From Fontisphaera persica (GTDB lineage: Bacteria; Verrucomicrobiota; Verrucomicrobiia; Limisphaerales; Fontisphaeraceae), in the NCBI RefSeq assembly GCF_024832785.1, contig NZ_CP116615.1, positions 868,001 to 932,000 of the forward strand: DNA of 64,000 nucleotides. Direction: 5' to 3'. The stretch's first letter is position 1, and each line of letters begins with the position of its first letter. Below are positions 1 to 64,000 of the stretch, piece after piece. Both the position numbers and the translations under genes were made by a program. Under the pieces are notes generated by a model, which saw only the letters and a program-made list of their open reading frames with translations, was not told where the DNA came from and ran no database searches.

Positions 1-1
1 C

Positions 2-277
2 ACCGGCACGCACTTTGTCGTGTGCAATGTCGAAACCAACCAGGCCGCCTTTGTGGCGCGTGCCAAAGTGGAGCATCCTCACGTGCGCATCCGGGTGAAC
101 ATGGACGCCGCCATTGTGGCTTGCGACCAGCCGGAGCGCATTTACCGCGAAATTGACCGCATCGTGGCGCTGACGGCGGGCCATCCCAATTGTTTGCTCG
201 GCACCGGTTGCCTGCCGTATGAAACACCCCCCGGCAACGTTCAGCTCATCAAAGACTACCTCGCCTCCCTCTCGTGA
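2..277 (+). CDS. Uroporphyrinogen decarboxylase-family protein (C-terminal part)
   Basis: The open frame enters from the left edge and ends at TGA 275-277, so only about the last 91 residues are visible. They contain the C-terminal signature of the URO-D/MtaA/CmuA fold: a strand leading to NMDAAIV, a helix with ERIYREIDRIV, then LGTGCLPYETPPGNV, which closely matches the GCxLPxxTPxEN segment of this family. Standalone members in Verrucomicrobia and Planctomycetes are often methyltransferase-like or of unknown function rather than haem enzymes, and the substrate-deciding N-terminal half is outside the window, so I do not assign hemE. The last 22 bases overlap the convergent kinase-etherase gene. 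Confidence 0.8.
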   Translation, partial: TGTHFVVCNVETNQAAFVARAKVEHPHVRIRVNMDAAIVACDQPERIYREIDRIVALTAGHPNCLLGTGCLPYETPPGNVQLIKDYLASLS

Positions 278-2076
278 GCCGGACGCCGCCGCCCCAGCCG
301 CCGCACCACTTCCCGGATGTTCCAGTCCTCCGCTTCCAGCGCCGCTTGCGCTTGTTCAGGGGGGGCGCCGGTTAAATGACTGACGATGCGCACCGCCCGC
401 GCGCGCAGCTTGGAATTGGTGGGCCGCATGTCCACCATCCAATGCCCCAGCACCTTGCCCAGGCGCACCATGCTCAGCGTGGAAATGAGGTTCAATGCCA
501 GTTTGGTGGCCGTCCCCGCCTTGAGCCGCGTGGAGCCGGTCAGCACCTCCGGCCCCGTGGGCAGGCAAATAAATCGGTGGGGCTGTTTTTCCTCCGGTAA
601 TTGCAGCCGCGGGTTGCAATGCAGGAGCACCGTGTAGGCGCCGAGCTTGCGTGCCTGGCACAGTGCGCTCAAGACAAAGGGCGTGCGCCCGCTGCTGGCG
701 ATGCCGATGACCACATCCTTGGCCGTAATCCCTCGTCCCACCATGGCTTGCCGGCCCGCCGCCTCATCGTCTTCCGCCCCTTCCACCGCCTGAAACACCG
801 CCGGCGCCCCGCCCGCCATGATGCCTTGCACCATCTCCGCTGGCACGCTGAAGGTGGGCGGGCATTCACTGGCATCCAGGATTCCCAGCCGTCCGCTGGT
901 GCCTGCGCCCACATAAAAAAGCCGCCCGCCACGCCGGAAGGCCCGCACCACCCGGCGAATGGTCTCCTCCAAATCCCGGCGGGCAGCCCGCACCGCCGCA
1001 GGGGTCCGTTGCTCCTCACTCAACATCAAATCAATCGCCCGGGACAGCGGCAGTTCGTCCAGATGCCGGGAGCGCGGGTTGGGCTCCTCGGTGGGCGAAA
1101 GAAGGGGATTAAGTTTGATGGATGCGGCGTTGTTATTCCTCAAGCACGGAGCCTTGGGCAGCCTTGCCAGCCGCGCCGCCAATTCCACCGCTCCCCATGC
1201 GCTTTCCCGGCTGAGCTTGACCACCTTGGCCTGCGGCCAGCGGGCCCGAATCTCCCGGGACACCCGCGCGGCGAATCGGGGCTGCTTTAACAGCGTGCCG
1301 CCCGCCAGAATAAACTCCACCGCCGACCGCGGGCGCGCAATCCGCCGGGCGCACGCCGCCGCATCACTGGCCAGGTGCTCGGCGGCCTCCCGCAATACCG
1401 CCTCGGCGTGCCGGTCACCGGCATTGGCCGCGTCAAACACCGTCACCGCCAGCGCGGCCATCTGGTCTTTGGTGGCCGTTTTGGCCCAATCAATCAAATC
1501 CTCCGGCACATTCAAATTCAGCCGTGTCAAAAAGCGCGCCCCCAGCGCCGGCCAGCGGCGCGTATGGTCATAAATGGCCAGTGTTTGACGCAAAGCAGTG
1601 ACCGCAATCCAATACGCGCTGCCCCAGTCGCCCAGCAAATGTCCCCAACCGCCAGTGCGCACCCCGCGCCCCTCCGTCTGCCCGTAACAACAAGAACCCG
1701 TGCCGCTCAGCACCAACACCCGCGGCAGCGGCTGGCGCGCCGGCTGTGCCGCCAGCGCGGTTTCCAAATCATTGGTCGCCAGGCAGGGCACCGCCGGCCA
1801 GCACTCCGCCGCCGCTCGCCGAATGCGCTCGCGGTCTGACTCCAACCGTGCCCCAGGCAAACCAATCGCCAGGGCATCCGGGCGCGGAAATTGACGGGCA
1901 ACCTCCCGCAATAGCTCCGTCAACTGTTCATCGGTTAGTAGATGCAAATTGGCTGGCCCCCCCTCCCAGCGCTGCACCTGCTCACCCTGGACAAACAGGG
2001 CCACCGTGCAGGTCCCGCCGCCTTCGATGCCCAGCAGTTTGGGTGTGTTGGGGAATGGGCCAGCCGTCAAAGCCAT
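256..2076 (-). CDS. murQ: Bifunctional amino-sugar kinase / N-acetylmuramic acid 6-phosphate etherase (MurQ) fusion
   Basis: This 606-residue protein fuses two enzymes usually encoded separately. Residues about 12-320 are a BadF/BadG/BcrA/BcrD-type ATPase of the GlcNAc/MurNAc kinase group, with the phosphate-1 loop GIEGGGT and the GTGSCCYG and GGWGHLLGDWGSAYW motifs. Residues about 330-606 are a complete MurQ: SIS domain with YVGAGTSGRLGILDASECPPTF, the EGAEDD segment, SSGRTPFV and TGSTRLKAGTATK, and a UBA-like tail. The Glu of DASECPP and the acidic EGAEDD segment correspond to MurQ catalytic residues. Inferred role: phosphorylate MurNAc (and perhaps GlcNAc), then cleave the lactyl ether to give GlcNAc-6-phosphate in cytoplasmic cell-wall recycling. 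Kinase specificity cannot be read from the sequence. Confidence 0.9.
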   Translation of the reverse strand: MALTAGPFPNTPKLLGIEGGGTCTVALFVQGEQVQRWEGGPANLHLLTDEQLTELLREVARQFPRPDALAIGLPGARLESDRERIRRAAAECWPAVPCLATNDLETALAAQPARQPLPRVLVLSGTGSCCYGQTEGRGVRTGGWGHLLGDWGSAYWIAVTALRQTLAIYDHTRRWPALGARFLTRLNLNVPEDLIDWAKTATKDQMAALAVTVFDAANAGDRHAEAVLREAAEHLASDAAACARRIARPRSAVEFILAGGTLLKQPRFAARVSREIRARWPQAKVVKLSRESAWGAVELAARLARLPKAPCLRNNNAASIKLNPLLSPTEEPNPRSRHLDELPLSRAIDLMLSEEQRTPAAVRAARRDLEETIRRVVRAFRRGGRLFYVGAGTSGRLGILDASECPPTFSVPAEMVQGIMAGGAPAVFQAVEGAEDDEAAGRQAMVGRGITAKDVVIGIASSGRTPFVLSALCQARKLGAYTVLLHCNPRLQLPEEKQPHRFICLPTGPEVLTGSTRLKAGTATKLALNLISTLSMVRLGKVLGHWMVDMRPTNSKLRARAVRIVSHLTGAPPEQAQAALEAEDWNIREVVRRLGRRRPAHEREAR

Positions 2077-2180
2077 GCCCCCATCATTCGACGATTACCG
2101 CTGGAATGCAAGCCTGCGCATGGCCCCATCCGGAAGGCGGGCGCATGCCCTCCACCCGCCTGTCCCGCCCCCCGAACGGC

Positions 2181-3284
2181 TCAGATGCCCTCGCCCAGGT
2201 TGGGTGGCATTTCGATGATCTGGCTGGTCTCCGGCGGCAGAGGCGCGCCTTCCTGCGCCAGAATCCGGTAGGCCTTGATTTGGAAGGACACTTCGCAGTT
2301 ATCGTGCAGCCCCAGCGCATGGTATTCCTCCTTGGTCATTCGCGCGCGAATGGTCAGGCCGGACGGCAGCTCCAATTCCAGCCGCAACATGATGCCTAAA
2401 AAGAACGTATGCCGCAACACCGCCCGGTAACGGTACTGGGTCAAATCCGGTGAAATCTGCACCGCGTAGGGACGGAAGCCAATCCGCATGGCCTGTCCTT
2501 CATTCAGCCCGTGCGCCGGAAATTCCAGCTCGCCGCACCGCGCCATCCCATCACGCACCACCGTCTCCAGCACATTCATCACCCCCACAAACCGCGCCAC
2601 AAATTCATTGGCCGGTTGCTCATACACCTCGCGCGGCGTGCCGATTTGCTCCAGCCGCCCGCGCGAAAAAATGGCAATCCGCCGGCTCACCTCCATCGCC
2701 TCTTCCTGATCGTGGGTGACAAAAATGGTCGTCAGATTCAATTCGTCATGCAAATGCACCAGCCACTCCCGCAATTCCTGCCGGATTTTGGCGTCCACCG
2801 CCCCAAACGGCTCATCCAGCAGCAGCACCCGCGGCTGAATGGCCAGCGCGCGGGCAATGGCCACCCGCTGGCGCTGCCCGCCCGAAAGCTGATGCGGATA
2901 CCGCTGGCTGAGTCCTTCCAAATCAAACAATTTCAACAATTCCTGCACGCGCTGCGCCTGCGCCTCCGCTTTCCACTTCTTGACCTTCAACCCGAACGCA
3001 ATGTTGTCAAAGACGTTCATCGTCTTGAACAACGCATAATTTTGAAACACAAACCCAATATTGCGCCGTTGCACCGGCACATGGTTCACGCGCTCCCCAT
3101 GAATGAAAATGTCCCCTTCAGTGGGCTCCTCCAGCCCGGCAATCATGCGTAGCACCGTGGTCTTGCCACAGCCACTCGGCCCCAGCAGAGCCAGCAGCTC
3201 TCCATCCTGCACTTCCAGATTGACCCGGCTCACCGCCTCGACGTGGCCAAAACGCTTCGTTAAATTGCGTAATTGAATGCTCAT
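2181..3284 (-). CDS. cysA: Sulfate/thiosulfate ABC importer ATP-binding protein CysA
   Basis: Cytoplasmic ATPase of the sulfate importer, 367 residues, the usual CysA length. Visible are Walker A GPSGCGKT (about 35-42), Q-loop FQNYALF, signature LSGGQRQR, Walker B LLLDEPFG with the CysA-typical continuation AVDAKIRQELR, and switch HDQEEAME. A C-terminal TOBE-like regulatory region follows (about 235-350). The ATG overlaps the cysW stop by 4 bases, which indicates translational coupling. It is the last gene of the sbp-cysT-cysW-cysA operon. The family also includes other anion ATPases, but the flanking permeases make sulfate or thiosulfate the best call. Confidence 0.95.
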   Translation of the reverse strand: MSIQLRNLTKRFGHVEAVSRVNLEVQDGELLALLGPSGCGKTTVLRMIAGLEEPTEGDIFIHGERVNHVPVQRRNIGFVFQNYALFKTMNVFDNIAFGLKVKKWKAEAQAQRVQELLKLFDLEGLSQRYPHQLSGGQRQRVAIARALAIQPRVLLLDEPFGAVDAKIRQELREWLVHLHDELNLTTIFVTHDQEEAMEVSRRIAIFSRGRLEQIGTPREVYEQPANEFVARFVGVMNVLETVVRDGMARCGELEFPAHGLNEGQAMRIGFRPYAVQISPDLTQYRYRAVLRHTFFLGIMLRLELELPSGLTIRARMTKEEYHALGLHDNCEVSFQIKAYRILAQEGAPLPPETSQIIEMPPNLGEGI

Positions 3285-4210
3285 GCGTTCCCTGAATTCC
3301 CATTTTCACTCGGCGCCCCTGCCTCCGGGGCCTGCTGCGCCAGCCATTCCTCGCGGGCCACCCGCCACTCCAGCCAGGTTTTAATCACCAGCGTCACCAG
3401 CGCCAGCATCGCCAGCAGGCTGGCCACCGCAAAGGCCCCGGCGGCATTGTATTCATTGTAAAGTTTTTCCACCCGCAACGGCAGGGTATCCGTCAGCCCC
3501 GCAATGTGGCTGGAGACCACCGAGACCGCGCCAAATTCCCCCATCGCCCGGGCGTTGCAGAGAATGATCCCATACAGCAGCCCCCACTTGACCGACGGCA
3601 GCGTCACATGCCAGAACGTCCGCCAGCCGCTGGCGCCCAGCGTCAGGGCCGCCTGCTCCTGATCCGAGCCGCTGGCCTGCATCACCGGAATCAGCTCCCG
3701 GGCGACAAACGGAAAAGTCACAAACAAGGTGGCCAGCGCCATGCCCGACACCGAAAACACGATATGAATCCCGCGCTCCCGCAGCCACTCGCCCAGCACT
3801 CCCTGCGCTCCAAATAGCACGACAATCATCAAGCCCGAGACCACCGGTGAAACCGAAAAGGGGAGGTCGATCAACGCGGTCAGGATGGACTTGCCCCGAA
3901 ATTCAAACTTCGCAATGGCCCACGCCGCCGCCAGCCCAAAGAGGCAGTTAAGCGGCACGCAAATCGCCGCAATCAGCAGCGTCAACTTAATCGCCGCCAG
4001 CGTGTGCGGATGCGCAATGGACTGCTGGTAATACTGCCAGCCCCGGCTGAGCGCCTGGGCAAAGACATTGGCCAGCGGCAGAAAAAGAAACACCACCGCA
4101 AACGCCATCGCCAGCCCCGTCAGCCCCCACCGCACCCACGCGGGTTCATCCGTGCTGCGCCGCAATTTCCGCCGTGGCGCGCTGATCTGGCTTTTAACGT
4201 GTCCCGCCAT
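3281..4210 (-). CDS. cysW: Sulfate ABC importer permease CysW
   Basis: Inner-membrane permease of 309 residues with about six hydrophobic segments. After a basic cytoplasmic N-terminus, the first segment (about 29-52) precedes the CysW-typical stretch AIKLTLLIAAICVPLN. The family-specific block FEFRGKSILTALIDLPFSVSPVVSG is present, as is the EAA loop ASGSDQEQAALTLGASGWRTFWHVTLP that docks on the ATPase. The region NARAMGEFGAVSVVSSHIAG matches CysW more closely than CysT. It starts 15 bases after cysT and overlaps cysA by 4 bases. Confidence 0.95.
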   Translation of the reverse strand: MAGHVKSQISAPRRKLRRSTDEPAWVRWGLTGLAMAFAVVFLFLPLANVFAQALSRGWQYYQQSIAHPHTLAAIKLTLLIAAICVPLNCLFGLAAAWAIAKFEFRGKSILTALIDLPFSVSPVVSGLMIVVLFGAQGVLGEWLRERGIHIVFSVSGMALATLFVTFPFVARELIPVMQASGSDQEQAALTLGASGWRTFWHVTLPSVKWGLLYGIILCNARAMGEFGAVSVVSSHIAGLTDTLPLRVEKLYNEYNAAGAFAVASLLAMLALVTLVIKTWLEWRVAREEWLAQQAPEAGAPSENGNSGNA

Positions 4211-4225
4211 AATCGTGTCCCCGGC

Positions 4226-5050
4226 TCATTCCTGAAAACGTCCGGCCCACCGTTCAATCGTGTTCACCAGCGCCAGCAGCCCAAACGAAATCGCCAGCAA
4301 CACCACCGCCATGGCCATGGCCCCCAGATAATTGTATTCCTCCAACCGTGTCACAATCAGATAAGGCGCAATCTCGGTCCGGTACGGCAAGTTGCCCGAA
4401 ATGAAAACAATCGAGCCGTATTCCCCAATCGCCCGCGCAAATGCCAGCGCAAAGCCGGTGATCATCGGCGGCAGCAGCATCGGAGCAATCACCCGCGTGA
4501 ACGTGCGCCACCGGCCCGCCCCCAGACTGGCCGCCGCTTCCTCTACATCCCGCTCCATCGCCGACAGCACCGGTTGCAGCGTCCGCACCATGAACGGCAG
4601 CCCCACAAAAGTCAGCGCAATCACCACCCCCAACGGAGTGTAGGCCCCTTGGATGCCCAGCGGCGCCAAATACCGGCCCAGCCAGCCGTTCTCGGCAAAC
4701 AAACTGGCCAGCGTCAAACCCGCCACCGCCGTGGGCAGCGCAAAGGGAAAATCTACCAGCGCATCCACCAGCCGCCTCCCGGGAAATTCGTACCGCGTCA
4801 GCACCCACGCCAGCAACGCCCCAAAAATCGCGTTAATCAGCGCCGCACATAAGGATGCCCCAAAGGTCAGCCGATAAGCCGCCAGCGCCCGCTCGCTGAG
4901 CGCTTCCCGCCAAAAATCAGACCAGCTCAATTCCGCCACCCGCCACAACAACGCCCCAATCGGCAGCAGCACAATCAGACTCAGATAAAAAATCGTAAAG
5001 CCCATCGTCAGGCCGAAGCCCGGCAGCAGGGTGGTTTTGCGTGTGGACAT
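4226..5050 (-). CDS. cysT: Sulfate ABC importer permease CysT (CysU)
   Basis: Second membrane subunit of the sulfate importer, 274 residues from the ATG at 5050. It carries the CysT hallmarks FEFP/YEFPGRRLVDALVDFPFALPTAVAGL, the EAA loop DVEEAAASLGAGRWRTFTRVIAP, and RAIGEYGSIVFISGN. Six transmembrane segments are readable. An in-frame TTG at 5098 would add 16 polar residues and begin at the stop codon of the preceding gene. I prefer ATG 5050, which places the first transmembrane helix near the N-terminus as in the family. No convincing Shine-Dalgarno sequence precedes either start. Confidence 0.93.
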   Translation of the reverse strand: MSTRKTTLLPGFGLTMGFTIFYLSLIVLLPIGALLWRVAELSWSDFWREALSERALAAYRLTFGASLCAALINAIFGALLAWVLTRYEFPGRRLVDALVDFPFALPTAVAGLTLASLFAENGWLGRYLAPLGIQGAYTPLGVVIALTFVGLPFMVRTLQPVLSAMERDVEEAAASLGAGRWRTFTRVIAPMLLPPMITGFALAFARAIGEYGSIVFISGNLPYRTEIAPYLIVTRLEEYNYLGAMAMAVVLLAISFGLLALVNTIERWAGRFQE

Positions 5051-5098
5051 TTTTTGGCGGTCTATCTTTTGTCTAAATTGTTTCCGGCCCCCTGCCAA

Positions 5099-5947
5099 TT
5101 ACAAATTCGCCGCATAGGCAATAAATTGGCGGTACTCCGACAGCAGCGCCAGCGAAGCCCTCACCAGCGCTTCCAGTTTGGCTTGCATCTCCCCGGCTCG
5201 CGGGCTTTCCAAAATGATGTCAAATGGTTGCGGCGCCTGCTCCGGCGGCCCATGCAACACGCCGGTGAATCCTTCCCGGATGATGCCGTTGCTCGCCGGA
5301 AATCCATCTATTTGACTGGCCCGGTTGATGGGCACAAAGGCCTCGGCCGCCGCCAGCGCCGGCGGCAGCAAATGCTCGCTCAACGAGGCTCCGCTGGCGT
5401 AACCATAAAAGCCGGGACTGGTGTCATCCGTGTGCAGCGCTATGAGACCGTTCAGGCGGTGAGCTCGCAGCTCCGCCTCCAGCAACACGACTTCCGGCTC
5501 ACGGCTGCCGCGCCAAAACTCGCGATTCAAATCCTTGCCAGAAGCCGACTCCCGCCTGCCCGCCGCCAAACCCGTTGGATTGCACAAAGGATATACATAC
5601 AGGCAATAGCCCTCCGCCAGCGCGGGCTGCTTGGCGCAGCGCCGCAACAATTCCAACGCGGCCAGCACCCCCTCCGGCTCATCCCCGTGCAAACCCGCAA
5701 AAATCCCAATCCGCAAAGGCTCCGCACCTCCTTGCGGCCCAAGAAAAATAAAACGGGGCAGGGACACCCCGGGAGCATCGCCCGACTCATGCCTCAAGGG
5801 CGAGGCATCCAAAAACGAAGCATGTTGGGCGGCCTGTGCCTCCACTTCCGCCAAACGCTTTTGAATGATGCCCACTTCGTGCATGAGTTGATGACGACTA
5901 ATTATGTCGTGATTTTCGGCAAAACTTTTTGCGACGGCAAGTTTCAT
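5099..5947 (-). CDS. M14 / succinylglutamate desuccinylase-aspartoacylase-like metallohydrolase
   Basis: Predicted zinc carboxypeptidase-fold enzyme of 282 residues. Metal-binding motif candidates are GLHGDEPEG (His and Glu, the HxxE pattern of M14 and AstE/AspA enzymes) and ALHTDD (the third His); CNPTG and DLNREF match the substrate-binding N-P-G and N-R blocks. No signal peptide is visible, so it is probably cytoplasmic. I chose ATG 5947 because an upstream extension would overlap sbp. It sits inside the sulfate import operon between sbp and cysT, which is not a standard member of that operon. A deacylase or peptidase acting on a sulfur-containing or acylated amino acid is possible; the substrate is unknown. 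Confidence 0.75.
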   Translation of the reverse strand: MKLAVAKSFAENHDIISRHQLMHEVGIIQKRLAEVEAQAAQHASFLDASPLRHESGDAPGVSLPRFIFLGPQGGAEPLRIGIFAGLHGDEPEGVLAALELLRRCAKQPALAEGYCLYVYPLCNPTGLAAGRRESASGKDLNREFWRGSREPEVVLLEAELRAHRLNGLIALHTDDTSPGFYGYASGASLSEHLLPPALAAAEAFVPINRASQIDGFPASNGIIREGFTGVLHGPPEQAPQPFDIILESPRAGEMQAKLEALVRASLALLSEYRQFIAYAANL

Positions 5948-5966
5948 GGAAGAATAAATCAGTTTT

Positions 5967-7088
5967 TTATCGGAATTTACGGCGCAACATTTGGTCGAAT
6001 TCACCATTCTCCGCAAAATGGCGTTTATGCGCCGCCTGCCAGTTGCCAAACACAGACTCCAACTTCACCAGCCGGGTCTCGGGAAATTGCTGCCGATATT
6101 TTTCCAACACCTCGGTCTGGCGCGGGCGAAAGAAATGCCGGGCGGCGATTTCCTGCGCCTGCGGGGTGTAAAGAAACTCCAAATACGCACGCGCGATTTC
6201 CAGCGTTTTGCGGCGGGCAGCCACCCGCTCCACCACCGCGACCGGCGGCTCGGCCAGAATGGTCAGCGAAGGAATCACAATTTCCACCTTGTTCCTGCCA
6301 GCCTCGCGCACCGCCAGCAGAGCCTCATTTTCCCACGCAATCAAAACATCCCCAATGCCGCGCTGGATGAACGTGGTAGCAGCGCCGCGCGCCCCGGAAT
6401 CCATGATGGGCGTGTTGTGGTAAATGGCCGTGACAAATTCGCGCGCCTTGCTCTCATCTCCCTGGTGCTTTTCCAAAGCGTACGCCCACGCCGCCAGATA
6501 ATTCCAGCGCGCGCCCCCGGAAGTCTTGGGATTGGGGGTCACCACTTTAACATCGGCACGGATTAAATCAGGCCAATCCCGGATGCCTTTGGGATTTCCC
6601 TGGCGCACGAGAAAGACAATGAGCGACGTGTAGGGGGCGCTGTTGTAGGGTAAACGCTCCTGCCAGTTCGTGGGCAATAACCTCGCTTTCTGCGCTATCG
6701 CATCAATATCGTAGGCCAGCGCCAGTGTCACAACATCCGCATCCAAACCATCAATCACCGCGCGCGCCTGCTTCCCCGAGCCACCGTGCGACTGCAGAAT
6801 GTTCACTTTCTGGCCCGTCTTTTCCCACCACTGCCGGGTGAAAACCTGGTTGATTTCCGTATAAAACTCGCGCGTCGGGTCATAAGAGGCATTCAGCAGC
6901 CGAATTTCTGCGGCTTGCAACCCCACCCCAAGACCCGCCACCGCCAAAACCAGCCCCAGCCAGATTGCCCACCTGGACTTCGCCCTTGGTAATCCTCCCA
7001 GAAACAAGCCAACACCCCGCCAAAACCAGACAAACAAGCAAGGCCTCTGGCCCCTTGTCCTGCTCATCTGTTTTGTTGTCCGTGGCAT
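5967..7088 (-). CDS. sbp: Sulfate ABC importer substrate-binding protein
   Basis: Periplasmic sulfate-binding protein of 373 residues and first gene of the import operon. A long basic N-terminus is followed by a hydrophobic segment (about 41-58) and a likely signal-peptidase site near LQAAE. The mature part follows the Sbp/CysP family: [60 protein letters not shown], and [27 protein letters not shown] second in-frame ATG at 7067 would give a shorter n-region and may be the real start. Whether it prefers sulfate or thiosulfate cannot be decided from the sequence. Confidence 0.95.
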
Positions 7089-7110
7089 TGTCCGTTAATG
7101 CTACACAAGC

Positions 7111-7138
7111 AATCTAAACCAAAAATCTACTATGTCAA
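7111..7138 (-). promoter_or_regulatory. Predicted sigma-70 promoter of the sulfate import operon
   Basis: On the minus strand, a perfect -35 TTGACA (7133-7138) is followed after 16 bases by TAGATT (7111-7116). Transcription would begin near 7104, about 16 bases upstream of the sbp ATG. The surrounding region is strongly AT-rich. Confidence 0.6.
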
Positions 7139-7142
7139 TGTA

Positions 7143-7163
7143 CTTTTTATAATATTTATAAAG
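7143..7163. promoter_or_regulatory. Imperfect AT-rich palindrome, candidate Rrf2 operator
   Basis: A 21-base inverted repeat with outer arms CTTT and AAAG and inner TATA-rich halves lies immediately upstream of the predicted sbp -35 box and within the divergent region shared with the rrf2-family gene. Its placement suits an operator that controls one or both promoters. The palindrome is imperfect and the whole region is AT-rich, so chance is possible. Confidence 0.3.
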
Positions 7164-7243
7164 CACTGTTATGCAATAATATATATACCAATAAATAAAT
7201 TATTTTTGAAAAATACGATTAATATGTGTACATTTACGGCGCT

Positions 7244-7705
7244 ATGAAACTGACATCGCGCGGGGAATATGCCTTGCGGGCTTTGGCAGTCTTAGGCCTG
7301 CGCTACGGCCAGGGCGTGGTCAGCATGCAGGAGATAAGCCGCCACCAAAACATCCCCAAGCGGTACCTCGAGCACATCCTCAATGACCTCCGGGAAGCAA
7401 GGCTGGTGGAAAGCCGCCGCGGCCTGCGCGGGGGTTACCAACTGGCGCGGCGTCCGGAGGAAATTAACTTGGCCATGGTGCTCCGGCACCTGGAGGGCGC
7501 CCTGGCGCCCGTAAGTTGTGTCAGCCAGCATTTCTATCAACCCTGCTCCTGCCCCGATGAGTCCCGCTGCGGCATCCGCAGTGTCATGGCCGAAGTTCGC
7601 CAAACGCTGGTCCAAACCCTGGAGCGCATCACCCTCGCCGACATCTGTGAGCGCTACCGCCGCTTGCAGGGGCCGGTGGAGAGTCCGTTGGACTTTGTCA
7701 TTTAG
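7244..7705 (+). CDS. Rrf2-family transcriptional regulator, probable regulator of the sulfate operon
   Basis: Winged-helix regulator of 153 residues. The N-terminus MKLTSRGEYALRAL, the recognition region ISRHQNIPKRYLEHIL and the wing RRGLRGGYQLAR are typical of Rrf2/IscR/CymR proteins. Four cysteines (about 92, 101, 103, 109) lie where IscR and NsrR bind an iron-sulfur cluster, whereas CymR, the classical sulfur regulator, lacks these. It is divergently transcribed from the sulfate operon, so a role in sulfur or Fe-S sensing is inferred. I chose ATG 7244 over GTG 7226 because it gives the canonical N-terminus. The 3' end overlaps the convergent efflux gene by 8 bases. Confidence 0.88.
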   Translation: MKLTSRGEYALRALAVLGLRYGQGVVSMQEISRHQNIPKRYLEHILNDLREARLVESRRGLRGGYQLARRPEEINLAMVLRHLEGALAPVSCVSQHFYQPCSCPDESRCGIRSVMAEVRQTLVQTLERITLADICERYRRLQGPVESPLDFVI

Positions 7706-10700
7706 CTTTTGCCGCCGCCGTGGAGTCTCTGTCGTCGGCACATTTCTCCCGCTCAAACCACACATAGAGCACGGGCAGGAGAACCAGCGTGATGAACGTT
7801 GAGCTTAAAATGCCGCCGATGACCACCGTGGCCAGCGGACGCTGGACTTCCGCCCCCGGTCCCGTGGCAATGGCCATGGGAAGAAATCCTAAACTGGCCA
7901 CAAAGGCAGTCATCAACACCGGCCGCAAACGCGTCATCGCACCTTCAAAGACCGCCTGGCAGATGGTTAGGCCGCGCTCGCGCAGTTCATTGAAATAGCT
8001 TAACATCACCACGCCATTCAACACCGCCACCCCGCTGAGGGCAATAAATCCCACTGCCGCCGTGATGCTGAAGGGCATGCCGCGCAAATACAGGGAAAAA
8101 ATCCCCCCGGTGACCGCCAGCGGCACCCCAGTGTAAATGAGAAAGGTTTGGCGCAGGCTCCCAAACGCGGTAAACACCAGCAGAAAGATGAGCACCAGGG
8201 TGGCGGGCACGACAATCAAGAGCCGCTGCCGGGCCACCTGCAGGTTTTTGAATTGTCCCCCGAACTCCAAACCGTATCCCTCCGGCAGCTTCAAGTTTTC
8301 CCCCAGTCGCGCTTGGGCATCCTTGACGAAACTTTCCACGTCCCGCCCGCGCAGGTTGACCATGATGGCCACGCGCCGATGCCCATCTTCCCGGACGATG
8401 GGGTCCACGCTGGAAACGGTGCGAAACTGGACGACTTTTTCCAGCGGAATCAGGCCTGTTTCGTGCACTCGCACGGGAAGCTGGCGAATAATCTCCAGGC
8501 GCTGGCGGAGGTCGCCGGCCAGCCGCACCACCATCGCAAATCGGCGGTCGGCTTCATAGAGCCACCCCACGGTTTCGCCCGCCAGCGCCGTGCGAATGGT
8601 TTGATTGACCTCGCTGGCACGCAAATTATACCGTTGCAGCGCATCCCGGTCGAGGTGGATTTCCAGCACGGGGGCGCGTCCCTGCGCCTCAAACTCCACC
8701 TCCCCCGCGCCGGGCACCTTTTCCAGCAGCTCCTTCGCCTGGGCGGCGAGCGACTCCAGAATATCGTAATCCGGGCCGGTAATCTTGACCGCCAGGTCGG
8801 AGCGCACGCCTTCCAGCAGCTCGTTAAAACGCATCTCAATCGGCTGGGCAAACAGCAAAGATTGCTCGGGCAGTTCCCGCCCAATTTCCTCCTCAATGAG
8901 GGCCGCCAGCTCCGCCTTGGTGATGGTGCGCCCCCCGACCTTGCGCCATTGCTCGCGGGGTTTATAGAAAATGTAGAGGTCATTCTGGCTGGGCGGCATC
9001 GGGTCGGTGGCCACCTCGCTGGTGCCCAACCGGCAAAACACGCGCTCCACTTCGGGAATCTTCAGCAGCAGGCGCTCGGTGGCCAGCTCCATCTCCAGCG
9101 AGGCGTCCAGATTCATGCTGTTGGTGCGATATACCATCACCGTATGAGAGCCTTCGTCCAGTTTGGGCACAAACTCCGCGCCCAACTGGCGAAAAGCCGC
9201 CACCGACAACGCCGTCCAGATGATGGTGCTGACCAGAATGATCCACGGCCGTTGCAGGACCAGCCGCAACGAGGGGGCATAGGCCTTTTTTATGATGCGT
9301 CCCAGCCAGTTGTCCTCCTCGCGCAGGCGCCCCCCCAGCAGGTACGAGCACAGCACCGGCATCAGGGTCAGTGCCAGCACCAGGGCGCCGCCGAGCGCAA
9401 GCATCACCGTGATGGCCATGGGATGAAACATTTTCCCCTCAATGCCCGTCAGCGCGAGAATGGGCACATAAACCAGCGTAATGATGAGCACGCCAAAAAA
9501 CATGGGATTGGCCACCTGCTTGCTGGCCTGAGCCACGGTTTGCAGGCGCTCCACCCGCGTCAACGGACGACCCAGATGACGCTGTTTCTCTCCCAGGGTG
9601 CGCACAATATTTTCCACCATCACCACCGCGCCATCTATGATGAGGCCGAAATCCACCGCCCCCAGGCTCATGAGATTGCCGGAAATGCCCAGATTTAACA
9701 TGCCCGTCAGGGCAAAGAGAAAGCTCAGCGGAATGGCCGCGGCCACAATCAGGGCGGCCCGCCAGTTGCCCAGCATGAGGAGCAGCACCACGATGACCAG
9801 GATGGCCCCTTCAAAAAGATTCTTTTTCACGGTGGTAATGGTGCGGTCCACCAAATCCGCGCGGTTGTACTGAGTGCGGATTTCCACCCCGGGCGGCAGC
9901 CGCGAACTGATTTCCTGAATGCGCTCATGAAACCGGTGCGCCACCACCCGGCTGTTCTGCCCGGCCAGCATCATGGCTGACCCCAGCACGGTTTCCTCGC
10001 CATTCTCCGTGGCGGCCCCCGTGCGGAAGCGGGTTCCGGTTTCCACGCGGGCAACATCGCGCACCAGCAGCGGGCGCACCCCGGCCGCAAACTTGATGGG
10101 CAAACCCGCAATGTCTGCCGCATTCATGACGCGGCTGACCGTGCGCACCGTCAACTGATTGGGGCCGGAATGAATGACCCCGCCCCCGGCGTTCTCAGCA
10201 TTGTCCCGCACCACTTGCGCCAAATCCGCAAAGGACAAACCCGCCCGGGCCAGAGCCTCCGGGTCGGGTTGGACGACAATCTGCTTCTCATAGCCGCCGT
10301 TGGCGTTGATTTCCGCGATGCCCGGCGTGGCGCGAAGCATGGGTTTGATGACAAACTCGTGCAATTCGCGCAGCTCCCGCAGTTGTTCCATGCGGTCGGC
10401 AGGTTTGTTGGTGGCGTCCGCCCGCCAGGCCAGCGTGTAGTAGTAAATTTCTCCTAATCCCGTGCTGATGGGCGCCAGGGTGGGTACCAGCCCGGGCGGC
10501 AGCCGTTCCGCCGCCGCCATCAAACGTTCCGAGACCAGTTGGCGGGCGCGGTAAATGTCAGTGCGGTCCTTGAAGATGAGGGTGATTTGAGAAAGGCCAA
10601 ACTTGGTCAGCGAGCGCATCTCCTCGACGCCCTGAATGCCGGACAGCTCCAGCTCGAGCGGAATGGTGACGGCCTTTTCCGATTCTTCCGGAGCAAGGGC

Positions 10701-10862
10701 GGGCACTTCGGTGTTGATTTGGACTTGCGGACTGGTGATGTCCGGCACGGCATCAATCGGCAGGTGCATGGCCGAATACAGGCCAATCCCCAGCGATACC
10801 AGCGCCACCAGGAGCAGAAACGTGCGTTGCCGCAGCGAAGCATCTATCAATGAATGCAACAT
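7698..10862 (-). CDS. czcA: Heavy-metal RND efflux pump, CzcA family
   Basis: Inner-membrane proton-driven pump of 1054 residues, the normal length for HME-RND proteins. It shows the family N-terminus with LPIDAVPDITSPQVQINT, two large periplasmic loops and twelve predicted transmembrane segments. In TM4 the motif DFGLIIDGAVVMVEN carries the two Asp and the Glu used for proton relay; this DFG-DGA-VEN form is typical of pumps for divalent cations (Zn, Co, Cd, Ni) rather than Cu/Ag pumps of the CusA type. It begins 24 bases after the outer-membrane component. No czcB-type adaptor gene lies in this operon or nearby. Confidence 0.93.
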   Translation of the reverse strand: MLHSLIDASLRQRTFLLLVALVSLGIGLYSAMHLPIDAVPDITSPQVQINTEVPALAPEESEKAVTIPLELELSGIQGVEEMRSLTKFGLSQITLIFKDRTDIYRARQLVSERLMAAAERLPPGLVPTLAPISTGLGEIYYYTLAWRADATNKPADRMEQLRELRELHEFVIKPMLRATPGIAEINANGGYEKQIVVQPDPEALARAGLSFADLAQVVRDNAENAGGGVIHSGPNQLTVRTVSRVMNAADIAGLPIKFAAGVRPLLVRDVARVETGTRFRTGAATENGEETVLGSAMMLAGQNSRVVAHRFHERIQEISSRLPPGVEIRTQYNRADLVDRTITTVKKNLFEGAILVIVVLLLMLGNWRAALIVAAAIPLSFLFALTGMLNLGISGNLMSLGAVDFGLIIDGAVVMVENIVRTLGEKQRHLGRPLTRVERLQTVAQASKQVANPMFFGVLIITLVYVPILALTGIEGKMFHPMAITVMLALGGALVLALTLMPVLCSYLLGGRLREEDNWLGRIIKKAYAPSLRLVLQRPWIILVSTIIWTALSVAAFRQLGAEFVPKLDEGSHTVMVYRTNSMNLDASLEMELATERLLLKIPEVERVFCRLGTSEVATDPMPPSQNDLYIFYKPREQWRKVGGRTITKAELAALIEEEIGRELPEQSLLFAQPIEMRFNELLEGVRSDLAVKITGPDYDILESLAAQAKELLEKVPGAGEVEFEAQGRAPVLEIHLDRDALQRYNLRASEVNQTIRTALAGETVGWLYEADRRFAMVVRLAGDLRQRLEIIRQLPVRVHETGLIPLEKVVQFRTVSSVDPIVREDGHRRVAIMVNLRGRDVESFVKDAQARLGENLKLPEGYGLEFGGQFKNLQVARQRLLIVVPATLVLIFLLVFTAFGSLRQTFLIYTGVPLAVTGGIFSLYLRGMPFSITAAVGFIALSGVAVLNGVVMLSYFNELRERGLTICQAVFEGAMTRLRPVLMTAFVASLGFLPMAIATGPGAEVQRPLATVVIGGILSSTFITLVLLPVLYVWFEREKCADDRDSTAAAKAK

Positions 10863-10886
10863 GCAAGCCTCACGAGGTGGGGATGC

Positions 10887-12173
10887 TTATAAACCATTCA
10901 AGGGCCGCCCAAGGAGCGCCTCGAGTTGAAGCTGATGTTCCATGGCCTGTTGCCGGGCCGTCAACATCGCCTCATATGCCTCCAAATACTTCATTTGCAT
11001 TTCCACATACAGCGTCACGGGTACCGCCCCCAGACGATAATGCTCATCAGCCAGGTCTGCCGCCTTCCGGAAAGCTTCCATGGTTTCCGGGGGATACCGG
11101 TTCAGATACTGGAGCTGTTGGCGCAACGCCAGCGCATGGCGGGCCACCTGTTTTTCCAATTCAAGCTGCAACATCCGCAGCGATGCCTCGGCCTGCATCT
11201 GGCGGGCGCGGGCGGCTTCAATGGCCCCTTCGTTTTTATTCCACAGGGGCAGCGGGAGAGAGACCGCCACGCCGACGATGCGTTCGGTATCCTGCGCCGA
11301 CTCCGCGGAGTAATAGGGCCCAACTTTGATGGTGGGGTAACGCTCATGCCGGGCCAGCTCGACTTGAAAACCTTGCTGCGCCAGTTCCACCTGCCGCAGC
11401 CGCAATTCAAAGCTGTTGGATAGCGCCCAGTACATGAGTTGGGGCAGGGGAGGAACATTCGTGACCAGTTGCCAGTTGGCCGACAGCCGCAGAGGGGTAT
11501 CGGCCGGCAGGCCGCGCCATTGATTTAACTCGATGAGGGCCAGGTCGCGCTCCTGCCGGTTCTCGTGAGCGCGTTGTTCCAAGCCCAGCCGTTGCGCTTC
11601 CAGTATCCGCTGGTCCAACACCGGAGTCACGCCCGCGGCCTCGCGTTGCACCAACACCGCCAGCAAACTTTCCAGACGCTGCCCAATTTCCTCCAGCACA
11701 TCCACCCTTTGCTGGGCGGCAAAAGCCACGCGAGCGGTGGCACGAACGCGGGCGGCCAGTTGATTGCGAAAATGGGATAGCCCCAGTTGGGCCAGCTCCA
11801 CCTGGCGGTTGGCAATGGCCTTGCGCAAGGCAAGGCGGCCGGGCCATTCAAACGTTTGCGAGACGGAGACCGACCAGGCAACGCCATCCCCCAGGGCCGG
11901 ACCGTGGCGTTCCCAAACACGTTTGCTGCCCAGTTCGGCCGTGAATTCAGGGTTGCTCCATTGGCGTGCCGTTCGCTGCCCGGCCTTGGCGGCGGCAATT
12001 TCGGCGCGATAAAAATCCAGCTCCGGGTTGCGCTGCAGGATTTCCTCCACCAATTGCTCCACCTGCACCACCGGGTTGGTGGCAGCGGCCAACGCCGTTG
12101 CCGGCGCAGAGGTTAAAAAGATGGGTAAGGCGAGAGCGAAGAGGACGCCTGAAAGTGGCCTGAGGCTCAACAT
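10887..12173 (-). CDS. Outer-membrane efflux protein, TolC/CzcC family
   Basis: Secreted protein of 428 residues with an N-terminal signal peptide (hydrophobic about 9-28, cleavage near ALAAA). Two related helical halves are visible, each with the heptad-rich helices of the OEP family; typical blocks are DFYRAEIAAAKAGQRTARQWSNPEF near the start and the QRIVGVAVSLPLPLWNKNEGAIEAARARQMQAEASL segment (interrupted form of the FSLPLP-N-G motif) in the second half. It would form the outer-membrane channel for the adjacent CzcA-like pump. The two genes form an operon read from about 12.2 kb leftwards. Confidence 0.85.
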   Translation of the reverse strand: MLSLRPLSGVLFALALPIFLTSAPATALAAATNPVVQVEQLVEEILQRNPELDFYRAEIAAAKAGQRTARQWSNPEFTAELGSKRVWERHGPALGDGVAWSVSVSQTFEWPGRLALRKAIANRQVELAQLGLSHFRNQLAARVRATARVAFAAQQRVDVLEEIGQRLESLLAVLVQREAAGVTPVLDQRILEAQRLGLEQRAHENRQERDLALIELNQWRGLPADTPLRLSANWQLVTNVPPLPQLMYWALSNSFELRLRQVELAQQGFQVELARHERYPTIKVGPYYSAESAQDTERIVGVAVSLPLPLWNKNEGAIEAARARQMQAEASLRMLQLELEKQVARHALALRQQLQYLNRYPPETMEAFRKAADLADEHYRLGAVPVTLYVEMQMKYLEAYEAMLTARQQAMEHQLQLEALLGRPLNGL

Positions 12174-12436
12174 GCCATTATGGTCTCTTTAGTTTTTGTA
12201 CGGTGTCAACCGGATTGTTTCATTATTCCTCGGTGGCTGTTGCCAGGATTCCCGTTACCTCGCCAACAACGGTGACGGCCTGACTTTGCCAGGGTACCAG
12301 CAACGGCCTCCGTCGAGCTTGTGGCTCTTTATCGCGTTGCAAAATAATCCATGACTTGGGCGCGGCAAGGGCCTCTTGATTTTTAATTTGCCATTCAGTG
12401 CCTTTGTCTCATATTTACGATGTTTTAACCAAGGTT

Positions 12437-14059
12437 ATGAATCGCAATCGCGCTGAAAAGGGGGCTGCCGCCCGGTTCAACGGCAGAACAGAAAACAGGT
12501 TACTGACAACGCTGGCGGACATCTTTGTGAGGAGGAATTACCTTTCCCACTGGGCCTGCCTCGTCTTGTGCGCCTCCATACTGGGGGCGCAGGCAGCACG
12601 GCTATATGTGCCTAATGGTTCATTTGAATCGCCCACCACCACTTTCGCTGACCCCCGCATGGACGCCTGGCAGAAAACGCCCAAACCCATGTGGTTTGTC
12701 GAGGATCCCCAGGACCCCGTCCGCCAATGGTTTAACCTCAGCGGCCAGTTTCTCAATGTCAGCACCAATGACCCGGCTTACATTGACAACCTCCACGGCG
12801 CCCAGGCCGCCTTTCTCTTTGCTCTGCCCGAGGTGGGCATCTTCCAAGAATTACGCTGGCCTGCCACCTCCAACGCGCCCGCTGGTGAGGCGCGTTACCG
12901 GCCTGGCCGGGCCTATCGCTTGAGCCTGGGCGTCATGGGCGGTGGCGGCGCCATGACCAACGGCGTCCCCCTGCGCGCCTCCCTATATTATCTTGATGCT
13001 TCCTCCAACCGCGTGCCCGTGGCCTCGCTCGTCATCACGAACACCCCGGATACTTTCAGCAACTTCAATCACTTGGTGGAATTTGCCCTCGAAACCCCTA
13101 AAATCACCCCCCAGGACCCCTGCGCCGGCCAGATTATCGGCGTGGAAATCATGTCCCTCGCCGGTTTTGACAACATGGGCGGTTATTGGGACTTGGATAA
13201 TATAAGAGTGGAGGAAATCATCCCGGTGCCCAACGGCTCCTTTGAATCACCGCGCACGCCTTTCGTGGACATCGTCATCACGGGCTGGGAAAAATCTCCC
13301 AAACCGTTCTGGTTTGATGAAGGCCAGGGTTTCTTGTGGTCCCAGTTGACCGGCGTATTTGTTAATCCGGCCGTCACCAATGCCGAGCACACCCCCAACA
13401 TGCACGGCTCCCAGGCCATCTGGCTCTTTGCCGTGCCTCAGGTCGGTTTGTACCTTGACCGTTATGCGCGCGACATGATGGGACAACGTCCCACCCCGGA
13501 ATTCGACGCGGTTTATGAAGTGGGCCAGGCCTATGAACTCACGGTGGCCGTTTTCGGGGGCGGCGGCGCCATGACCAACGGCGCCAGCATGCGCATCGGC
13601 CTGTATTATCTGGACGAGGCCACCAACCGCGTGCCCGTCGCCTCCACCTCCATTGTGTACACCAATGAAGTATTCGTCCGTTTTTTCCGCGATTACAAGG
13701 TGCGCATCCCCACCGTCAAACCCACCGATCCCTGGGCGGGGCGCCCGGTGGGCATCGAACTGCTTTCCACCACCGGCTTTGATAAACAGGGCGGATTCTT
13801 TGACATAGACAACGTGCGCCTGGCCGCGTTCCAGGAGCCGCAGACCGTTGCGCCCCGTGTAACCAACGGGCAATTCCAGGGAGTGGTGCGCGGCGAACCG
13901 GGCGATGTCCTTGAAGCGATGACCACCGCCGACTTGCGCCAGCCCACTGCGCATTGGACCCCGGCGGCCCGATTGACGAACCAGACCGGCCATGTCATCT
14001 TCTCCATACTGGCCACAGATGCCGACGCCAAATACCTGTTATGGCGCAAGCAGCCTTGA
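12437..14059 (+). CDS. Secreted protein with two tandem jelly-roll-like repeats
   Basis: I do not recognise a named family. About 540 residues: a basic N-terminus, a hydrophobic segment with likely cleavage near LGAQAA (about 50-57 from this start), then two homologous units of about 200 residues. Each begins PNGSFESP, continues through a W-x-K-x-PKP-x-WF block and a GGGGAMTNG turn, and ends in WDLDNIRVEE or FDIDNVRLAA. This order resembles carbohydrate-binding or PEP-CTERM-associated beta-sandwich domains common in Verrucomicrobia. The C-terminal 70 residues resemble the tail module seen on many secreted proteins of the phylum. The start is uncertain: GTG 12398 is in frame upstream, and the hydrophobic segment begins late for either choice. 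Confidence 0.65.
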   Translation: MNRNRAEKGAAARFNGRTENRLLTTLADIFVRRNYLSHWACLVLCASILGAQAARLYVPNGSFESPTTTFADPRMDAWQKTPKPMWFVEDPQDPVRQWFNLSGQFLNVSTNDPAYIDNLHGAQAAFLFALPEVGIFQELRWPATSNAPAGEARYRPGRAYRLSLGVMGGGGAMTNGVPLRASLYYLDASSNRVPVASLVITNTPDTFSNFNHLVEFALETPKITPQDPCAGQIIGVEIMSLAGFDNMGGYWDLDNIRVEEIIPVPNGSFESPRTPFVDIVITGWEKSPKPFWFDEGQGFLWSQLTGVFVNPAVTNAEHTPNMHGSQAIWLFAVPQVGLYLDRYARDMMGQRPTPEFDAVYEVGQAYELTVAVFGGGGAMTNGASMRIGLYYLDEATNRVPVASTSIVYTNEVFVRFFRDYKVRIPTVKPTDPWAGRPVGIELLSTTGFDKQGGFFDIDNVRLAAFQEPQTVAPRVTNGQFQGVVRGEPGDVLEAMTTADLRQPTAHWTPAARLTNQTGHVIFSILATDADAKYLLWRKQP

Positions 14060-14080
14060 GGCCCGGGAAAAAAGCTAATC

Positions 14081-14869
14081 ATGCGCCGCCGCAGACACGC
14101 TGAGGCCGTCGGCGGCTTCACTCTGGTGGAGCTGCTGGTTGTGGTGTTGATTCTTGCGGTGCTCATGGCCCTGGTGCTGCCGGTGCTGGCCTCGGCCAAA
14201 CAGGCGGGGCGCAAGGCGGCTTGCATCTCCAACCTCCGGCAAATCGGCCTTGCGGTGCATGCCTATGCGCATGACCACGATGGCCGCATCCCGTTTGGCC
14301 CCAAGGCCCCGCCCTTTACCAGTCCCGCCAGTTTCTATCCCTCCACCGGCTCACCCACCAGCCTGTTGTCCATTCAAAATGGCGCCCCCGCAGGATTGGG
14401 TTTGTTGCTGGCCGAGTATCTGGCCAACACTCCCAAAGTCTTTTTCTGCCCCGCTTCTGACCAGCCCCTGGATGCGGATGTGGAATTGGACCGAGTGGGC
14501 CGCACTCAGGCTCAGAGCAGCTACTATTATCGGCACGGCGGCAACACCCGGTTGTTCGACACCCCCGGCGCGCCCTTGCCCGAGGCTCCCGTCCTGGGCC
14601 GGCTGGGTTACAATCGCAATGGCGACCCCATCCGCGCACTGGCGATGGACACGCAATTCCTCAGTCCCGAGGATTTGGCCACGTTCAACGTCAAACCACG
14701 CACGCATCACCGCCAGCAGAACGTCAATATTCTGTTCGCCGACGGCGGCGTGGCCTCCCGCCCCAATCAGGACGCCCGCTATTCGGTGGACGTTCGCGAC
14801 TACAGCGATATCCGCGACGCCTTCAGCCGCATCTTGCGCGCCCTGGAGCAGGCCGACAAAGCCCAATAA
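14081..14869 (+). CDS. Type II secretion/type IV pilin-like protein with prepilin cleavage motif
   Basis: A 262-residue pseudopilin. The N-terminus RRHAEAVGG-FTLVELLVVVLILAVLMALVLP is a class III prepilin signal: a short basic leader, cleavage after Gly, Phe at +1, Glu at +5 and a hydrophobic helix. The remainder, with CISNLRQIGLAVHAYAHDHDGRIP and NILFADGGVASR, matches the H-X9-DG/DUF1559-like pseudopilins that occur in large numbers in Verrucomicrobia and Planctomycetes. It starts 21 bases after the preceding secreted-protein gene and is probably co-transcribed with it. A structural or surface role is likely; the exact function is unknown. Confidence 0.8.
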   Translation: MRRRRHAEAVGGFTLVELLVVVLILAVLMALVLPVLASAKQAGRKAACISNLRQIGLAVHAYAHDHDGRIPFGPKAPPFTSPASFYPSTGSPTSLLSIQNGAPAGLGLLLAEYLANTPKVFFCPASDQPLDADVELDRVGRTQAQSSYYYRHGGNTRLFDTPGAPLPEAPVLGRLGYNRNGDPIRALAMDTQFLSPEDLATFNVKPRTHHRQQNVNILFADGGVASRPNQDARYSVDVRDYSDIRDAFSRILRALEQADKAQ

Positions 14870-14877
14870 GGAATGCT

Positions 14878-15354
14878 TCAGGAACTGCGGGGCAGGGCCA
14901 CCTTGCCGGTGCGGGTCAATTCCTGCACCCCAAAAGTGCTCATCAGCGCGATGAACTTTTCCACCTTGCTTTCCCCGCCCGTAATCTCGATGGTCAACGA
15001 CTTGGGCTGCACATCCACAATTTTGGCGCGGAAAATGTCCGTGATTTGCATCACCTCCGACCGCGATTTGGCATCCACCTTGACCTTCACCAGCGCCAGC
15101 TCCCGGTCCACATATTCGCCGTCCCGGAAGTCAATCACTTCCAGCACATTAATCAGTTTATCCAGTTGCTTGATGATTTGCTCCAGCGTGGCGTCATCCC
15201 CGCGCGTAACGATGGTCATGCGCGAGATTTTGGGGTCCATGGTCGGGGCCACATTGAGGCTGTCAATGTTGTACCCGCGCCCGCTGAACAAACCCGCCAC
15301 CCGGGTGAGCACCCCAAACTTGTTTTCCACCAGGACAGAGATGGTATGTCGCAT
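14878..15354 (-). CDS. ilvH: Acetolactate synthase small (regulatory) subunit
   Basis: Regulatory subunit of acetohydroxyacid synthase, first common step of valine, leucine and isoleucine synthesis. The 158-residue length is normal. An N-terminal ACT domain, HTISVLVENKFGVLTRVAGLFSGRGYNIDSL, carries the valine-binding Gly-rich loop; the C-terminal ALS_ss domain contains RELALVKVKV, FRAKIVDV and LTIEITG. The catalytic subunit gene (ilvB) is not adjacent. The gene is preceded on the same strand by a Leu/Val-rich leader peptide and a terminator hairpin, so attenuation by branched-chain aminoacyl-tRNA is proposed. It lacks an obvious Shine-Dalgarno sequence. Confidence 0.93.
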   Translation of the reverse strand: MRHTISVLVENKFGVLTRVAGLFSGRGYNIDSLNVAPTMDPKISRMTIVTRGDDATLEQIIKQLDKLINVLEVIDFRDGEYVDRELALVKVKVDAKSRSEVMQITDIFRAKIVDVQPKSLTIEITGGESKVEKFIALMSTFGVQELTRTGKVALPRSS

Positions 15355-15440
15355 AATAATTTAGTCGCGTGGTTGATTGTGACTGCGGTTCATTGTCATC
15401 CGGTTTGCCGGCCGAGGGTGGCTTGCGTGGCGGCCTGAAA

Positions 15441-15474
15441 ATCAAAAACCCGCGTCTCTCCTGGAGACCGCGGG
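15441..15474 (-). terminator. Rho-independent terminator / attenuator upstream of ilvH
   Basis: On the minus strand a stem of CCCGCG with CGCGGG (15469-15474 and 15449-15454), extended inward by GAGA/TCTC with one bulged base, is followed at once by five T (15444-15448) and then GATTTT. It lies between the leader peptide and ilvH. It could end ileS transcription, but its place just after a branched-chain leader peptide suggests an attenuator. CGCGG at 15507-15511 can pair with CCGCG of the terminator 5' arm (15469-15473), an alternative antiterminator pairing. Confidence 0.75.
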
Positions 15475-15511
15475 CGGCCAAGAGGCAAGCACACCAAAGC
15501 TCCGGGCCGCG

Positions 15512-15568
15512 TCAGTCGTTGCCGACTACGCCTACCAGCACCCACAGCTTGTGTGTCTCTGCCAACAT
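15512..15568 (-). CDS. Putative branched-chain leader peptide for ilvH attenuation
   Basis: An 18-codon frame reads MLAETHKLWVLVGVVGND and stops at TGA 15512-15514. Seven of the eighteen codons are Leu or Val, with six in the ten-codon run LWVLVGVVGN. A perfect hairpin AGTCG-GCAA-CGACT (15514-15527) covers its final codons, and the terminator begins about 38 bases further on. This is the layout of enterobacterial ilv leader peptides, whose translation speed reports charged tRNA(Val/Leu). No strong ribosome-binding site precedes the ATG; an in-frame TTG three codons upstream is an alternative start. Confidence 0.6.
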   Translation of the reverse strand: MLAETHKLWVLVGVVGND

Positions 15569-15696
15569 TCGGCGCAAACCATAGCGGCCTCTCTGCCGCC
15601 GGTCAAATAAATTCACCCGAATTTTCGCCTGGCTGGCGTGCCCCGCCTGACGCCCGCAACCTGCGGAAAGCCATCCTCTCACCCACCGCTCCCGGC

Positions 15697-18501
15697 CTAA
15701 ATGGCTGCCAGACAACGGCGGCACAAGGTGGGATGCTCCGCATGGCTTCCCACATCCGTTTCCCAATGCCAGCAGCGTTCGCATTTCTCCCCTGCGGCTT
15801 TGGCCACCACGATTGCCAGTTGCTCCCCTTGCTTGAGATGCAGTTGCGAGACGTTCAACAGCTCCCGCAAATCCTCCTGCAACGACGCCATGAGCGCGTA
15901 ATCTTCACGGCTCAATGTCAAGGTCGCCTGGGCCTCGAGGGCTTTGCCAATCAACTTGGCCTGACGCGCTTTTTCCAGCTCGGCCAGGGCGCTTTCCCGC
16001 ACTTCCAACATCCGTCGCCACAAGGCGCGCTGGTCTTCCGGCAGGGGAACTCCCTGCGCCTGCCACTGGCTCAGGTGCACCGATTCCGTCGCCCGGCCCG
16101 GGAGATGCTCCCATGCCTCATCCGCGGTGAACACTAGGATGGGCGAAAGCATCTGGCTCAGGCTGGTGACCAGCCGGTGCAGCGTGGTTTGAGTGCTCCG
16201 CCGCCGCGGGCTGTTGGCCGGATCGGTGTACAACCGATCTTTGACCAGATCATGATAAATGGCCGAGAGCTGCACTGCGGCAAACTGGCTCAACCTTTGA
16301 TAAACCGTGTGGAATTCATAGGCCTCATAAGCTGCCATGACTTCCTGCTCCACCGTGGCCAGTTCATTCAGTATCCAGCGGTCCAGCCCGGTTAGTTGCT
16401 CCGTCGGCACTCCATGTTGTGCCGGGTCATAATCGTAAAGGTTGGAAAGCTGATAGCGCAGGGCATTGCGGATGACCCGGTACGTCTCGCCCACTTTGCG
16501 GATGCGCTCGTCGCTGACCACGATGTCATTTCGATAATCCTGGGAGGAGACCCACAGACGCACCACGTCCGCGCCGTGATCTTTGATGTACTGCTCCGAG
16601 GTCTGCGGCTTGAGGTAGCCCCCTTGGCCCTGCTTGCTCTTGGAAATTTTCTCGCGATCCGCATCCACCATGAACCCGTGCGTCAGCACGGTTTTGAAGG
16701 GCGCCGCCCCGTGGGCTGCCAGGGAAAGCAACAGCGAGGATTGGAACCATCCACGATGTTGATCCGAACCTTCCAGATAAACATCGGCCTGCCAGTCTTC
16801 CGCCGCCCCGTCCGCCTTGCCGTGGCGCAGTTCCGGGCGCCGCATCAATACCGCCCGCGAGGAGGAGCCGGAATCAATCCACACGTCCAGCGTGTCCATG
16901 GATTTGGTGGCGGCCTCCGGCCCGTTCCAATCCTCCGGGCGCAATAGTTTCCACAGCTCTTCGGCCTTCGTCTCAAACCAGACCTGGCTGCCGTGCTTTT
17001 CAATCAACCGGGCGGCCGCCCGCACAATGCGGGCATCCAGAATCGGCCGGCCGTCCGCATCGTAAAAAGCCGGCAACGGCACACCCCACGCCCGCTGCCG
17101 CGAAATGCACCAATCCGGGCGTGCCTCCACGGCGCCTTTGATGCGATTGACCCCCCAGGCGGGCACCCATTGCACCCGGTCAATTTCGGCGAGGGCGCGC
17201 TGCCGGAAACCCTGATGGTCCACCCGGATGAACCATTGGTCCATGGCGCGGAAAATAATCGGCGTTTTGCTGCGCCAGCAGTGCGGATAGCTGTGATGAT
17301 AGTTCTCCTGGTGCAGCAGTAATTTACGCGCACGCAATTCGTGGAGCACCGCCTCATTGGCATCGCTCTTGCCGTGTTTTTCCAAAATGGATTTGCCCAC
17401 CATGGCCGCCGGCATTTGCTGCTCCACCGGCAAATCTGCGGTATGGGCAAAACAACCCTCATCATTCACGGGCGAGTAAATCGGCAGCCCCTCCCGCAAG
17501 CCCAGCAGGTAGTCCTCCATGCCATGCCCGGGCGCGATGTGCACAAAACCCGTGCCCGTCTGGTTGTCCACAAACTCATCCCCCGCATAGAGCCGGCCGG
17601 TGCGCTGGCAGAATGGATGCTGGTACACCAGCTCTTTCAAATGCTCCGGATACAGCGTGCGGATAATCTGATAATTCTCCCATTGGCACTTTTCCGCCAC
17701 CGTCCCCACCAGCATCGTTTCCAGGATGTACAGCTCCGCCTCCACTTGCACCACCGAATAGGTGAAGTTGGAATTGTAGGCCACCGCCAGATTGGCCGGC
17801 AGGGTCCAGGGCGTCGTGGTCCAAATCAGCAGGAAATTGCCCGGATGATTCACCAGCGGGAACTTTACATAAATGCTGGGGCTGAGATGGTCCTGGTATT
17901 CCACTTCCGCTTCCGCCAGCGCCGTCCGGCAGGGAATGCTCCAGTACACCGGTTTCTTCCCGCGGTAGATAAACCCTTGTTCCACCAAATCCGCAAACAA
18001 CCGCAATTCATCGGCCTCGTATTCTTTGTTTAATGTCAGATAAGGATTTTCCCAATCGCCCAGCACGCCCAGCCGTTTGAACTGCTGCCGCTGAATTTGA
18101 ATGTACTTGCGCGCATAAGCATCACATTCCCGCCGGATGGCGGCGGGGTCTGTGGCGGCATTCCCGGCCTTGCGCAGCTCTTGGATGACCTTGAACTCAA
18201 TGGGCAGCCCGTGACAATCCCACCCCGGCACATAGGGCGCGCAAAAACCCCGCAGGGATTTGTACCGGATGAGAATGTCCTTGAGCGTCTTGTTGAGTGC
18301 CGTGCCAATGTGCACATCGCCGTTGGCAAAAGGGGGGCCATCGTGGAGCACAAACTTGGGCGCGCCTGCGCGGGCCGCCATGATTTGCTCATACAGCCGC
18401 GCCTTTTCCCATTGCTCCAACCGCTCCGGTTCGCGGCTGACCAGGTCGGCTTTCATGGGGAAGTCCGTCCTGGGCAGGTTCAATGTCGTCTTATAGTCCA
18501 T
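15697..18501 (-). CDS. ileS: Isoleucyl-tRNA synthetase
   Basis: Class Ia synthetase of 934 residues that charges tRNA(Ile). The HIGH motif appears as HIGT (about 64-67) and the KMSKS loop as KISKS (about 617-621). The CP1 editing domain lies between them with WTTTPWTLPANLAVA. The C-terminus has a zinc-binding cluster, C-x2-C ... C-x2-C in EKCERCWHWE and LCRRCLAAI, typical of bacterial IleRS. ATG 18501 is chosen because GGGAAGG lies about seven bases upstream and the protein then begins MDYKTTLNLPRTDFPMKA as in the family; an in-frame ATG at 18588 would only add an unrelated extension. Confidence 0.97.
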   Translation of the reverse strand: MDYKTTLNLPRTDFPMKADLVSREPERLEQWEKARLYEQIMAARAGAPKFVLHDGPPFANGDVHIGTALNKTLKDILIRYKSLRGFCAPYVPGWDCHGLPIEFKVIQELRKAGNAATDPAAIRRECDAYARKYIQIQRQQFKRLGVLGDWENPYLTLNKEYEADELRLFADLVEQGFIYRGKKPVYWSIPCRTALAEAEVEYQDHLSPSIYVKFPLVNHPGNFLLIWTTTPWTLPANLAVAYNSNFTYSVVQVEAELYILETMLVGTVAEKCQWENYQIIRTLYPEHLKELVYQHPFCQRTGRLYAGDEFVDNQTGTGFVHIAPGHGMEDYLLGLREGLPIYSPVNDEGCFAHTADLPVEQQMPAAMVGKSILEKHGKSDANEAVLHELRARKLLLHQENYHHSYPHCWRSKTPIIFRAMDQWFIRVDHQGFRQRALAEIDRVQWVPAWGVNRIKGAVEARPDWCISRQRAWGVPLPAFYDADGRPILDARIVRAAARLIEKHGSQVWFETKAEELWKLLRPEDWNGPEAATKSMDTLDVWIDSGSSSRAVLMRRPELRHGKADGAAEDWQADVYLEGSDQHRGWFQSSLLLSLAAHGAAPFKTVLTHGFMVDADREKISKSKQGQGGYLKPQTSEQYIKDHGADVVRLWVSSQDYRNDIVVSDERIRKVGETYRVIRNALRYQLSNLYDYDPAQHGVPTEQLTGLDRWILNELATVEQEVMAAYEAYEFHTVYQRLSQFAAVQLSAIYHDLVKDRLYTDPANSPRRRSTQTTLHRLVTSLSQMLSPILVFTADEAWEHLPGRATESVHLSQWQAQGVPLPEDQRALWRRMLEVRESALAELEKARQAKLIGKALEAQATLTLSREDYALMASLQEDLRELLNVSQLHLKQGEQLAIVVAKAAGEKCERCWHWETDVGSHAEHPTLCRRCLAAI

Positions 18502-18729
18502 CTTGCATCCTTCCCACAATCGGGCCGCGACGCTACCACTGGCGGCACGAAAACTCAAAGGGTAAATTATCCGCCGGGTCATGGCCATCCTTGCCAGAAG
18601 GCATCGGCCTCCCTGGCAGGCGGGCCTAGTCCCGCTCGATCGGCTGGAAATAATGTTCCTGCGGCCATTGGGCCGCCCTGCCTCAGAGGGAGGGAGGCTC
18701 GTAGCCGGCGGGTGGACGTGGATGATGCC

Positions 18730-19614
18730 CTAAAAACGCACTCGCTCCAAAAACTGCAGGCTCTGTGGAATTTGCTCCGCGGCGGTGGGAGATTCATCCT
18801 CAATAAAGTACCATTTCACTTTGGCCCGGCGCGCCGCCCGCAGCACTTCCGGATAATTCACCTGGCCGGTGCCCAGCGCCACATCATTGGTGACGTCTGT
18901 GCTTCCAGAAAGACTTCCCCGCGCCACTCCCTGCTTCAAATCCTTGAGATGCATCAATTCCCAGCGGCTCCCATATTTTTGCAGCCATTTGGCGGGGTCC
19001 TGTCCCGGATAAAACACCCACAGGACATCCATTTGAAAAGCCACATATTCCGGCTTGGTCTCTTTAATCATTAAATCCATCAAGGTTTCGTCCTTGTAGG
19101 GATGAAACTCATATCCGTGGACATGATAAAAGAACTTGATGCCTTCCTTGGCCAGCGCTTCGCCCGCCTTGTTGAACACCGCAATGGCGGCCCGTGCCTG
19201 GGCTTCATCAAAGGGCGCCTTGTGTGGTATCCACGCGCAGCCGGCGTACTGCAACCCCAGAATCTTTGCTTCCTTGATGACCTCCTCGATTTTGTCACGG
19301 TACTGTTCATAACTGAAGTGGCCCGCAATGGGCACCAGCCCATGCGCATCCAGCATTTCTTTGAAGCGCAACGGATGCAGTTTGTAAGTGCCGGCCAGTT
19401 CCACATACTTGATGCCGTAATCTCTGACCTTCGCCAGCGTGCCGGGTACATCTTTGGCAAACTCATTGCGCAGGCTGTAAAGCTGCAGGCCAAGCGGCCC
19501 GCGAAAACTGCCGCCAATGCCCGCCTGTTTCTCCTTGGGTGCCGGAGCGCCCCAAAGAGCGGTTGCGGTCAAACACACCAACGCGGTGGCCCAGGAAGTG
19601 ATGGATATTTTCAT
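18730..19614 (-). CDS. Exported xylose-isomerase-like TIM-barrel protein
   Basis: 294 residues of the sugar phosphate isomerase/epimerase (AP endonuclease 2-like) fold, with an N-terminal signal peptide (hydrophobic about 7-22, cleavage near WGAPA). Barrel landmarks: [37 protein letters not shown], the metal-site-like [19 protein letters not shown] and the C-terminal [10 protein letters not shown]. The expected divalent-metal ligands of the family (Glu, Asp/His, Gln, Glu) are plausibly present. Family members near polysaccharide genes often act on sugars or inositols; here the substrate is unknown and the neighbours (ileS, rpsA) give no help. Confidence 0.75.
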
Positions 19615-19771
19615 GCCGCTTCAAGTCATATCATAAAACCCGGGCTTTGCAAATAGCAGAAGTGCCGGTGCTCCGGGCAGGGGGGGGCCTTCTGGACTTG
19701 CCACCAAACCGCCCCTGGCAGGAGCAGAATCTGACGCCAATGTGGGCGGCTCAAAAAACTTAAAAAAAGAC
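19615..19771. other. Non-coding stretch upstream of the rpsA promoter
   Basis: The 359-base gap between the divergent TIM-barrel and rpsA genes is accounted for on its right side by the rpsA promoter and leader. The left 157 bases contain G-runs and a poly-A stretch just before the -35 box, but no open frame or repeat that I can support. Confidence 0.4.
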
Positions 19772-19799
19772 TTGTCAAAGCAGTTCAGCCCCGTATGTT
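19772..19799 (+). promoter_or_regulatory. Predicted rpsA promoter
   Basis: TTGTCA (19772-19777), a 16-base spacer and TATGTT (19794-19799), preceded by an A-rich stretch that could act as an UP element. It would give a leader of roughly 165 bases before rpsA. Confidence 0.5.
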
Positions 19800-19868
19800 C
19801 GCCCCTTGCCTGAGCCCCGCGAGTGCGGGAGCTTACCAGAGGCTGAGAAATGAGCGGTAAACGAGTAA

Positions 19869-19943
19869 CCTAACCTTTAACCTCCGTTGCCGGAGCAACG
19901 AATGGCCGGTTAGGCAGCGGAGTCTTCCGGGGCTGTTTCCCCG
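19869..19943 (+). promoter_or_regulatory. Structured rpsA 5' leader, candidate autoregulatory element
   Basis: Nested pairing: outer stem CCTAACC (19869-19875) with GGTTAGG (19908-19914), enclosing the perfect hairpin CGTTGC-CGGA-GCAACG (19885-19900). A third hairpin, CGGGG with CCCCG (19928-19943), lies close to the start codon. No purine-rich Shine-Dalgarno sequence precedes ATG 19974. S1 is known to repress its own mRNA in E. coli through leader structure; a similar role here is inference. Confidence 0.45.
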
Positions 19944-19973
19944 AAAAGTCTCCCCATTAACCCATAAACACGA

Positions 19974-21659
19974 ATGGCTACGAACGCCGAGTTTGCAGAG
20001 TTATTACAACAGTATGATCGTCCCCTCCGCGCAGGGGATATCGTCGAAGGCATCATCATCGAAGTCCGCCCCAAGGAAGTCCTGGTGGACATCGGAGGCA
20101 AAAGCGAGGGCATCGTCCCCGCCACGGAATTCATCGAATTTGACAAGGTCAAGGTAGGAGACAAAATCCCCGTCCTGATTGAAAAACTGGAGGACAAGGA
20201 AGGGTATCTCCACATCTCCAAGGAGAAGGCCGAATTCAAGCAAAACTGGGAGCGGATTCTGGCCATTGCCAATGAAGGCGCCACCGTGACCGGCGTGGTG
20301 AAGGCCGCCGTCAAGGGCGGACTAATTGTGAACATTGGCGTGGAGGCCTTTCTGCCCGCCTCCCAGGTGGACGTTTCGCCCCCGCGCAACCTGCAACAAT
20401 TCGTCGGGCAGACCATCACCTGCAAAGTGGTCAAGGTCAATCAGGAGCGGCAGAACGTGGTCCTGAGCCGCCGGGAGCTGATTGAGCAGGAGCGCAACGA
20501 GCGCCGCGCCAAACTGCTGGCTGAAATGATGCCGGGCGACATCCGCAAGGGCACCGTCAAGAACATCACGGACTTTGGCGCCTTCATTGACCTCAACGGC
20601 CTGGACGGCCTGCTGCACATCACCGATATGAGCTGGGGCCGCATCAATCACCCCTCCGAAATGCTCAAGGTGGGTCAGGAAATTGACGTGGTGGTGCTCG
20701 AAGTCAACCGCGAAAAAGAGCGTGTCAGCCTCGGCTTGAAGCAGAAGATGCGCAATCCGTGGGACAACATCGAGGAGAAATACCAGGTCGGCCAGAAGGT
20801 CAAAGGCAAGGTGGTCAATCTGGTCCCCTACGGCGCGTTTGTCGAATTGGAGCCGGGTGTCGAGGGCCTCGTGCACGTCACCGAATTGTCCTGGACCAAG
20901 CGCATCGCCAGACCGTCCGATGTGCTCAAGCCCGACCAGGAAATCGAAGCCGTGGTCCTGGGCATCAACCGCGACGAACAAAAAATCTCCCTCGGCGTGC
21001 GGCAGCTTGAAACCAATCCGTGGGACAAGGCGATGGAGAAGTACCCGCCCGGCACCCGCGTCAAAGGCAAGATTCGCAACCTCACCAGCTACGGCGCCTT
21101 TGTGGAGCTGGAAGAGGGCATTGACGGCATGGTCCACGTGTCCGACATCTCCTGGACGCGCAAAATCAATCACCCCTCCGAAGTGCTCAAGAAGGGTGAG
21201 GAAGTCGAAGCCGTGGTGCTCGAGATTGACAAGGCCAATCAGCGCATCGCCCTGGGCATCAAGCAGCTCACCAGCGATCCGTGGGAGCACATTGATGACT
21301 ACTACAAAGTGGGCGATCTGGTGACCGGCAAGGTGACCAAGCTCGCCAGCTTCGGCGCCTTTGTGGGCTTGCAGCACGACATTGACGGCCTGGTGCACAT
21401 CTCGCAGGTCAGCGAGGAGCGCGTGGACAAGATCAAAAACGTGCTCAAGGTGGGCCAGGAAGTCACTGCCCGTGTCATCAAAATTGACAAGGCGGACCGT
21501 CGCATCGGCCTGTCCATTAAGGCCGCCAACTACTCCGCGGAGCAGCTCAAAGCCGAGCAGGCCGCCCTGGATGCCCTTAAACCGGGCGAAGACCTGGTGG
21601 CCCTGCAGCATGCCTTCGAGGCCGCGGACGAGGAACGCCGCGAGCAGGACCAACAATAA
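19974..21659 (+). CDS. rpsA: 30S ribosomal protein S1
   Basis: 561 residues with six S1 (OB-fold) RNA-binding domains beginning near residues 18, 101, 186, 272, 359 and 446. Domains 3-6 share the strong GxxVxGxVxxxxxxGAFVxL...GLVHxSxxSW pattern; the first two, which dock S1 on the ribosome in E. coli, are more divergent as expected. It recruits mRNAs with weak or absent Shine-Dalgarno sequences, which fits the many such starts in this window. The gene stands alone and ends in a strong terminator. Confidence 0.97.
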   Translation: MATNAEFAELLQQYDRPLRAGDIVEGIIIEVRPKEVLVDIGGKSEGIVPATEFIEFDKVKVGDKIPVLIEKLEDKEGYLHISKEKAEFKQNWERILAIANEGATVTGVVKAAVKGGLIVNIGVEAFLPASQVDVSPPRNLQQFVGQTITCKVVKVNQERQNVVLSRRELIEQERNERRAKLLAEMMPGDIRKGTVKNITDFGAFIDLNGLDGLLHITDMSWGRINHPSEMLKVGQEIDVVVLEVNREKERVSLGLKQKMRNPWDNIEEKYQVGQKVKGKVVNLVPYGAFVELEPGVEGLVHVTELSWTKRIARPSDVLKPDQEIEAVVLGINRDEQKISLGVRQLETNPWDKAMEKYPPGTRVKGKIRNLTSYGAFVELEEGIDGMVHVSDISWTRKINHPSEVLKKGEEVEAVVLEIDKANQRIALGIKQLTSDPWEHIDDYYKVGDLVTGKVTKLASFGAFVGLQHDIDGLVHISQVSEERVDKIKNVLKVGQEVTARVIKIDKADRRIGLSIKAANYSAEQLKAEQAALDALKPGEDLVALQHAFEAADEERREQDQQ

Positions 21660-21683
21660 CCCGCTCCTTCCTTCTGTTTGCAG

Positions 21684-21724
21684 CCCGGTGAACTGGTCCC
21701 AGTTCACCGGGTTTTTCGTTTTTA
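21684..21724 (+). terminator. Rho-independent terminator of rpsA
   Basis: An 11-base perfect stem CCCGGTGAACT (21684-21694) / AGTTCACCGGG (21701-21711) with loop GGTCCC is followed by TTTTTCGTTTTT. Confidence 0.92.
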
Positions 21725-21801
21725 CGGCCCTCCCCCCAGCGCCTTGGCAACTCCCTCCATTTCTGCTTTGCCCAAGGGCAGGCTGGTGATATTAGAAATC
21801 C

Positions 21802-23511
21802 ATGAAGCCGAATTATCTGCGCCTTGCCGTTCTTGCGCTCATGGCGGCGATGGCAACTTTGGGGGCTGCCGAAAAATTGGACCGCGGCCTCGTAGCCCTT
21901 CCCCGTGGCGAGGGCCATGTTTATCTGGGCTGGCGTTTTCTGGCCGGAGACCCGCCCAATCTGATGTTTGAAGTGTACCGCTCCGCTGCCCCCAATGGCC
22001 CTTATGAGCGCCTTGCCATCGTCCGCGAAACCAGCAATTACGTGGACCTGCTTGCCGGCGACAAGACCTGGTACTATACGGTCACGCCTTATGGCGAGCC
22101 GCCGCAACCCGCGGCGGCCATCAAGGTCAACGCCGGCGAACCACCCCGCCAGTATCTTTCCTTCAAATTGCAGGGCAACTACAAGGCCCAGAAAATGGGC
22201 TTGGGGGACTTTGACGGTGACGGTCGTTTGGATTACCTGGTCAAACAGCCGGACTTCAACACCGACCCCTATCAACAACCCGGTTATTGGAAAAAAAGTG
22301 AAACCACTTATAAACTGGAGGCTTATCGCCATGACGGCACTTTTCTTTGGCGCCACGACATGGGCTGGGCCATCGAGGCGGGCATCTGGTATTCCCCCAT
22401 TGTGGTTTATGACCTGGATGGTGATGGCAGGGCCGAAGTCTATTGCAAGGCCGGTGAGGGCGACCCCCGTGAACCCACCGGCCATGTGCGTTCTGGCCCC
22501 GAGTATCTCATCAAATTGGACGGTCTGACCGGCAGGGAATTGCAGCGCATTCCCTGGCCCAGCCGCGATGGACTTGAGGACTACAATTACTACAGCCGGA
22601 ATCTGTTGGGAGTGGCTTATCTCGATGGCAAAAATCCCAGTCTCGTCATCATCCGTGGGACCTACCGCCTTATCAAAATCCAGGCCCTCAACGCGAAGCT
22701 CGAACAAATCTGGTACTGGGAGGCCGCGGGCGAGTACCAGTCCTATCGTGGCCAAGGCATGCACGGGATGCATGCCGCCGATGTGGACGGCGACGGCCGC
22801 GATGAAATCATCCTGGGTGCCGCGGTCCTGGATGATGACGGCAAGGGTCTGTGGAACACCCGCAAAGGCCATCCGGATGTTTGCTACGTTGCCGATATTG
22901 ACCCCGCCCGGCTGGGCCTGGAAATCTTCTATGGCATCGAGCCGGGCCGCCAGAGCAACACCGTCTGCCTGGTGGAGGCGCACACCGGGAAACAAATCTG
23001 GGGCAATCCCGAAATCACCGTTCACGTGCATGGCCAGGGCATGGTGGGCGACATCATCCCCGAGGAACCGGGAATGGAATGTTATGCGGGGGAAGCCAAG
23101 GGCGGCAGCAACTACTGGCTGTATGCCGCCAGCGGCAAGCTCATTAATCATGAAAACATGGGCGAATTATCGCCGAAGGCCATTTACTGGCTCGATGGCC
23201 CCACCAAAATGATTGCCATGGGGGGCGGCCGCAATGGACGCATCCTCCGGTATGGAGGCGAGAAAGTGGGAGAATTCCAAGGCACCATCATCGCCATTGC
23301 CGATTGCTTGGGCGATTGGCGCGAGGAAATCATTACTGCCTTGGAGGGGGAAATCCGCATCTATACCACCACCACACCCTCCAATTACCGCCGCCCCTGT
23401 TTGTTGCAAGACCGCCTCTATCGCAACGATGTTGCCGTGCAAACCATGGGCTACTTTTATCCCCCGCAACTGAGCGCCCCCTTGGCCCTCATGCCGCAAA
23501 TCCCTCGCTGA
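21802..23511 (+). CDS. Secreted rhamnogalacturonan lyase, PL11 type
   Basis: 569 residues with a signal peptide (hydrophobic about 5-20, cleavage near LGAAEK). An N-terminal FN3-like beta domain (about 22-110) precedes an eight-bladed propeller-type catalytic region. Calcium loops DFDGDGRLD, DLDGDGRAE and DVDGDGRDE, together with QGNYKAQKMGLGDFDGDG, GSNYWLY and HVHGQGMVGDI, match the YesW/YesX rhamnogalacturonan lyases, which cleave the pectin RG-I backbone by beta-elimination. Location is periplasmic or extracellular. Endo versus exo action cannot be told. Gene order (next to the LTD/CotH and UxaA genes) fits plant polysaccharide use. Confidence 0.87.
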   Translation: MKPNYLRLAVLALMAAMATLGAAEKLDRGLVALPRGEGHVYLGWRFLAGDPPNLMFEVYRSAAPNGPYERLAIVRETSNYVDLLAGDKTWYYTVTPYGEPPQPAAAIKVNAGEPPRQYLSFKLQGNYKAQKMGLGDFDGDGRLDYLVKQPDFNTDPYQQPGYWKKSETTYKLEAYRHDGTFLWRHDMGWAIEAGIWYSPIVVYDLDGDGRAEVYCKAGEGDPREPTGHVRSGPEYLIKLDGLTGRELQRIPWPSRDGLEDYNYYSRNLLGVAYLDGKNPSLVIIRGTYRLIKIQALNAKLEQIWYWEAAGEYQSYRGQGMHGMHAADVDGDGRDEIILGAAVLDDDGKGLWNTRKGHPDVCYVADIDPARLGLEIFYGIEPGRQSNTVCLVEAHTGKQIWGNPEITVHVHGQGMVGDIIPEEPGMECYAGEAKGGSNYWLYAASGKLINHENMGELSPKAIYWLDGPTKMIAMGGGRNGRILRYGGEKVGEFQGTIIAIADCLGDWREEIITALEGEIRIYTTTTPSNYRRPCLLQDRLYRNDVAVQTMGYFYPPQLSAPLALMPQIPR

Positions 23512-23648
23512 CGGCATTCCACAGTGAAGTGGAGGACATAAAATCATTGTTGCCAAAAGTGAGTCTTTTGGCCTATCATACCCCATGAAGCCCAAAGAAC
23601 TGAGTGCGTTCCATGACCTTAAGTGCCATGAAGCCATGGGAAGACGAT

Positions 23649-23667
23649 TTTGCGTTTCAAACGCAAA
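23649..23667. promoter_or_regulatory. 19-base perfect palindrome, candidate operator
   Basis: TTTGCGTTTCAAACGCAAA: two 9-base arms around a single C, about 50 bases upstream of the promoter of the 2542-residue gene. The size and symmetry suit a LacI-, GntR- or similar dimeric repressor or activator site. It could also fold as a hairpin, but the one-base loop makes a DNA-binding site more likely. Confidence 0.45.
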
Positions 23668-23718
23668 GTGTTGTGGTAAAAGGACTTACAATTGTCCCAA
23701 AGGTGGCTGACCTGACAT

Positions 23719-23747
23719 TTGAGGCAGTTATCGGGCCGGGTTATATT
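23719..23747 (+). promoter_or_regulatory. Predicted promoter of the giant LTD/CotH gene
   Basis: TTGAGG (23719-23724), a 17-base spacer and TATATT (23742-23747). It would give a leader of about 35 bases. The start codon at 23788 has no clear Shine-Dalgarno sequence. Confidence 0.55.
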
Positions 23748-23787
23748 GGAAATGCGCTTGTAACATCCACGTAACAAACATCCTCAC

Positions 23788-26700
23788 ATGAAAAAAATTT
23801 GCAGTGTCGTATTGTTGTGCGTCGCTCTGGTGGCTCAAGCGGCGTTGGTGGGGCCGAATGGGTATCAGGAGAATTTTAGCACGCAGCCTGGGGCGGGGGA
23901 TTGGAGCACCTACAGCATTGGGGGCAGTTCGACTTCCAGCGGGGTGAGCAATGATTTGGTGAATGCGGCGCAGGCGTTGAATGCGGCGGACATCAACGTG
24001 GCGTTGGGGGCTGATGGGGGCAATCCGCCGGGGGCGACGGGCAACGGGGTATGGTCGTCGAGCGGGGGGTATGTGCAGACGCGGCCGACGGGGAACAACG
24101 GGACGGTGTTGATGCTGCGGTTGCAGAATCAGAGCGGGTCGGCGGTGTCGCGGGTGAGTTTGACGTATGACTATATCAAGGCGACGGAGAGTGGGGAGCA
24201 GATACCGGGATTTTTGGTGTTGTACAGTACGAGTGGGCTGGCGGGGAATTGGGTGGTGGTGCCGGAGTTGAGTTTGGCGGGGCCGGGGCGGTTGAGTGCG
24301 AGTTGGGAGGTGAACTGGCCGGTGGGGGGTCAGTTGTATGTGATGTGGGTGGATGACAATGCGGACGGGATTACGGACGAGGGGAATCAGATAGACAACG
24401 TGGTGGTGAGTGTGGTGTCGGCGGTGCAGGTGCCGGCGGTGGTGACGCGGTCGCCGACGAACGTGGTGGTGGGGGAGTTGGGGCGGGTGGAGTTGGTGGG
24501 GGGAGCCAGTGGGAATCCGGCGCCTGGGTATCAGTGGTATCGGGAGGGGGAGGCGGTGGTGGGGGCGACGGGGGCGGTGTGGGTGGTGGAGGAGGTGCCG
24601 TTGAGCTGGAATGGGTCGCGGGTGTGGTTTGTGGCGCAGAACGTGGTGAGCAACGTGACGCAGTCGGCCACCAGTGCGGTGGCAGTGGTCACCGTGCGCG
24701 CCGATACCAATGCGCCCACGGTGGTGGACGCCTTCGCAGTGGGTGAAAACCGCGTGCAAGTGGTTTTTTCCGAGAAAGTTACGGCTGCCACTGCCACCGA
24801 TTTGGCCAACTATGTGTTAACCAATGCCAGTGGCGCGATGGTCATCACCAATGCCGTCTTGGATGAATCTGGCGCGGCGGTGGTTTTGACCACCTCTTTG
24901 CCCTTGTTGGCCAATGCCTCGCATACTTTGAGGGTAAGCGGCGTAACCGATCGCTCTGCCGCCGCCAATGTGGTGGCGCCGGGCACCACGCGCACTTTCA
25001 TCGCCTATTCCTATGTGCCGCTCAACGTGGGTAATCCCACCATCACCGGCAGGGTCGAAAATGTCTCTGGGGGGGTGAATTTGCTGGCCGGCGGCACCGG
25101 TACCGGCGGCACTACCGATCAGTTCTTTTTCTATTACCAGCAGCGCAGCGGCGATTTTGATGTGCAGGTGCGTGTCGCAAATGTCAGCCTGTCAGATTCC
25201 TGGGCCAAGGCCGGTATCATGGCCCGTGAAGCCTTGGGGAACAACGCCCGGTATGCCGCGGTTTGGGCCACGCCCAACATCACCGGCGTGTTTGGCGAAT
25301 TCCGCACCACCGCCGGCTCTTCAGCAACTCTCACGCCGCCTTATCCGCCCAACTATCCCTATACTTGGCTGCGTTTAAAGCGAACGGGCACCACCTTTTT
25401 GACGTATGTCGGCTATGACGGCAATACCTGGTACCCCTTGGGCTCCACCATCATTAGCATGCCCTCCACCATCTACATTGGCTATGCCGCCAGTGCCAGT
25501 GCTTCCAACGACGTTACGGTGGCGGAGCTGCGCAACTTGGGGGATGTGACCGGCGGCACGGTCACGCAGGACACCCCGCCCATCGAACCTCCCGGCCCCT
25601 CCAGCCGCCGGGGCGGGCTGGTCATCACCGAAATCATGTATAATCCCCGCGAAATGTCCGGCCAGAGCAACAGCTTGGAATTTGTGGAGATTCTCAATTC
25701 CAATCCCTACTTTGAGGACATTAGCAATTTCCGGTTGAGCGGGGACATCGAGTACAAATTCCCTCCCAACACCATCCTGCCGTCGGGGGGAATTATTGTG
25801 GTGGCCAAGTATCCCGAAGCTGTGCGTGCTTATTATGGGCTGACCAATGTTTTTGGGCCGTTCACCGGCAGCCTGCCAAATAATGGCGGCCGCGTGCGTT
25901 TGCGTACCGCGGGGGGCGGCGTCATGCAGCAGGTGGATTATCGTCCCCGCGAACCCTGGCCGCCGGCAGCGGATGGAACGGGCCATTCGCTGGTGCTGGC
26001 GCGGCCTTCTTATGGTTGCAATGACCCGCGCGCCTGGAGTGCCAGCGCCTTTGTAGATGGTTCGCCCGGGCGATTAGACCCCTTGGTGGTGGAACCGGTG
26101 GGCTCGGTGATGATTAATGAATTTCTGGCCAACACCGCCGGCGAAGACTATGTGGAGCTGTATAATTACAGCAATCAGGAGGTGGATATTTCAGGCCTGT
26201 GGATAACGGATAAACGGGGCATCATGTATGATTTGTCCATCACCAACCGGTTCCGCATCCCCGATGGCACCCGATTGGGACCGCGCGGCTTCATCGTTTT
26301 CACCCAAAGCCAGTTGGGCTTCGGCCTGGAAGCCAGCGGCGAATCCTTGTTGCTGGTCAATTCCAACCTCACGCGCGTAGTGGACTTTGTCCGCTTTGAG
26401 GGGCAACCCATCGAGATACCTTCGGGCCGTTATCCGGATGGTAATCCTTTGTTCAGTTTGCTTTCGGCCAAGACCCCCGGCACCAATAACGCTCCCTTGT
26501 TCATCCATGACATTGTCATCAATGAACTGATGTATAACCCCATTACGGAAGACAGCAATGATGAATACCTGGAGTTGTATAACAAGGGCACCCAGCCGGT
26601 GGATTTGAGCCGCTGGCGGTTTGTGGAGGGCATTGATTATGCCTTCCCGGTGGGGACCACGCTGGGGCCGGGCCAGTACTTGGTGGTGGCCAAGAATGTC

Positions 26701-29700
26701 ACCAATTTGATTGCCAAATATCCTCAACTCAACACCGGCAACACCTACGGCAACTACGAGGGTTCCTTGGCCGATGGCGGTGAACGGATTGCTCTGGCCA
26801 TGCCCGAATATCGTTACAGCACCAACACGCAGGGACAGGTAAGGACGAATATCGTGTACGTTACCATTGATGAGGTGACTTACATGGATGCCGGCCGGTG
26901 GGGCCAATGGTCGGATGGCCGGGGCAGCAGCCTGGAGTTGATTGACCCGCGCAGCGACAACCGCCTCTCCGGCAACTGGGCCGACAGCGATGAAACGCAA
27001 AAGGCGCCTTGGACCAATTATGTCCAAAACATTTACGCCGACCATGTTTATCCGCGGGGCACACCTGGCTCGGATTTGAACGAAATTCAGGTCATGATAC
27101 TTGGCAAGGGAGAGTGTTTGATGGACGACGTGGCCGTGCGCGCCACTCCCACAGGCCCCAACACCGTTCTTAATCCCAATTTTAACTCGCTCAGCAGTTG
27201 GGTGATTCAAGGCAATCATGTGGCCTCGCGCCTTGAGCCCGCGGGGCCGGGGAATCCGAGCCAGAGCTTGCGCATTGTGGCCAGCGCCGGTGGCGACAAT
27301 GGCGCCAACCGGGTGGAATGTGATTTGAATGCCACCTTGACCGCGAATACTTATATAACCCTGGAAGCCAAATTACGCTGGCTGCGCGGCCATCGCGATG
27401 TCCTGCTGCGCCTGCATGGCGGTGGCGTGGAAACGGTGGTCACCTTGCCCGTGCCTCCCAATTTGGGCACCCCGGGTCTGCCCAACAGCCAGATGGCGGC
27501 GAACAATGGGCCGGCGATTGTCGAGGTGAAACACACGCCGGTCATGCCTGCTGCCAACGTACCGGTGAAGGTGACGGCCCGGGTGCACGATCCGGATGGC
27601 ATCGGCTCGGTCCAATTGCGGTACCGGCTTGACCCCAATACCACCCTGACTTTTGCGCCAATGTACGATGACGGCACAAATGGCGATGCCGTGCGTGGCG
27701 ATGGCATATATACCGCCGTCCTCCCCGGCCAGGCCGCCGGCACTTTGGTGGCTTTCCATGTGGTGGCCACCGATGCCCACCCCAACCCGGCTTCCCGCAC
27801 CTTCCCCGATGCCGGCCCGACGGTCAGCGAATGCCTGGTGCGGTTTGGGGATTTGGCGGTGCCGGGCAACCTGGGGGTTTATCGCATCTGGATGACCCAG
27901 ACCAAGTACAACACCTGGGTGAACCGCGAGCGGCTGAGCAACGAGCCGCAGGAATGCACCTTTGTGTACGGCAATTTCCGCGCCATTTATGGAGCGGGCG
28001 CGCGCTACCGCGGCAGCCCCTTCACCCGCAACCCCGCCAATCCCCTGGTGACTGGAGCCAATTTTGTCTGGGTGTTGCCGGAGGATGACCCCTTGCTGGG
28101 CAGCGATGAATTGAACCTCGACTCCCTCGAGCCCTCCAGTCGCGATGCCACCCTGCTGCGCGAGCTGACGTCGTTCACCATGGTCGAACAGTTGGGCTTG
28201 CCGTTCAGCTACCAGCGCTTTGTGCATCCGGTCATCAATGGGACTCATTGCGGCAGTCCCGTTTATACGGACTCCCAACAGGTCAACCGCGATTACGTCC
28301 AAATGTGGTACCCGGATGCAGACGAGGGGGAAATCTTCAAGGTGGATGACTGGTTTGAATTTGATGACACCCCAGCCCGGCAATTGAACAAGTCGGCCAG
28401 TTTGCAAAACTTTACCACCATCAATGGCGAGAAAAAGAAGGCCCGCTATCGCTGGTGCTGGGAGAAGAAATTCAACGGCACGTTGAATGATGATTATTCG
28501 TCCCTTTACTGGGCTGTGGATGCCTTGAACGCGCCAGACAGCAGCTACGTCAATGCCGTGGAGAACGCCTTCGATATCGAGCAATGGCTCACCATGCTGG
28601 CTTTTCGCCATGTCGTCGGCGACTGGGACGGTTACGGTTACAACCGCGGCAAAAACCAGTTTGTCTATCTGCCCAATGGCGGCAAATGGAACATGCTGCT
28701 CTGGGATTTGGATTTCTCCCTGGGTTGCTCGGGGGGCCACGGGCCTTCGCAGGACTTGTTCACGGTGGCGATGGGTGGGGACACCGGCGAAAACCACATG
28801 CCGGAAGTCGCCCGCCTTTACAATCATAGTTATTTCCGGCGCATTTACCTGCGGGCCTTGCAGCGCTGTGCTGAGACAGTGTTGATGGACAGCGCCTACA
28901 TGCCCAAACTGGATGCGCGCTATCAGGCCTTGTTGCGCAATGGCATTACGGGGATTACCTCACCCTATGTGGGCAGTGGCGCGCAGGGCATTTCCATCCC
29001 CGCATGGATTCAACAGCGCCGGGCCTACATATTGCAAAACGTGCCCCAGGCCACCTGGGCCGTTCAGGTGCCCGCAGTGCAGACCAACAGCCAGAATGTG
29101 GTCAATTTGACCGGCCTGGCGCCCGTGACGGTCAAATCCATTCGCGTCAATGGACAGTTGTACCCAGTTTCCTGGACCAACTTCACGCGTTGGGGGCTGA
29201 CGCTGGCGGCCAAAGAGTCCGAAAACGTTTTTGTCCTGGAGGCGTGCGACTTGAACGACCAGCCCATTCCCGGGATGAAAGTCACCAATGTGGTTTATTA
29301 TACCGGTTCCACCCCGGCGGCGGAAGGCACGGTCATGTTTAGTGAAATCATGTACAAGCCTACTGTGACCAATGCGGAGTATGTGGAAATCTTCAATGCC
29401 TCCACCGATTACGCCTTCGACCTTTCGTACTGGCGGGTGAATGGGCTGGACTATGAGTTTCCGTTGGGCACCATCATCCGTCCCCAGCAGCGCCTGGTGC
29501 TGGCCAAGGACCGCGCCGCCTTTGCGGCCGCCTATGGCACCACGGCCGCGGCGGCGGTGGTGGATACGTTTAATGGACGTCTGGACCCTGACGGCGAAAC
29601 CCTGACCTTGCTGCGTCCTGTCGGCAATGAAATGGTGGTGGTGGACCGTATCCGCTACGAGCCAAGTTTGCCGTGGTCCTTGAAGGCGGCCGGGGGCGGG

Positions 29701-31416
29701 GCGGCATTGCAGTTGGTGGACGCGCGGCGGGACCACAGCCGGCCGTTGAACTGGGCGGACGGGCAGGGATGGAAGTTCAAGTATTTCAGTTTGTCCAACC
29801 GGGCCACGTTGAACTGGACGAATTTGTTTTTCCATTTCTCGAATGCAGGGGAGATATGGATTGACGATTTGCGGGTGGAGGAGGGAACCGAAGTCGGCGG
29901 GGGGACAAACTACGTGGTGAACGGGGATTTTGAGGCGCCGCTGGAGGGGACGTGGGTGAAGGGGACGATGACCCAGCCGACGGTGCGAGATGGGAGTGTG
30001 AGCCGGAGCGGGCAGTACAGTTTGCGGCTGGTGGCGACGGGGCGGGTGACGCAGGCGGCGCAGTCGTTGTCGCAGCCGTTGGTGTTGAAGACGGGGATGA
30101 CGTACACGGTGAGTTTGTGGTATTTGCCGAGCGACAGTGTGAGCAATTTGACGGTGTATGTGACGGCGTTTGTGACCTCGAACTTTGTGGTGCACGCTTC
30201 GACGTATGGGCGGTCGCCGGGGTTGGGGAATCCGGTGGAGGGTTTGTTGCCGGAGCTGCCTGGGGTGTATTTGAACGAGGTGCAGGCGGAGAATGGGGCT
30301 GGGGGGGTGGACAACTATGGGGAGCGGGAGCCGTGGGTGGAGTTGTACAATGGGGGGAGCAATGCGGTGGATTTGACGGGGTGGTATTTGGCGAACCAGT
30401 ACACGAACCTGGGGCAGTGGGCGTTTCCGGCGGGGACGGTGTTGGGGCCTGGGGAGTATCGGGTGGTGTGGTGCGATGGGCAGGAGGGGCAGAGTGCGGG
30501 GACGAATGTGCACACGAACTTCCGTTTGAGCGGGGGAGCGGGTTCGGTGGCGCTGGTGATGCCGGTGGACGGGGGGTTGAAGGTGCTGGATTATTTGAAC
30601 TACACCAATCTGGCGCCGGACCAGAGTTATGGGGATTATCCCAACGGCCAGATGTTCTACCGCCGGGTGTTTGCGCAGGCCACCCCCGGCAGCGCCAACA
30701 CGGCCAGCTCGGTGGTGGTGCAAACTGCGGAGGTGCGGGTCAATGAATGGATGGCCAGCAATACGCGCACGTTGCAGGAACCGCATGGGCTGGCGTTTGA
30801 GGACTGGTTTGAGCTGTATAATCCCGGCGACCAACCGGTGGATCTGGCGGGATATTATCTCACCGATGCTCCCAACGCGGCGCCGCAGCAATTTCGCATA
30901 CCGCCGGGCTACATCATCCCGCCGCGGGGCTTCCTGCTGGTCTGGGCGGATAATGCGCCGCATCGGAACAGCACGAATTCACCGGAGCTGCATGTCAACT
31001 TTGCCTTGAGCCGCAATGGGGATGACATTGCCTTGTTTGGGCCGGATGGCCAACTGGTGGATTTGGTCACGTTTGGCCCGCAGACGTCGGATGTGAGCCA
31101 GGGACGCTACCCGGATGGTACGACGTCCATTCAGACGCTCAGCAGCCCGACACCGGGGAGCTCGAATGTGGGCGGACAAGTCAGCCAGCCGCCGCGCTTC
31201 AATCTGGCGGATATGCGTATCAACGGCAGCCTGATAAGCCTGGGCTTCCAAACCACGGTGGGCAAGCGTTATCAAGTGCAGTACAAGAATCAGTTGAGTG
31301 ACCCGACCTGGCTTAACTTCGGCACGCCACAAACCGCCACGGGCGCCACGCTGACCGTGCAGGATAACATCCTGACGCAACCCAGCCGATTCTACCGCGT
31401 GATTGAAGTGCCTTGA
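23788..31416 (+). CDS. Giant secreted multidomain protein with six lamin-tail domains and a CotH-type kinase domain
   Basis: 2542 residues with a clear signal peptide (cleavage near AQAALV). In order: an N-terminal beta-sandwich and Ig-like region (about 25-300), an fn3/Ig-like domain, a LamG/DUF1349-like domain (about 410-600), lamin-tail domains from about 609, 774 and 908, a beta-sandwich (about 1112-1230), an interdomain of the DPDG type, a CotH domain (about 1362-1740), further lamin-tail domains from about 1849, 2161 and 2316 with a second beta-sandwich (about 2015-2150) between, and the C-terminal module ending PSRFYRVIEV that is common on secreted Verrucomicrobia proteins. CotH proteins in other systems phosphorylate proteins; here that activity is unproven. 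Likely cell surface or extracellular. Two blocks have unusual codon use (see findings). Confidence 0.88.
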   Translation: MKKICSVVLLCVALVAQAALVGPNGYQENFSTQPGAGDWSTYSIGGSSTSSGVSNDLVNAAQALNAADINVALGADGGNPPGATGNGVWSSSGGYVQTRPTGNNGTVLMLRLQNQSGSAVSRVSLTYDYIKATESGEQIPGFLVLYSTSGLAGNWVVVPELSLAGPGRLSASWEVNWPVGGQLYVMWVDDNADGITDEGNQIDNVVVSVVSAVQVPAVVTRSPTNVVVGELGRVELVGGASGNPAPGYQWYREGEAVVGATGAVWVVEEVPLSWNGSRVWFVAQNVVSNVTQSATSAVAVVTVRADTNAPTVVDAFAVGENRVQVVFSEKVTAATATDLANYVLTNASGAMVITNAVLDESGAAVVLTTSLPLLANASHTLRVSGVTDRSAAANVVAPGTTRTFIAYSYVPLNVGNPTITGRVENVSGGVNLLAGGTGTGGTTDQFFFYYQQRSGDFDVQVRVANVSLSDSWAKAGIMAREALGNNARYAAVWATPNITGVFGEFRTTAGSSATLTPPYPPNYPYTWLRLKRTGTTFLTYVGYDGNTWYPLGSTIISMPSTIYIGYAASASASNDVTVAELRNLGDVTGGTVTQDTPPIEPPGPSSRRGGLVITEIMYNPREMSGQSNSLEFVEILNSNPYFEDISNFRLSGDIEYKFPPNTILPSGGIIVVAKYPEAVRAYYGLTNVFGPFTGSLPNNGGRVRLRTAGGGVMQQVDYRPREPWPPAADGTGHSLVLARPSYGCNDPRAWSASAFVDGSPGRLDPLVVEPVGSVMINEFLANTAGEDYVELYNYSNQEVDISGLWITDKRGIMYDLSITNRFRIPDGTRLGPRGFIVFTQSQLGFGLEASGESLLLVNSNLTRVVDFVRFEGQPIEIPSGRYPDGNPLFSLLSAKTPGTNNAPLFIHDIVINELMYNPITEDSNDEYLELYNKGTQPVDLSRWRFVEGIDYAFPVGTTLGPGQYLVVAKNVTNLIAKYPQLNTGNTYGNYEGSLADGGERIALAMPEYRYSTNTQGQVRTNIVYVTIDEVTYMDAGRWGQWSDGRGSSLELIDPRSDNRLSGNWADSDETQKAPWTNYVQNIYADHVYPRGTPGSDLNEIQVMILGKGECLMDDVAVRATPTGPNTVLNPNFNSLSSWVIQGNHVASRLEPAGPGNPSQSLRIVASAGGDNGANRVECDLNATLTANTYITLEAKLRWLRGHRDVLLRLHGGGVETVVTLPVPPNLGTPGLPNSQMAANNGPAIVEVKHTPVMPAANVPVKVTARVHDPDGIGSVQLRYRLDPNTTLTFAPMYDDGTNGDAVRGDGIYTAVLPGQAAGTLVAFHVVATDAHPNPASRTFPDAGPTVSECLVRFGDLAVPGNLGVYRIWMTQTKYNTWVNRERLSNEPQECTFVYGNFRAIYGAGARYRGSPFTRNPANPLVTGANFVWVLPEDDPLLGSDELNLDSLEPSSRDATLLRELTSFTMVEQLGLPFSYQRFVHPVINGTHCGSPVYTDSQQVNRDYVQMWYPDADEGEIFKVDDWFEFDDTPARQLNKSASLQNFTTINGEKKKARYRWCWEKKFNGTLNDDYSSLYWAVDALNAPDSSYVNAVENAFDIEQWLTMLAFRHVVGDWDGYGYNRGKNQFVYLPNGGKWNMLLWDLDFSLGCSGGHGPSQDLFTVAMGGDTGENHMPEVARLYNHSYFRRIYLRALQRCAETVLMDSAYMPKLDARYQALLRNGITGITSPYVGSGAQGISIPAWIQQRRAYILQNVPQATWAVQVPAVQTNSQNVVNLTGLAPVTVKSIRVNGQLYPVSWTNFTRWGLTLAAKESENVFVLEACDLNDQPIPGMKVTNVVYYTGSTPAAEGTVMFSEIMYKPTVTNAEYVEIFNASTDYAFDLSYWRVNGLDYEFPLGTIIRPQQRLVLAKDRAAFAAAYGTTAAAAVVDTFNGRLDPDGETLTLLRPVGNEMVVVDRIRYEPSLPWSLKAAGGGAALQLVDARRDHSRPLNWADGQGWKFKYFSLSNRATLNWTNLFFHFSNAGEIWIDDLRVEEGTEVGGGTNYVVNGDFEAPLEGTWVKGTMTQPTVRDGSVSRSGQYSLRLVATGRVTQAAQSLSQPLVLKTGMTYTVSLWYLPSDSVSNLTVYVTAFVTSNFVVHASTYGRSPGLGNPVEGLLPELPGVYLNEVQAENGAGGVDNYGEREPWVELYNGGSNAVDLTGWYLANQYTNLGQWAFPAGTVLGPGEYRVVWCDGQEGQSAGTNVHTNFRLSGGAGSVALVMPVDGGLKVLDYLNYTNLAPDQSYGDYPNGQMFYRRVFAQATPGSANTASSVVVQTAEVRVNEWMASNTRTLQEPHGLAFEDWFELYNPGDQPVDLAGYYLTDAPNAAPQQFRIPPGYIIPPRGFLLVWADNAPHRNSTNSPELHVNFALSRNGDDIALFGPDGQLVDLVTFGPQTSDVSQGRYPDGTTSIQTLSSPTPGSSNVGGQVSQPPRFNLADMRINGSLISLGFQTTVGKRYQVQYKNQLSDPTWLNFGTPQTATGATLTVQDNILTQPSRFYRVIEVP

Positions 31417-31449
31417 GCCAGCCCATATAAAGGGATGGTCATTGCCATG

Positions 31450-31487
31450 GGGCGTGTCTCAACGAATCCGGCGGGACGGACACGCCC
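31450..31487 (+). other. Stem-loop between the giant gene and the UxaA pair
   Basis: GGGCGTGTC (31450-31458) pairs perfectly with GACACGCCC (31479-31487) across a 20-base loop. No T-run follows, so it is not a classical terminator; it may protect an mRNA end or control readthrough into the dehydratase genes. Confidence 0.4.
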
Positions 31488-31516
31488 TGCCTATTACGCC
31501 CATGCGGGAGCAAGCC

Positions 31517-31837
31517 ATGAACAGTACGGACCGGCGATTATTGCGACTGGCGGCCGAGGACAACGTCCTGACGGCCATTACCCGCCTGCCGGCGGGCGAG
31601 GAGTTGTGGATTGACGGCGAAAAGGTCCGGCTGGCGGCCACGGTGCCGCTGGGTTTCAAGGTGGCGGCGCGCTTCATCAGGCAAGGCGAAAAAATCATCA
31701 AATACGGCGTGCCGATTGGTTCGGCGGTGCGGGATATGGCTCGCGGTGAAGTCGTGCATACGCACAACTTGAAAAGCGACTATCTGCCCACCTACACCTG
31801 GGAGCAGCAAGCCGCATATTTTTCCCATTCCCAATAA
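31517..31837 (+). CDS. UxaA-family small subunit (SAF domain), sugar-acid dehydratase
   Basis: 106 residues forming a SAF-type domain, the N-terminal half of altronate dehydratase-type enzymes: GEELWIDGEKVRLAATVPLGFKVAARFI, then the conserved KIIKYGVPIGSAVRDMARGEVVHTHNL. ATG 31517 is preceded by GGGAG at a spacing of six bases. It lies one base before the large subunit, and the two are split where E. coli UxaA is one chain; altronate-, galactarate- and sulfolactate-dehydratases of this family also occur split. It dehydrates a sugar acid together with its neighbour. Confidence 0.85.
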   Translation: MNSTDRRLLRLAAEDNVLTAITRLPAGEELWIDGEKVRLAATVPLGFKVAARFIRQGEKIIKYGVPIGSAVRDMARGEVVHTHNLKSDYLPTYTWEQQAAYFSHSQ

Positions 31838-31838
31838 C

Positions 31839-33032
31839 ATGATGCAAGGTTATCTGCGCTCCGATGGACGCAAGGGCATCCGCAATGTGCTGGTGGTGGC
31901 CTATCTGGTGGAATGCGCCCATCACGTGGCCCGAGAAGTGGTGCAGGCCTTTCGCGGCCAACCGGTGCATTTGATTGGCTTTCCGGGATGTTACCCCAAT
32001 GACTATGCCTTCCGCATGATGCAGCGGTTGTGCACGCATCCCAATGTGGGCGGGGCGCTGCTGGTCTCGTTGGGATGTGAGAGCTTCAATCGCACGGAGC
32101 TGGCCCGGCACATTGCCGCCACCGGCCGGCCGGTGGAAACACTGGTCATTCAGGAAAACGGCGGCACGCTGCGCAGCATCCGGGAAGGATGTCAGTGGGT
32201 GGAAAAAGCGCTGGGGCAGATGGCGGAGGCGCCCCGGGTTGGCATGGAGGCGCGCGAGCTGGTGGTGGGCACGATTTGCGGCGGCTCGGATGCCACCAGC
32301 GGCATTACGGCCAATCCTGCAGCGGGCCGGGCGTTTGATTTGCTGGTGGAGCAGGGAGCGGCCGCCATTTTCGAGGAGACCGGCGAACTCATCGGCTGCG
32401 AGCATATCATGGCGGCGCGCGCGGCGCGCCCGGAATTGGCGCCGGAGATTGTCGCCTGTGTGAACAAGGCTGCGCGGCATTACGCCACTTTGGGACATGG
32501 CAGTTTTGCCCCTGGCAATGCCGAAGGCGGGCTGACCACCCAGGAGGAAAAAAGCATGGGCGCCTACAGCAAGAGCGGCCAATCACCCATCCAGGGCATT
32601 TTGAAACCAGGCGACCTGCCCCCCACGGGAGGACTTTATTTGTTGGACGTGGTGCCGGATGGCGAGGTGCGTTTCGGTTTTGCCAACATTTGCGACAATG
32701 CCGAAATTGCCGAACTGATGGCCTGCGGCGCGCATGTGACCTTGTTCACCACGGGGCGCGGCTCGGTGGTGGGGTCGGCCATTTCGCCGGTCATTAAAAT
32801 CTGCGCCAACCCGGAGACCTACCGGCGGCTGGCCGAGGACATGGACATCAATGCCGGCCGCATTCTGGAAGGTGAAGCCACGCTGGAGGAAGTGGGGCGG
32901 GAAATTTACGAAAAGATATTGCGCACCGCCGCGGGGGAGCCTACTGCCAGCGAGCGGCTGGGGCATCAAGAATTCATCCTGACCTACAAGACTTTCGAGC
33001 CGGTGGGGCCGGCCTGCCTGCCTCGCGTTTGA
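31839..33032 (+). CDS. UxaA-family large subunit, altronate/related sugar-acid dehydratase
   Basis: 397 residues of the catalytic part of the altronate/galactarate dehydratase family. The opening MQGYLRSDGRKGIRNVLVV, GFPGCYPND, SLGCE and VIQENGG, GTICGGSDATSGITANPAAG, AIFEETGELIGCEH, and GRGSVVGSAISPVIKICANPETYRRL are all typical; several Cys could bind the Fe or Fe-S centre used by the family. Product would be a 2-keto-3-deoxy sugar acid. Altronate (from galacturonate) is a natural guess beside a pectin lyase, but (2R)-sulfolactate and other substrates are known for near relatives. Confidence 0.87.
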   Translation: MMQGYLRSDGRKGIRNVLVVAYLVECAHHVAREVVQAFRGQPVHLIGFPGCYPNDYAFRMMQRLCTHPNVGGALLVSLGCESFNRTELARHIAATGRPVETLVIQENGGTLRSIREGCQWVEKALGQMAEAPRVGMEARELVVGTICGGSDATSGITANPAAGRAFDLLVEQGAAAIFEETGELIGCEHIMAARAARPELAPEIVACVNKAARHYATLGHGSFAPGNAEGGLTTQEEKSMGAYSKSGQSPIQGILKPGDLPPTGGLYLLDVVPDGEVRFGFANICDNAEIAELMACGAHVTLFTTGRGSVVGSAISPVIKICANPETYRRLAEDMDINAGRILEGEATLEEVGREIYEKILRTAAGEPTASERLGHQEFILTYKTFEPVGPACLPRV

Positions 33033-33049
33033 GGGGCGGGGACGGTTTT

Positions 33050-33844
33050 TCAAAGAGGACGAATCCAGATGTTGCGAAATTTTACGGGGCAATCATGCCC
33101 GCCCAGCATGAGGGGGCCGCGACTGATTTTTTGGCGGTATTGGGGGATGATGCGATGGCCGGTTTCGCCGTGGATTTCTTCATTCAAATGCACCAGCACG
33201 CCATTGTGAAACATGGTCAGGCGGGCGGGTTTTACGAGTTTATCCCCTTCAAACACCGGCGCGGTAAAAATGATGTCGTAGGTCTGCCATTGGCCGGGGG
33301 GTCGGCAGACATTTACGCGCGGCGGGGTCTGCCCATAAATGGCCCCTGCCATGCCGTCGGGATATATTTTTTCGGTGTAAGAGTCGAAGATTTGAATTTC
33401 ATAAAGTCCCATGAGCAGCACGCCATTGTTGCCGCGGTTATACCAGGGGAAACCCTCCGGCGGTGGCGCCATCCACTCCAGGTGAAGCTGGCAATCGCCA
33501 AAGCTGTCCTTGGTGACCAGGGCCTGGTTGCCCACGGCCACCAGACAGCCGTCTTCGATTTTATACAGGGGCTTTTGCCACTTGGATAAATCCGTGCCGT
33601 CAAACAACACAATGGCATCGGCGGGTGGTTTGGCGGGCAGCACGCTCTGGCCCGCGGTGCCGGGGTCCACCCGTTTGGGGTTGGGCCGGTCGGGGTCGTG
33701 CACATGAAAACCACACCAAGGCAAAATGGGGGTATCCTTGTAGCCGTACACGCCTGAGCCGTCCTTGGCTTTCACGAGTTCCGCCGCGCCCCACACCGAA
33801 AAATGGAGGGCGGTTATGGCACCAAAAATTACGAGGGCTTTCAT
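33050..33844 (-). CDS. Secreted DUF1080 (3-keto-disaccharide hydrolase-like) protein
   Basis: 264 residues from the ATG at 33844, starting with a signal peptide MKALVIFGAITALHFSVWG (cleavage near GAAEL). A linker rich in HVHDPDRPNPKRVDPG precedes the DUF1080 domain: AIVLFDGTDLSKWQ, YKIEDGCLVAVG, LVTKDSFGDCQLHLEW, NRGNNGVLLMGLYEIQIFDSY, GQWQTYDIIF and LTMFHNGVLVH. Family members are concanavalin-like; some have been shown to cleave 3-keto-glucosides or related glycosides, often beside Gfo/Idh/MocA oxidoreductases. An upstream in-frame ATG (34012) would overlap the divergent gene's coding region and gives no signal peptide. Confidence 0.85.
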   Translation of the reverse strand: MKALVIFGAITALHFSVWGAAELVKAKDGSGVYGYKDTPILPWCGFHVHDPDRPNPKRVDPGTAGQSVLPAKPPADAIVLFDGTDLSKWQKPLYKIEDGCLVAVGNQALVTKDSFGDCQLHLEWMAPPPEGFPWYNRGNNGVLLMGLYEIQIFDSYTEKIYPDGMAGAIYGQTPPRVNVCRPPGQWQTYDIIFTAPVFEGDKLVKPARLTMFHNGVLVHLNEEIHGETGHRIIPQYRQKISRGPLMLGGHDCPVKFRNIWIRPL

Positions 33845-34010
33845 GGGGATATTTTGAATGATATGACTCCGCGTCTCAATGCAAAAACCCGCGGAAAAGC
33901 AGGGTGCTGCCATCATGGGGAAAAACCGCGCCTCACCGGGAGAGGCGGGGGGATGGAAGCAGGGGAATGCAGGCGTGACAGAAGACAAAACCAGCGGCAT
34001 GATAAGCGGC

Positions 34011-37000
34011 ATGAAACCTCGGTGGATGTTGTGCGCTGGTGGTATTGCCGGCCTGGGAATGATTTTGGGGTTGCAGGCCTTTGATGGGCATCAGGTCAAG
34101 GAAGGGCCGCTGACGTTATCTATTGCGCCGGTCCCTTTGGTCACCAATTACCATCAACCTCAGCCGGTGCGGGTGATGGTGTCCAACGCCGCGCCGGAGC
34201 CGCTCACGGCCAAGTTGACCATGGGCGGCCTGGTGGACGAATGCCGGGCGGTGGGGCCGGCAACGTCCACGCTTGTGGTGCCGCCCTCAGAGGCGCGCGA
34301 AGCGGCCTTTTCGCTGGCCGTGGGTGAAGGCGCCTATTCGGCGTTGTATCCGGTGCGAATCAAGGCCGAGGCCAATGCGCAGGGCCGGCGTCTGGAGGCT
34401 GAGGCGGTGCGGATTTTTACCAATGATTTCACGCAATTGCCACGGGTCACGGCGCCGCCGGCGGCTCTGGTGGTCCCGGCGGCCGGGGCTGTGCCGCTCG
34501 TGCGCACCAAGCCGCATCGCGTCGTCTGGCAATATTTCGGCCAGCCTGCGGAATCGCTGCCGGCGGGTTGGACGGGCACGCATGAGCCCAGCGGCACGTC
34601 AGTGGGGCAGGGGGCGGCGCAGCGCGGTGAGTCGCGCGCTTCCTGGATGGTGCATCCGCCATGGCGCAAGCACGCGGGCACGGTGTGGATGGAATGGAAA
34701 GTGCGCTTGCCGCAGGCTGGGGCGCGTCTGGCATTTTATAATGCCATTCGTGACCACACGGCCACAGAACCGCCCAGCGATGGGGTGACCTTCCGGGTGT
34801 GGGTCAACGAAGAAGTGGTGTTTGAACGGCACAGCGACAGCAAGACGTGGGTATTGGGTGAGGTGGATTTAAGCCGTTATCGTGGACGGGAAATCGTGTT
34901 GCGGCTGGAGACGCATCCCGGCCCGAAGCAAAACACCACCTGCGACGCGGCCTATTGGGGGGACCCTGTAATCCTTGTCGGGATGGAGCCCAGACGGTTG
35001 AGCGCAGCGGAAAAAGCGCAGTTGCAGACGCAGGCGCGCGCCGCTCTGGCCTCGGGAAAAGCCGGGCGGGAGGCGATGGTTTATGAGTTGGGGGAGGGTT
35101 TGCGGGCGGCCGTGGTGTTGGGGCCTAACGGACTGGCTGATGCGGCGATTGCTTTTGGTAGTGGCGATGCCGCCGTGGTGTGGGAGGGCATGGCCATGCA
35201 GGTGCTGGATTTGCCCGTGGGCGGCTGGCCGGCGGGGGTGGTGGTGGAGCGGGTGAGCACCGCCGTTGCGCGAGGGCGGTGGCGGGTGACCCACCGCCTG
35301 CAGACGGTGGACGGGCCGGGGCAGTTGGTGGCGGAGGTGTGGGCTGAAGGGCCGGGTTTGCGCATCAAGATATCCTGTGACCGGCGCATCACCGATTTAA
35401 CCACCGGCCCGGCGGATCGCACAGCGCGCCGGGTTTATTACGGGCACGGCTATTGCATTGAGGAGCCTCAGGCGTTTCGGGCGGGTGGTGGCGGGCATAA
35501 TCTGGCCACCAGCCACGTGGGCCTGGACTTCGACAACGGACTGTCATTGCTGGTGGCTTCTGACGCTCCGGTGGATTATTTCGATGTCAATCCGGGGACG
35601 CGCACTTACGCCTTGCACACGCATCCGGACGCCATGTTCACCTTTGTGCCCGGCCGGCGCGGAGCGATGGATTGCGCGATACGATACCGCCCCTTGTATG
35701 ACAAAAAACCGGCGCCGGCGGTGGCGTTGAAGGCGGGGCGGTTTGTGTTTGATTTGTGGGGCGGGCGATACGCGGAGAACACCGCTCGGCTGCAACGGTG
35801 TTTTGACTACGGCCTGACCAATTCCATGGTGATTATTCACGTGTGGCAGCGGTGGGGATACGATTATCGTTTGCCGGATATTTATCCGCCGCTGCCGACG
35901 CTGGGCACGCTGGAGGAACTGCAGGCACAAAGCCGTCTGTGCCGCGCGCGCGGCGTGCAATGGGGGCTGCACGACAACTACATTGACATTTACCCCGACT
36001 GCACGGATTTCAGTTATGAGAATGTGACGTTCACGGCGGAGGGCCAGCCGCGCAAGGCATGGTTGAATGAGGGGCGCAACGCGCAAAGTTATCAATTCCG
36101 CCCCGACCGAGTGATGCCTTTTTTGCGGCGCAACCTCCAGATGATTGCGCCGGCTCTGGAACCCAACACCTATTTTGTGGACGTCTGGACGTCCATCAAC
36201 GCCTTTGATTACTTTGACCGGCACGGCCGGTTTCACTCCAAAACTGAGACCCTTCGCCATTGGGGCGAGGCCTTTAATTACATTCGCAAGGCCTGCGGTG
36301 GCGGGCCCACCACCAGCGAAGCCGGCAGTGACCAGCTCATTGGTTATCTGGATGGGGCGGATTGCCAATTTTTGCATCTCAGCGCCACGGGCGGGCCGTT
36401 CAACAACCGGGTGGCCTGCCGGGATTGGGCGCGGGTGCCGTGGTTTAATGCGGTGAATCATGCGCGGTTCAGCCTGCATGGGGTGGGGTATCCCGGGCGT
36501 TACGAAGGGGGGCGGGGGCGCTCCCTGCACGGCATTACCAGCGATGATTATCTCAGCGCGGAAATACTCACCGGTAACGACTTGATGATTGATTTGCGCA
36601 ACACGGGGCGCGAAGCCATTCGCAAGTACTGGCTGGCGCAGGGATGGGTGGAAAGTGTGGCCCGGGATGAAATCCGGCAGGTGGAGTTTGTGGAGGGCAA
36701 TCCACACCGGCTTCTCATTCACTGGGAGTCGGGGGGGCGGGTGTGGGTCAATCGGGGGACCAACGACTGGACGGTGGAGGGGCGGGTGCTGCCGCAGTTT
36801 GGGTATTATGCGGTGAAGGGGGCAGTGGAGTCGGCCATTGAGCGCGTGGACGGGCAAATTATCGAGCGTTCGCGCCGTCCGGGGGAATGGTATGTCAACG
36901 GGCGCGGATACCTGCCGGATGCGCCGCTGTTGATTCAACCGGTGTTTGCGGGTTTTCAGCCGGTGGGCGAGCGGCAATTCCGGCTGCAGGTTAAATGGAA

Positions 37001-37658
37001 GGCCCAGCAACCGGCCCCGCGCAACCTGACTGTGTTTTATCACTTCTCCCGTCCCGTGCCGGGCCGTTACAGTCCGGCAGAATTTAACGGGGGAGGAGTG
37101 CCGGCCACGCCCACCACTCAATGGCAGGGGGAGGTGGTGACTGATTTCACGGTGACGATTCCCGAGACCATGCAGCCGGGCGAATATGCGGCGTTGGTGG
37201 GGCTGTATAATGCCAGCGGGGAGGGGGGGCGCCGCTATACACTTCTGGGTGATGATGCTTCCGACCATCGTTATCGCGTGGGCAAACTGGTCATCAGCGG
37301 GAGCGGGGGAAAAATCACCGGCATGCGTTTTGAGCCGCCGGCGGAGGAGTATCAACCGAATCCACGGCTGCTGCCCAATCGGCGGGCGGTGGATTTTGGG
37401 GTGGCCCTTACCACGGGGGCGGTGAAGCTGGCACAGGTACAGGGGCGGCGGCTGGTGATTCCGTTGCCAGATGGCGAGGATTTTGACGTGGAGCTGCGTC
37501 CGCAACAATGCTGGGGGCCGCTGACGCGGCCCGTGCGGGTGTTGACTGTGGACCGGAAGGGGCAGCGCGGCGGGCAGGTGGCGGCCAAGGTGAGTAATGG
37601 CCGGGTGGAATTTCGCGTGCAGCGGGATGTTTTTGGGTATGAGCTGGTGGATGATTAA
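34011..37658 (+). CDS. Large secreted glycoside-hydrolase-like protein
   Basis: About 1215 residues with a signal peptide (hydrophobic about 7-23). Central residues about 350-830 look like a beta-supersandwich followed by a TIM-barrel catalytic domain: MVIIHVWQRWGYDYRLPDIYPP, GVQWGLHDNYIDIYPDC, YFVDVWT (Asp about 724) and TTSEAGSDQLIGY (Glu about 770). An Asp at the end of a barrel strand with a Glu about 45 residues later resembles the nucleophile/acid pair of retaining alpha-glycosidases (GH101-like or DUF5696-like), but I cannot place it in a family. The rest is beta-sandwich linker domains. ATG 33999 and an even earlier in-frame start are possible. Confidence 0.65.
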   Translation: MKPRWMLCAGGIAGLGMILGLQAFDGHQVKEGPLTLSIAPVPLVTNYHQPQPVRVMVSNAAPEPLTAKLTMGGLVDECRAVGPATSTLVVPPSEAREAAFSLAVGEGAYSALYPVRIKAEANAQGRRLEAEAVRIFTNDFTQLPRVTAPPAALVVPAAGAVPLVRTKPHRVVWQYFGQPAESLPAGWTGTHEPSGTSVGQGAAQRGESRASWMVHPPWRKHAGTVWMEWKVRLPQAGARLAFYNAIRDHTATEPPSDGVTFRVWVNEEVVFERHSDSKTWVLGEVDLSRYRGREIVLRLETHPGPKQNTTCDAAYWGDPVILVGMEPRRLSAAEKAQLQTQARAALASGKAGREAMVYELGEGLRAAVVLGPNGLADAAIAFGSGDAAVVWEGMAMQVLDLPVGGWPAGVVVERVSTAVARGRWRVTHRLQTVDGPGQLVAEVWAEGPGLRIKISCDRRITDLTTGPADRTARRVYYGHGYCIEEPQAFRAGGGGHNLATSHVGLDFDNGLSLLVASDAPVDYFDVNPGTRTYALHTHPDAMFTFVPGRRGAMDCAIRYRPLYDKKPAPAVALKAGRFVFDLWGGRYAENTARLQRCFDYGLTNSMVIIHVWQRWGYDYRLPDIYPPLPTLGTLEELQAQSRLCRARGVQWGLHDNYIDIYPDCTDFSYENVTFTAEGQPRKAWLNEGRNAQSYQFRPDRVMPFLRRNLQMIAPALEPNTYFVDVWTSINAFDYFDRHGRFHSKTETLRHWGEAFNYIRKACGGGPTTSEAGSDQLIGYLDGADCQFLHLSATGGPFNNRVACRDWARVPWFNAVNHARFSLHGVGYPGRYEGGRGRSLHGITSDDYLSAEILTGNDLMIDLRNTGREAIRKYWLAQGWVESVARDEIRQVEFVEGNPHRLLIHWESGGRVWVNRGTNDWTVEGRVLPQFGYYAVKGAVESAIERVDGQIIERSRRPGEWYVNGRGYLPDAPLLIQPVFAGFQPVGERQFRLQVKWKAQQPAPRNLTVFYHFSRPVPGRYSPAEFNGGGVPATPTTQWQGEVVTDFTVTIPETMQPGEYAALVGLYNASGEGGRRYTLLGDDASDHRYRVGKLVISGSGGKITGMRFEPPAEEYQPNPRLLPNRRAVDFGVALTTGAVKLAQVQGRRLVIPLPDGEDFDVELRPQQCWGPLTRPVRVLTVDRKGQRGGQVAAKVSNGRVEFRVQRDVFGYELVDD

Positions 37659-37666
37659 GCGCCGGG

Positions 37667-40600
37667 TCAGGGCCAGGTGACTTGCAGGCGATAAAACCTC
37701 TGGCCTTCTGTAGCGCCGGGCAAGTTCAACCTCCACTCCTGAGCGTTGGCGGGGGCGGACAGGTTGGTCCACGTTTCCCATGCCCCGCTCCAGAGGTTGG
37801 AACGATAGAGGATGTGCACATTGCGGCCCGCGGTCTGGAGGCCGCTCAAGGTGAGCTGGCCTTGGTGGTGCTCGAGACGGAGGCGCACGTGGCTGCGGGG
37901 GTCGCGGGGGTCCGTGCCGGCAAGGTATTCCTCCAAATTACTGTGGCCGTCCCCATCCGGGTCTTCCATGGCATCGGTAGGATTTTGGCTTATCAGGCCG
38001 TGTTGAATTTCCCAGGCATCGGGCAGTCCATCGCTGTCCATGTCGTCGCCATCGGGGGCGCCCGGCGAGCCGCCCGGGGCGGCGCTGGCCCGCCATTTCA
38101 GCGGGTCTTCGGGAGCCTGGAAGTGCAAGGGGTACCGTTGCACGAGGGAGTATCCTCCGTTATCGGGCTCGAGGGGCCAGGGGGGCACGTCATCGTAATT
38201 CAAGGACAGCACGGGCGCGCCGCGCGGGTCCGCCAGAGTGATGCGCTCCCCGCCATTGTCGAGCCGGCCGGTGTACACGCCCAACACGGGCACGCCGGGA
38301 TATTTCAGTGCGAAGGCGGCGGCATCGGCCACCAGCACGGCGTATGCGTGGGGTGCAAGGCGGGTGCCATTGGTGAAGGTGAACTGAATGCCTTGAATGA
38401 ATTGGAAGCCAGAAAGGTTCAGGGGTTGGCTGGAGCGATTCCATAACTCCACAAACTCAAAGAGTTCGCCAGCCATGCCAAAGGCCGCTGGAGGATTGTA
38501 CATTACTTCGGTCAGGGTGAGCGCCTGCAAATTTTGGGTGGGATAGAACATGGCTTCGGCCAGCGCGCTCCATTGGCCGCCGGCAAAGACCCGGGCCATG
38601 ACGCGCACGGGGTCGGTGATGGTGATGGGGCCTTGATACGTGAGGGCGCTGGCGGCCACCATGCCGCTCCCATAAACTCGCGGGTCTTCACCATTCAGTG
38701 TGTAAAAGATGGTTCCGGAAAGGTTGGTGTGGCTGAGGGTGAGTGAGTAATCCGGGGCCACCTCGCCGCCGAAGCGGCTGAATTGCGGCGCGGCCAAGGC
38801 GGGGTAAAGGCCGGCGGCGCGAAAGCGGGCCACGTTGATTTCGGTGAGGGTGGGGAAGTAATTGGTGCGCAATTTTTCGATTTCCGGCCACCACCATTCA
38901 TCGCGGGTGAAGGTCTGGCCGTGGCCGGGGTTGGCGCCGATGGTGAACTCGCGGGCGTCGCCCCAGCGCGCGCTTTCGCCCACGATGGCGCGGTCAATTT
39001 CTGCGACGCGCGCCATGAGGCGGGCGATGTTTTTTTCCGGGGTCAGGGCGCCGTGGTTGAACAAATGCTTGTGCACGCGGTCGCCAAACATGCGCCGGAA
39101 TTCCGGCCAGGCGCGTAAAGCGCCGTAAATCCGCGCGGGGGTGTCGGGATTATTGACTTCCACGCGGTTGCGGCGGACGAGTTGGTCGAGGACGATTTCC
39201 TGGTCCCAGGGGAGAAAAATCCAGGGGGTGGCGGGCAGGCCGGTGCGTGGATTGGCGCGGCGATGGACGGCGTACCAGTTATGATGCGGCCAGTCCTCCG
39301 CCTCGGCCACGATGTGGAGAATCATGTAGTCTATTAGATTAGCCACATCCACCCGCTGGGTGATGGCCTGAAAGGCGGCCTCATTGGTGATGCCGGCATT
39401 CACCAGCGCCATGAGTTCATTCCAGTCGTCCTTGAACCCATCTTTCAAGGTGGCGAAGTCATAAATGGCATCGCCGCAGAGCACATCCCAATCCTGCTCG
39501 CTGCCCCCCAGATGCTCGGCGCAGTACGAGGCGTCCATGCGCTCCGAGGGATTATAGACCCCCCAATACAGGCCGTTGAGATAGAGATGGACAAAGCGGT
39601 GACGAGCGGCCAGATGGCCCATGTCGCGCATGGAATCTTTCACCCAGCCATCCCGTAATAACAGGGAGTCTTCGGGGCGGTAGCGCGTGCCTTTGCCGCC
39701 GGGGATGGCTGTTTGGTCGGAGTAGCGCGTGGCCCAGGTATCCGTGAAGCCGGCACGCAGAATGAGGTTGTCAAATTGCTGCACGCCGCCGCCAAACCAG
39801 TCATAGCGCAATTTGGAGGGGCCATACTCGGATTTGAACAGGAGGCGCACGGAGTGTTTAGCGAGACGATTGTTGTCGCGGCTGGCGTTGCCCTGGATGC
39901 GGATGCCGCAGTTGGCCTGAAATCCTTTGCGGCCATCCGGCAGAATCAACTCCACGGAGGCAGCGCGTTCCCAATCCTGGCCGGTGGCAGGGTCGTGGAC
40001 ACTGGTGGAATTGAGGTAGATGCCGCGCGCCGCCCCCCACAGGCTGTCGTGCTCGGTGACCATGGAGACAGTGGGAATCGCCAGTAAATCCTGCCGGATG
40101 CTATTGCTGTAGCGGGGGTGATTCACCACGTTGGGGTCCATCTCATAATCTGCCGGGTACGATGCCTGCCAGGTGGTGGGATAGCCGGGCAAGGTGTTCG
40201 GCTGGCGCAGCACGCTCTCCAGGAAAATGTAAGAATGCGTATCCGGCTCAGTGGGGATGAGATGCTCTGCCCAGGCGGCAGCGCGGAGCAACGTGGTATT
40301 GGTGATGAGGAGCGGCCCTTGGTACAACGAGCCGTTGGTGGGCGAGGGGCGGCTGCCGTCGGTGGTGTAATAGATGAGAGCACCCGGGGTGGCGCTCGTA
40401 ATCGCCACCGTAAAAGGCGTGTCGTAAAAACCGCGGTCCACACTAAACTTCGTGTCGCTGACAAATCCCTGGTATCCGGTGGCGTTGGGCGCTGCGGGCG
40501 TGGGCTGCGGAAAGTAAAAATGTCCTACGCCCTGTTCTGAAAAGCCTTCGAGCGTGGCACTGAAGAGGAAGTGGGAAGTATTGGTGGAATAACTCATGGC

Positions 40601-42094
40601 CTGAATCGCCAGCACATTGGTGCCGGGCTGAAGCGCTGCCAGGGAGGCGGGAATGACGATTTCCTCTTCGCGGGCGGCTTCTGCCAGGGGACGCTCGGAG
40701 AGGGCGCGCGCGTCCCAGGCCGGCTCGGCCGGGGCATTCCGGGCAACGAGCGGCAGGCCGTTGAGCCAGGCGGCGAAACCATCTTTGTAACGCACGCGCA
40801 GCCGCAGGAACTGGGGCAGGACGTTGGTGCTGGTGGTGAAGAGATGGCGGAAGGCCAGGCTGGTGCTCCGGCCACGCATGAGTGTGCGGATATCATTCTG
40901 CACATACGCCGCCAGACCGGGCTGTTTAATTTCCAGCGCATTCAGGAATACGCCATAATCCGCCGCGCCGCCGCTGCCTACACTGCTGGGGTCGCGGCGC
41001 CCGGAGATTTTCAATTGCCCTTGCGCGTTAATCATCGCGCTGAATTGCATGCGGTAATCGTTGTCGGAGACCGGCAGCACGGTGCCATCAAAGGCGTAGA
41101 GATTGACGACTGTAACGCCGTTGGCAGACCAGGTGGAGCGGCGGCTGCCCGGGCTGGAGTTGTCATAGGACCACAGGGTCACTTCGCAGGCTTGATTGGC
41201 GGGCAGGCCGCTGATGGTGAGGTCCAGTCCCCCTTGATTGGTGCGGGAGCCGCTGAATACGAAATCGCGCAACAGCGCTGAGAGGGTGAAGGTGCCGCTG
41301 TTGACGGGCTGACTGCGGAGCCGGTCATCGTAATTATCTGGCGGGGTATTGGACAAGGTGACCTGCAAATTGCCGAACCAGCGCACGGTGGGGGCGCTTT
41401 GGGCGGCGGTGGCGCTGGTGTTGGAATTGATGACAAAGGACTCGAACCCGGGTTGTGTCACCGGTGTCGTGCCGCGTTCGTCGAAATCCAAACGCAGCAA
41501 GATGTTGTCGGTGGAGGAAAATCCCATGCTGCCGGCGGCGGCAGGCCATGAGGAGGCATCAAAGCCGGGCGCGTTCCAGCCGGTCAATTCGACGGGGTTG
41601 GTCATGATTTTCCAGCGATAGGCGGTGTTGGTGGCGATCCAGCTTGTGATTTGCGTCACGGTTTTGCGCCCATAAGTCACGTTGGCGCGTTGCGGGGGAT
41701 AATTGGAGTACACTGAAACCGGCGTGCCCTGGGCGTCCAGCAACGCCAGATATCCGCCCGCGTTTTGCAGGCGAAAATTCGTGTGCAGTTCGCCGCCCGG
41801 CACAGCCCGGTTTTTGCCGGAGGCAAACACGATTAGATAACTCAAAGACGGCAAGTTGGTGGCAGGAAAAGACCACTTGGCGGGATTGGCTGGGTCATCA
41901 GTGAGCCGCCAGCCTGCCAGTGAGAGGGGAGCGTCGCTGTCATTGTAAAGCTCAATCCAGTCCGGGCTGTCGCCGTCTTCATCCCGCAACCCGCCGTCAT
42001 TTTCGGCCATGAACTCCTGAAGAAAAATGCCGCCGAAAACGGGCAGGGAAAAGGCCAGCAGAGCGGAAAGTGCCATTTGCACAATCCGACGCAT
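37667..42094 (-). CDS. Second giant secreted CotH/lamin-tail protein with chitobiase-like domains
   Basis: About 1476 residues with a signal peptide (hydrophobic about 7-20, cleavage near VFGG). Order from the N-terminus: lamin-tail domain (IFLQEFMAEND...DWIELYND), jelly-roll region, a CHB/FN3-like domain (ALIYYTTDGSRPS), a CotH domain in the middle (GIRIQGNASRDN, FVHLYLNGLYWGVYNPSERMD, FLPWDQE), a second chitobiase-like domain (GTIFYTLNGEDPR), a further lamin-tail domain (LTEVMYNPP...EFVELWNRS), a calcium-type DSDGLPDAWE/DPDGDGHSNLEEYLAGTDP repeat, and a C-terminal domain ending GQRFYRLQVTW. It shares the architecture theme, not the order, of the 2542-residue protein. ATG 42133 is an alternative start. 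Confidence 0.85.
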   Translation of the reverse strand: MRRIVQMALSALLAFSLPVFGGIFLQEFMAENDGGLRDEDGDSPDWIELYNDSDAPLSLAGWRLTDDPANPAKWSFPATNLPSLSYLIVFASGKNRAVPGGELHTNFRLQNAGGYLALLDAQGTPVSVYSNYPPQRANVTYGRKTVTQITSWIATNTAYRWKIMTNPVELTGWNAPGFDASSWPAAAGSMGFSSTDNILLRLDFDERGTTPVTQPGFESFVINSNTSATAAQSAPTVRWFGNLQVTLSNTPPDNYDDRLRSQPVNSGTFTLSALLRDFVFSGSRTNQGGLDLTISGLPANQACEVTLWSYDNSSPGSRRSTWSANGVTVVNLYAFDGTVLPVSDNDYRMQFSAMINAQGQLKISGRRDPSSVGSGGAADYGVFLNALEIKQPGLAAYVQNDIRTLMRGRSTSLAFRHLFTTSTNVLPQFLRLRVRYKDGFAAWLNGLPLVARNAPAEPAWDARALSERPLAEAAREEEIVIPASLAALQPGTNVLAIQAMSYSTNTSHFLFSATLEGFSEQGVGHFYFPQPTPAAPNATGYQGFVSDTKFSVDRGFYDTPFTVAITSATPGALIYYTTDGSRPSPTNGSLYQGPLLITNTTLLRAAAWAEHLIPTEPDTHSYIFLESVLRQPNTLPGYPTTWQASYPADYEMDPNVVNHPRYSNSIRQDLLAIPTVSMVTEHDSLWGAARGIYLNSTSVHDPATGQDWERAASVELILPDGRKGFQANCGIRIQGNASRDNNRLAKHSVRLLFKSEYGPSKLRYDWFGGGVQQFDNLILRAGFTDTWATRYSDQTAIPGGKGTRYRPEDSLLLRDGWVKDSMRDMGHLAARHRFVHLYLNGLYWGVYNPSERMDASYCAEHLGGSEQDWDVLCGDAIYDFATLKDGFKDDWNELMALVNAGITNEAAFQAITQRVDVANLIDYMILHIVAEAEDWPHHNWYAVHRRANPRTGLPATPWIFLPWDQEIVLDQLVRRNRVEVNNPDTPARIYGALRAWPEFRRMFGDRVHKHLFNHGALTPEKNIARLMARVAEIDRAIVGESARWGDAREFTIGANPGHGQTFTRDEWWWPEIEKLRTNYFPTLTEINVARFRAAGLYPALAAPQFSRFGGEVAPDYSLTLSHTNLSGTIFYTLNGEDPRVYGSGMVAASALTYQGPITITDPVRVMARVFAGGQWSALAEAMFYPTQNLQALTLTEVMYNPPAAFGMAGELFEFVELWNRSSQPLNLSGFQFIQGIQFTFTNGTRLAPHAYAVLVADAAAFALKYPGVPVLGVYTGRLDNGGERITLADPRGAPVLSLNYDDVPPWPLEPDNGGYSLVQRYPLHFQAPEDPLKWRASAAPGGSPGAPDGDDMDSDGLPDAWEIQHGLISQNPTDAMEDPDGDGHSNLEEYLAGTDPRDPRSHVRLRLEHHQGQLTLSGLQTAGRNVHILYRSNLWSGAWETWTNLSAPANAQEWRLNLPGATEGQRFYRLQVTWP

Positions 42095-42410
42095 CGCCCT
42101 GCCGGGCCCATTGGCCGCACAACACACACGCATGGGTAGTTGAGTAGTGGTGTTGTGGGAATATAGCCACAATGGCCGTTGGGTGACAATGATTTCCCCA
42201 TGCCATGGCGAAACTGACGGCCCATTCCATGGCAGTCCCTCACGCGTCAAATGTGGGGGCAGAAGTTGAACTGCGGCGGCTTTAAATGCCAAGGTGCGGA
42301 GTGGGGCCGACAGATGGGGGTAAGGGATGGGAAGCCTGAAGTGGGGGAGAGAAACAGGGGACAACTGAGCGTCTCCTATTTTTTAACTCACGTTCAGCCT
42401 CCGGGTGGAA

Positions 42411-42914
42411 TTATGGCGGCGGCGGAGTGAGGGGAGGCTCCGGAGGCGGTGAGGGCAAAGGAGCGGGGGGCGGTTTGGGGGACCGGGGTTTGAGGCCGAG
42501 GATTTGGTCGAGCTGGTCCATCAAGATTTTGGCGGTTTCCTCTTCGTCGTAGGGTTCGGGGGGCGGCTGGTCGGGCGGTTTTTGGGCTTCCAGGCGTTGG
42601 CGGGAAAGTTCGATTTTCTGGCGTTCGAGCTCGAGGCGCTGGCGGGCGAGGTCGGCCTGGCGCCATTGGTGGAAGGCGTGGAGGGCGGCGGCGCGGTCTT
42701 GGGGGGAGGCGTGGGGGTTGGCGAGGGTCTGGAGGGATTGGGCGAGGATGAGGCGTTCGAGGGCGTTGGCGAGGGTGTGGGGGTCGAGGTTGGGGTCGGC
42801 GAGGAGCTGCTGGGCGAGGGCGGCGGCGGAGGCGGAGAGAGCGGCGAGGGACGCGAGGGCGTCGGTAGCCGCGGGTTGCGGGTGGTCTTTTTGGGGCTGG
42901 CGTGGTTTGGCCAT
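42411..42914 (-). CDS. Small Ala/Gln-rich coiled-coil protein with proline-rich tail, function unknown
   Basis: 167 residues, unrecognised. Residues about 20-65 are an alanine-rich helical region (ALASLAALSASAAALAQQLL, then NLDPHTLANALERLILAQSLQTLAN); about 85-115 form a strongly charged coiled coil (RQRLELERQKIELSRQRLEAQK); the last 50 residues are proline-rich with an acidic DEEETAKILMDQLDQI. This outline resembles small terminase-like or DNA-binding accessory proteins that are recurrent in Verrucomicrobia, but no catalytic motif is visible. The high Pro content partly reflects the local G-rich top strand. A GC-rich antisense frame also exists, so reality as a gene is likely but not certain. 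Confidence 0.5.
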   Translation of the reverse strand: MAKPRQPQKDHPQPAATDALASLAALSASAAALAQQLLADPNLDPHTLANALERLILAQSLQTLANPHASPQDRAAALHAFHQWRQADLARQRLELERQKIELSRQRLEAQKPPDQPPPEPYDEEETAKILMDQLDQILGLKPRSPKPPPAPLPSPPPEPPLTPPPP

Positions 42915-43058
42915 ACGCGGGTGAGCATGGGGAGACGGGCGGGAGAAAGGAGTGCTCCGGGAGCGGGAAAAAATTGGGGAAGATGAAGGAGGCGAATGGT
43001 GGATAATTTTTCCGCTCGACGGGGAAGAATGAGGGGGAGCAATATTGAAGGGCAAGCC

Positions 43059-44702
43059 ATGAAAAAGTTATGTGATGTTCAACGTGGGGAGGGGTGTTCC
43101 CGTCGGGTCTTTTTGGGGATGGTCGGGGCGGCGGCCTCAGCGGGGTGGTGGAGCGCTTTGGGGGCGGAGGGTGGGTTGCCGGCAGAGGAAATGGAGCGGA
43201 TTGCTGCGGCGCTTCCGCCGCGGGCGTGGGCGAAGCCGCGCAAGCCGCGGCGGTTGTTGATATTCGAGCGGAATGTGAATTATGGGGGGCATCGTTCGAT
43301 TGGGACGGCGACGGCGGCGTTTCGGATGATGGGGGAGAGGACGGGGGCGTTTTCGGTGGTGGCGGGGAGTGACCCGGAGCTGTTTCGGGCGGAGCATTTG
43401 CAAGGGTTTGATGGGGTGTTTTTCAACAATAACGTGGGGAATTTGTTTACGGATGCGGGTTTGCGCGAGAGCTTGGTGGATTTTGTGTTTAGTGGGGGTG
43501 GATTGATGGGAGTACACGGGGCGACGGTGGCGTTCACACAATGGCCCGGGGCGATTGAGGACTGGCCGGAGTTTGGTTTGATGATTGGGGCGCGGGGGGC
43601 GAATCACCGGGAGAACACGGAGCGGGTGGTGATGAAGATAGAGGAGCCGGGGCATCCGCTGGTGCGGGCGTTTGGGGGGACGCATTTTGAGTATCGGGAC
43701 GAGTATTTCCGGGTGAATGAGCCCTATTCGCGCCAGCGGTTGCGGGTGTTGTTGAGCATGGATTTGGAGCGGATGGGGCCGTCGCAAGGGCCGGCGTATG
43801 GACAGGTGGAGCGCGCGGATAGGGATTATGCGGTGGCGTGGGCGCGGGAGTATGGGCGGGGGCGGTGTTTTTATTGCACGATAGCACACAATCCCTACGT
43901 GTTTTGGGAGCCGGTGCTGCTTTCGTTTTATCTGGGGGCGGCGCAGTTTATTCTGGGGGACTGGCCGGCGCCGGTGACGCCCAGCGGCCGGTTGACGCCG
44001 GCGGTGCGGGCGCAGGAGAAGTTGGGCTGGCGGCTGGGTTTTTGCGGGGCACGGGAGCGGACGGTGTTTGCGGGGATTGAAGCGGCGGAGCGGTGGGGGG
44101 TGTTGAGCACGACGGCGGGGATGATGCAGGCGGTGGAGGCGGGAGGGGCGCAGGTTTTTGATTCGACGTTGAGCAGCGAGCAAAGGCGGAGGGTGCGGTT
44201 CAAGCTGGATGGGGCGGGGGTGCGCTTGTGGGCGTGTGAAGCGCCGGAGTTGCCGGGGAAGGAGGAAGGCTGCCGGGAGGTGTTTGCGTTTGCGCGGCGG
44301 ATGGGGTGCGAGCTGGTGGTGGTGCCGGCGTCGAGAGTGGCGGATTGGGCCATGGCGAGAAGGTGGGCGCGCGAGACGGAGGTGCGGCTGGCGGCGCGCC
44401 CTGACGGGGCGCGTCCGTTGGAGCAGGCGCGGGCGGTGTGCCAAAGCAACGGTGAGGAAGTTGGGGTGTGGTGGGATTGCACGTATGGGGAGGCGCGGGG
44501 CATTCTTCCGAGTCGTGCGCTGAGGGTGTTGGGGGAGAGAATTGCGGCGGTGGAGGTGGGGCGTGGGAGCCAGGCGGAGGAAGGTTTGTCAGCACTCAAA
44601 GGGGAGCGAGGGCAGCCGGTGCTGGTGGCGGCGTCTTTGAATGAGGCCACAGCGGAGACGCTGCGGGCGTGTGAGCGGGTGATGGTGAAATTGGCGTCAT
44701 GA
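43059..44702 (+). CDS. Tat-exported ThuA-domain protein with a TIM-barrel-like C-terminal half
   Basis: 547 residues. The N-terminus contains a twin-arginine signal CSRRVFLGMVGAAAS (about 14-28). Residues about 60-300 are a ThuA/trehalose-utilisation class I glutaminase-like domain: FERNVNYGGHRS, FDGVFFNNNVG, SGGGLMGVHGATVAFTQWPG, NHRENTERVV, PVAW-type AVAWAREYGRGRCFYCTIAHN. Residues about 320-545 have the spacing of a xylose-isomerase-like TIM barrel (RLGFCGARERTVFAGIEAAERWG, CELVVVPASR, VGVWWDCTYG) but look degenerate. ATG 43059 follows AAGGGC. It overlaps the next gene by 4 bases, so the two products probably work together. Confidence 0.75.
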   Translation: MKKLCDVQRGEGCSRRVFLGMVGAAASAGWWSALGAEGGLPAEEMERIAAALPPRAWAKPRKPRRLLIFERNVNYGGHRSIGTATAAFRMMGERTGAFSVVAGSDPELFRAEHLQGFDGVFFNNNVGNLFTDAGLRESLVDFVFSGGGLMGVHGATVAFTQWPGAIEDWPEFGLMIGARGANHRENTERVVMKIEEPGHPLVRAFGGTHFEYRDEYFRVNEPYSRQRLRVLLSMDLERMGPSQGPAYGQVERADRDYAVAWAREYGRGRCFYCTIAHNPYVFWEPVLLSFYLGAAQFILGDWPAPVTPSGRLTPAVRAQEKLGWRLGFCGARERTVFAGIEAAERWGVLSTTAGMMQAVEAGGAQVFDSTLSSEQRRRVRFKLDGAGVRLWACEAPELPGKEEGCREVFAFARRMGCELVVVPASRVADWAMARRWARETEVRLAARPDGARPLEQARAVCQSNGEEVGVWWDCTYGEARGILPSRALRVLGERIAAVEVGRGSQAEEGLSALKGERGQPVLVAASLNEATAETLRACERVMVKLAS

Positions 44703-46150
44703 GCAGCATGAAAAGTTTCAAGTCAGGAGCGGGGCGGGCGACCCGCCGACAGTTTTTGCGGGGAATGGCGGTGGGCGCGTGGGTGGTGCCGCAAGTGGTG
44801 GCGGCGGCGGCGCTGGGGCGGGGCGGGTTGCTGGCGCCTTCAGAGCGGATCACGGTAGGGATCATAGGGCGGGGCTTGATGGGAGCGGGACACGTGAACC
44901 GGATGGCGCATGATGCGCAGGCGCAGGTGTTGGGGGTGTGTGATGTGGACGAGGCGCGGCGGGAGGAGGGATGCCGGCTGGTGAATGAGGCGTATGCGCA
45001 GGCGCGGCAGCAGGAAAAATACATGGGTTGTGTGGCATACCGTGATTATCGGGAGCTGTTGGCGCGGGCGGATTTGGATGCGGTGATTATAGCGACGCCG
45101 GACCACTGGCATGCGTTGCAGGCGATGGATGCGGCGCGCGCCGGGAAAGATGTTTATTGCGAGAAGCCTGTATCGCTGACGCTGGCGGAGGGGCGGGAAA
45201 TCGTGAGGACGGTGCGGCGATATGGGCGGGTGTTTCAAACGGGGACGCAATATCGCTCGATTCCGGTGATTCGGAAAATTTGCCAGTTTGTGCGGAATGG
45301 AGGGCTGGGGCGGGTGAAGTCAGTGTTTACGATATGGCACCCGCTGGGGGCATTTTGGGGCGAGCGCATCCGGCCGTATGCCGAACTGGCCAAGTGGAAT
45401 GAATTGGGCCGGTTGCAGGCGCCGGTGGCGGTGGATTTGCCGGGGCAACCCGTGCCGGCGGGACTGGATTGGGATTTGTGGGTGGGGCCGGCGCCGTGGC
45501 AACCGTATCATCCGCTGTATCATGTCAATCCGGCGCCGGGAGTGGTGCCGTGGTCATTTCATGAGGATTTTGGGCTGGCGTCGAGCACGTGGTTTCATTC
45601 CCATGCGGCGGATGTGATTCAGTATGCTTTGGGGGTGGAGGAAAGCGGGCCGGTGGAGATTCATCATCCGGCGGACGGGGTGTTTCCGACGTTAACCTGC
45701 CGGTATGCGAATGGGGTGTTGGTGCATCACGTGGAGCACTATGGGCAGGTGAAAGATTTGTACAAAGCGGTGCCGCCGCAGGCGCAGCTATCGGGATTGT
45801 TTGGGGGGGTGTTTGTGGGAGAGCGGGGATGGATAACGAGCATGTCGAGCGGGGGGCCGATTGATGGGGGGCCGGAGGAAGTCATGGTGGAACTGGGGTT
45901 GCACACGCGGCAGTTCCAGCCGGGGGCGAATAATCATCACGCGAACTGGCTGGAGTGCATTCGCAACCGGCGGCAGCCGAGCGCGCATGAGGAGATAGGG
46001 CATCGGGCGGCGGCGCTGGGGCAGCTCATTATTATTGCGTGGAAGCTGGGCCGGTCGTTGAAGTGGGATCCGGTGCGGGAAGAGTTTATTGGGGATGAAA
46101 TGGCGAATCGGCTGCGGTGGAAGACCTATCGGGAGCCGTGGCAGATTTAA
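44699..46150 (+). CDS. Tat-exported Gfo/Idh/MocA-family oxidoreductase
   Basis: 483 residues. The twin-arginine signal ATRRQFLRGMAVGAWVVP (about 14-31) predicts export of a folded, cofactor-loaded enzyme. The Rossmann fold starts ITVGIIGRGLMGAGHVN; CEKPVS carries the catalytic-face Lys and the HPLGAFWGER region follows, as in the NAD(P)-dependent sugar dehydrogenases common in Planctomycetes and Verrucomicrobia. Motifs H-x-x-D-x-I-x-Y (HSHAADVIQYAL) and NHHANWLECI are typical. It would oxidise or epimerise a sugar in the periplasm with a tightly bound nicotinamide. The start overlaps the ThuA-like gene stop (ATGA). Confidence 0.88.
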   Translation: MSSMKSFKSGAGRATRRQFLRGMAVGAWVVPQVVAAAALGRGGLLAPSERITVGIIGRGLMGAGHVNRMAHDAQAQVLGVCDVDEARREEGCRLVNEAYAQARQQEKYMGCVAYRDYRELLARADLDAVIIATPDHWHALQAMDAARAGKDVYCEKPVSLTLAEGREIVRTVRRYGRVFQTGTQYRSIPVIRKICQFVRNGGLGRVKSVFTIWHPLGAFWGERIRPYAELAKWNELGRLQAPVAVDLPGQPVPAGLDWDLWVGPAPWQPYHPLYHVNPAPGVVPWSFHEDFGLASSTWFHSHAADVIQYALGVEESGPVEIHHPADGVFPTLTCRYANGVLVHHVEHYGQVKDLYKAVPPQAQLSGLFGGVFVGERGWITSMSSGGPIDGGPEEVMVELGLHTRQFQPGANNHHANWLECIRNRRQPSAHEEIGHRAAALGQLIIIAWKLGRSLKWDPVREEFIGDEMANRLRWKTYREPWQI

Positions 46151-46165
46151 GGGGAGTGGAGGCGG

Positions 46166-48094
46166 CTAGGCGCGGGCATCGGACGGGGCCGGGGCGGGTT
46201 TGGTTATGACGGCGGCAGTGGAGGCGCTGGCGGCGGGCTGGTCTTTCATCATGGCATTCCAGACGATGAGACCGAGGTTGAAGGCGGCGTAGGCAAAGAG
46301 GGCGAGTGAGGCTTTGTCCATGAAACCGTAGGAGTGGAGGCCGACGCCGAGCATGTTGACGCCGAACCAGGACCAGGCGGTGACGACGTTGCCGAAGATG
46401 GCGGCATTCATGAGGGCGTGTTCGCTCCAGAGTTTGCTCCAGCGGGCGTGGAGGTAGATGGCGCACCAGAGCACGATGAGCAGGGCGCCGTTTTCCTTGG
46501 GGTCCCAGCCCCAGAAGCGGCCCCAGGATTGGTCGGCCCAGATGCCGCCGAGGACGGTGCCGACAAAGCTAAAGAGGGTGGCAAAACACAAGACGCCATA
46601 AACCATGCGGGAGAGGGCCTGGCCGATGGGAGTGGTGCCGACGGCGCCGGGGAGGCTTTGATGCAGGCGGCCGGACCAGCGGAGGAAGACGTAAAGGGTG
46701 GCGAGGAGGCCGGCGATGAACATGGCGGAGTAGCCGAGGGTCACGGTGACGACATGGGTGGCGAGCCAGAAATTGCTGTCGAGGACGGCGCGCATCATTT
46801 CCATGGTATCGCCGCTGAGGGAGAGGTTGTGGGCGATGACGAGGGAGCCAAAGCCGGTGCAGGCGGCGGCGATATTGCCGATGCCGAGGCGGTAAAAGCG
46901 TTCGAGGAGAAGGCCGAGGACCACGGCCGCCCAGCCGATGAAGATGGCTGAGGAATAGAGATTGGTGACAGGGGGGCGGCCTTCGAGGGCCATGCGGTAG
47001 ATGAGGCAGAGGGTGTGGACCGCGCCGCCGAGGGCGATTAGGACGTAAGCGGATTTGCGGAAGGTTTCGGACCAGGAGGGGAGGGTGCCCATGGCCACGA
47101 GGCCGGCCAAGGAAAGGAGGAGGGCGCCGACATAAAGGACGAGGGCATGGTAGAAGCCCTGGAAGGCCTGATACATGAATTCCCAACGGGCCTTGTTGAC
47201 TTCGCGCGTCAAGCCGTGGGCGGTGAGCCATTGGCGGTAATCCGCCACGGCCTGGTTAAAGTCGTTGGGTTGGGCGTTTTGCCAGGCGGTGGCGATGCGG
47301 CCGTAGGCGAGCACGGCGGGATGCAGCTCCTGAGAGCTGAGGCTGCGCATGAGGCTCACGCCGATGTTGACCCAGTCTTCCCGGTTGGTCTGGAGGTTGG
47401 AGGGGGGGATAATCAAGGGGTAGGCATTACGGGACATGCGCTCGTAACGTTGGGCCAGTTGCATGAGGCGGTCGAGGGACTGCTGGTCGAATGCCTTGCC
47501 TTCACGGCGGGCATGGAAGGCGGCAATGCCGCCGGGCAGGATTTTTTGGAAGTCCTGGAGTTCGGCAAGGTAGTTGGTGGTGCCTTCGGGCATGAGGCTC
47601 CATTTGAGGCGCTGATAAAGGGCGAGGGCGTTGTAGAGGCGCCACATGGCGCGCTGAAAGGCGGTGCGCTGGGCATTTTCGATTTGGTTGATTTGGGCGG
47701 CCTGGCGCTCGATTTCATCGAGGGCGGGTTGGAGGTCGTTGAAGGAAAAGTATTTTTCGTTTTCCGGGAGCTTCAAGAGGCTCAGGACTTCGCCATTATC
47801 AATGCGAAAGATTTTGCGGCTGTCCGCCTGCTGAGGCTGGGTGAAGACTTCGAGGAGCCATTCGGTAGCGGGCATGGCGCCGCGTCCGGGGACATACACG
47901 GTCTGGCGGGTGCGGATTTGGAGGAGAGAATTGCGGGCCACCGAGTCCATGGGTTGCACGCGGCCGTTGGAGAGAACGGGGAGGCGGCCAAATTCGGACA
48001 GCGCGAAGCCGTTGGGCTTGGGCATGGGGCGCAGGCCGGAGAGGACGTAGAGGAGGCCGAGACTCAGCAAAATCCAGGGGAGATGGCGTTTCAT
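46166..48094 (-). CDS. ccsA: Cytochrome c biogenesis protein CcsA/ResC
   Basis: Haem-handling membrane protein of system II cytochrome c maturation, 642 residues. After one N-terminal transmembrane segment there is a large periplasmic region (about 30-330) seen in long CcsA variants of Bacteroidetes and Verrucomicrobia, then the CcsA core with the tryptophan-rich WWD signature GGIWADQSWGRFWGWDPKENGAL and conserved His residues in the flanking helices (SLAFA-type HNLSLSG, ATHVVTVTLGYSAM, HSYGF). It overlaps resB by 4 bases (ATGA). Together they transport and ligate haem to apocytochromes outside the membrane. Confidence 0.93.
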   Translation of the reverse strand: MKRHLPWILLSLGLLYVLSGLRPMPKPNGFALSEFGRLPVLSNGRVQPMDSVARNSLLQIRTRQTVYVPGRGAMPATEWLLEVFTQPQQADSRKIFRIDNGEVLSLLKLPENEKYFSFNDLQPALDEIERQAAQINQIENAQRTAFQRAMWRLYNALALYQRLKWSLMPEGTTNYLAELQDFQKILPGGIAAFHARREGKAFDQQSLDRLMQLAQRYERMSRNAYPLIIPPSNLQTNREDWVNIGVSLMRSLSSQELHPAVLAYGRIATAWQNAQPNDFNQAVADYRQWLTAHGLTREVNKARWEFMYQAFQGFYHALVLYVGALLLSLAGLVAMGTLPSWSETFRKSAYVLIALGGAVHTLCLIYRMALEGRPPVTNLYSSAIFIGWAAVVLGLLLERFYRLGIGNIAAACTGFGSLVIAHNLSLSGDTMEMMRAVLDSNFWLATHVVTVTLGYSAMFIAGLLATLYVFLRWSGRLHQSLPGAVGTTPIGQALSRMVYGVLCFATLFSFVGTVLGGIWADQSWGRFWGWDPKENGALLIVLWCAIYLHARWSKLWSEHALMNAAIFGNVVTAWSWFGVNMLGVGLHSYGFMDKASLALFAYAAFNLGLIVWNAMMKDQPAASASTAAVITKPAPAPSDARA

Positions 48095-49263
48095 TGGGCG
48101 CCTCCATTGCGTTGGGCGCGAGTGAAATTAAACAGGGTCAACATAAAGTGGAGGGTGAGACCGAGGCCCACGAGCAAACAGGCGATGTAAGGGGTGAGCC
48201 AGCCGGGGTTGCGGACGACTTGCAGGATGCTGACGCGCGGGTCGTTGGGGTCGTAGCTGCCCTGGTAGAAGGTTTGGCCGCCATAGCGGAGCGGGTTGTT
48301 CATGTAAATGAGGACTTCGCGATTCTCGCCGGTTTGATGGTTGATGACACGCACGCGGCTGGCGAAGTTCTTGGGGATTTCGGTGCCGGGGTATTTTTCG
48401 TGGGTAAATTTGATTAATTCGATGCTGAAGGGTTTGTACACCCGGACGGGGCGGAAGAGCAGTTTCCATTCTTTGCCGGCGTGGGTGAAGGTTTGGGGTT
48501 GGTTCATCAAGGTGGAGACGAGCCAGGTGCCTTTGGGCGCGCCCTCGCCGCTGAATTCAATGATGGCAGAGGGAAGGTTTTTTTCGTCGGAGCGGGTGGC
48601 GAGGGGGACTTCGCGGACGGCCAGGGTGGTGCCGAAGCCCTGGGTGGCGGGTGGTTCGGAGGTGTCATTGGGTTCTCGGTTGGCGAGGCGGGAGTTGGGA
48701 AAGTATTTACGGATGTGAAGCGTGAAGGGGAGGGCCGGGTGAGAAACGTGGCTGCGGGTGGCCAGGAGCTGTTCAGGGATGGCAATGACGGTGTCGTGTT
48801 CGGGGTGGGAGGAGTCAATGATGGCGAGCTCGTGGTAAAAGGCGCTTTCGGAGTAATTGCTGGCATGACCTTCGACGAGGCGCATGTGGGTTTCCCGCTG
48901 GAACATGTCGGTGATGAGCTGGCCCAGGAGGAGGAGAATGAGGCCGCCGTGGACGAGGTAGAGGCCGATTTTACGGGGCACGATATTACCGGCGCGGAAT
49001 TGGGAGAAGAGCAGGTTGAGAACCAGGATGCCGCCGATGAGGTAGCCACCGGGCAGGATGACGGGGAGGATAAATTTTTTGCCGAAGAAGTGCACGGTGA
49101 GCGAGGAAAAGACAATAAAGCTTTGAAAGTACTCTTTTTGGGCACGGTAGAGGCCGTGTTCGACCTGGGCGAGGGTGCCGACGAAAACCAGAATCATGGC
49201 TGCGCAGAGACACCACACCGTGAGGCGCATTGAGCTGAGCCAGTCGAGCAATTTAGTGAGCAT
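48091..49263 (-). CDS. resB: Cytochrome c biogenesis protein ResB/Ccs1
   Basis: 390 residues, with the ResB plan: paired N-terminal transmembrane segments (LTVWCLCAAMILVFVGTLAQVEHGLY, then VILPGGYLIGGILVLNLLFSQF), a third segment after LVHGGLILLLLGQLI, a periplasmic beta-rich domain, and a last transmembrane segment near the C-terminus (YIACLLVGLGLTLHFML). LAQ-x-x-x-GLY and the periplasmic YGGQTFYQGSYDP segment are family hallmarks. Its start overlaps the lipoprotein gene by 11 bases and its stop overlaps ccsA by 4. Confidence 0.92.
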   Translation of the reverse strand: MLTKLLDWLSSMRLTVWCLCAAMILVFVGTLAQVEHGLYRAQKEYFQSFIVFSSLTVHFFGKKFILPVILPGGYLIGGILVLNLLFSQFRAGNIVPRKIGLYLVHGGLILLLLGQLITDMFQRETHMRLVEGHASNYSESAFYHELAIIDSSHPEHDTVIAIPEQLLATRSHVSHPALPFTLHIRKYFPNSRLANREPNDTSEPPATQGFGTTLAVREVPLATRSDEKNLPSAIIEFSGEGAPKGTWLVSTLMNQPQTFTHAGKEWKLLFRPVRVYKPFSIELIKFTHEKYPGTEIPKNFASRVRVINHQTGENREVLIYMNNPLRYGGQTFYQGSYDPNDPRVSILQVVRNPGWLTPYIACLLVGLGLTLHFMLTLFNFTRAQRNGGAQ

Positions 49264-50368
49264 GGGGATATTTTACGGAGCGAACGAAAGTGAGGAAGGC
49301 TTCTTTCTCGCGGGCGGCGAGTTGGGAATCTCCCGTGAGTTTGTAGAACCAGGTTTGCCCGCCCGCCGGGATGCTGAGGACCAACATGCGGGCGGGGTCG
49401 CCGGTTTTGGCCCAAGTGCCTTCCATTTCGTAGAGGGTGATATTGCGGCCGTTGATGTTGACGGGGGTGCCGAGTTTGGGCAGTTCCTCCGCCGTGACCG
49501 GGGGCAGGAGTAACTGGCCGCGCCAGCGGTTGACGTTGGGCAGGGCGCCGCCGCCGTCCCCGGCGAGGGAGCTCACGGTGACCTCGGCTTGTTTGCCCTG
49601 GTCATCCTTAATATTGAACTTGGCGGTCAACATGGGGCCGGGAGGATTTTGTTCCTGCCAGTGGGGCGGGACCTGCCATTGGGGCAAAGCGGAAGAGGAC
49701 GAGGACGGTGCGGCTGCGGAAGCGGAGGCGGTAGCGGGGGAAGGCGCAGGGGGAGCGGACCAATTCAGGCTTTTGAGGAAGGAGAGGAAATCGTTGCGAG
49801 CGTTCGATACGACTTCATCGGGACCGCTCATTTTAATGAACCAGGAGACGCCTTCCAGCTCATAGACTGCGGCGAGGATGCGCATTTTATGTTTCTCCTG
49901 GATGAGGGGTTCGGTGCTGACGAGGTCGTATAAGTCGCCCTGGCCGGTGCTGATGGGGACACGGTTGACGGCGGTTTCGGCGGTGGACTTGTCCACGGCG
50001 GGGAGGCGGAGTTGTTCGCGCCAAATGTTCATGATGTCTTCGCGGCTGGCGGTCATGCCGGCGAGGGGGACGATGGAGATTTCGGCATCGAGGCCGTCTT
50101 TGCCGGGGACGGAGATTTGGGCCACGCGCATGCGTTGGGCGGGTTTTTCGCTCCAGCCTTGCGGGAGCTGGAAGGAGAGGGAGCGCTGGGCGCCCATGGA
50201 GGCCATGCCGTGGGCGTGGGCGTCATCGGCGGGCATGGCCGGTTGGTGTTGCTCTTTGGGGACCTGATACACCTGAATATCGGTGGGTTTGCAGGCGGTT
50301 AGCGCCAGACCCACGGCAAGGAAACCCCAATGCAGCTTGCGCGTTATTGTGTTCTGAACGTTCAGCAC
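49253..50368 (-). CDS. Putative lipoprotein with duplicated domain, in the cytochrome c maturation operon
   Basis: 371 residues, unrecognised. From GTG 50368 the protein has a lipoprotein signal, hydrophobic FLAVGLALTAC with a lipobox Cys at about residue 26. Two homologous halves of about 140 residues each follow, separated by a long Ala/Ser/Pro linker (about 210-245): LPQGWSEKPAQRMRVAQISVPGKDG in the first and VPPHWQEQNPPGPMLTAKFNIKDD in the second, each continuing to GIxxxxYDLVS/NITLYEMEG and ending FLSFLKSLNW or FLTFVRSVKYP. The start is uncertain; a TTG at 50407 is in frame. It probably sits on the periplasmic side next to the haem machinery. Confidence 0.7.
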   Translation of the reverse strand: MLNVQNTITRKLHWGFLAVGLALTACKPTDIQVYQVPKEQHQPAMPADDAHAHGMASMGAQRSLSFQLPQGWSEKPAQRMRVAQISVPGKDGLDAEISIVPLAGMTASREDIMNIWREQLRLPAVDKSTAETAVNRVPISTGQGDLYDLVSTEPLIQEKHKMRILAAVYELEGVSWFIKMSGPDEVVSNARNDFLSFLKSLNWSAPPAPSPATASASAAAPSSSSSALPQWQVPPHWQEQNPPGPMLTAKFNIKDDQGKQAEVTVSSLAGDGGGALPNVNRWRGQLLLPPVTAEELPKLGTPVNINGRNITLYEMEGTWAKTGDPARMLVLSIPAGGQTWFYKLTGDSQLAAREKEAFLTFVRSVKYPHAH

Positions 50369-50464
50369 TGGTTTATTATTCCCCACTTTTGCAAAAGTGC
50401 AAGGCAAGGTGGAGGGTGTCTTCTCGAATGACGACTTGGAGGGAGGAGATTTGGGGGGTAGGGA

Positions 50465-50863
50465 TTAGCGAAGGCCGGGGCGGGGCTGGCCAAGCGCGGC
50501 GATGGTGGCTACGACCATCACCCAGGCGGGAAAGATGGCGATGCCGGGGATGGCTTCCATGACCAGACCCAGCAGCAGCGGCCAGCGCCAGCCGAGGACG
50601 ATAAACAGCAGGAAGGCGGTGAGAAAATCCAATGCCAATTGGAGGGGGAGGACAAGCTGAAGCCAGATGGAAAGGGCATCGGACAGGGCGGCAATTACAA
50701 AAGCCAGCGCCAATTTTTTGCGGTTTAACCAGCGGGGCAAGGGTGATTCGTCCGGGCCAGCTTGGGGGGAGATGTTGGCCTCGGGAGGCAATACTTCTGG
50801 GTTCACCACGGGAGAGGAAGGATGAGGATTCTCTTCCGGTAGTGGTGGTGGTTTATGTGCCAT
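50465..50863 (-). CDS. Small membrane protein of unknown function
   Basis: 132 residues: a proline-rich cytoplasmic N-terminus (about 1-45), a basic segment RWLNRKK, then about three hydrophobic segments between residues 50 and 126 (LALAFVIAALSDALSIWLQL, ALDFLTAFLLFIVLGW, IPGIAIFPAWVMVVATIAAL). I recognise no family. It precedes the cytochrome c maturation genes on the same strand with a 96-base gap to the lipoprotein start, so co-transcription is possible. Confidence 0.6.
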   Translation of the reverse strand: MAHKPPPLPEENPHPSSPVVNPEVLPPEANISPQAGPDESPLPRWLNRKKLALAFVIAALSDALSIWLQLVLPLQLALDFLTAFLLFIVLGWRWPLLLGLVMEAIPGIAIFPAWVMVVATIAALGQPRPGLR

Positions 50864-50995
50864 GAATTAAGTTAACTTGAAGTAGTTTGCCCGACAAATG
50901 GAATTATGGTGGGGCTGGGAATTTATGGACTGGGGAAGCCACGGGATGCTAAGGCAAGTTAGGAACAAACTGCGAGGCACCTAAAACGAACTTAC

Positions 50996-51027
50996 AAAAA
51001 AAACAAGGCGCGATGAAGCGCGCCCTG
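50996..51027 (-). terminator. Rho-independent terminator of the H1-like gene
   Basis: On the minus strand, a stem of CAGGGCGCG with CGCGCCTTG (six GC pairs, one mismatch, two closing pairs) around CTTCAT is followed by eight T. It lies 30 bases after the stop of the H1-like gene. Confidence 0.88.
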
Positions 51028-51056
51028 TTGGCTTTAAGTTAGGTGAAGAGATTGGT

Positions 51057-51431
51057 TCAGACTTGGGGGCCCGACGGTGGTGAGGTTGGCTCCGGAGCTG
51101 CGGCGGAGGCGGGAGCGCCGGCCTTTTGGGCGCGGATTTTTGCCCAGCGCTCACGTTGAGCGGCAGCGATGCGAGCCTTGGCGGCTTCGGACATTTTACG
51201 AGGGCCGCGTTTTCCGGCTTTTTTCACTTTAGCCATTTTGGCTAATTTCTTCAAGGCTTTGGGGCCGCCGCGTTTCATTTTTGCACCCGAGCCAGCGAAG
51301 GCTTTTTCCACGTCCGTGGTTTGTCCGGAGAGGACGGCGTTAATGGCGTTCAAGCGTCTCTGCAGTTCATCCCGTTCCTTTTCCAGGACGGCCCGCAGCG
51401 AGGTGAATTCTTTCAAGATATCAGATTTCAT
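51057..51431 (-). CDS. Histone H1-like basic nucleoid protein
   Basis: 124 residues. The N-terminal third is a coiled-coil helix with acidic and basic heptads (LRAVLEKERDELQRRLNAINAVL); the rest is Lys/Ala/Arg-rich: GGPKALKKLAKMAKVKKAGKRGPRKMSEAAKARIAAAQRERWAKI. The repeat SxAAKARIAAAxRxRWAKI is seen in small DNA-binding proteins of Verrucomicrobia and related phyla and resembles the tails of bacterial H1-like proteins. A DNA-compacting or regulatory role is inferred. It has its own strong terminator and is monocistronic. Confidence 0.7.
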   Translation of the reverse strand: MKSDILKEFTSLRAVLEKERDELQRRLNAINAVLSGQTTDVEKAFAGSGAKMKRGGPKALKKLAKMAKVKKAGKRGPRKMSEAAKARIAAAQRERWAKIRAQKAGAPASAAAPEPTSPPSGPQV

Positions 51432-52063
51432 ACAGTACGAACATAAACTGTATCAAAGAAAGTAGCAAGTAATAATTTGAAAAACTATTGCGGACTAATA
51501 CAGGTGAATAAATTGTCCTGTATTTGGCATAGTTTCCCATGTAAGGCATGGTCAAAGATATCAAAATCTTAAAATAAGGGGCAGGGTCAAAAGTTTTTCG
51601 AAGCATGGATGTTCAAGTGATGGAGTAATAGAATCAGGGAAATATTTTAAGCGGGGATGATGAGCGTGGGGCATGTCCTGTGTGGCGGATGGGCAAATCA
51701 GGCCATGCGCTGTGGGCAGTGATGGATAGTTCACCGTTACCCCGTCCTTCTTCCTGAAGGACAGGGAAGGGGACGGGGGTATTTGTGCTGTCGGGATTGA
51801 TGATAACCGTTGAAGTTGTTTGCCGAGAACTTTATGGAGGGCGGTCAGCAAGATTAGAAAACTCCACAAGGCGCAATTATGATGTAGTACATTATCCTAC
51901 AATAACTGTGGAAATACACCGGCAAATCTTTGTAAAAGAGTAATAGAATATCGGTAATTATTCTACCGGCAGGAGAGGCGAATCCGTGCTGATTTAGAAG
52001 GAAACAGCACGCCCCCCTCCATGGGATGGGAGTGAGGCCGTCAGATTTTGGCTGGCGCTTTGC
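51432..52063. other. Gene-free AT-rich 632-base stretch
   Basis: Noticeably AT-rich compared with its neighbours, especially 51432-51600 and 51840-51970. The left end should hold the promoter of the H1-like gene. It contains a hairpin set near 51740-51778 and a second stem CGTGCTG/CAGCACG (51985-52011). I see no convincing open frame, tRNA or repeat array. Small ORFs here have no family or coding signal I can support. Confidence 0.5.
51740..51778. repeat. Pair of mutually exclusive hairpins
   Basis: GTCCTTC (51744-51750) pairs with GAAGGAC (51756-51762); alternatively CCCCGTCC (51740-51747) pairs with GGACGGGG (51771-51778). Both cannot form together. The G/C-run style resembles the intergenic hairpin at 55233-55251, so this may be one copy of a dispersed palindromic element. 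Confidence 0.4.
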
Positions 52064-53863
52064 TTATTGCAGGCGCTGTCTTAACTGGGCGAGCTGACGC
52101 AGGAGCGGCTCGGGGATTCGGTCGCCGTAATTTTTGTAATATTCCTCGATATTATTGACTTCGGCCAGCCAGCCTGATTTATCCACGGAAAGGAGTTCCT
52201 GGACGTCTTCGGCAGGCAGGTTAAGCCCGCTTAAGTCCAGGGCATCGGGGGTGGGAAGGTTGCCGATGGGGGTGGAGACGGCTTTGGCGGTACCTTCGAC
52301 TCTTTCGCAAATCCATTTGAGTACTCGGCCGTTTTCGCCGTAACCTGGCCAGAGCCATCTGTCGGTGTCACTCTTACGGAACCAGTTGACGAAATAGATT
52401 TTGGGTAATTTGGCAGGGTCTGTCTTTTGGGCGAAAGAGAGCCAGTGAGCAAAGTAGTCTGCCATGTTATAGCCGCAGAAGGGGAGCATGGCGAAAGGAT
52501 CGCGGCGGAGGACGCCGGCTTTGCCGAGAGCGGCGGCGGTAGTTTCGGAGCCGCAGGCAGAACCCAGGAAAACTCCATGTTCCCAACTGAGGGCTTCGTT
52601 GACCAAGGGGATGGTAGAGGGGCGGCGTCCGCCAAACAGGATGGCGGAAAGAGGAACGCCTTCGGGACGTTGCCAGTCTGGGTCAATGACGGGGCATTGG
52701 GCGGCGGGGGCGGTGAAGCGGGAATTAGGATGGGCGGCTTTGCGTCCGCAGCCGGGTTTCCATTCCTGACCCTGCCAGTCAATGGCGGAGGCAGGGGCCG
52801 GGACGCCCATATCTTCCCACCAGACGTCACCGTCGGGAGTAAGGGCGACGTTGGTAAAGATGGTATTGCGGTTAATGGTCGCGATGGCATTGGGGTTGGA
52901 GTTCTGGGAAGTACCCGGGGCCACGCCAAAGAAACCCGTTTCGGGGTTCATGGCGTAGAGGCGACCGTCCTGGCCGAGGCGAATCCAGGCGATGTCATCG
53001 CCCAGACAGGTGACTTTCCAGCCGGGCAAGGTGGGGCGCATCATGGCCAGATTGGTTTTGCCGCAGGCGCTGGGGAAGGCGGCAGCGATATAGTATTTTT
53101 TGCCTTGAGGGGAAGTGAGACAGAGAATGAGCATGTGTTCGGCCAGCCAGCCTTCGCGGCGGGCGGCAACGCTGGCGATGCGCAGGGCGAGGCATTTTTT
53201 GCCAAGCAAAGCGTTGCCACCATAGCCTGAGCCATAGGACCAGATGGAGGGGTCTTCGGGGAAATGGACGATGTATTTTTTGGCCGGGTCGGGTTCGCAA
53301 GGCCAGGGGACGTCGGTCTGGCCGGGTTTCAGGGGGGCGCCCACGGAATGGAGGCAGGGGATGAAGTCGCCGTCGCCGAGGGCCTGGAGCACTTCCCGGC
53401 CCATGCGGGTCATGATGCGCATGTTGGCGACGACGTAAGGGGAATCGGTGAGTTCGATGCCCACTTTACGGATGGGCGATTCCAAGGGGCCCATGGAGAA
53501 GGGGATGACGTACATGGTGCGCCCGGCCATGGAGCCTTGGAAGAGGCGCCGGAGGGTGTTCTTCATTTCGGCGGGGTCGGCCCAGTTGTTGTTGGGGCCG
53601 GCGTCCTCGCGGCGTGCGGAGCAGATGAAGGTGCGGTCTTCGACGCGCGCGACATCGCTGGGATGGGAGCGGGCGAGGAAGCAGCCGGGACGTTTGTCCG
53701 GGTTCAAACGGGTGAAGGTTCCGTTTTGCACCATGAGGTTGCAGAGGTGCGAATTTTCGGCTTCGGAACCATCGCACCAGTGGATTTGGGTGGGCTGGCA
53801 CAGTTGGGCCATTTCATTCACCCAGTGGAGGAGGCGTTGATTATGCGTCAGCGGTTGCGCCAT
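52064..53863 (-). CDS. pckG: Phosphoenolpyruvate carboxykinase (GTP)
   Basis: 599 residues, normal for the GTP-dependent class. Cytosolic enzyme that interconverts oxaloacetate + GTP and PEP + GDP + CO2 in gluconeogenesis. Visible: the P-loop kinase-1a motif FPSACGKTN (about 263), the metal/active-site lid region, CLGDDIAWI, and [15 protein letters not shown]. Residues EIPxG-type sites and [23 protein letters not shown] match PckG, not the ATP-type PckA. ATG 53863 is the only reasonable start. Confidence 0.96.
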
Positions 53864-54076
53864 GGTCAGTTATTAGTTGCAGTATTATCTTAGTTACTTG
53901 GCAAAGGTACCGATGTCACTCATCAAAGACGGGATAAGTTAAGAAGTTGAGGCATCCTTGCCCAGAAAAATCTGCACGCGGCCGGAAGCACAAGGGAAAC
54001 GGAGAGGGGGAGGTGGCGAGCATCCGGCGGGTGGCTTTACAGGGGAAGTCACTGCGCCTATGTTGGCTGGGTGTTG

Positions 54077-55156
54077 ATGACGCAACGCAAACGGGTGGTG
54101 GTGGGCATGAGCGGCGGGGTGGATTCCTCCGCCGCGGCGGCGCTTTTGCTGGAGCAAGGGTATGAGGTCATCGGGGTGACGCTGAAGTTGTGGCCGCAGG
54201 ATTGTGTAAATCGGGCCGAGGACAAGTGTTGCGGGCCGCAAGCGGTGATGGATGCGCGGGCGGTGTGTCACCGGCTGGGGATTCCGTATTATCTGGTGGA
54301 CGAGGCGGAGGAGTTTCAGCGGCTGGTGATTCAGTACTTTGCGGAGGAGTACAAAGCTGGGCGGACACCCAATCCTTGCGTGATGTGCAACGAGCATTTG
54401 AAATTTGGGAATTTATTGCGCAAGGCGCGGGCGCTGGGGGCCGAGCAGGTGGCCACCGGGCATTATGCGCGGGTGCGGTGGGATGAGGGGACGGGGCGGC
54501 ACTGGCTGTTGCGCGGGCGGGATGCGCGGAAAGACCAGAGTTACTTTTTGTTCAGTTTGCGGCAGGAGCAGCTTGCCCATGTTTTGTTTCCGCTGGGGGA
54601 GCAGACCAAGGATGCCACGCGGGAAGTGGCCCGCGAGCGGCAGTTGAAGACGGCCGGCAAGGAGGAGAGCATGGAGATTTGTTTTGTGCCGGATCGGGAT
54701 TATGGGAAGTTTTTACGGGTGGCCGGGTTGGTGCAACCGCATCGCGGGGACATTGTGGATTTGCAGGGGCGCAAGGTGGGGGAGCATGAGGGGATAGAGT
54801 TTTACACCATAGGGCAGCGGAAGGGATTGCGGGTGTCGCATCCTACGCCGTTGTATGTGGTGGACTTGGACGCCGCAAATAATCGGGTGGTGGTGGGGGG
54901 GGCCGAGGCATTGGAGCGGCGGGAGCTGGTGGTGGAGCGGTGCAACTGGATTCCGTTTGCGGTGCCGCCGGAGCGCATGGAGGTGACGGCGAAGATTCGT
55001 TACAATCATCCCGGCGCGGCGGCGGTGGTGGAGCCGGCTCAGGATGGGACAGCGCGGGTGAGTTTTATAGAGCCGCAGCGCGCCATTACGCCGGGTCAGG
55101 CGTGTGTATTTTATCAGGGGGAAGTGGTGGTGGGGGGGGGCTGGATAAGACGGTGA
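54077..55156 (+). CDS. mnmA: tRNA-specific 2-thiouridylase MnmA
   Basis: 359 residues. Makes 2-thiouridine at position 34 of tRNA(Lys, Glu, Gln), using ATP and a persulfide donor. The PP-loop GMSGGVDSSAAAALL (about 9-23) activates the tRNA; catalytic Cys residues are in NPCVMCN (about 101) and EICFVPD (about 201); GHYARV, KDQSYFLF and the C-terminal PGQACVFYQGEVVVGGGWI are typical. GTG 54071 and TTG 54074 lie just upstream in frame; ATG 54077 is preferred. Confidence 0.96.
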   Translation: MTQRKRVVVGMSGGVDSSAAAALLLEQGYEVIGVTLKLWPQDCVNRAEDKCCGPQAVMDARAVCHRLGIPYYLVDEAEEFQRLVIQYFAEEYKAGRTPNPCVMCNEHLKFGNLLRKARALGAEQVATGHYARVRWDEGTGRHWLLRGRDARKDQSYFLFSLRQEQLAHVLFPLGEQTKDATREVARERQLKTAGKEESMEICFVPDRDYGKFLRVAGLVQPHRGDIVDLQGRKVGEHEGIEFYTIGQRKGLRVSHPTPLYVVDLDAANNRVVVGGAEALERRELVVERCNWIPFAVPPERMEVTAKIRYNHPGAAAVVEPAQDGTARVSFIEPQRAITPGQACVFYQGEVVVGGGWIRR

Positions 55157-55220
55157 AGGGCGCGTTGGGGTAGAGGGAGGTTGGGATAAGTGACTCCGCA
55201 CGTCTTGGTTATGTTTTTGC

Positions 55221-55260
55221 CCTCACCCTGGTCCTCTCCCCAAGGGAGAGGGGAAGGGGG
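55221..55260. repeat. REP-like intergenic palindrome
   Basis: CCTCTCCC (55233-55240) and GGGAGAGG (55244-55251) form an 8-base perfect stem with loop CAA, flanked by C-runs on the left and G-runs on the right that extend the symmetry. This pattern matches a widespread family of dispersed intergenic repeats in bacteria. It may also end mnmA transcription, though no T-run follows. Confidence 0.5.
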
Positions 55261-55376
55261 TTGCGGTGCGGATTTTGGTTTGGGGAGGCGGGGGCCGGAG
55301 AATCGAGGTGGGCGAGACCTATTCGCTTGCGCGGGGGCGAGGGGACGGGTACAACAGGCCAAAAATTTGAACGAAT

Positions 55377-57605
55377 ATGTCAACTGAAAGCGCCGTTTCA
55401 CCTGAGATTTTGCAGACGTTGCCTTCCGATGAAGTGCGCCAGATCATGTGGCGATTTGCCGAGCGTTATGATCTGGCGATGCTGGTGCAATCCACGCGGG
55501 CGGTGGCGCGGGGGCCGGTGGCGCGGCTGGTGGCGGCCGGGGGCCGCAACACGCATGAGTGGACGGAGGAGAAAAATAATTTGCTGAGCGTGTTTGATGC
55601 GGCAGGCATTACGGCGGCGTATCTGGAGCCGGAGTATGGCGGTTTCATTGAAGGGCCGAAGAATCTGGCGCTGGCGTTGATGGCCTTTGAATTGTCGTGG
55701 GTGGATGCGGGAGCGGCGACGTGCAGTCTGGCGGGGAATCTGGGGTTGTCGCCCATTCATGAGCGGGGCACGCCGGAGCAGCGGGAGAAATACATGAAGC
55801 TTTGCGCGCCGCCCAAGCCGGGGGAAAACCGGCAGCCGTGGCGGGCGGCGTTTGCGCTGACGGAGCCGCTGCCGTTTGTGGGGGTGGAGACGGGTTTGTT
55901 GAGCGGGAAGGTGCGGGTGGCGGAGTGGAAGGAGGGGGAGGAGCCTTTGTTGCAGGTGGACAAGCGCGGGCGGTTCATCACGAACATGGGTTTTGCCAAT
56001 GTGGTAACGGCGGCGGTGGATTCGGGGGATCCGCGGATCAAGGGCAGTTGCATGATCATTCTGGAGCAGAACGATCCGGGGATATTTGATCGGGGGGTGC
56101 CGACGCGCAAGCTGGTGCATCAGCTTTCTTCGACACGGGATCCGGTGTTCAGCTTGAAGGTGCCGGCGAGCCGGATTATTGGGGGATACACCATCAAGGA
56201 TGGGGTGATTGTGCCGAATTACAGCCACGGGGAGATTATTGAGGCGGTGTTCAGGCGGACGCGGGTGACAGTGGGGGTGATGACGTCGGCCAAGCTGCTG
56301 TCGGCGATTGAGCCGGTGATACGGTACCAGCGGACGCGCTTTCGTGGGGGCGAGGGGGATCCGGATTCGCCGCGCAACCAACTTGGCTTGCAGACGAAGG
56401 AGGATGTGGTGCAGCGGCTGGTGGACATCTGGGCGACGGGGGAGGCGAGTGCGTCGCTGGGGTTTGAGGCGGCGCGGTTGTTTGACACGCTGGATCCGCT
56501 GGAGCGGCGGAAAGACCAGTTGTTGAAGGAACAGAAAATTGAGGGGGGGCGCGCGCAGATGAAGTTCCTGGCGAAGGTGGGGGAACAGGCCATTGAACTG
56601 CTGGAGCTGGAGGCCAAGCCGGAGAAGGAGCGTGATGCCGCACGTTATGCGGCGTTGAAAGGGGATGAACTGGTGCAGTTTGTGTTGCTGGATTCCCTGG
56701 CCAACGTGCTCTGTCCGGCGTGCAAGTTGTGGAATACGGGCCACGGGGCGAACATGATGCGGGAGGCGGTGAGTCTGATGGGGGGGTATGGGGTGACCGA
56801 GGATTGCCCGGGATTTTTAGGGCATAAATGGATGGATGCGCAGTTGGAGGCGACTTATGAAGGGCCGGAGGCGGTGCAGCGGCGGCAGTTGTCCATCACC
56901 ATGACCAACGAGGTGTTTTTGGCGCAGTTCAAGCAGTGGATTCGGCAGATGCGGCGGATTGGCAGCCTGCATCCGGACACGGGGGCCTGCACGCTGGCGA
57001 CGGCGATGCAGATGTGGCTGTGGAGTCTGGAGCATTTGCAGAATGCGAAGGATGCGGAGGGCCGCAAGTTGTACCAGAGCAACCGGCATGGAGTGACCTT
57101 CCCGCTGGCGGACGCATTGTGCTGGTTGCTGGCGGCGCGGAGCTTCATTTTGGATGTGTTGGAGCTGGGGGCGCGGGGCGGGGAGCATCCGGCGGTGGCG
57201 CCGGGGCTGCCGGGATTGCTGCGGTTCATGAAAGACCTGTGCCATGTGCAGTGCGCGCGGGCGGCGGGAGAGGTGGGGCGGATTTGCGCGGAGCTGGTGT
57301 TTGGTTACAACCGGCATCCGGAGTGGACGCCCGAGGCGTGCCAGCGGTGTTATCTGGAGGAAGACTTGCAGGCGTTGGAGTCGGTGATTGCGGGCATTGC
57401 GGGGAGTGCGCCGGAGGTGACGCCGGCGGGGGAAACGCATCCGTTAAAGGCCGGGCCGTGTGTTTGCACCGAGGGATTGGAAGGGTTCATCCGGCTGCGC
57501 ATCCGGCTGGACGGGTGTCTAACGGGGGCGCGGCTGGCCAAGGACCAGGCGGCGGCGGCTTTGACGAAAGTGATGATTCCCGAGGCGCTGGATTATCCGG
57601 CCTGA
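55377..57605 (+). CDS. Acyl-CoA dehydrogenase family protein
   Basis: 742 residues, longer than ordinary acyl-CoA dehydrogenases (about 380-600). Flavoprotein-fold landmarks: AAYLEPEYGGFIEGPK in the N-terminal helical domain, AFALTEPLPFVG at the FAD-binding beta domain, RRTRVTVGVMTSAKLLSAIEPVIRYQRTRF, then EAVSLMGGYGVTEDCPGF close to the active-site region of the C-terminal helical domain. The extra C-terminal part (about 600-742) is also seen in long ACADs of Planctomycetes and Verrucomicrobia. Substrate and electron acceptor are unknown. Nothing adjacent is a beta-oxidation gene. Confidence 0.85.
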   Translation: MSTESAVSPEILQTLPSDEVRQIMWRFAERYDLAMLVQSTRAVARGPVARLVAAGGRNTHEWTEEKNNLLSVFDAAGITAAYLEPEYGGFIEGPKNLALALMAFELSWVDAGAATCSLAGNLGLSPIHERGTPEQREKYMKLCAPPKPGENRQPWRAAFALTEPLPFVGVETGLLSGKVRVAEWKEGEEPLLQVDKRGRFITNMGFANVVTAAVDSGDPRIKGSCMIILEQNDPGIFDRGVPTRKLVHQLSSTRDPVFSLKVPASRIIGGYTIKDGVIVPNYSHGEIIEAVFRRTRVTVGVMTSAKLLSAIEPVIRYQRTRFRGGEGDPDSPRNQLGLQTKEDVVQRLVDIWATGEASASLGFEAARLFDTLDPLERRKDQLLKEQKIEGGRAQMKFLAKVGEQAIELLELEAKPEKERDAARYAALKGDELVQFVLLDSLANVLCPACKLWNTGHGANMMREAVSLMGGYGVTEDCPGFLGHKWMDAQLEATYEGPEAVQRRQLSITMTNEVFLAQFKQWIRQMRRIGSLHPDTGACTLATAMQMWLWSLEHLQNAKDAEGRKLYQSNRHGVTFPLADALCWLLAARSFILDVLELGARGGEHPAVAPGLPGLLRFMKDLCHVQCARAAGEVGRICAELVFGYNRHPEWTPEACQRCYLEEDLQALESVIAGIAGSAPEVTPAGETHPLKAGPCVCTEGLEGFIRLRIRLDGCLTGARLAKDQAAAALTKVMIPEALDYPA

Positions 57606-57925
57606 GTCGGCGATTGGCGAAGCCCGGAGCGGTTGAGTGGTTTTGAGGGGGCAGCGCGCGGCGGCGGTGGCGCTGGGCGTGCTGACGGCCTTCATGGATT
57701 GATTTTGGGTCTTGGCGGCTTGCTGGAGGTTGGCGCATGCCGGCCCAAGACATTTCCCTTTTAGGTGGAGGTGAGGAGAAGCACAGGAGGGAGGCGGGGC
57801 GGGGAGAGGTCGTGTCTGCCGGCGATTCAAGCGATGCAGCATCTTTCGAGGAGTGTAGGCATTTTTTGGGGGGGATAACCATAATCAAGACTTGGCAGGG
57901 GGCAGGAATATCCCTAGTGTGAAGG
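57606..57925. other. Non-coding stretch before the sugar-catabolism operon
   Basis: The 401-base gap holds no supported gene; a 61-codon frame at 57737 has no recognisable features. G-rich runs occur, and the right end contains the folded element at 57926-57977. A promoter for the downstream operon must lie here but I cannot point to a clear one. Confidence 0.4.
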
Positions 57926-57977
57926 GCAACAGCCTCGCCTGAGAGACCTTTCCCGGAAAGGAAAGGCATGCTGTTGC
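57926..57977 (+). ncRNA. Nested stem-loop, candidate cis-regulatory RNA in an operon leader
   Basis: Outer stem GCAACAGC (57926-57933) with GCTGTTGC (57970-57977), an inner GCCT/AGGC stem (57937-57940, 57964-57967) and a terminal hairpin CCTTT-CCCGG-AAAGG (57947-57961), leaving the unpaired box GAGAGA. It ends 29 bases before the ATG of the oxidoreductase gene, with GAGGG as the ribosome-binding site after it. I recognise no known riboswitch class. Confidence 0.45.
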
Positions 57978-58006
57978 TTTCCATAATCGTGGTTTGAGGG
58001 TCAAAC

Positions 58007-59038
58007 ATGCATGAATTGAGTTTTGCGATTTTAGGCACAGGGTTCTGGGCGCGTTATCAACTGGCGGCGTGGCAGGAGTTGCCGGGGGCTCGGTGCGTGG
58101 CGTTATACAACCGGACGGTATCCAAGGCGGAGGCCTTGGCGCGGGAGTTTGGGATACCGTCAGTGTATGGGGACGTGGAGGAGTTGTTGCGCAAGGAGCG
58201 GGTGGACTTTGTGGACATCATCACGGACGTCAGCACCCACCGTGCGTTTGTGGAGCTGGCGGCGCGGCATGGGCGGGCGGTGATTTGCCAGAAGCCGATG
58301 GCGCCCACGCTGAAGGATGCGGAAGCGATGGTGGAAGGATGCGCGGCGGCGGGGGTGCCGTTGTTTGTGCATGAAAACTGGCGGTGGCAGACGCCGTTGC
58401 GGGCGTTGAAAAAGGTGTTGGCGAGCGGGGTGGTTGGGCGGGTGTTTCGGGCGCGGGTGACGTACAGCAACAGCTTTCCAGTTTTCGACAATCAACCGTT
58501 TCTGAAGGAGGTGGAGCAGTTCATCCTGATGGATATAGGGACGCACATATTGGACACCACACGGATGTTGTTTGGGGAGGCGCGGCGGCTATGTGCGCGC
58601 ACGACCCGGGTGCGGCCGGACATCCGGGGGGAGGACGTGGCCACGGTGATGCTGGACATGGTGTCAGGGGCCACGGTGGTGTGTGAGATGAGCTATGCGA
58701 GCCGGCTGGAGGAGGAGCGTTTTCCGGAAACTTATGTGCTGGTGGAGGGGGCGGAAGGTTCGGTGGAGCTGGCGCCGGATTACTGGATTCGCGTGACGAC
58801 ACGGGAGGGGACGATGGCGCGGCGGCATCCGCCGCCGTATTTTGCGTGGGCGGATGCGCGTTATGCGCTGGCGCAGACGGCGGGGGTGGCGTGCAATGCG
58901 AATCTGTTGATGGCGTTGCGCGGCGAGGGGGCGGCCGAGACAACGGGGGCGGACAATCTGAAGACGTTGCGGCTGGTGTTTGCGGCTTATGAGTCGGCGA
59001 GCAGCGGGCAGGCGGTGAGTTTGCCGGTGGGAGAGTAA
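58007..59038 (+). CDS. Gfo/Idh/MocA-family oxidoreductase, candidate sugar dehydrogenase
   Basis: 343 residues, cytoplasmic. Rossmann start SFAILGTGFWARYQLAAW; VICQKPMAPT carries the conserved Lys (QKP in place of the usual EKP); VFVHENWRWQTPLRAL, MDIGTHILDTTRML with the catalytic His are present. GAGGG at six bases before ATG 58007. First gene of a probable operon with an ApnO-like protein, a TIM-barrel protein and a pentose-type ABC importer. D-apiose dehydrogenase (ApsD) belongs to this superfamily, but so do dozens of other sugar dehydrogenases. Confidence 0.87.
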   Translation: MHELSFAILGTGFWARYQLAAWQELPGARCVALYNRTVSKAEALAREFGIPSVYGDVEELLRKERVDFVDIITDVSTHRAFVELAARHGRAVICQKPMAPTLKDAEAMVEGCAAAGVPLFVHENWRWQTPLRALKKVLASGVVGRVFRARVTYSNSFPVFDNQPFLKEVEQFILMDIGTHILDTTRMLFGEARRLCARTTRVRPDIRGEDVATVMLDMVSGATVVCEMSYASRLEEERFPETYVLVEGAEGSVELAPDYWIRVTTREGTMARRHPPPYFAWADARYALAQTAGVACNANLLMALRGEGAAETTGADNLKTLRLVFAAYESASSGQAVSLPVGE

Positions 59039-59072
59039 CGGACGGGAGCGAGGAGTGATAAAAGAAGGATTT

Positions 59073-59924
59073 ATGAGAAACGTCGCATTGATAGGGGCGG
59101 GTGGCAAGATGGGCTGCCGGATTACGGATCATTTGAAGGATCATCCGGCGTATGCGCTGCGGTATGTGGAATGCAGCGAGCGCGGGGTGGCGAATCTGGC
59201 GGCGCGTGGGGTGGTTCCCACGCCGATGGAGGAGGCGGTGCCGGGGGCGGACGCGGTGATTCTGGCGGTGCCGGACAAGTTATTGGGCAAGGTATCGCAT
59301 CAGGTGGCGCCGTTGATGAAGAGCGGGGCGCTGATGATCACGCTGGATCCGGCGGCGGCGCACGCGGGGGAGCTGCCGGAGCGGGAGGACATCAGCATCT
59401 TTGTGACGCATCCGTGTCATCCCAGTGTGTTTGACTATGAGGAGGATGCCGAGGCGCGGGCGGACTTTTTTGGCGGGGTGAAGGCGCGGATGCCGATTGT
59501 GTGCGCGTTGCTGCGCGGGCCGGAGGAGCATTACGCGTTGGGGGAGGCGATGGCACGGGACTTTTTTGCGCCGGTGACACGGTCGCATCGCATCACGGTG
59601 GAGCAGATGGCGATGTTGGAGCCGGCGATGGCGGAGACGGCGGGGATTGCGCTAATCATGGCCTTGCGGGAGGCGCTGGAGGAGGTGGTGCGGCGGGGGG
59701 TGCCGCGGGCGGCGGCGGAGGACTTTTTGTACGGGCACATCAAGGTGCCGTTAGGGATAGCGTTTGAGCGGGTGGATTTTCCGTTTTCGGACGGGGCCAA
59801 GCTGATTGCGATGTATGGGCGGGAGCGCATTTTCAAGCCGGATTGGAAGCGGATATTTGAGCCGGAGGATGTGAAGGCGCAGGTGCGGGCGATTGTGGAG
59901 GGACAAATCAAGCCCAAGGAGTGA
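59073..59924 (+). CDS. 6-phosphogluconate dehydrogenase-like oxidoreductase, related to D-apionate oxidoisomerase
   Basis: 283 residues. ATG 59073 follows AGAAGGA and gives the canonical MRNVALIGAGGKMGCRITDHL nucleotide-binding start; GTG 59055 is less likely. The region GADAVILAVPDKLLGKV, then FVTHPCHPSVFD and the all-helical C-terminal half with MAMLEPAMAETAGIALIMALREALEEVVRRGVP and FLYGHIKVPLGIAF resemble the group annotated as phosphogluconate dehydrogenase C-terminal domain proteins. As I recall, ApnO, the D-apionate oxidoisomerase, belongs to this group. Function is a family-level inference. Confidence 0.7.
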   Translation: MRNVALIGAGGKMGCRITDHLKDHPAYALRYVECSERGVANLAARGVVPTPMEEAVPGADAVILAVPDKLLGKVSHQVAPLMKSGALMITLDPAAAHAGELPEREDISIFVTHPCHPSVFDYEEDAEARADFFGGVKARMPIVCALLRGPEEHYALGEAMARDFFAPVTRSHRITVEQMAMLEPAMAETAGIALIMALREALEEVVRRGVPRAAAEDFLYGHIKVPLGIAFERVDFPFSDGAKLIAMYGRERIFKPDWKRIFEPEDVKAQVRAIVEGQIKPKE

Positions 59925-59938
59925 GGCGGGGGCAGGCG

Positions 59939-60751
59939 ATGAAACTGGGCATCGGTTCATACACGTATCCGTATTCCGTGGCCGGCAGCGCGGGAGGGGG
60001 GCGGCGGTTGACGGCGCTGGGGGTGGTGGAGCGGGCGCGGCGGTTGGGGGTGAGGGTGGTTCAATTCTGTGACAACCTGCCGTTGACGGGGTTGAGCGAA
60101 GCGGAGCTGGCGCAGTTTGAAACGGCGGTGCGTGAGGCGGGGTTGGCAGTGGAGTTGGGCACGCGCGGGCTGGGGGATGCGGAGGGTTTGCGGCGGCATC
60201 TGGAGCTGGCGGTGCGGCTGGGGACGCCCTTTGTGCGACTGGTGGTGGATGGCGGGGGGTATGAGCCTTCGCCGGGGGAGTGTGTGGCACGGTTGCGGGA
60301 GTGGCTGCCGGAATTCAGGGCGGCGGGGGTGAAGCTGGCCCTGGAGAATCATGACCGGTTCACGTGCCGGATGCTGGAGCAGATCATTCAGCAAACGGAT
60401 CCGGAGTGGGTGGGGATTTGTCTGGACACGGTCAATTCCTTTGGGGCGCTGGAGGGGCCGGAGGTGGTGGTGAGCCGGCTGGCGCGCTATACGTTGAATT
60501 TGCATCTGAAGGATTTTGTGATTCGGCGCGTGCCCAATCAGTTGGGCTTTGTGGTGCGGGGTTGTCCGGTGGGGGAGGGGCGTCTGGATGTGCCGTGGGT
60601 GTTGGGGCAGTTGCGGGAGGCGGGGCGGGATGTCAACGCGATTATTGAATTGTGGACGAGCCTGGAAGAGGCGGCGGCGGACGCCTGGACGGTGGAGGAG
60701 GCATGGGCGGAAGCGAGCGTGCGATATGCGCGGCAATGGATTGAACAATGA
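59939..60751 (+). CDS. Xylose-isomerase-like TIM-barrel protein
   Basis: 270 residues, cytoplasmic. KLGIGSYTYPYSVA, VRVVQFCDNLPLTGL, FVRLVVDGGGYE, GVKLALENHDRFTCRMLEQII (first metal ligand Glu), VGICLDTVNSFGALEGPEVVV (Asp), LNLHLKDF (His) and NAIIELWTSLEE (last Glu) give a complete metal-site set of the sugar phosphate isomerase/epimerase family. ATG 59939 is preferred over GTG 59921. 3-Oxo-isoapionate decarboxylase and several keto-sugar isomerases belong to this fold. Its stop overlaps an in-frame ATG of the next gene (ATGA at 60748). Confidence 0.82.
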   Translation: MKLGIGSYTYPYSVAGSAGGGRRLTALGVVERARRLGVRVVQFCDNLPLTGLSEAELAQFETAVREAGLAVELGTRGLGDAEGLRRHLELAVRLGTPFVRLVVDGGGYEPSPGECVARLREWLPEFRAAGVKLALENHDRFTCRMLEQIIQQTDPEWVGICLDTVNSFGALEGPEVVVSRLARYTLNLHLKDFVIRRVPNQLGFVVRGCPVGEGRLDVPWVLGQLREAGRDVNAIIELWTSLEEAAADAWTVEEAWAEASVRYARQWIEQ

Positions 60752-60768
60752 GGAAGGAGTTCGGCAAG

Positions 60769-61854
60769 ATGCAAGGTGAAATCAACGAAAAACCCATGAA
60801 GCAAAACGACACATTGGGGCAGCGCGTTGGGGCTGCCACGAGAAGAAAAACGCCATGGATGATGCTTTGGATTTGCGCCGCGCTGGCGGGGTTGTGGGTG
60901 GCGGGCGGTGGCTGCCAGAAATCCGACTCAAATCAAGCCGGGGGCCAGCCGGGGATGACGATTGGAGTTTCTTTTGAGACGTTGCAGACGGAGTTTTGGG
61001 TGGCGGCGCTGGGTGCGTTCAAGGCGGAATGCGGGCGGCGCAACATCAAGATGATTCAAGCGATAGCGGACGGGGATGCCAACCGGCAAATTGAGCAGGT
61101 GCGCAACTTCATCACGCGGAAGGTGGACGGAATTGTGATGGTGCCCAAGGATGCGAAGGCGTGTTTGCCAATCATCAAGGCGGCCAACGCGGCCAACATC
61201 CCGATGGTGTTGTTCAATCGCCCGCCGGAGAAGAGTGAGGCGCGTTCGGTGGCGGTGGTGGCGGACAACTTTGAACTGACGCGGGAGACGGTGCGGTGGA
61301 TGATTGGGGAGGCGCGGAAAACGGGGCGGAAACACAAGGCGATGGTGCTTATTGGGGATTTGGGGGACATAAATGCGATTGGGAGGCGTGATGGTTTCGA
61401 CGCTGCGGTGAAGGAGGCGCCGGAGGTGATTGAGGTGGTGGCGCGGATACCGACGGAGTGGAGCCAGGAAAAAGCGCAAGCGGGGGTGGTGAACGCGTTT
61501 CAGGCGAATCCTGACATCAGCTTCATCTTCACGTCGTCGGATTCTTTGCTGCCGAGCATCGTGTCGGCGTTGAAGGCGACGGGGCGGTACAAGAAGGCGG
61601 GGGAACCGGGGCATGTGATACTGGGCGGATTTGACGGGGATGCGACGGCGTACCAGATGCTGGTGGAGGGGTATTTGGATGCGACCGGGGTGCAGGATGT
61701 GTATTTCGAGGTGAAGGCGTGTTTGCAGGCGATAGAGGATTTGCGAGGGGGGAAGGTGGTGCCGGAGGTCATCAAGGACCCTGGTTTTGTGATTCATCAA
61801 GGCAATCTCAAGGAGATGGCGCCGCGGATGTGGGGCGCGAACGTCAAGCGATAG
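60769..61854 (+). CDS. Sugar ABC importer substrate-binding lipoprotein, ribose type
   Basis: 361 residues, periplasmic-binding protein of the RbsB/Peripla_BP_4 group, anchored by a lipobox (WVAGGGC, Cys near 49) after a basic n-region. Motifs: TIGVSFETLQTEFWVAALGAFKAE, MIQAIADGDANRQIEQVRNFITRKVDGIVMVPKD, GDINAIGRRDGFDAA, VILGGFDGDATAYQML. ATG 60769 is chosen because GGAAGGAG (60752-60759) is positioned nine bases upstream; ATG 60748 overlaps the previous stop and is also possible. It would capture the sugar for the following permease and ATPase. Confidence 0.85.
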   Translation: MQGEINEKPMKQNDTLGQRVGAATRRKTPWMMLWICAALAGLWVAGGGCQKSDSNQAGGQPGMTIGVSFETLQTEFWVAALGAFKAECGRRNIKMIQAIADGDANRQIEQVRNFITRKVDGIVMVPKDAKACLPIIKAANAANIPMVLFNRPPEKSEARSVAVVADNFELTRETVRWMIGEARKTGRKHKAMVLIGDLGDINAIGRRDGFDAAVKEAPEVIEVVARIPTEWSQEKAQAGVVNAFQANPDISFIFTSSDSLLPSIVSALKATGRYKKAGEPGHVILGGFDGDATAYQMLVEGYLDATGVQDVYFEVKACLQAIEDLRGGKVVPEVIKDPGFVIHQGNLKEMAPRMWGANVKR

Positions 61855-61859
61855 GGGTT

Positions 61860-62813
61860 ATGGCGTGGTGGCGGCGGCTGGTGGAATCCGAGCACCTGGT
61901 TTTGGGGCTGGCGGTGGTGTGTTTTGGGGTGATGGCGCCCTTCACGCCGGGATTAACCAGCGGGGAGAATCTGGCCAATCTGGCGCTGACATTGCTGCCG
62001 CTTTACATGGTGGCGATGGGGCAAACGGCGGTGATGATTACCGGGGGGATTGATTTGTCCGTCACTTCCATCATGGCGGTGGCGAGCGTTTTGGGGGCGG
62101 CGGTGATGAGCGGGGAGCAGGGGTGGCTGGCGGGGCATCCGCTGGCGGTGCCGGTGGGGGTGCTGGCGATGGTGGGGGTGGGTGCGGTGATGGGAGGATT
62201 GAATGGGGCGGCGGTGGTGGGGTTGCGGATGCCGCCGTTCATCGTGACGTTGACGAGCATGATTTTTTTCAGCGGACTGGCGGTGTGGGTTACCAATTCA
62301 CAAAACATCGGGGCGCTGCCAGCGGCGTTTAACGCGATTGGGGGGCGGGCGTGGCTGGCGTTGCTGGTGGCCGTGCCGCTGGCGGTGGCGATGCATCTGG
62401 TGTTGCAGCGGACGGTCTGGGGGCGATGGTTGTTTGCAACGGGCCAGAACGCGCGGGCGGCCAAGATTTCGGGGGTGCCGGTGGGTGGGGTGGTGGTGAG
62501 CGCGTATGTGGTGAGCGGGTTGCTGGCGGGGGTGGGGGCAATGATGTACACGGGGCAGGCGGAGAGCGGGTCGCCGGTGTTGGGGCAGCGGTTGTTGCTG
62601 GACATTGTGGGGGCGACGGTGTTGGGGGGGACCAGTTTGTTTGGGGGGCGTGGCAGCGTGGTATGGACGTTGTATGGGGTGCTGTTTTTCAAGTTGCTGG
62701 ACAACGGGCTGAATTTGATGGGGCTGTCGCACTACAACATCATGCTCATCAAGGGGGCGGTCATTTTGGTGGCGGCCACGGCGGATGCGTGGCGGCGCCG
62801 GTCAACATCATGA
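61860..62813 (+). CDS. Sugar ABC importer permease, RbsC type
   Basis: 317 residues with about ten hydrophobic segments; MVAMGQTAVMITGGIDLSVTSIMAVASVLGA is the family signature, and LLDIVGATVLGGTSLFGGRGSVVWTLYGV is the EAA-like loop region near the C-terminus. AGGGG sits just upstream of ATG 61860; the gene begins 5 bases after the binding-protein stop and its TGA overlaps the ATPase ATG by 4 bases. The ribose/xylose (CUT2) class points to a monosaccharide, often a pentose. Confidence 0.92.
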   Translation: MAWWRRLVESEHLVLGLAVVCFGVMAPFTPGLTSGENLANLALTLLPLYMVAMGQTAVMITGGIDLSVTSIMAVASVLGAAVMSGEQGWLAGHPLAVPVGVLAMVGVGAVMGGLNGAAVVGLRMPPFIVTLTSMIFFSGLAVWVTNSQNIGALPAAFNAIGGRAWLALLVAVPLAVAMHLVLQRTVWGRWLFATGQNARAAKISGVPVGGVVVSAYVVSGLLAGVGAMMYTGQAESGSPVLGQRLLLDIVGATVLGGTSLFGGRGSVVWTLYGVLFFKLLDNGLNLMGLSHYNIMLIKGAVILVAATADAWRRRSTS

Positions 62814-64000
62814 TTACACTGGAAGGCATACAAAAAAGTTTTGGGACGGCCCGTGTGCTGCGGGGGGTAAGTTTTGCCGTGCCGGCGGGCCAGACGGTGG
62901 GGTTGGTGGGGGAGAACGGAGCGGGGAAGTCCACCTTGATGAACATTATTGGTGGCAACCTGCGGCCGGACAGCGGGCGGATGCTGCTGGGGGGACGGCC
63001 TTACGCGCCGCGGGATGCGATGGACGCGGCGCGGGCGGGCATAGCGTTCATTCACCAGGAGCTGAATCTTTTTGCGAATTTGACGGTGGCGGAGAATTTG
63101 TTTTTGACATCTTTTCCGCGGTGGGGGAGATGGCCGTTGATTCAGCGGGGGGTGATGCGCCAGCAAGCAGGGGCCTTGTTGAGACAGGTGGGGCTGGAAG
63201 TATCACCGGACACGCTGGTGGAGCGGTTGACGCCGGGGGAGCGCCAACTGGTGGAAGTGGCGCGGGCGCTGGGGCAGGAGGCGCGGCTTATCATTTTTGA
63301 CGAGCCGACCACATCGTTGAGCGCGCGGGAGGCGGAGAATTTGTTCCGCCTGATGGGAGAACTGCGCGAGCGGGGGATTTCGATGATATTCATTTCGCAC
63401 GCGCTGGAGGATGTATTGCGGATGTGTGATGCGGTGGTGGTGCTGCGGGATGGGGAGGTGGTGGCGGCAGGGCCGCGGGGGGAGTTTGACCGGGAGGTCA
63501 TGATTCGGCACATGGTGGGGCGCCAGTTGCAGCAACTATTTCCGGAGCGGCGGCCGGGGGGGGACGGCGGAGGGGGCGTGCCGGTGCTGGAGGTTAAAGG
63601 GCTGAGCCAGCCGGGGATGGTGCATGGGATTGATTTTGCCCTGCATCGTGGCGAGGTGCTGGGGCTGGCGGGGTTGATGGGGGCAGGCCGGACGGAGCTG
63701 GCGCGGATTTTGTTTGGGCTGGATCCGTTTGCGGAGGGGGAGATTTTGGTGGGGGGCCGGCGTTTGGGGCGTCCCAGTCCGCGGCAGTGTTTGAAGGAGG
63801 GGCTGGCATTTTTGACGGAGAACCGGCGCGAGGAGGGGTTATGCCTGGAGGCGAGCGTGCTGGAGAATGTGGGTTTGGTGGTGTTGTCGCGGCATGCGCG
63901 GTGGGGGTGGTTGAATCAGAGGGCATTGCGAGAGGCGGCGGCGGCGCTGTGCGCGGCGGTGCGGCTATCCTCGGCGGCGCCGCTGGAGGCAGCGGTGAAT
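62810..64000 (+). CDS. Sugar ABC importer ATPase, RbsA/XylG type (cut by the window edge)
   Basis: At least 397 residues; open to the right edge. Two ATPase domains in one chain as in CUT2 importers. First domain: Walker A GENGAGKS (34-41), HQELNLF, signature variant LTPGERQLVE, Walker B IFDEPTTSLS and the switch His in FISHALEDV. Second domain from about 260: a degenerate Walker A GLMGAGRTELARILFG, LTENRREEGL. The typical length is about 500, so some 100 residues lie beyond the window. Translationally coupled to the permease. Confidence 0.95.
   Translation, partial: MITLEGIQKSFGTARVLRGVSFAVPAGQTVGLVGENGAGKSTLMNIIGGNLRPDSGRMLLGGRPYAPRDAMDAARAGIAFIHQELNLFANLTVAENLFLTSFPRWGRWPLIQRGVMRQQAGALLRQVGLEVSPDTLVERLTPGERQLVEVARALGQEARLIIFDEPTTSLSAREAENLFRLMGELRERGISMIFISHALEDVLRMCDAVVVLRDGEVVAAGPRGEFDREVMIRHMVGRQLQQLFPERRPGGDGGGGVPVLEVKGLSQPGMVHGIDFALHRGEVLGLAGLMGAGRTELARILFGLDPFAEGEILVGGRRLGRPSPRQCLKEGLAFLTENRREEGLCLEASVLENVGLVVLSRHARWGWLNQRALREAAAALCAAVRLSSAAPLEAAVN

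Follow-up and report, generated by a model that had tools for sequence, protein, structure and literature searches.

Attenuators in front of ilvGMEDA, ilvBN and leu of Escherichia coli carry control codons for the product amino acids and form competing pairings (1:2, 2:3 and 3:4), as is predicted for the leader described here; they differ from it in having a ribosome-binding site before the leader, in the mixed branched-chain codons of the ilv leaders and in their association with operons. The ilvBNC operon of Corynebacterium glutamicum is preceded by a 15-residue leader (IlvL) with a VVV motif, its transcription start and the leader start codon are one nucleotide apart, and terminator and antiterminator overlap; valine-dependent expression is lost once the three Val are changed (PMC11857589). 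In these points it resembles what is predicted for the locus presented here, from which it differs in phylum, in sequences and hairpins, and in being a single operon, whereas ilvB, ilvH and leuA lie apart here, each with a leader of its own. For ilvB1NC of Mycobacterium tuberculosis, a similar short LVVI frame with terminator and antiterminator is described and a short terminated transcript was seen by end sequencing, but the leader is 166 nt long and the genes form an operon (PMC13236596). The 5′ end of the trpL attenuator RNA of Sinorhizobium meliloti is the ATG of the leader frame, which makes it another likely parallel; it differs in concerning tryptophan, in its reported trans-acting roles and in belonging to an alphaproteobacterium (PMC7298713). 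The ilvB-OMG and Leptospira ilvB motifs likewise contain short branched-chain-rich frames and are likely attenuators, all located before ilvB; the ilvB-OMG set comes from various phyla, which are not named in section 14 of PMC10272879. The RNA described here stands before ilvH and matched no Rfam family, although Rfam 15 may not include these motifs. Candidate ilvB leaders are also described in Actinobacteria (PMC1262725). No described case of an attenuator or a leaderless leader peptide in Verrucomicrobia or Limisphaera was found in the literature searched, which covers little of the subscription literature, so that an earlier prediction is possible; the main texts of PMC2965389 and PMC11109978 contain no mention of the phylum name, Opitutus/Opitut or Akkermansia. 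The kind of regulation is already known from ilvBNC of Corynebacterium; the lineage, the RNA without Rfam match and the dispersed layout over three genes appear to be new.

The window, i.e. the whole stretch of 64,000 nucleotides of Fontisphaera persica analysed here, contains ilvH downstream of ileS on the minus strand (Table 1). From the letters alone, the initial annotation had proposed a branched-chain amino acid attenuator in front of ilvH, and the 18-codon frame as well as the terminator stem with its T-run were found exactly where it had placed them. A hairpin over the last codons of the frame exists as well; the extent first given (15514-15527) was too short, and the actual 1:2 hairpin reaches from 15531 to 15509, with 9 pairs, one bulged base and the loop GCAA.

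Table 1. Features of the ilvH locus, numbered by position in the window; RNA elements and promoter are predictions.
Feature	Position	Strand	Remarks
ilvH	14878..15354	-	acetolactate synthase small (regulatory) subunit, 158 aa; NF008864 E 2.5e-69, TIGR00119 E 1.5e-61, both above cut-off
ileS	15697..18588	-	neighbour upstream of ilvH, same strand; TIGR00392 E 2.4e-264, above cut-off
-35 box TTGACC	15601..15606	-	from sequence
-10 box TATGGT	15578..15583	-	17-nt spacer
Predicted transcription start	~15571	-	from standard promoter spacing
Leader frame MLAETHKLWVLVGVVGND + TGA	15512..15568	-	18 codons; start position and Val run conserved
Val codons of the leader frame	15541-15539, 15535-15533, 15529-15527, 15526-15524	-
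1:2 hairpin, Val codons with stop-codon region (GCGTAGTCG / CGACTGACGC)	15509..15531	-	from folding
Helix A (2:3), strand 2, GCGGCC	15505..15510	-
Helix A, strand 3, GGCCGC	15474..15479	-	one base (15474) in common with terminator
Helix B (direct antiterminator candidate), strand 2, GACGCGG	15507..15513	-	partner CCGC(G)GTC at 15473-15466
Helix B, strand 3	15466..15473	-	inside 5′ arm of terminator
Terminator hairpin CCCGCGGTCTCCAGGAGAGACGCGGG	15449..15474	-	predicted from sequence
U-tract TTTTTGATTTT	15438..15448	-

The ilvH leader is best read as a ribosome-mediated transcription attenuator sensing charged valyl-tRNA, to which we assign a probability of about 0.88 on the basis of sequence comparison. 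Transcription would start approximately 3 nt upstream of the leader ATG; the bare 5′ end would then be loaded with a ribosome (leaderless initiation) that follows the RNA polymerase. With ample valine, it would reach the stop codon and cover the strand whose potential pairing partner lies immediately ahead of and within the terminator, so that the terminator would form and ilvH would not be transcribed. When valyl-tRNA is short, the ribosome would wait in the Val run, where the 1:2 hairpin could not form; strand 2 (GACGCGGCC) would then be free to pair with strand 3, which would hinder the terminator and allow ilvH to be made. In an untranslated leader, 1:2 would form and termination would be the default. 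Sequence comparison supports the promoter, the place where the frame starts, the Val run, the 1:2 hairpin, helix A and the terminator; the transcription start, translation of the frame, a lowering of termination by helix A or B and the response to valine are inferred.

The comparison with relatives started from 196 genomes (the own genome and relatives, nearly all labelled Limisphaerales), of which 182 contain ilvH. Upstream regions were taken from the 150 best-scoring of these 182 genomes, the own one included and the 32 lower-scoring ones left out, and from 80 named loci with titles referring to Verrucomicrobia subdivision 3, Limisphaerales, Pedosphaera and a few other labels; after removal of repeats, 182 distinct ilvH upstream regions were obtained. 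They were scanned, blind to amino acids, for three features: a start codon 34–42 nt downstream of the first T in TTGAC, a frame length of 8–30 codons, and a terminator-like hairpin. The scan found 53 regions, 52 of them with at least 3 Val codons; L199 (2 Val, hairpin of -2.7 kcal/mol) was dropped as false, and L100, which had been overlooked by the terminator finder, was added by hand. The core of the initial reading held: frame, control codons and terminator occur as a conserved set in 53 of the 182 distinct regions, corresponding to 49 of 150 genomes (Limisphaerales, subdivision 3), with 3 to 8 Val per leader and positives in 23 families of the order (hand matching to family labels). No such leader was seen before ilvH in the other 101 genomes. 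Since model R1 also matches L052/L157, L161/L068, L201, L208, L212 and L214, none of which was counted, 53 may be an undercount. Promoter and terminator-like remnants without a Val-rich frame were seen by eye before ilvH in L027 and L081, and are likely decayed leaders.

Folded alone, the leader region was only modestly more stable than shuffled sequences (145-nt fold, z -2.0), so that the comparison with relatives had to decide. The 1:2 hairpin was on average more stable in 52 ilvH members than in dinucleotide shuffles (-10.9 vs -6.3 kcal/mol). The initial annotation had proposed to look in relatives for conserved control codons with compensatory changes in the stems; Val was indeed kept, but over the 34 leaders of alignment A1 (all ilvH leaders known when it was made) the 1:2 hairpin showed no excess over column shuffles, neither in pairing (76.8 vs 76.9%) nor in double changes (0 vs 2.1). 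By eye, 1:2 reads as a compensated stem in L108 and similar single members. The terminator hairpin was paired in 92.9% of cells over the same 34 members.

Two pairings of strand 2 could serve as antiterminator. Helix A was present in 48 of 52 ilvH members compared to 53% of shuffles, in many relatives as GCGRCCTG/CAGGTCGC and in the window as GCGGCC/GGCCGC. On the alignment, 88.3% of its cells pair, compared to 86.0% in column shuffles (3 of 500). The stretch containing it is hardly more stable than shuffles (-11.5 vs -10.9 kcal/mol), it overlaps the terminator by a single base, and the two mostly coexist in the minimum-energy fold. Helix B, which can form in the window with 7 pairs and one bulge, includes the pairing of CGCGG (15511-15507) with CCGCG (15473-15469) that had been proposed to block the terminator. 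The two strands are complementary as claimed, but as an antiterminator the pairing of strand 2 with the terminator arm was not above chance (38 of 52 members vs 69% of shuffles). A GCG:CGC pairing can form in 33–34 of the 34 aligned members, in columns that hardly vary. The divergent members L003, L008, L036 and L057 show mainly the direct (helix B) kind by eye.

With a stalled ribosome, the minimum-energy fold kept the terminator in 52 of 52 ilvH members; as it was also kept in 82 of 83 members of a corresponding ilvB set, this test is not decisive. In ilvH, the best fold lacking the terminator lies 10.9 kcal/mol above the overall best fold when the ribosome is stalled and 13.1 above it when the ribosome occupies the stop codon; the corresponding values in ilvB are 8.6 and 20.2, so that moving the ribosome has a large calculated effect in ilvB and a small one in ilvH. 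By hand arithmetic that takes from PMC13236596 a 26-nt footprint centred on the codon, strand 2 of helix A would lie entirely under a ribosome on the stop codon and would be left free by one waiting at the window Val codons -4 to -9. An antiterminator switch in ilvH, by helix A or helix B, is plausible from these comparisons, and either helix would have to lower termination for the valine response to arise.

Leaders of the same design are found before two further genes of the same genome. The only ilvB above the family cut-off (C1:1660692-1662491, minus strand) lies approximately 780 kb from ilvH and is preceded by a promoter (TTGACG-17-TATTTT), the leader MSMLGQVHLLVVAVIGGAVCACRS and then a terminator. 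In this region (L290, G000:C1, just upstream of ilvB), a mini-frame ATG TTG GTA TGA overlaps the start of the ilvB leader (ATGA), for which reason the leader start may depend on re-initiation. Across relatives, a Val-rich leader with 3–11 Val was detected before ilvB in 83 of 90 genomes, again by a scan blind to amino acids; six of the seven missed regions show a leader by eye, L359 does not. Many of the ilvB peptides have a conserved end (A-V/A-G-x-C-R), because GCCGTGGGTGCTTGTCGA can pair with TCGACAAG..ACCCACGGC, the ACCCACGGC part being the terminator arm. In 83 of 83 members, the last codons form pairs with five or more bases of the arm, compared to 44% of shuffles. In alignment A2 (68 of the 83 leaders; 15 were omitted to limit redundancy), 28 cells were changed on both sides, compared to 10.8 ± 2.6 in shuffles, none of 500 of which reached 28. 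Covariation thus supports an ilvB antiterminator that would exclude the terminator.

A Leu-rich leader (4–9 Leu, 0–3 Val) was found before leuA in 26 of 30 loci with a scan that was likewise blind to amino acids, and in 18 of 20 further regions, including that of the own genome (MSRNLNLRLANALLLLCGSVAGGF). One of these 18 duplicates a locus from the first count; both regions without leader precede weaker, second homologues. As to gene identity, L398 and L429–L431 match 2-isopropylmalate synthase families (the last three above the TIGR00973 cut-off), and the own leuA, of which the first 91 residues were scanned, has its best match in 2-isopropylmalate synthase (E 9.5e-42). No leader was seen in the own genome before ilvC or two trpE homologues. 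Since the ilvB and leuA of this genome have such leaders too, with Val and Leu respectively, ilvH would be one of three unlinked targets. Which control amino acid a leader carries depends on the gene (Leu before leuA, Val before ilvB and ilvH); this argues against an artefact of base composition. Among 74 genomes with both ilvH and ilvB upstream regions known, the scan detected both leaders in 24, only that of ilvB in 44, only that of ilvH in two and neither in four; the two genomes with an ilvH leader only both show an ilvB leader by eye.

These results bear on a reading in which the leader is translated and relevant, but acts via RNA stability, translation or Rho, with the terminator being constitutive. 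It is compatible with the ilvH antiterminator not exceeding chance, and with Streptomyces coelicolor, where an ilvB leader of similar kind did not respond to altered leader codons (PMC1262725). Against it stand the tracking of the gene product by the control amino acid and the covarying ilvB antiterminator that takes in the last codons of its leader, and we regard it as unlikely, though as the strongest competitor of attenuation.

A leaderless frame is suggested by the promoter in front of it. The -35 box reads TTGACC in 49, TTGACG in three and TTGACA in one of the 53 ilvH members (TTGAC was a search criterion), and the start codon is ATG in 46 and GTG in seven. In all 53 leaders, the distance between this codon and the first T in the -35 box is 36–41 nt, where the scan had permitted 34–42. 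A wide check, allowing starts 15–80 nt away in frames with at least 4 Val, placed the first start codon at 36–41 nt in 44 of 55 frames, and for ilvB at 34–42 nt in 77 of 89 frames. Given the usual promoter spacing, the ilvH leader mRNA should begin approximately 0–5 nt before the start codon at a predicted transcription start. The absence of a ribosome-binding site, listed as the weak point of the initial annotation, would therefore be normal for these leaders, which are predicted to be leaderless or nearly so. Its suggestion that readthrough from ileS feeds the attenuator is not needed either, since the leader has its own promoter directly in front. In 97 of 129 leader-free ilvH regions, a TTGAC-type promoter is located 46–68 nt before the start codon of ilvH itself, so that closeness to the promoter is particular to the leader. 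The short 5′ end predicted for such regions (L004, L005, L014, L026 and others) folds into a small stem-loop directly before the ilvH start, with a mean of -6.6 kcal/mol compared to -2.8 in base shuffles; the printed stems differ in sequence and share the same form, which suggests a separate element.

An RNA beginning with the ATG of its frame is what S. meliloti produces (PMC7298713), and the terminated leader RNA or its peptide might act in trans here in a manner comparable to rnTrpL and peTrpL of that organism. Such a role could coexist with attenuation; the first residues of the leaders vary by eye and nothing in the data points to a target, so that we give it a somewhat smaller chance than the non-attenuating, translated leader.

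The codon usage of the leaders bears on whether the short frame is accidental, with merely a promoter and a terminator being functional. A frame of such length alone is cheap and the fold has a z of only -2.0, but Val makes up 34.0% of codons in frame in the 53 ilvH leaders, compared to 1.9% and 1.4% in the other two frames (287 Val vs 67 ± 7 in 1000 base shuffles). A specificity scan, likewise blind to amino acids, over 1.32 million strand-bases (the window and the 80 loci) returned 27 hits: all 20 located directly before ilvH contain at least 4 Val, and all seven elsewhere at most 2. The scan is incomplete, with at least L154, L155 and L162 being overlooked, though model R1 finds them. An accidental frame is hence very improbable. 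Four recurring scan hits in the named loci (VTD..SLGG) were the end of another gene and its terminator. The second hit in the window (46356, plus strand; MAAFMRACSLQSLLQRAWR and a hairpin) falls within a cytochrome c assembly gene (46166-48094, minus strand) in antisense orientation and looks like chance.

Which amino acid the putative ilvH attenuator would sense can be read from the same codons. Counted back from the stop codon, positions -3, -4 and -5 hold Val in 42, 47 and 45 of 53 leaders, respectively. The Val codons vary chiefly at the third base; at codon -3, the third base is C in 21, A in 20, T in 8 and G in 4 leaders, the first base is G in 47 and the second T in 42 of 53. Codon -4 is GTC in 40 of 53 leaders, which fits its place in the 1:2 stem, and codons -3 and -5 use several Val codons. 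Leu and Ile occur on average 1.7 and 0.6 times per leader. In L002, from the same genus, W9, V10 and L11 are replaced by R, F and A, and V12, V14 and V15 are kept. Of the clustered Leu and Val codons initially regarded as control codons, those for Val were conserved, but Leu was rejected as control amino acid for ilvH, its codons lacking conservation over the 53 leaders. This combination identifies the ilvH leader as a probable valine sensor.

Beyond the order, the ilvH leader was not recovered. A search of 387 genomes of the phylum with model R1 gave matches (E up to 0.01) in 20, namely the own genome and 19 others whose matches are weak and all lie away from ilvH. Of these 19 matches, 13 were inspected and looked like terminators of other genes or intragenic stretches. 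None of 29 ilvH loci from other orders has a Val-rich leader by scan, L271 containing a Val-free short frame. Model R2 matched 18 of the 387 genomes at E up to 0.001, two of them Limisphaerales; in one genome of the order, a second match (L398) pointed to leuA. Of the 16 R2 loci in other orders, 15 were inspected (L395 was left out), and four lie before ilvB-like genes by eye. These four (L383, L384, L391 and L396, from other families) show branched-chain-rich stretches followed by a terminator; L383 reads as a 39-residue leader with LLVVVV, starting 36 nt from TTGACA. The remaining 11 resembled terminators in the neighbourhood of unrelated genes.

A T-box, riboswitch or other known RNA class would suit a site between ileS and a gene for branched-chain amino acids, but such an assignment is hardly credible, as Rfam 15 gave no match at gathering scores anywhere in the window and, among five loci searched at E up to 1 (L111, which is this locus, L023, L104, L290 and L319), solely a mir-708 match in L319 (3899-4022) that was taken as spurious at 35.4 bits compared to a gathering score of 71.

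A wider reading is held tentatively, at slightly less than even odds: leaderless attenuators would be dispersed across the order, one per unlinked gene and each tuned to what that gene helps to make (Val in the case of ilvB and ilvH, Leu in that of leuA). About one third of genomes would have a separate valine attenuator for IlvH, through which the ratio of regulatory to catalytic subunit could follow the valine supply, and the ilvH switch may consist in a GCG strand sliding from one to the other of two adjacent CGC sites rather than in a full exclusive hairpin.

The predicted ilvH attenuator would place classical translation-dependent attenuation in a phylum for which no described case was found in the literature searched, as part of an order-wide system with a built-in control, in that the control amino acid changes with the gene. 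Approximately 180 leaderless leader peptides are predicted (53 for ilvH, 83 for ilvB and 43 for leuA). Such leaders may be useful for asking how a ribosome that has to load on a bare 5′ end can keep up with RNA polymerase, and the prediction that follows for the cell is that its ilvH, ilvB and leuA genes would respond to different charged tRNAs.
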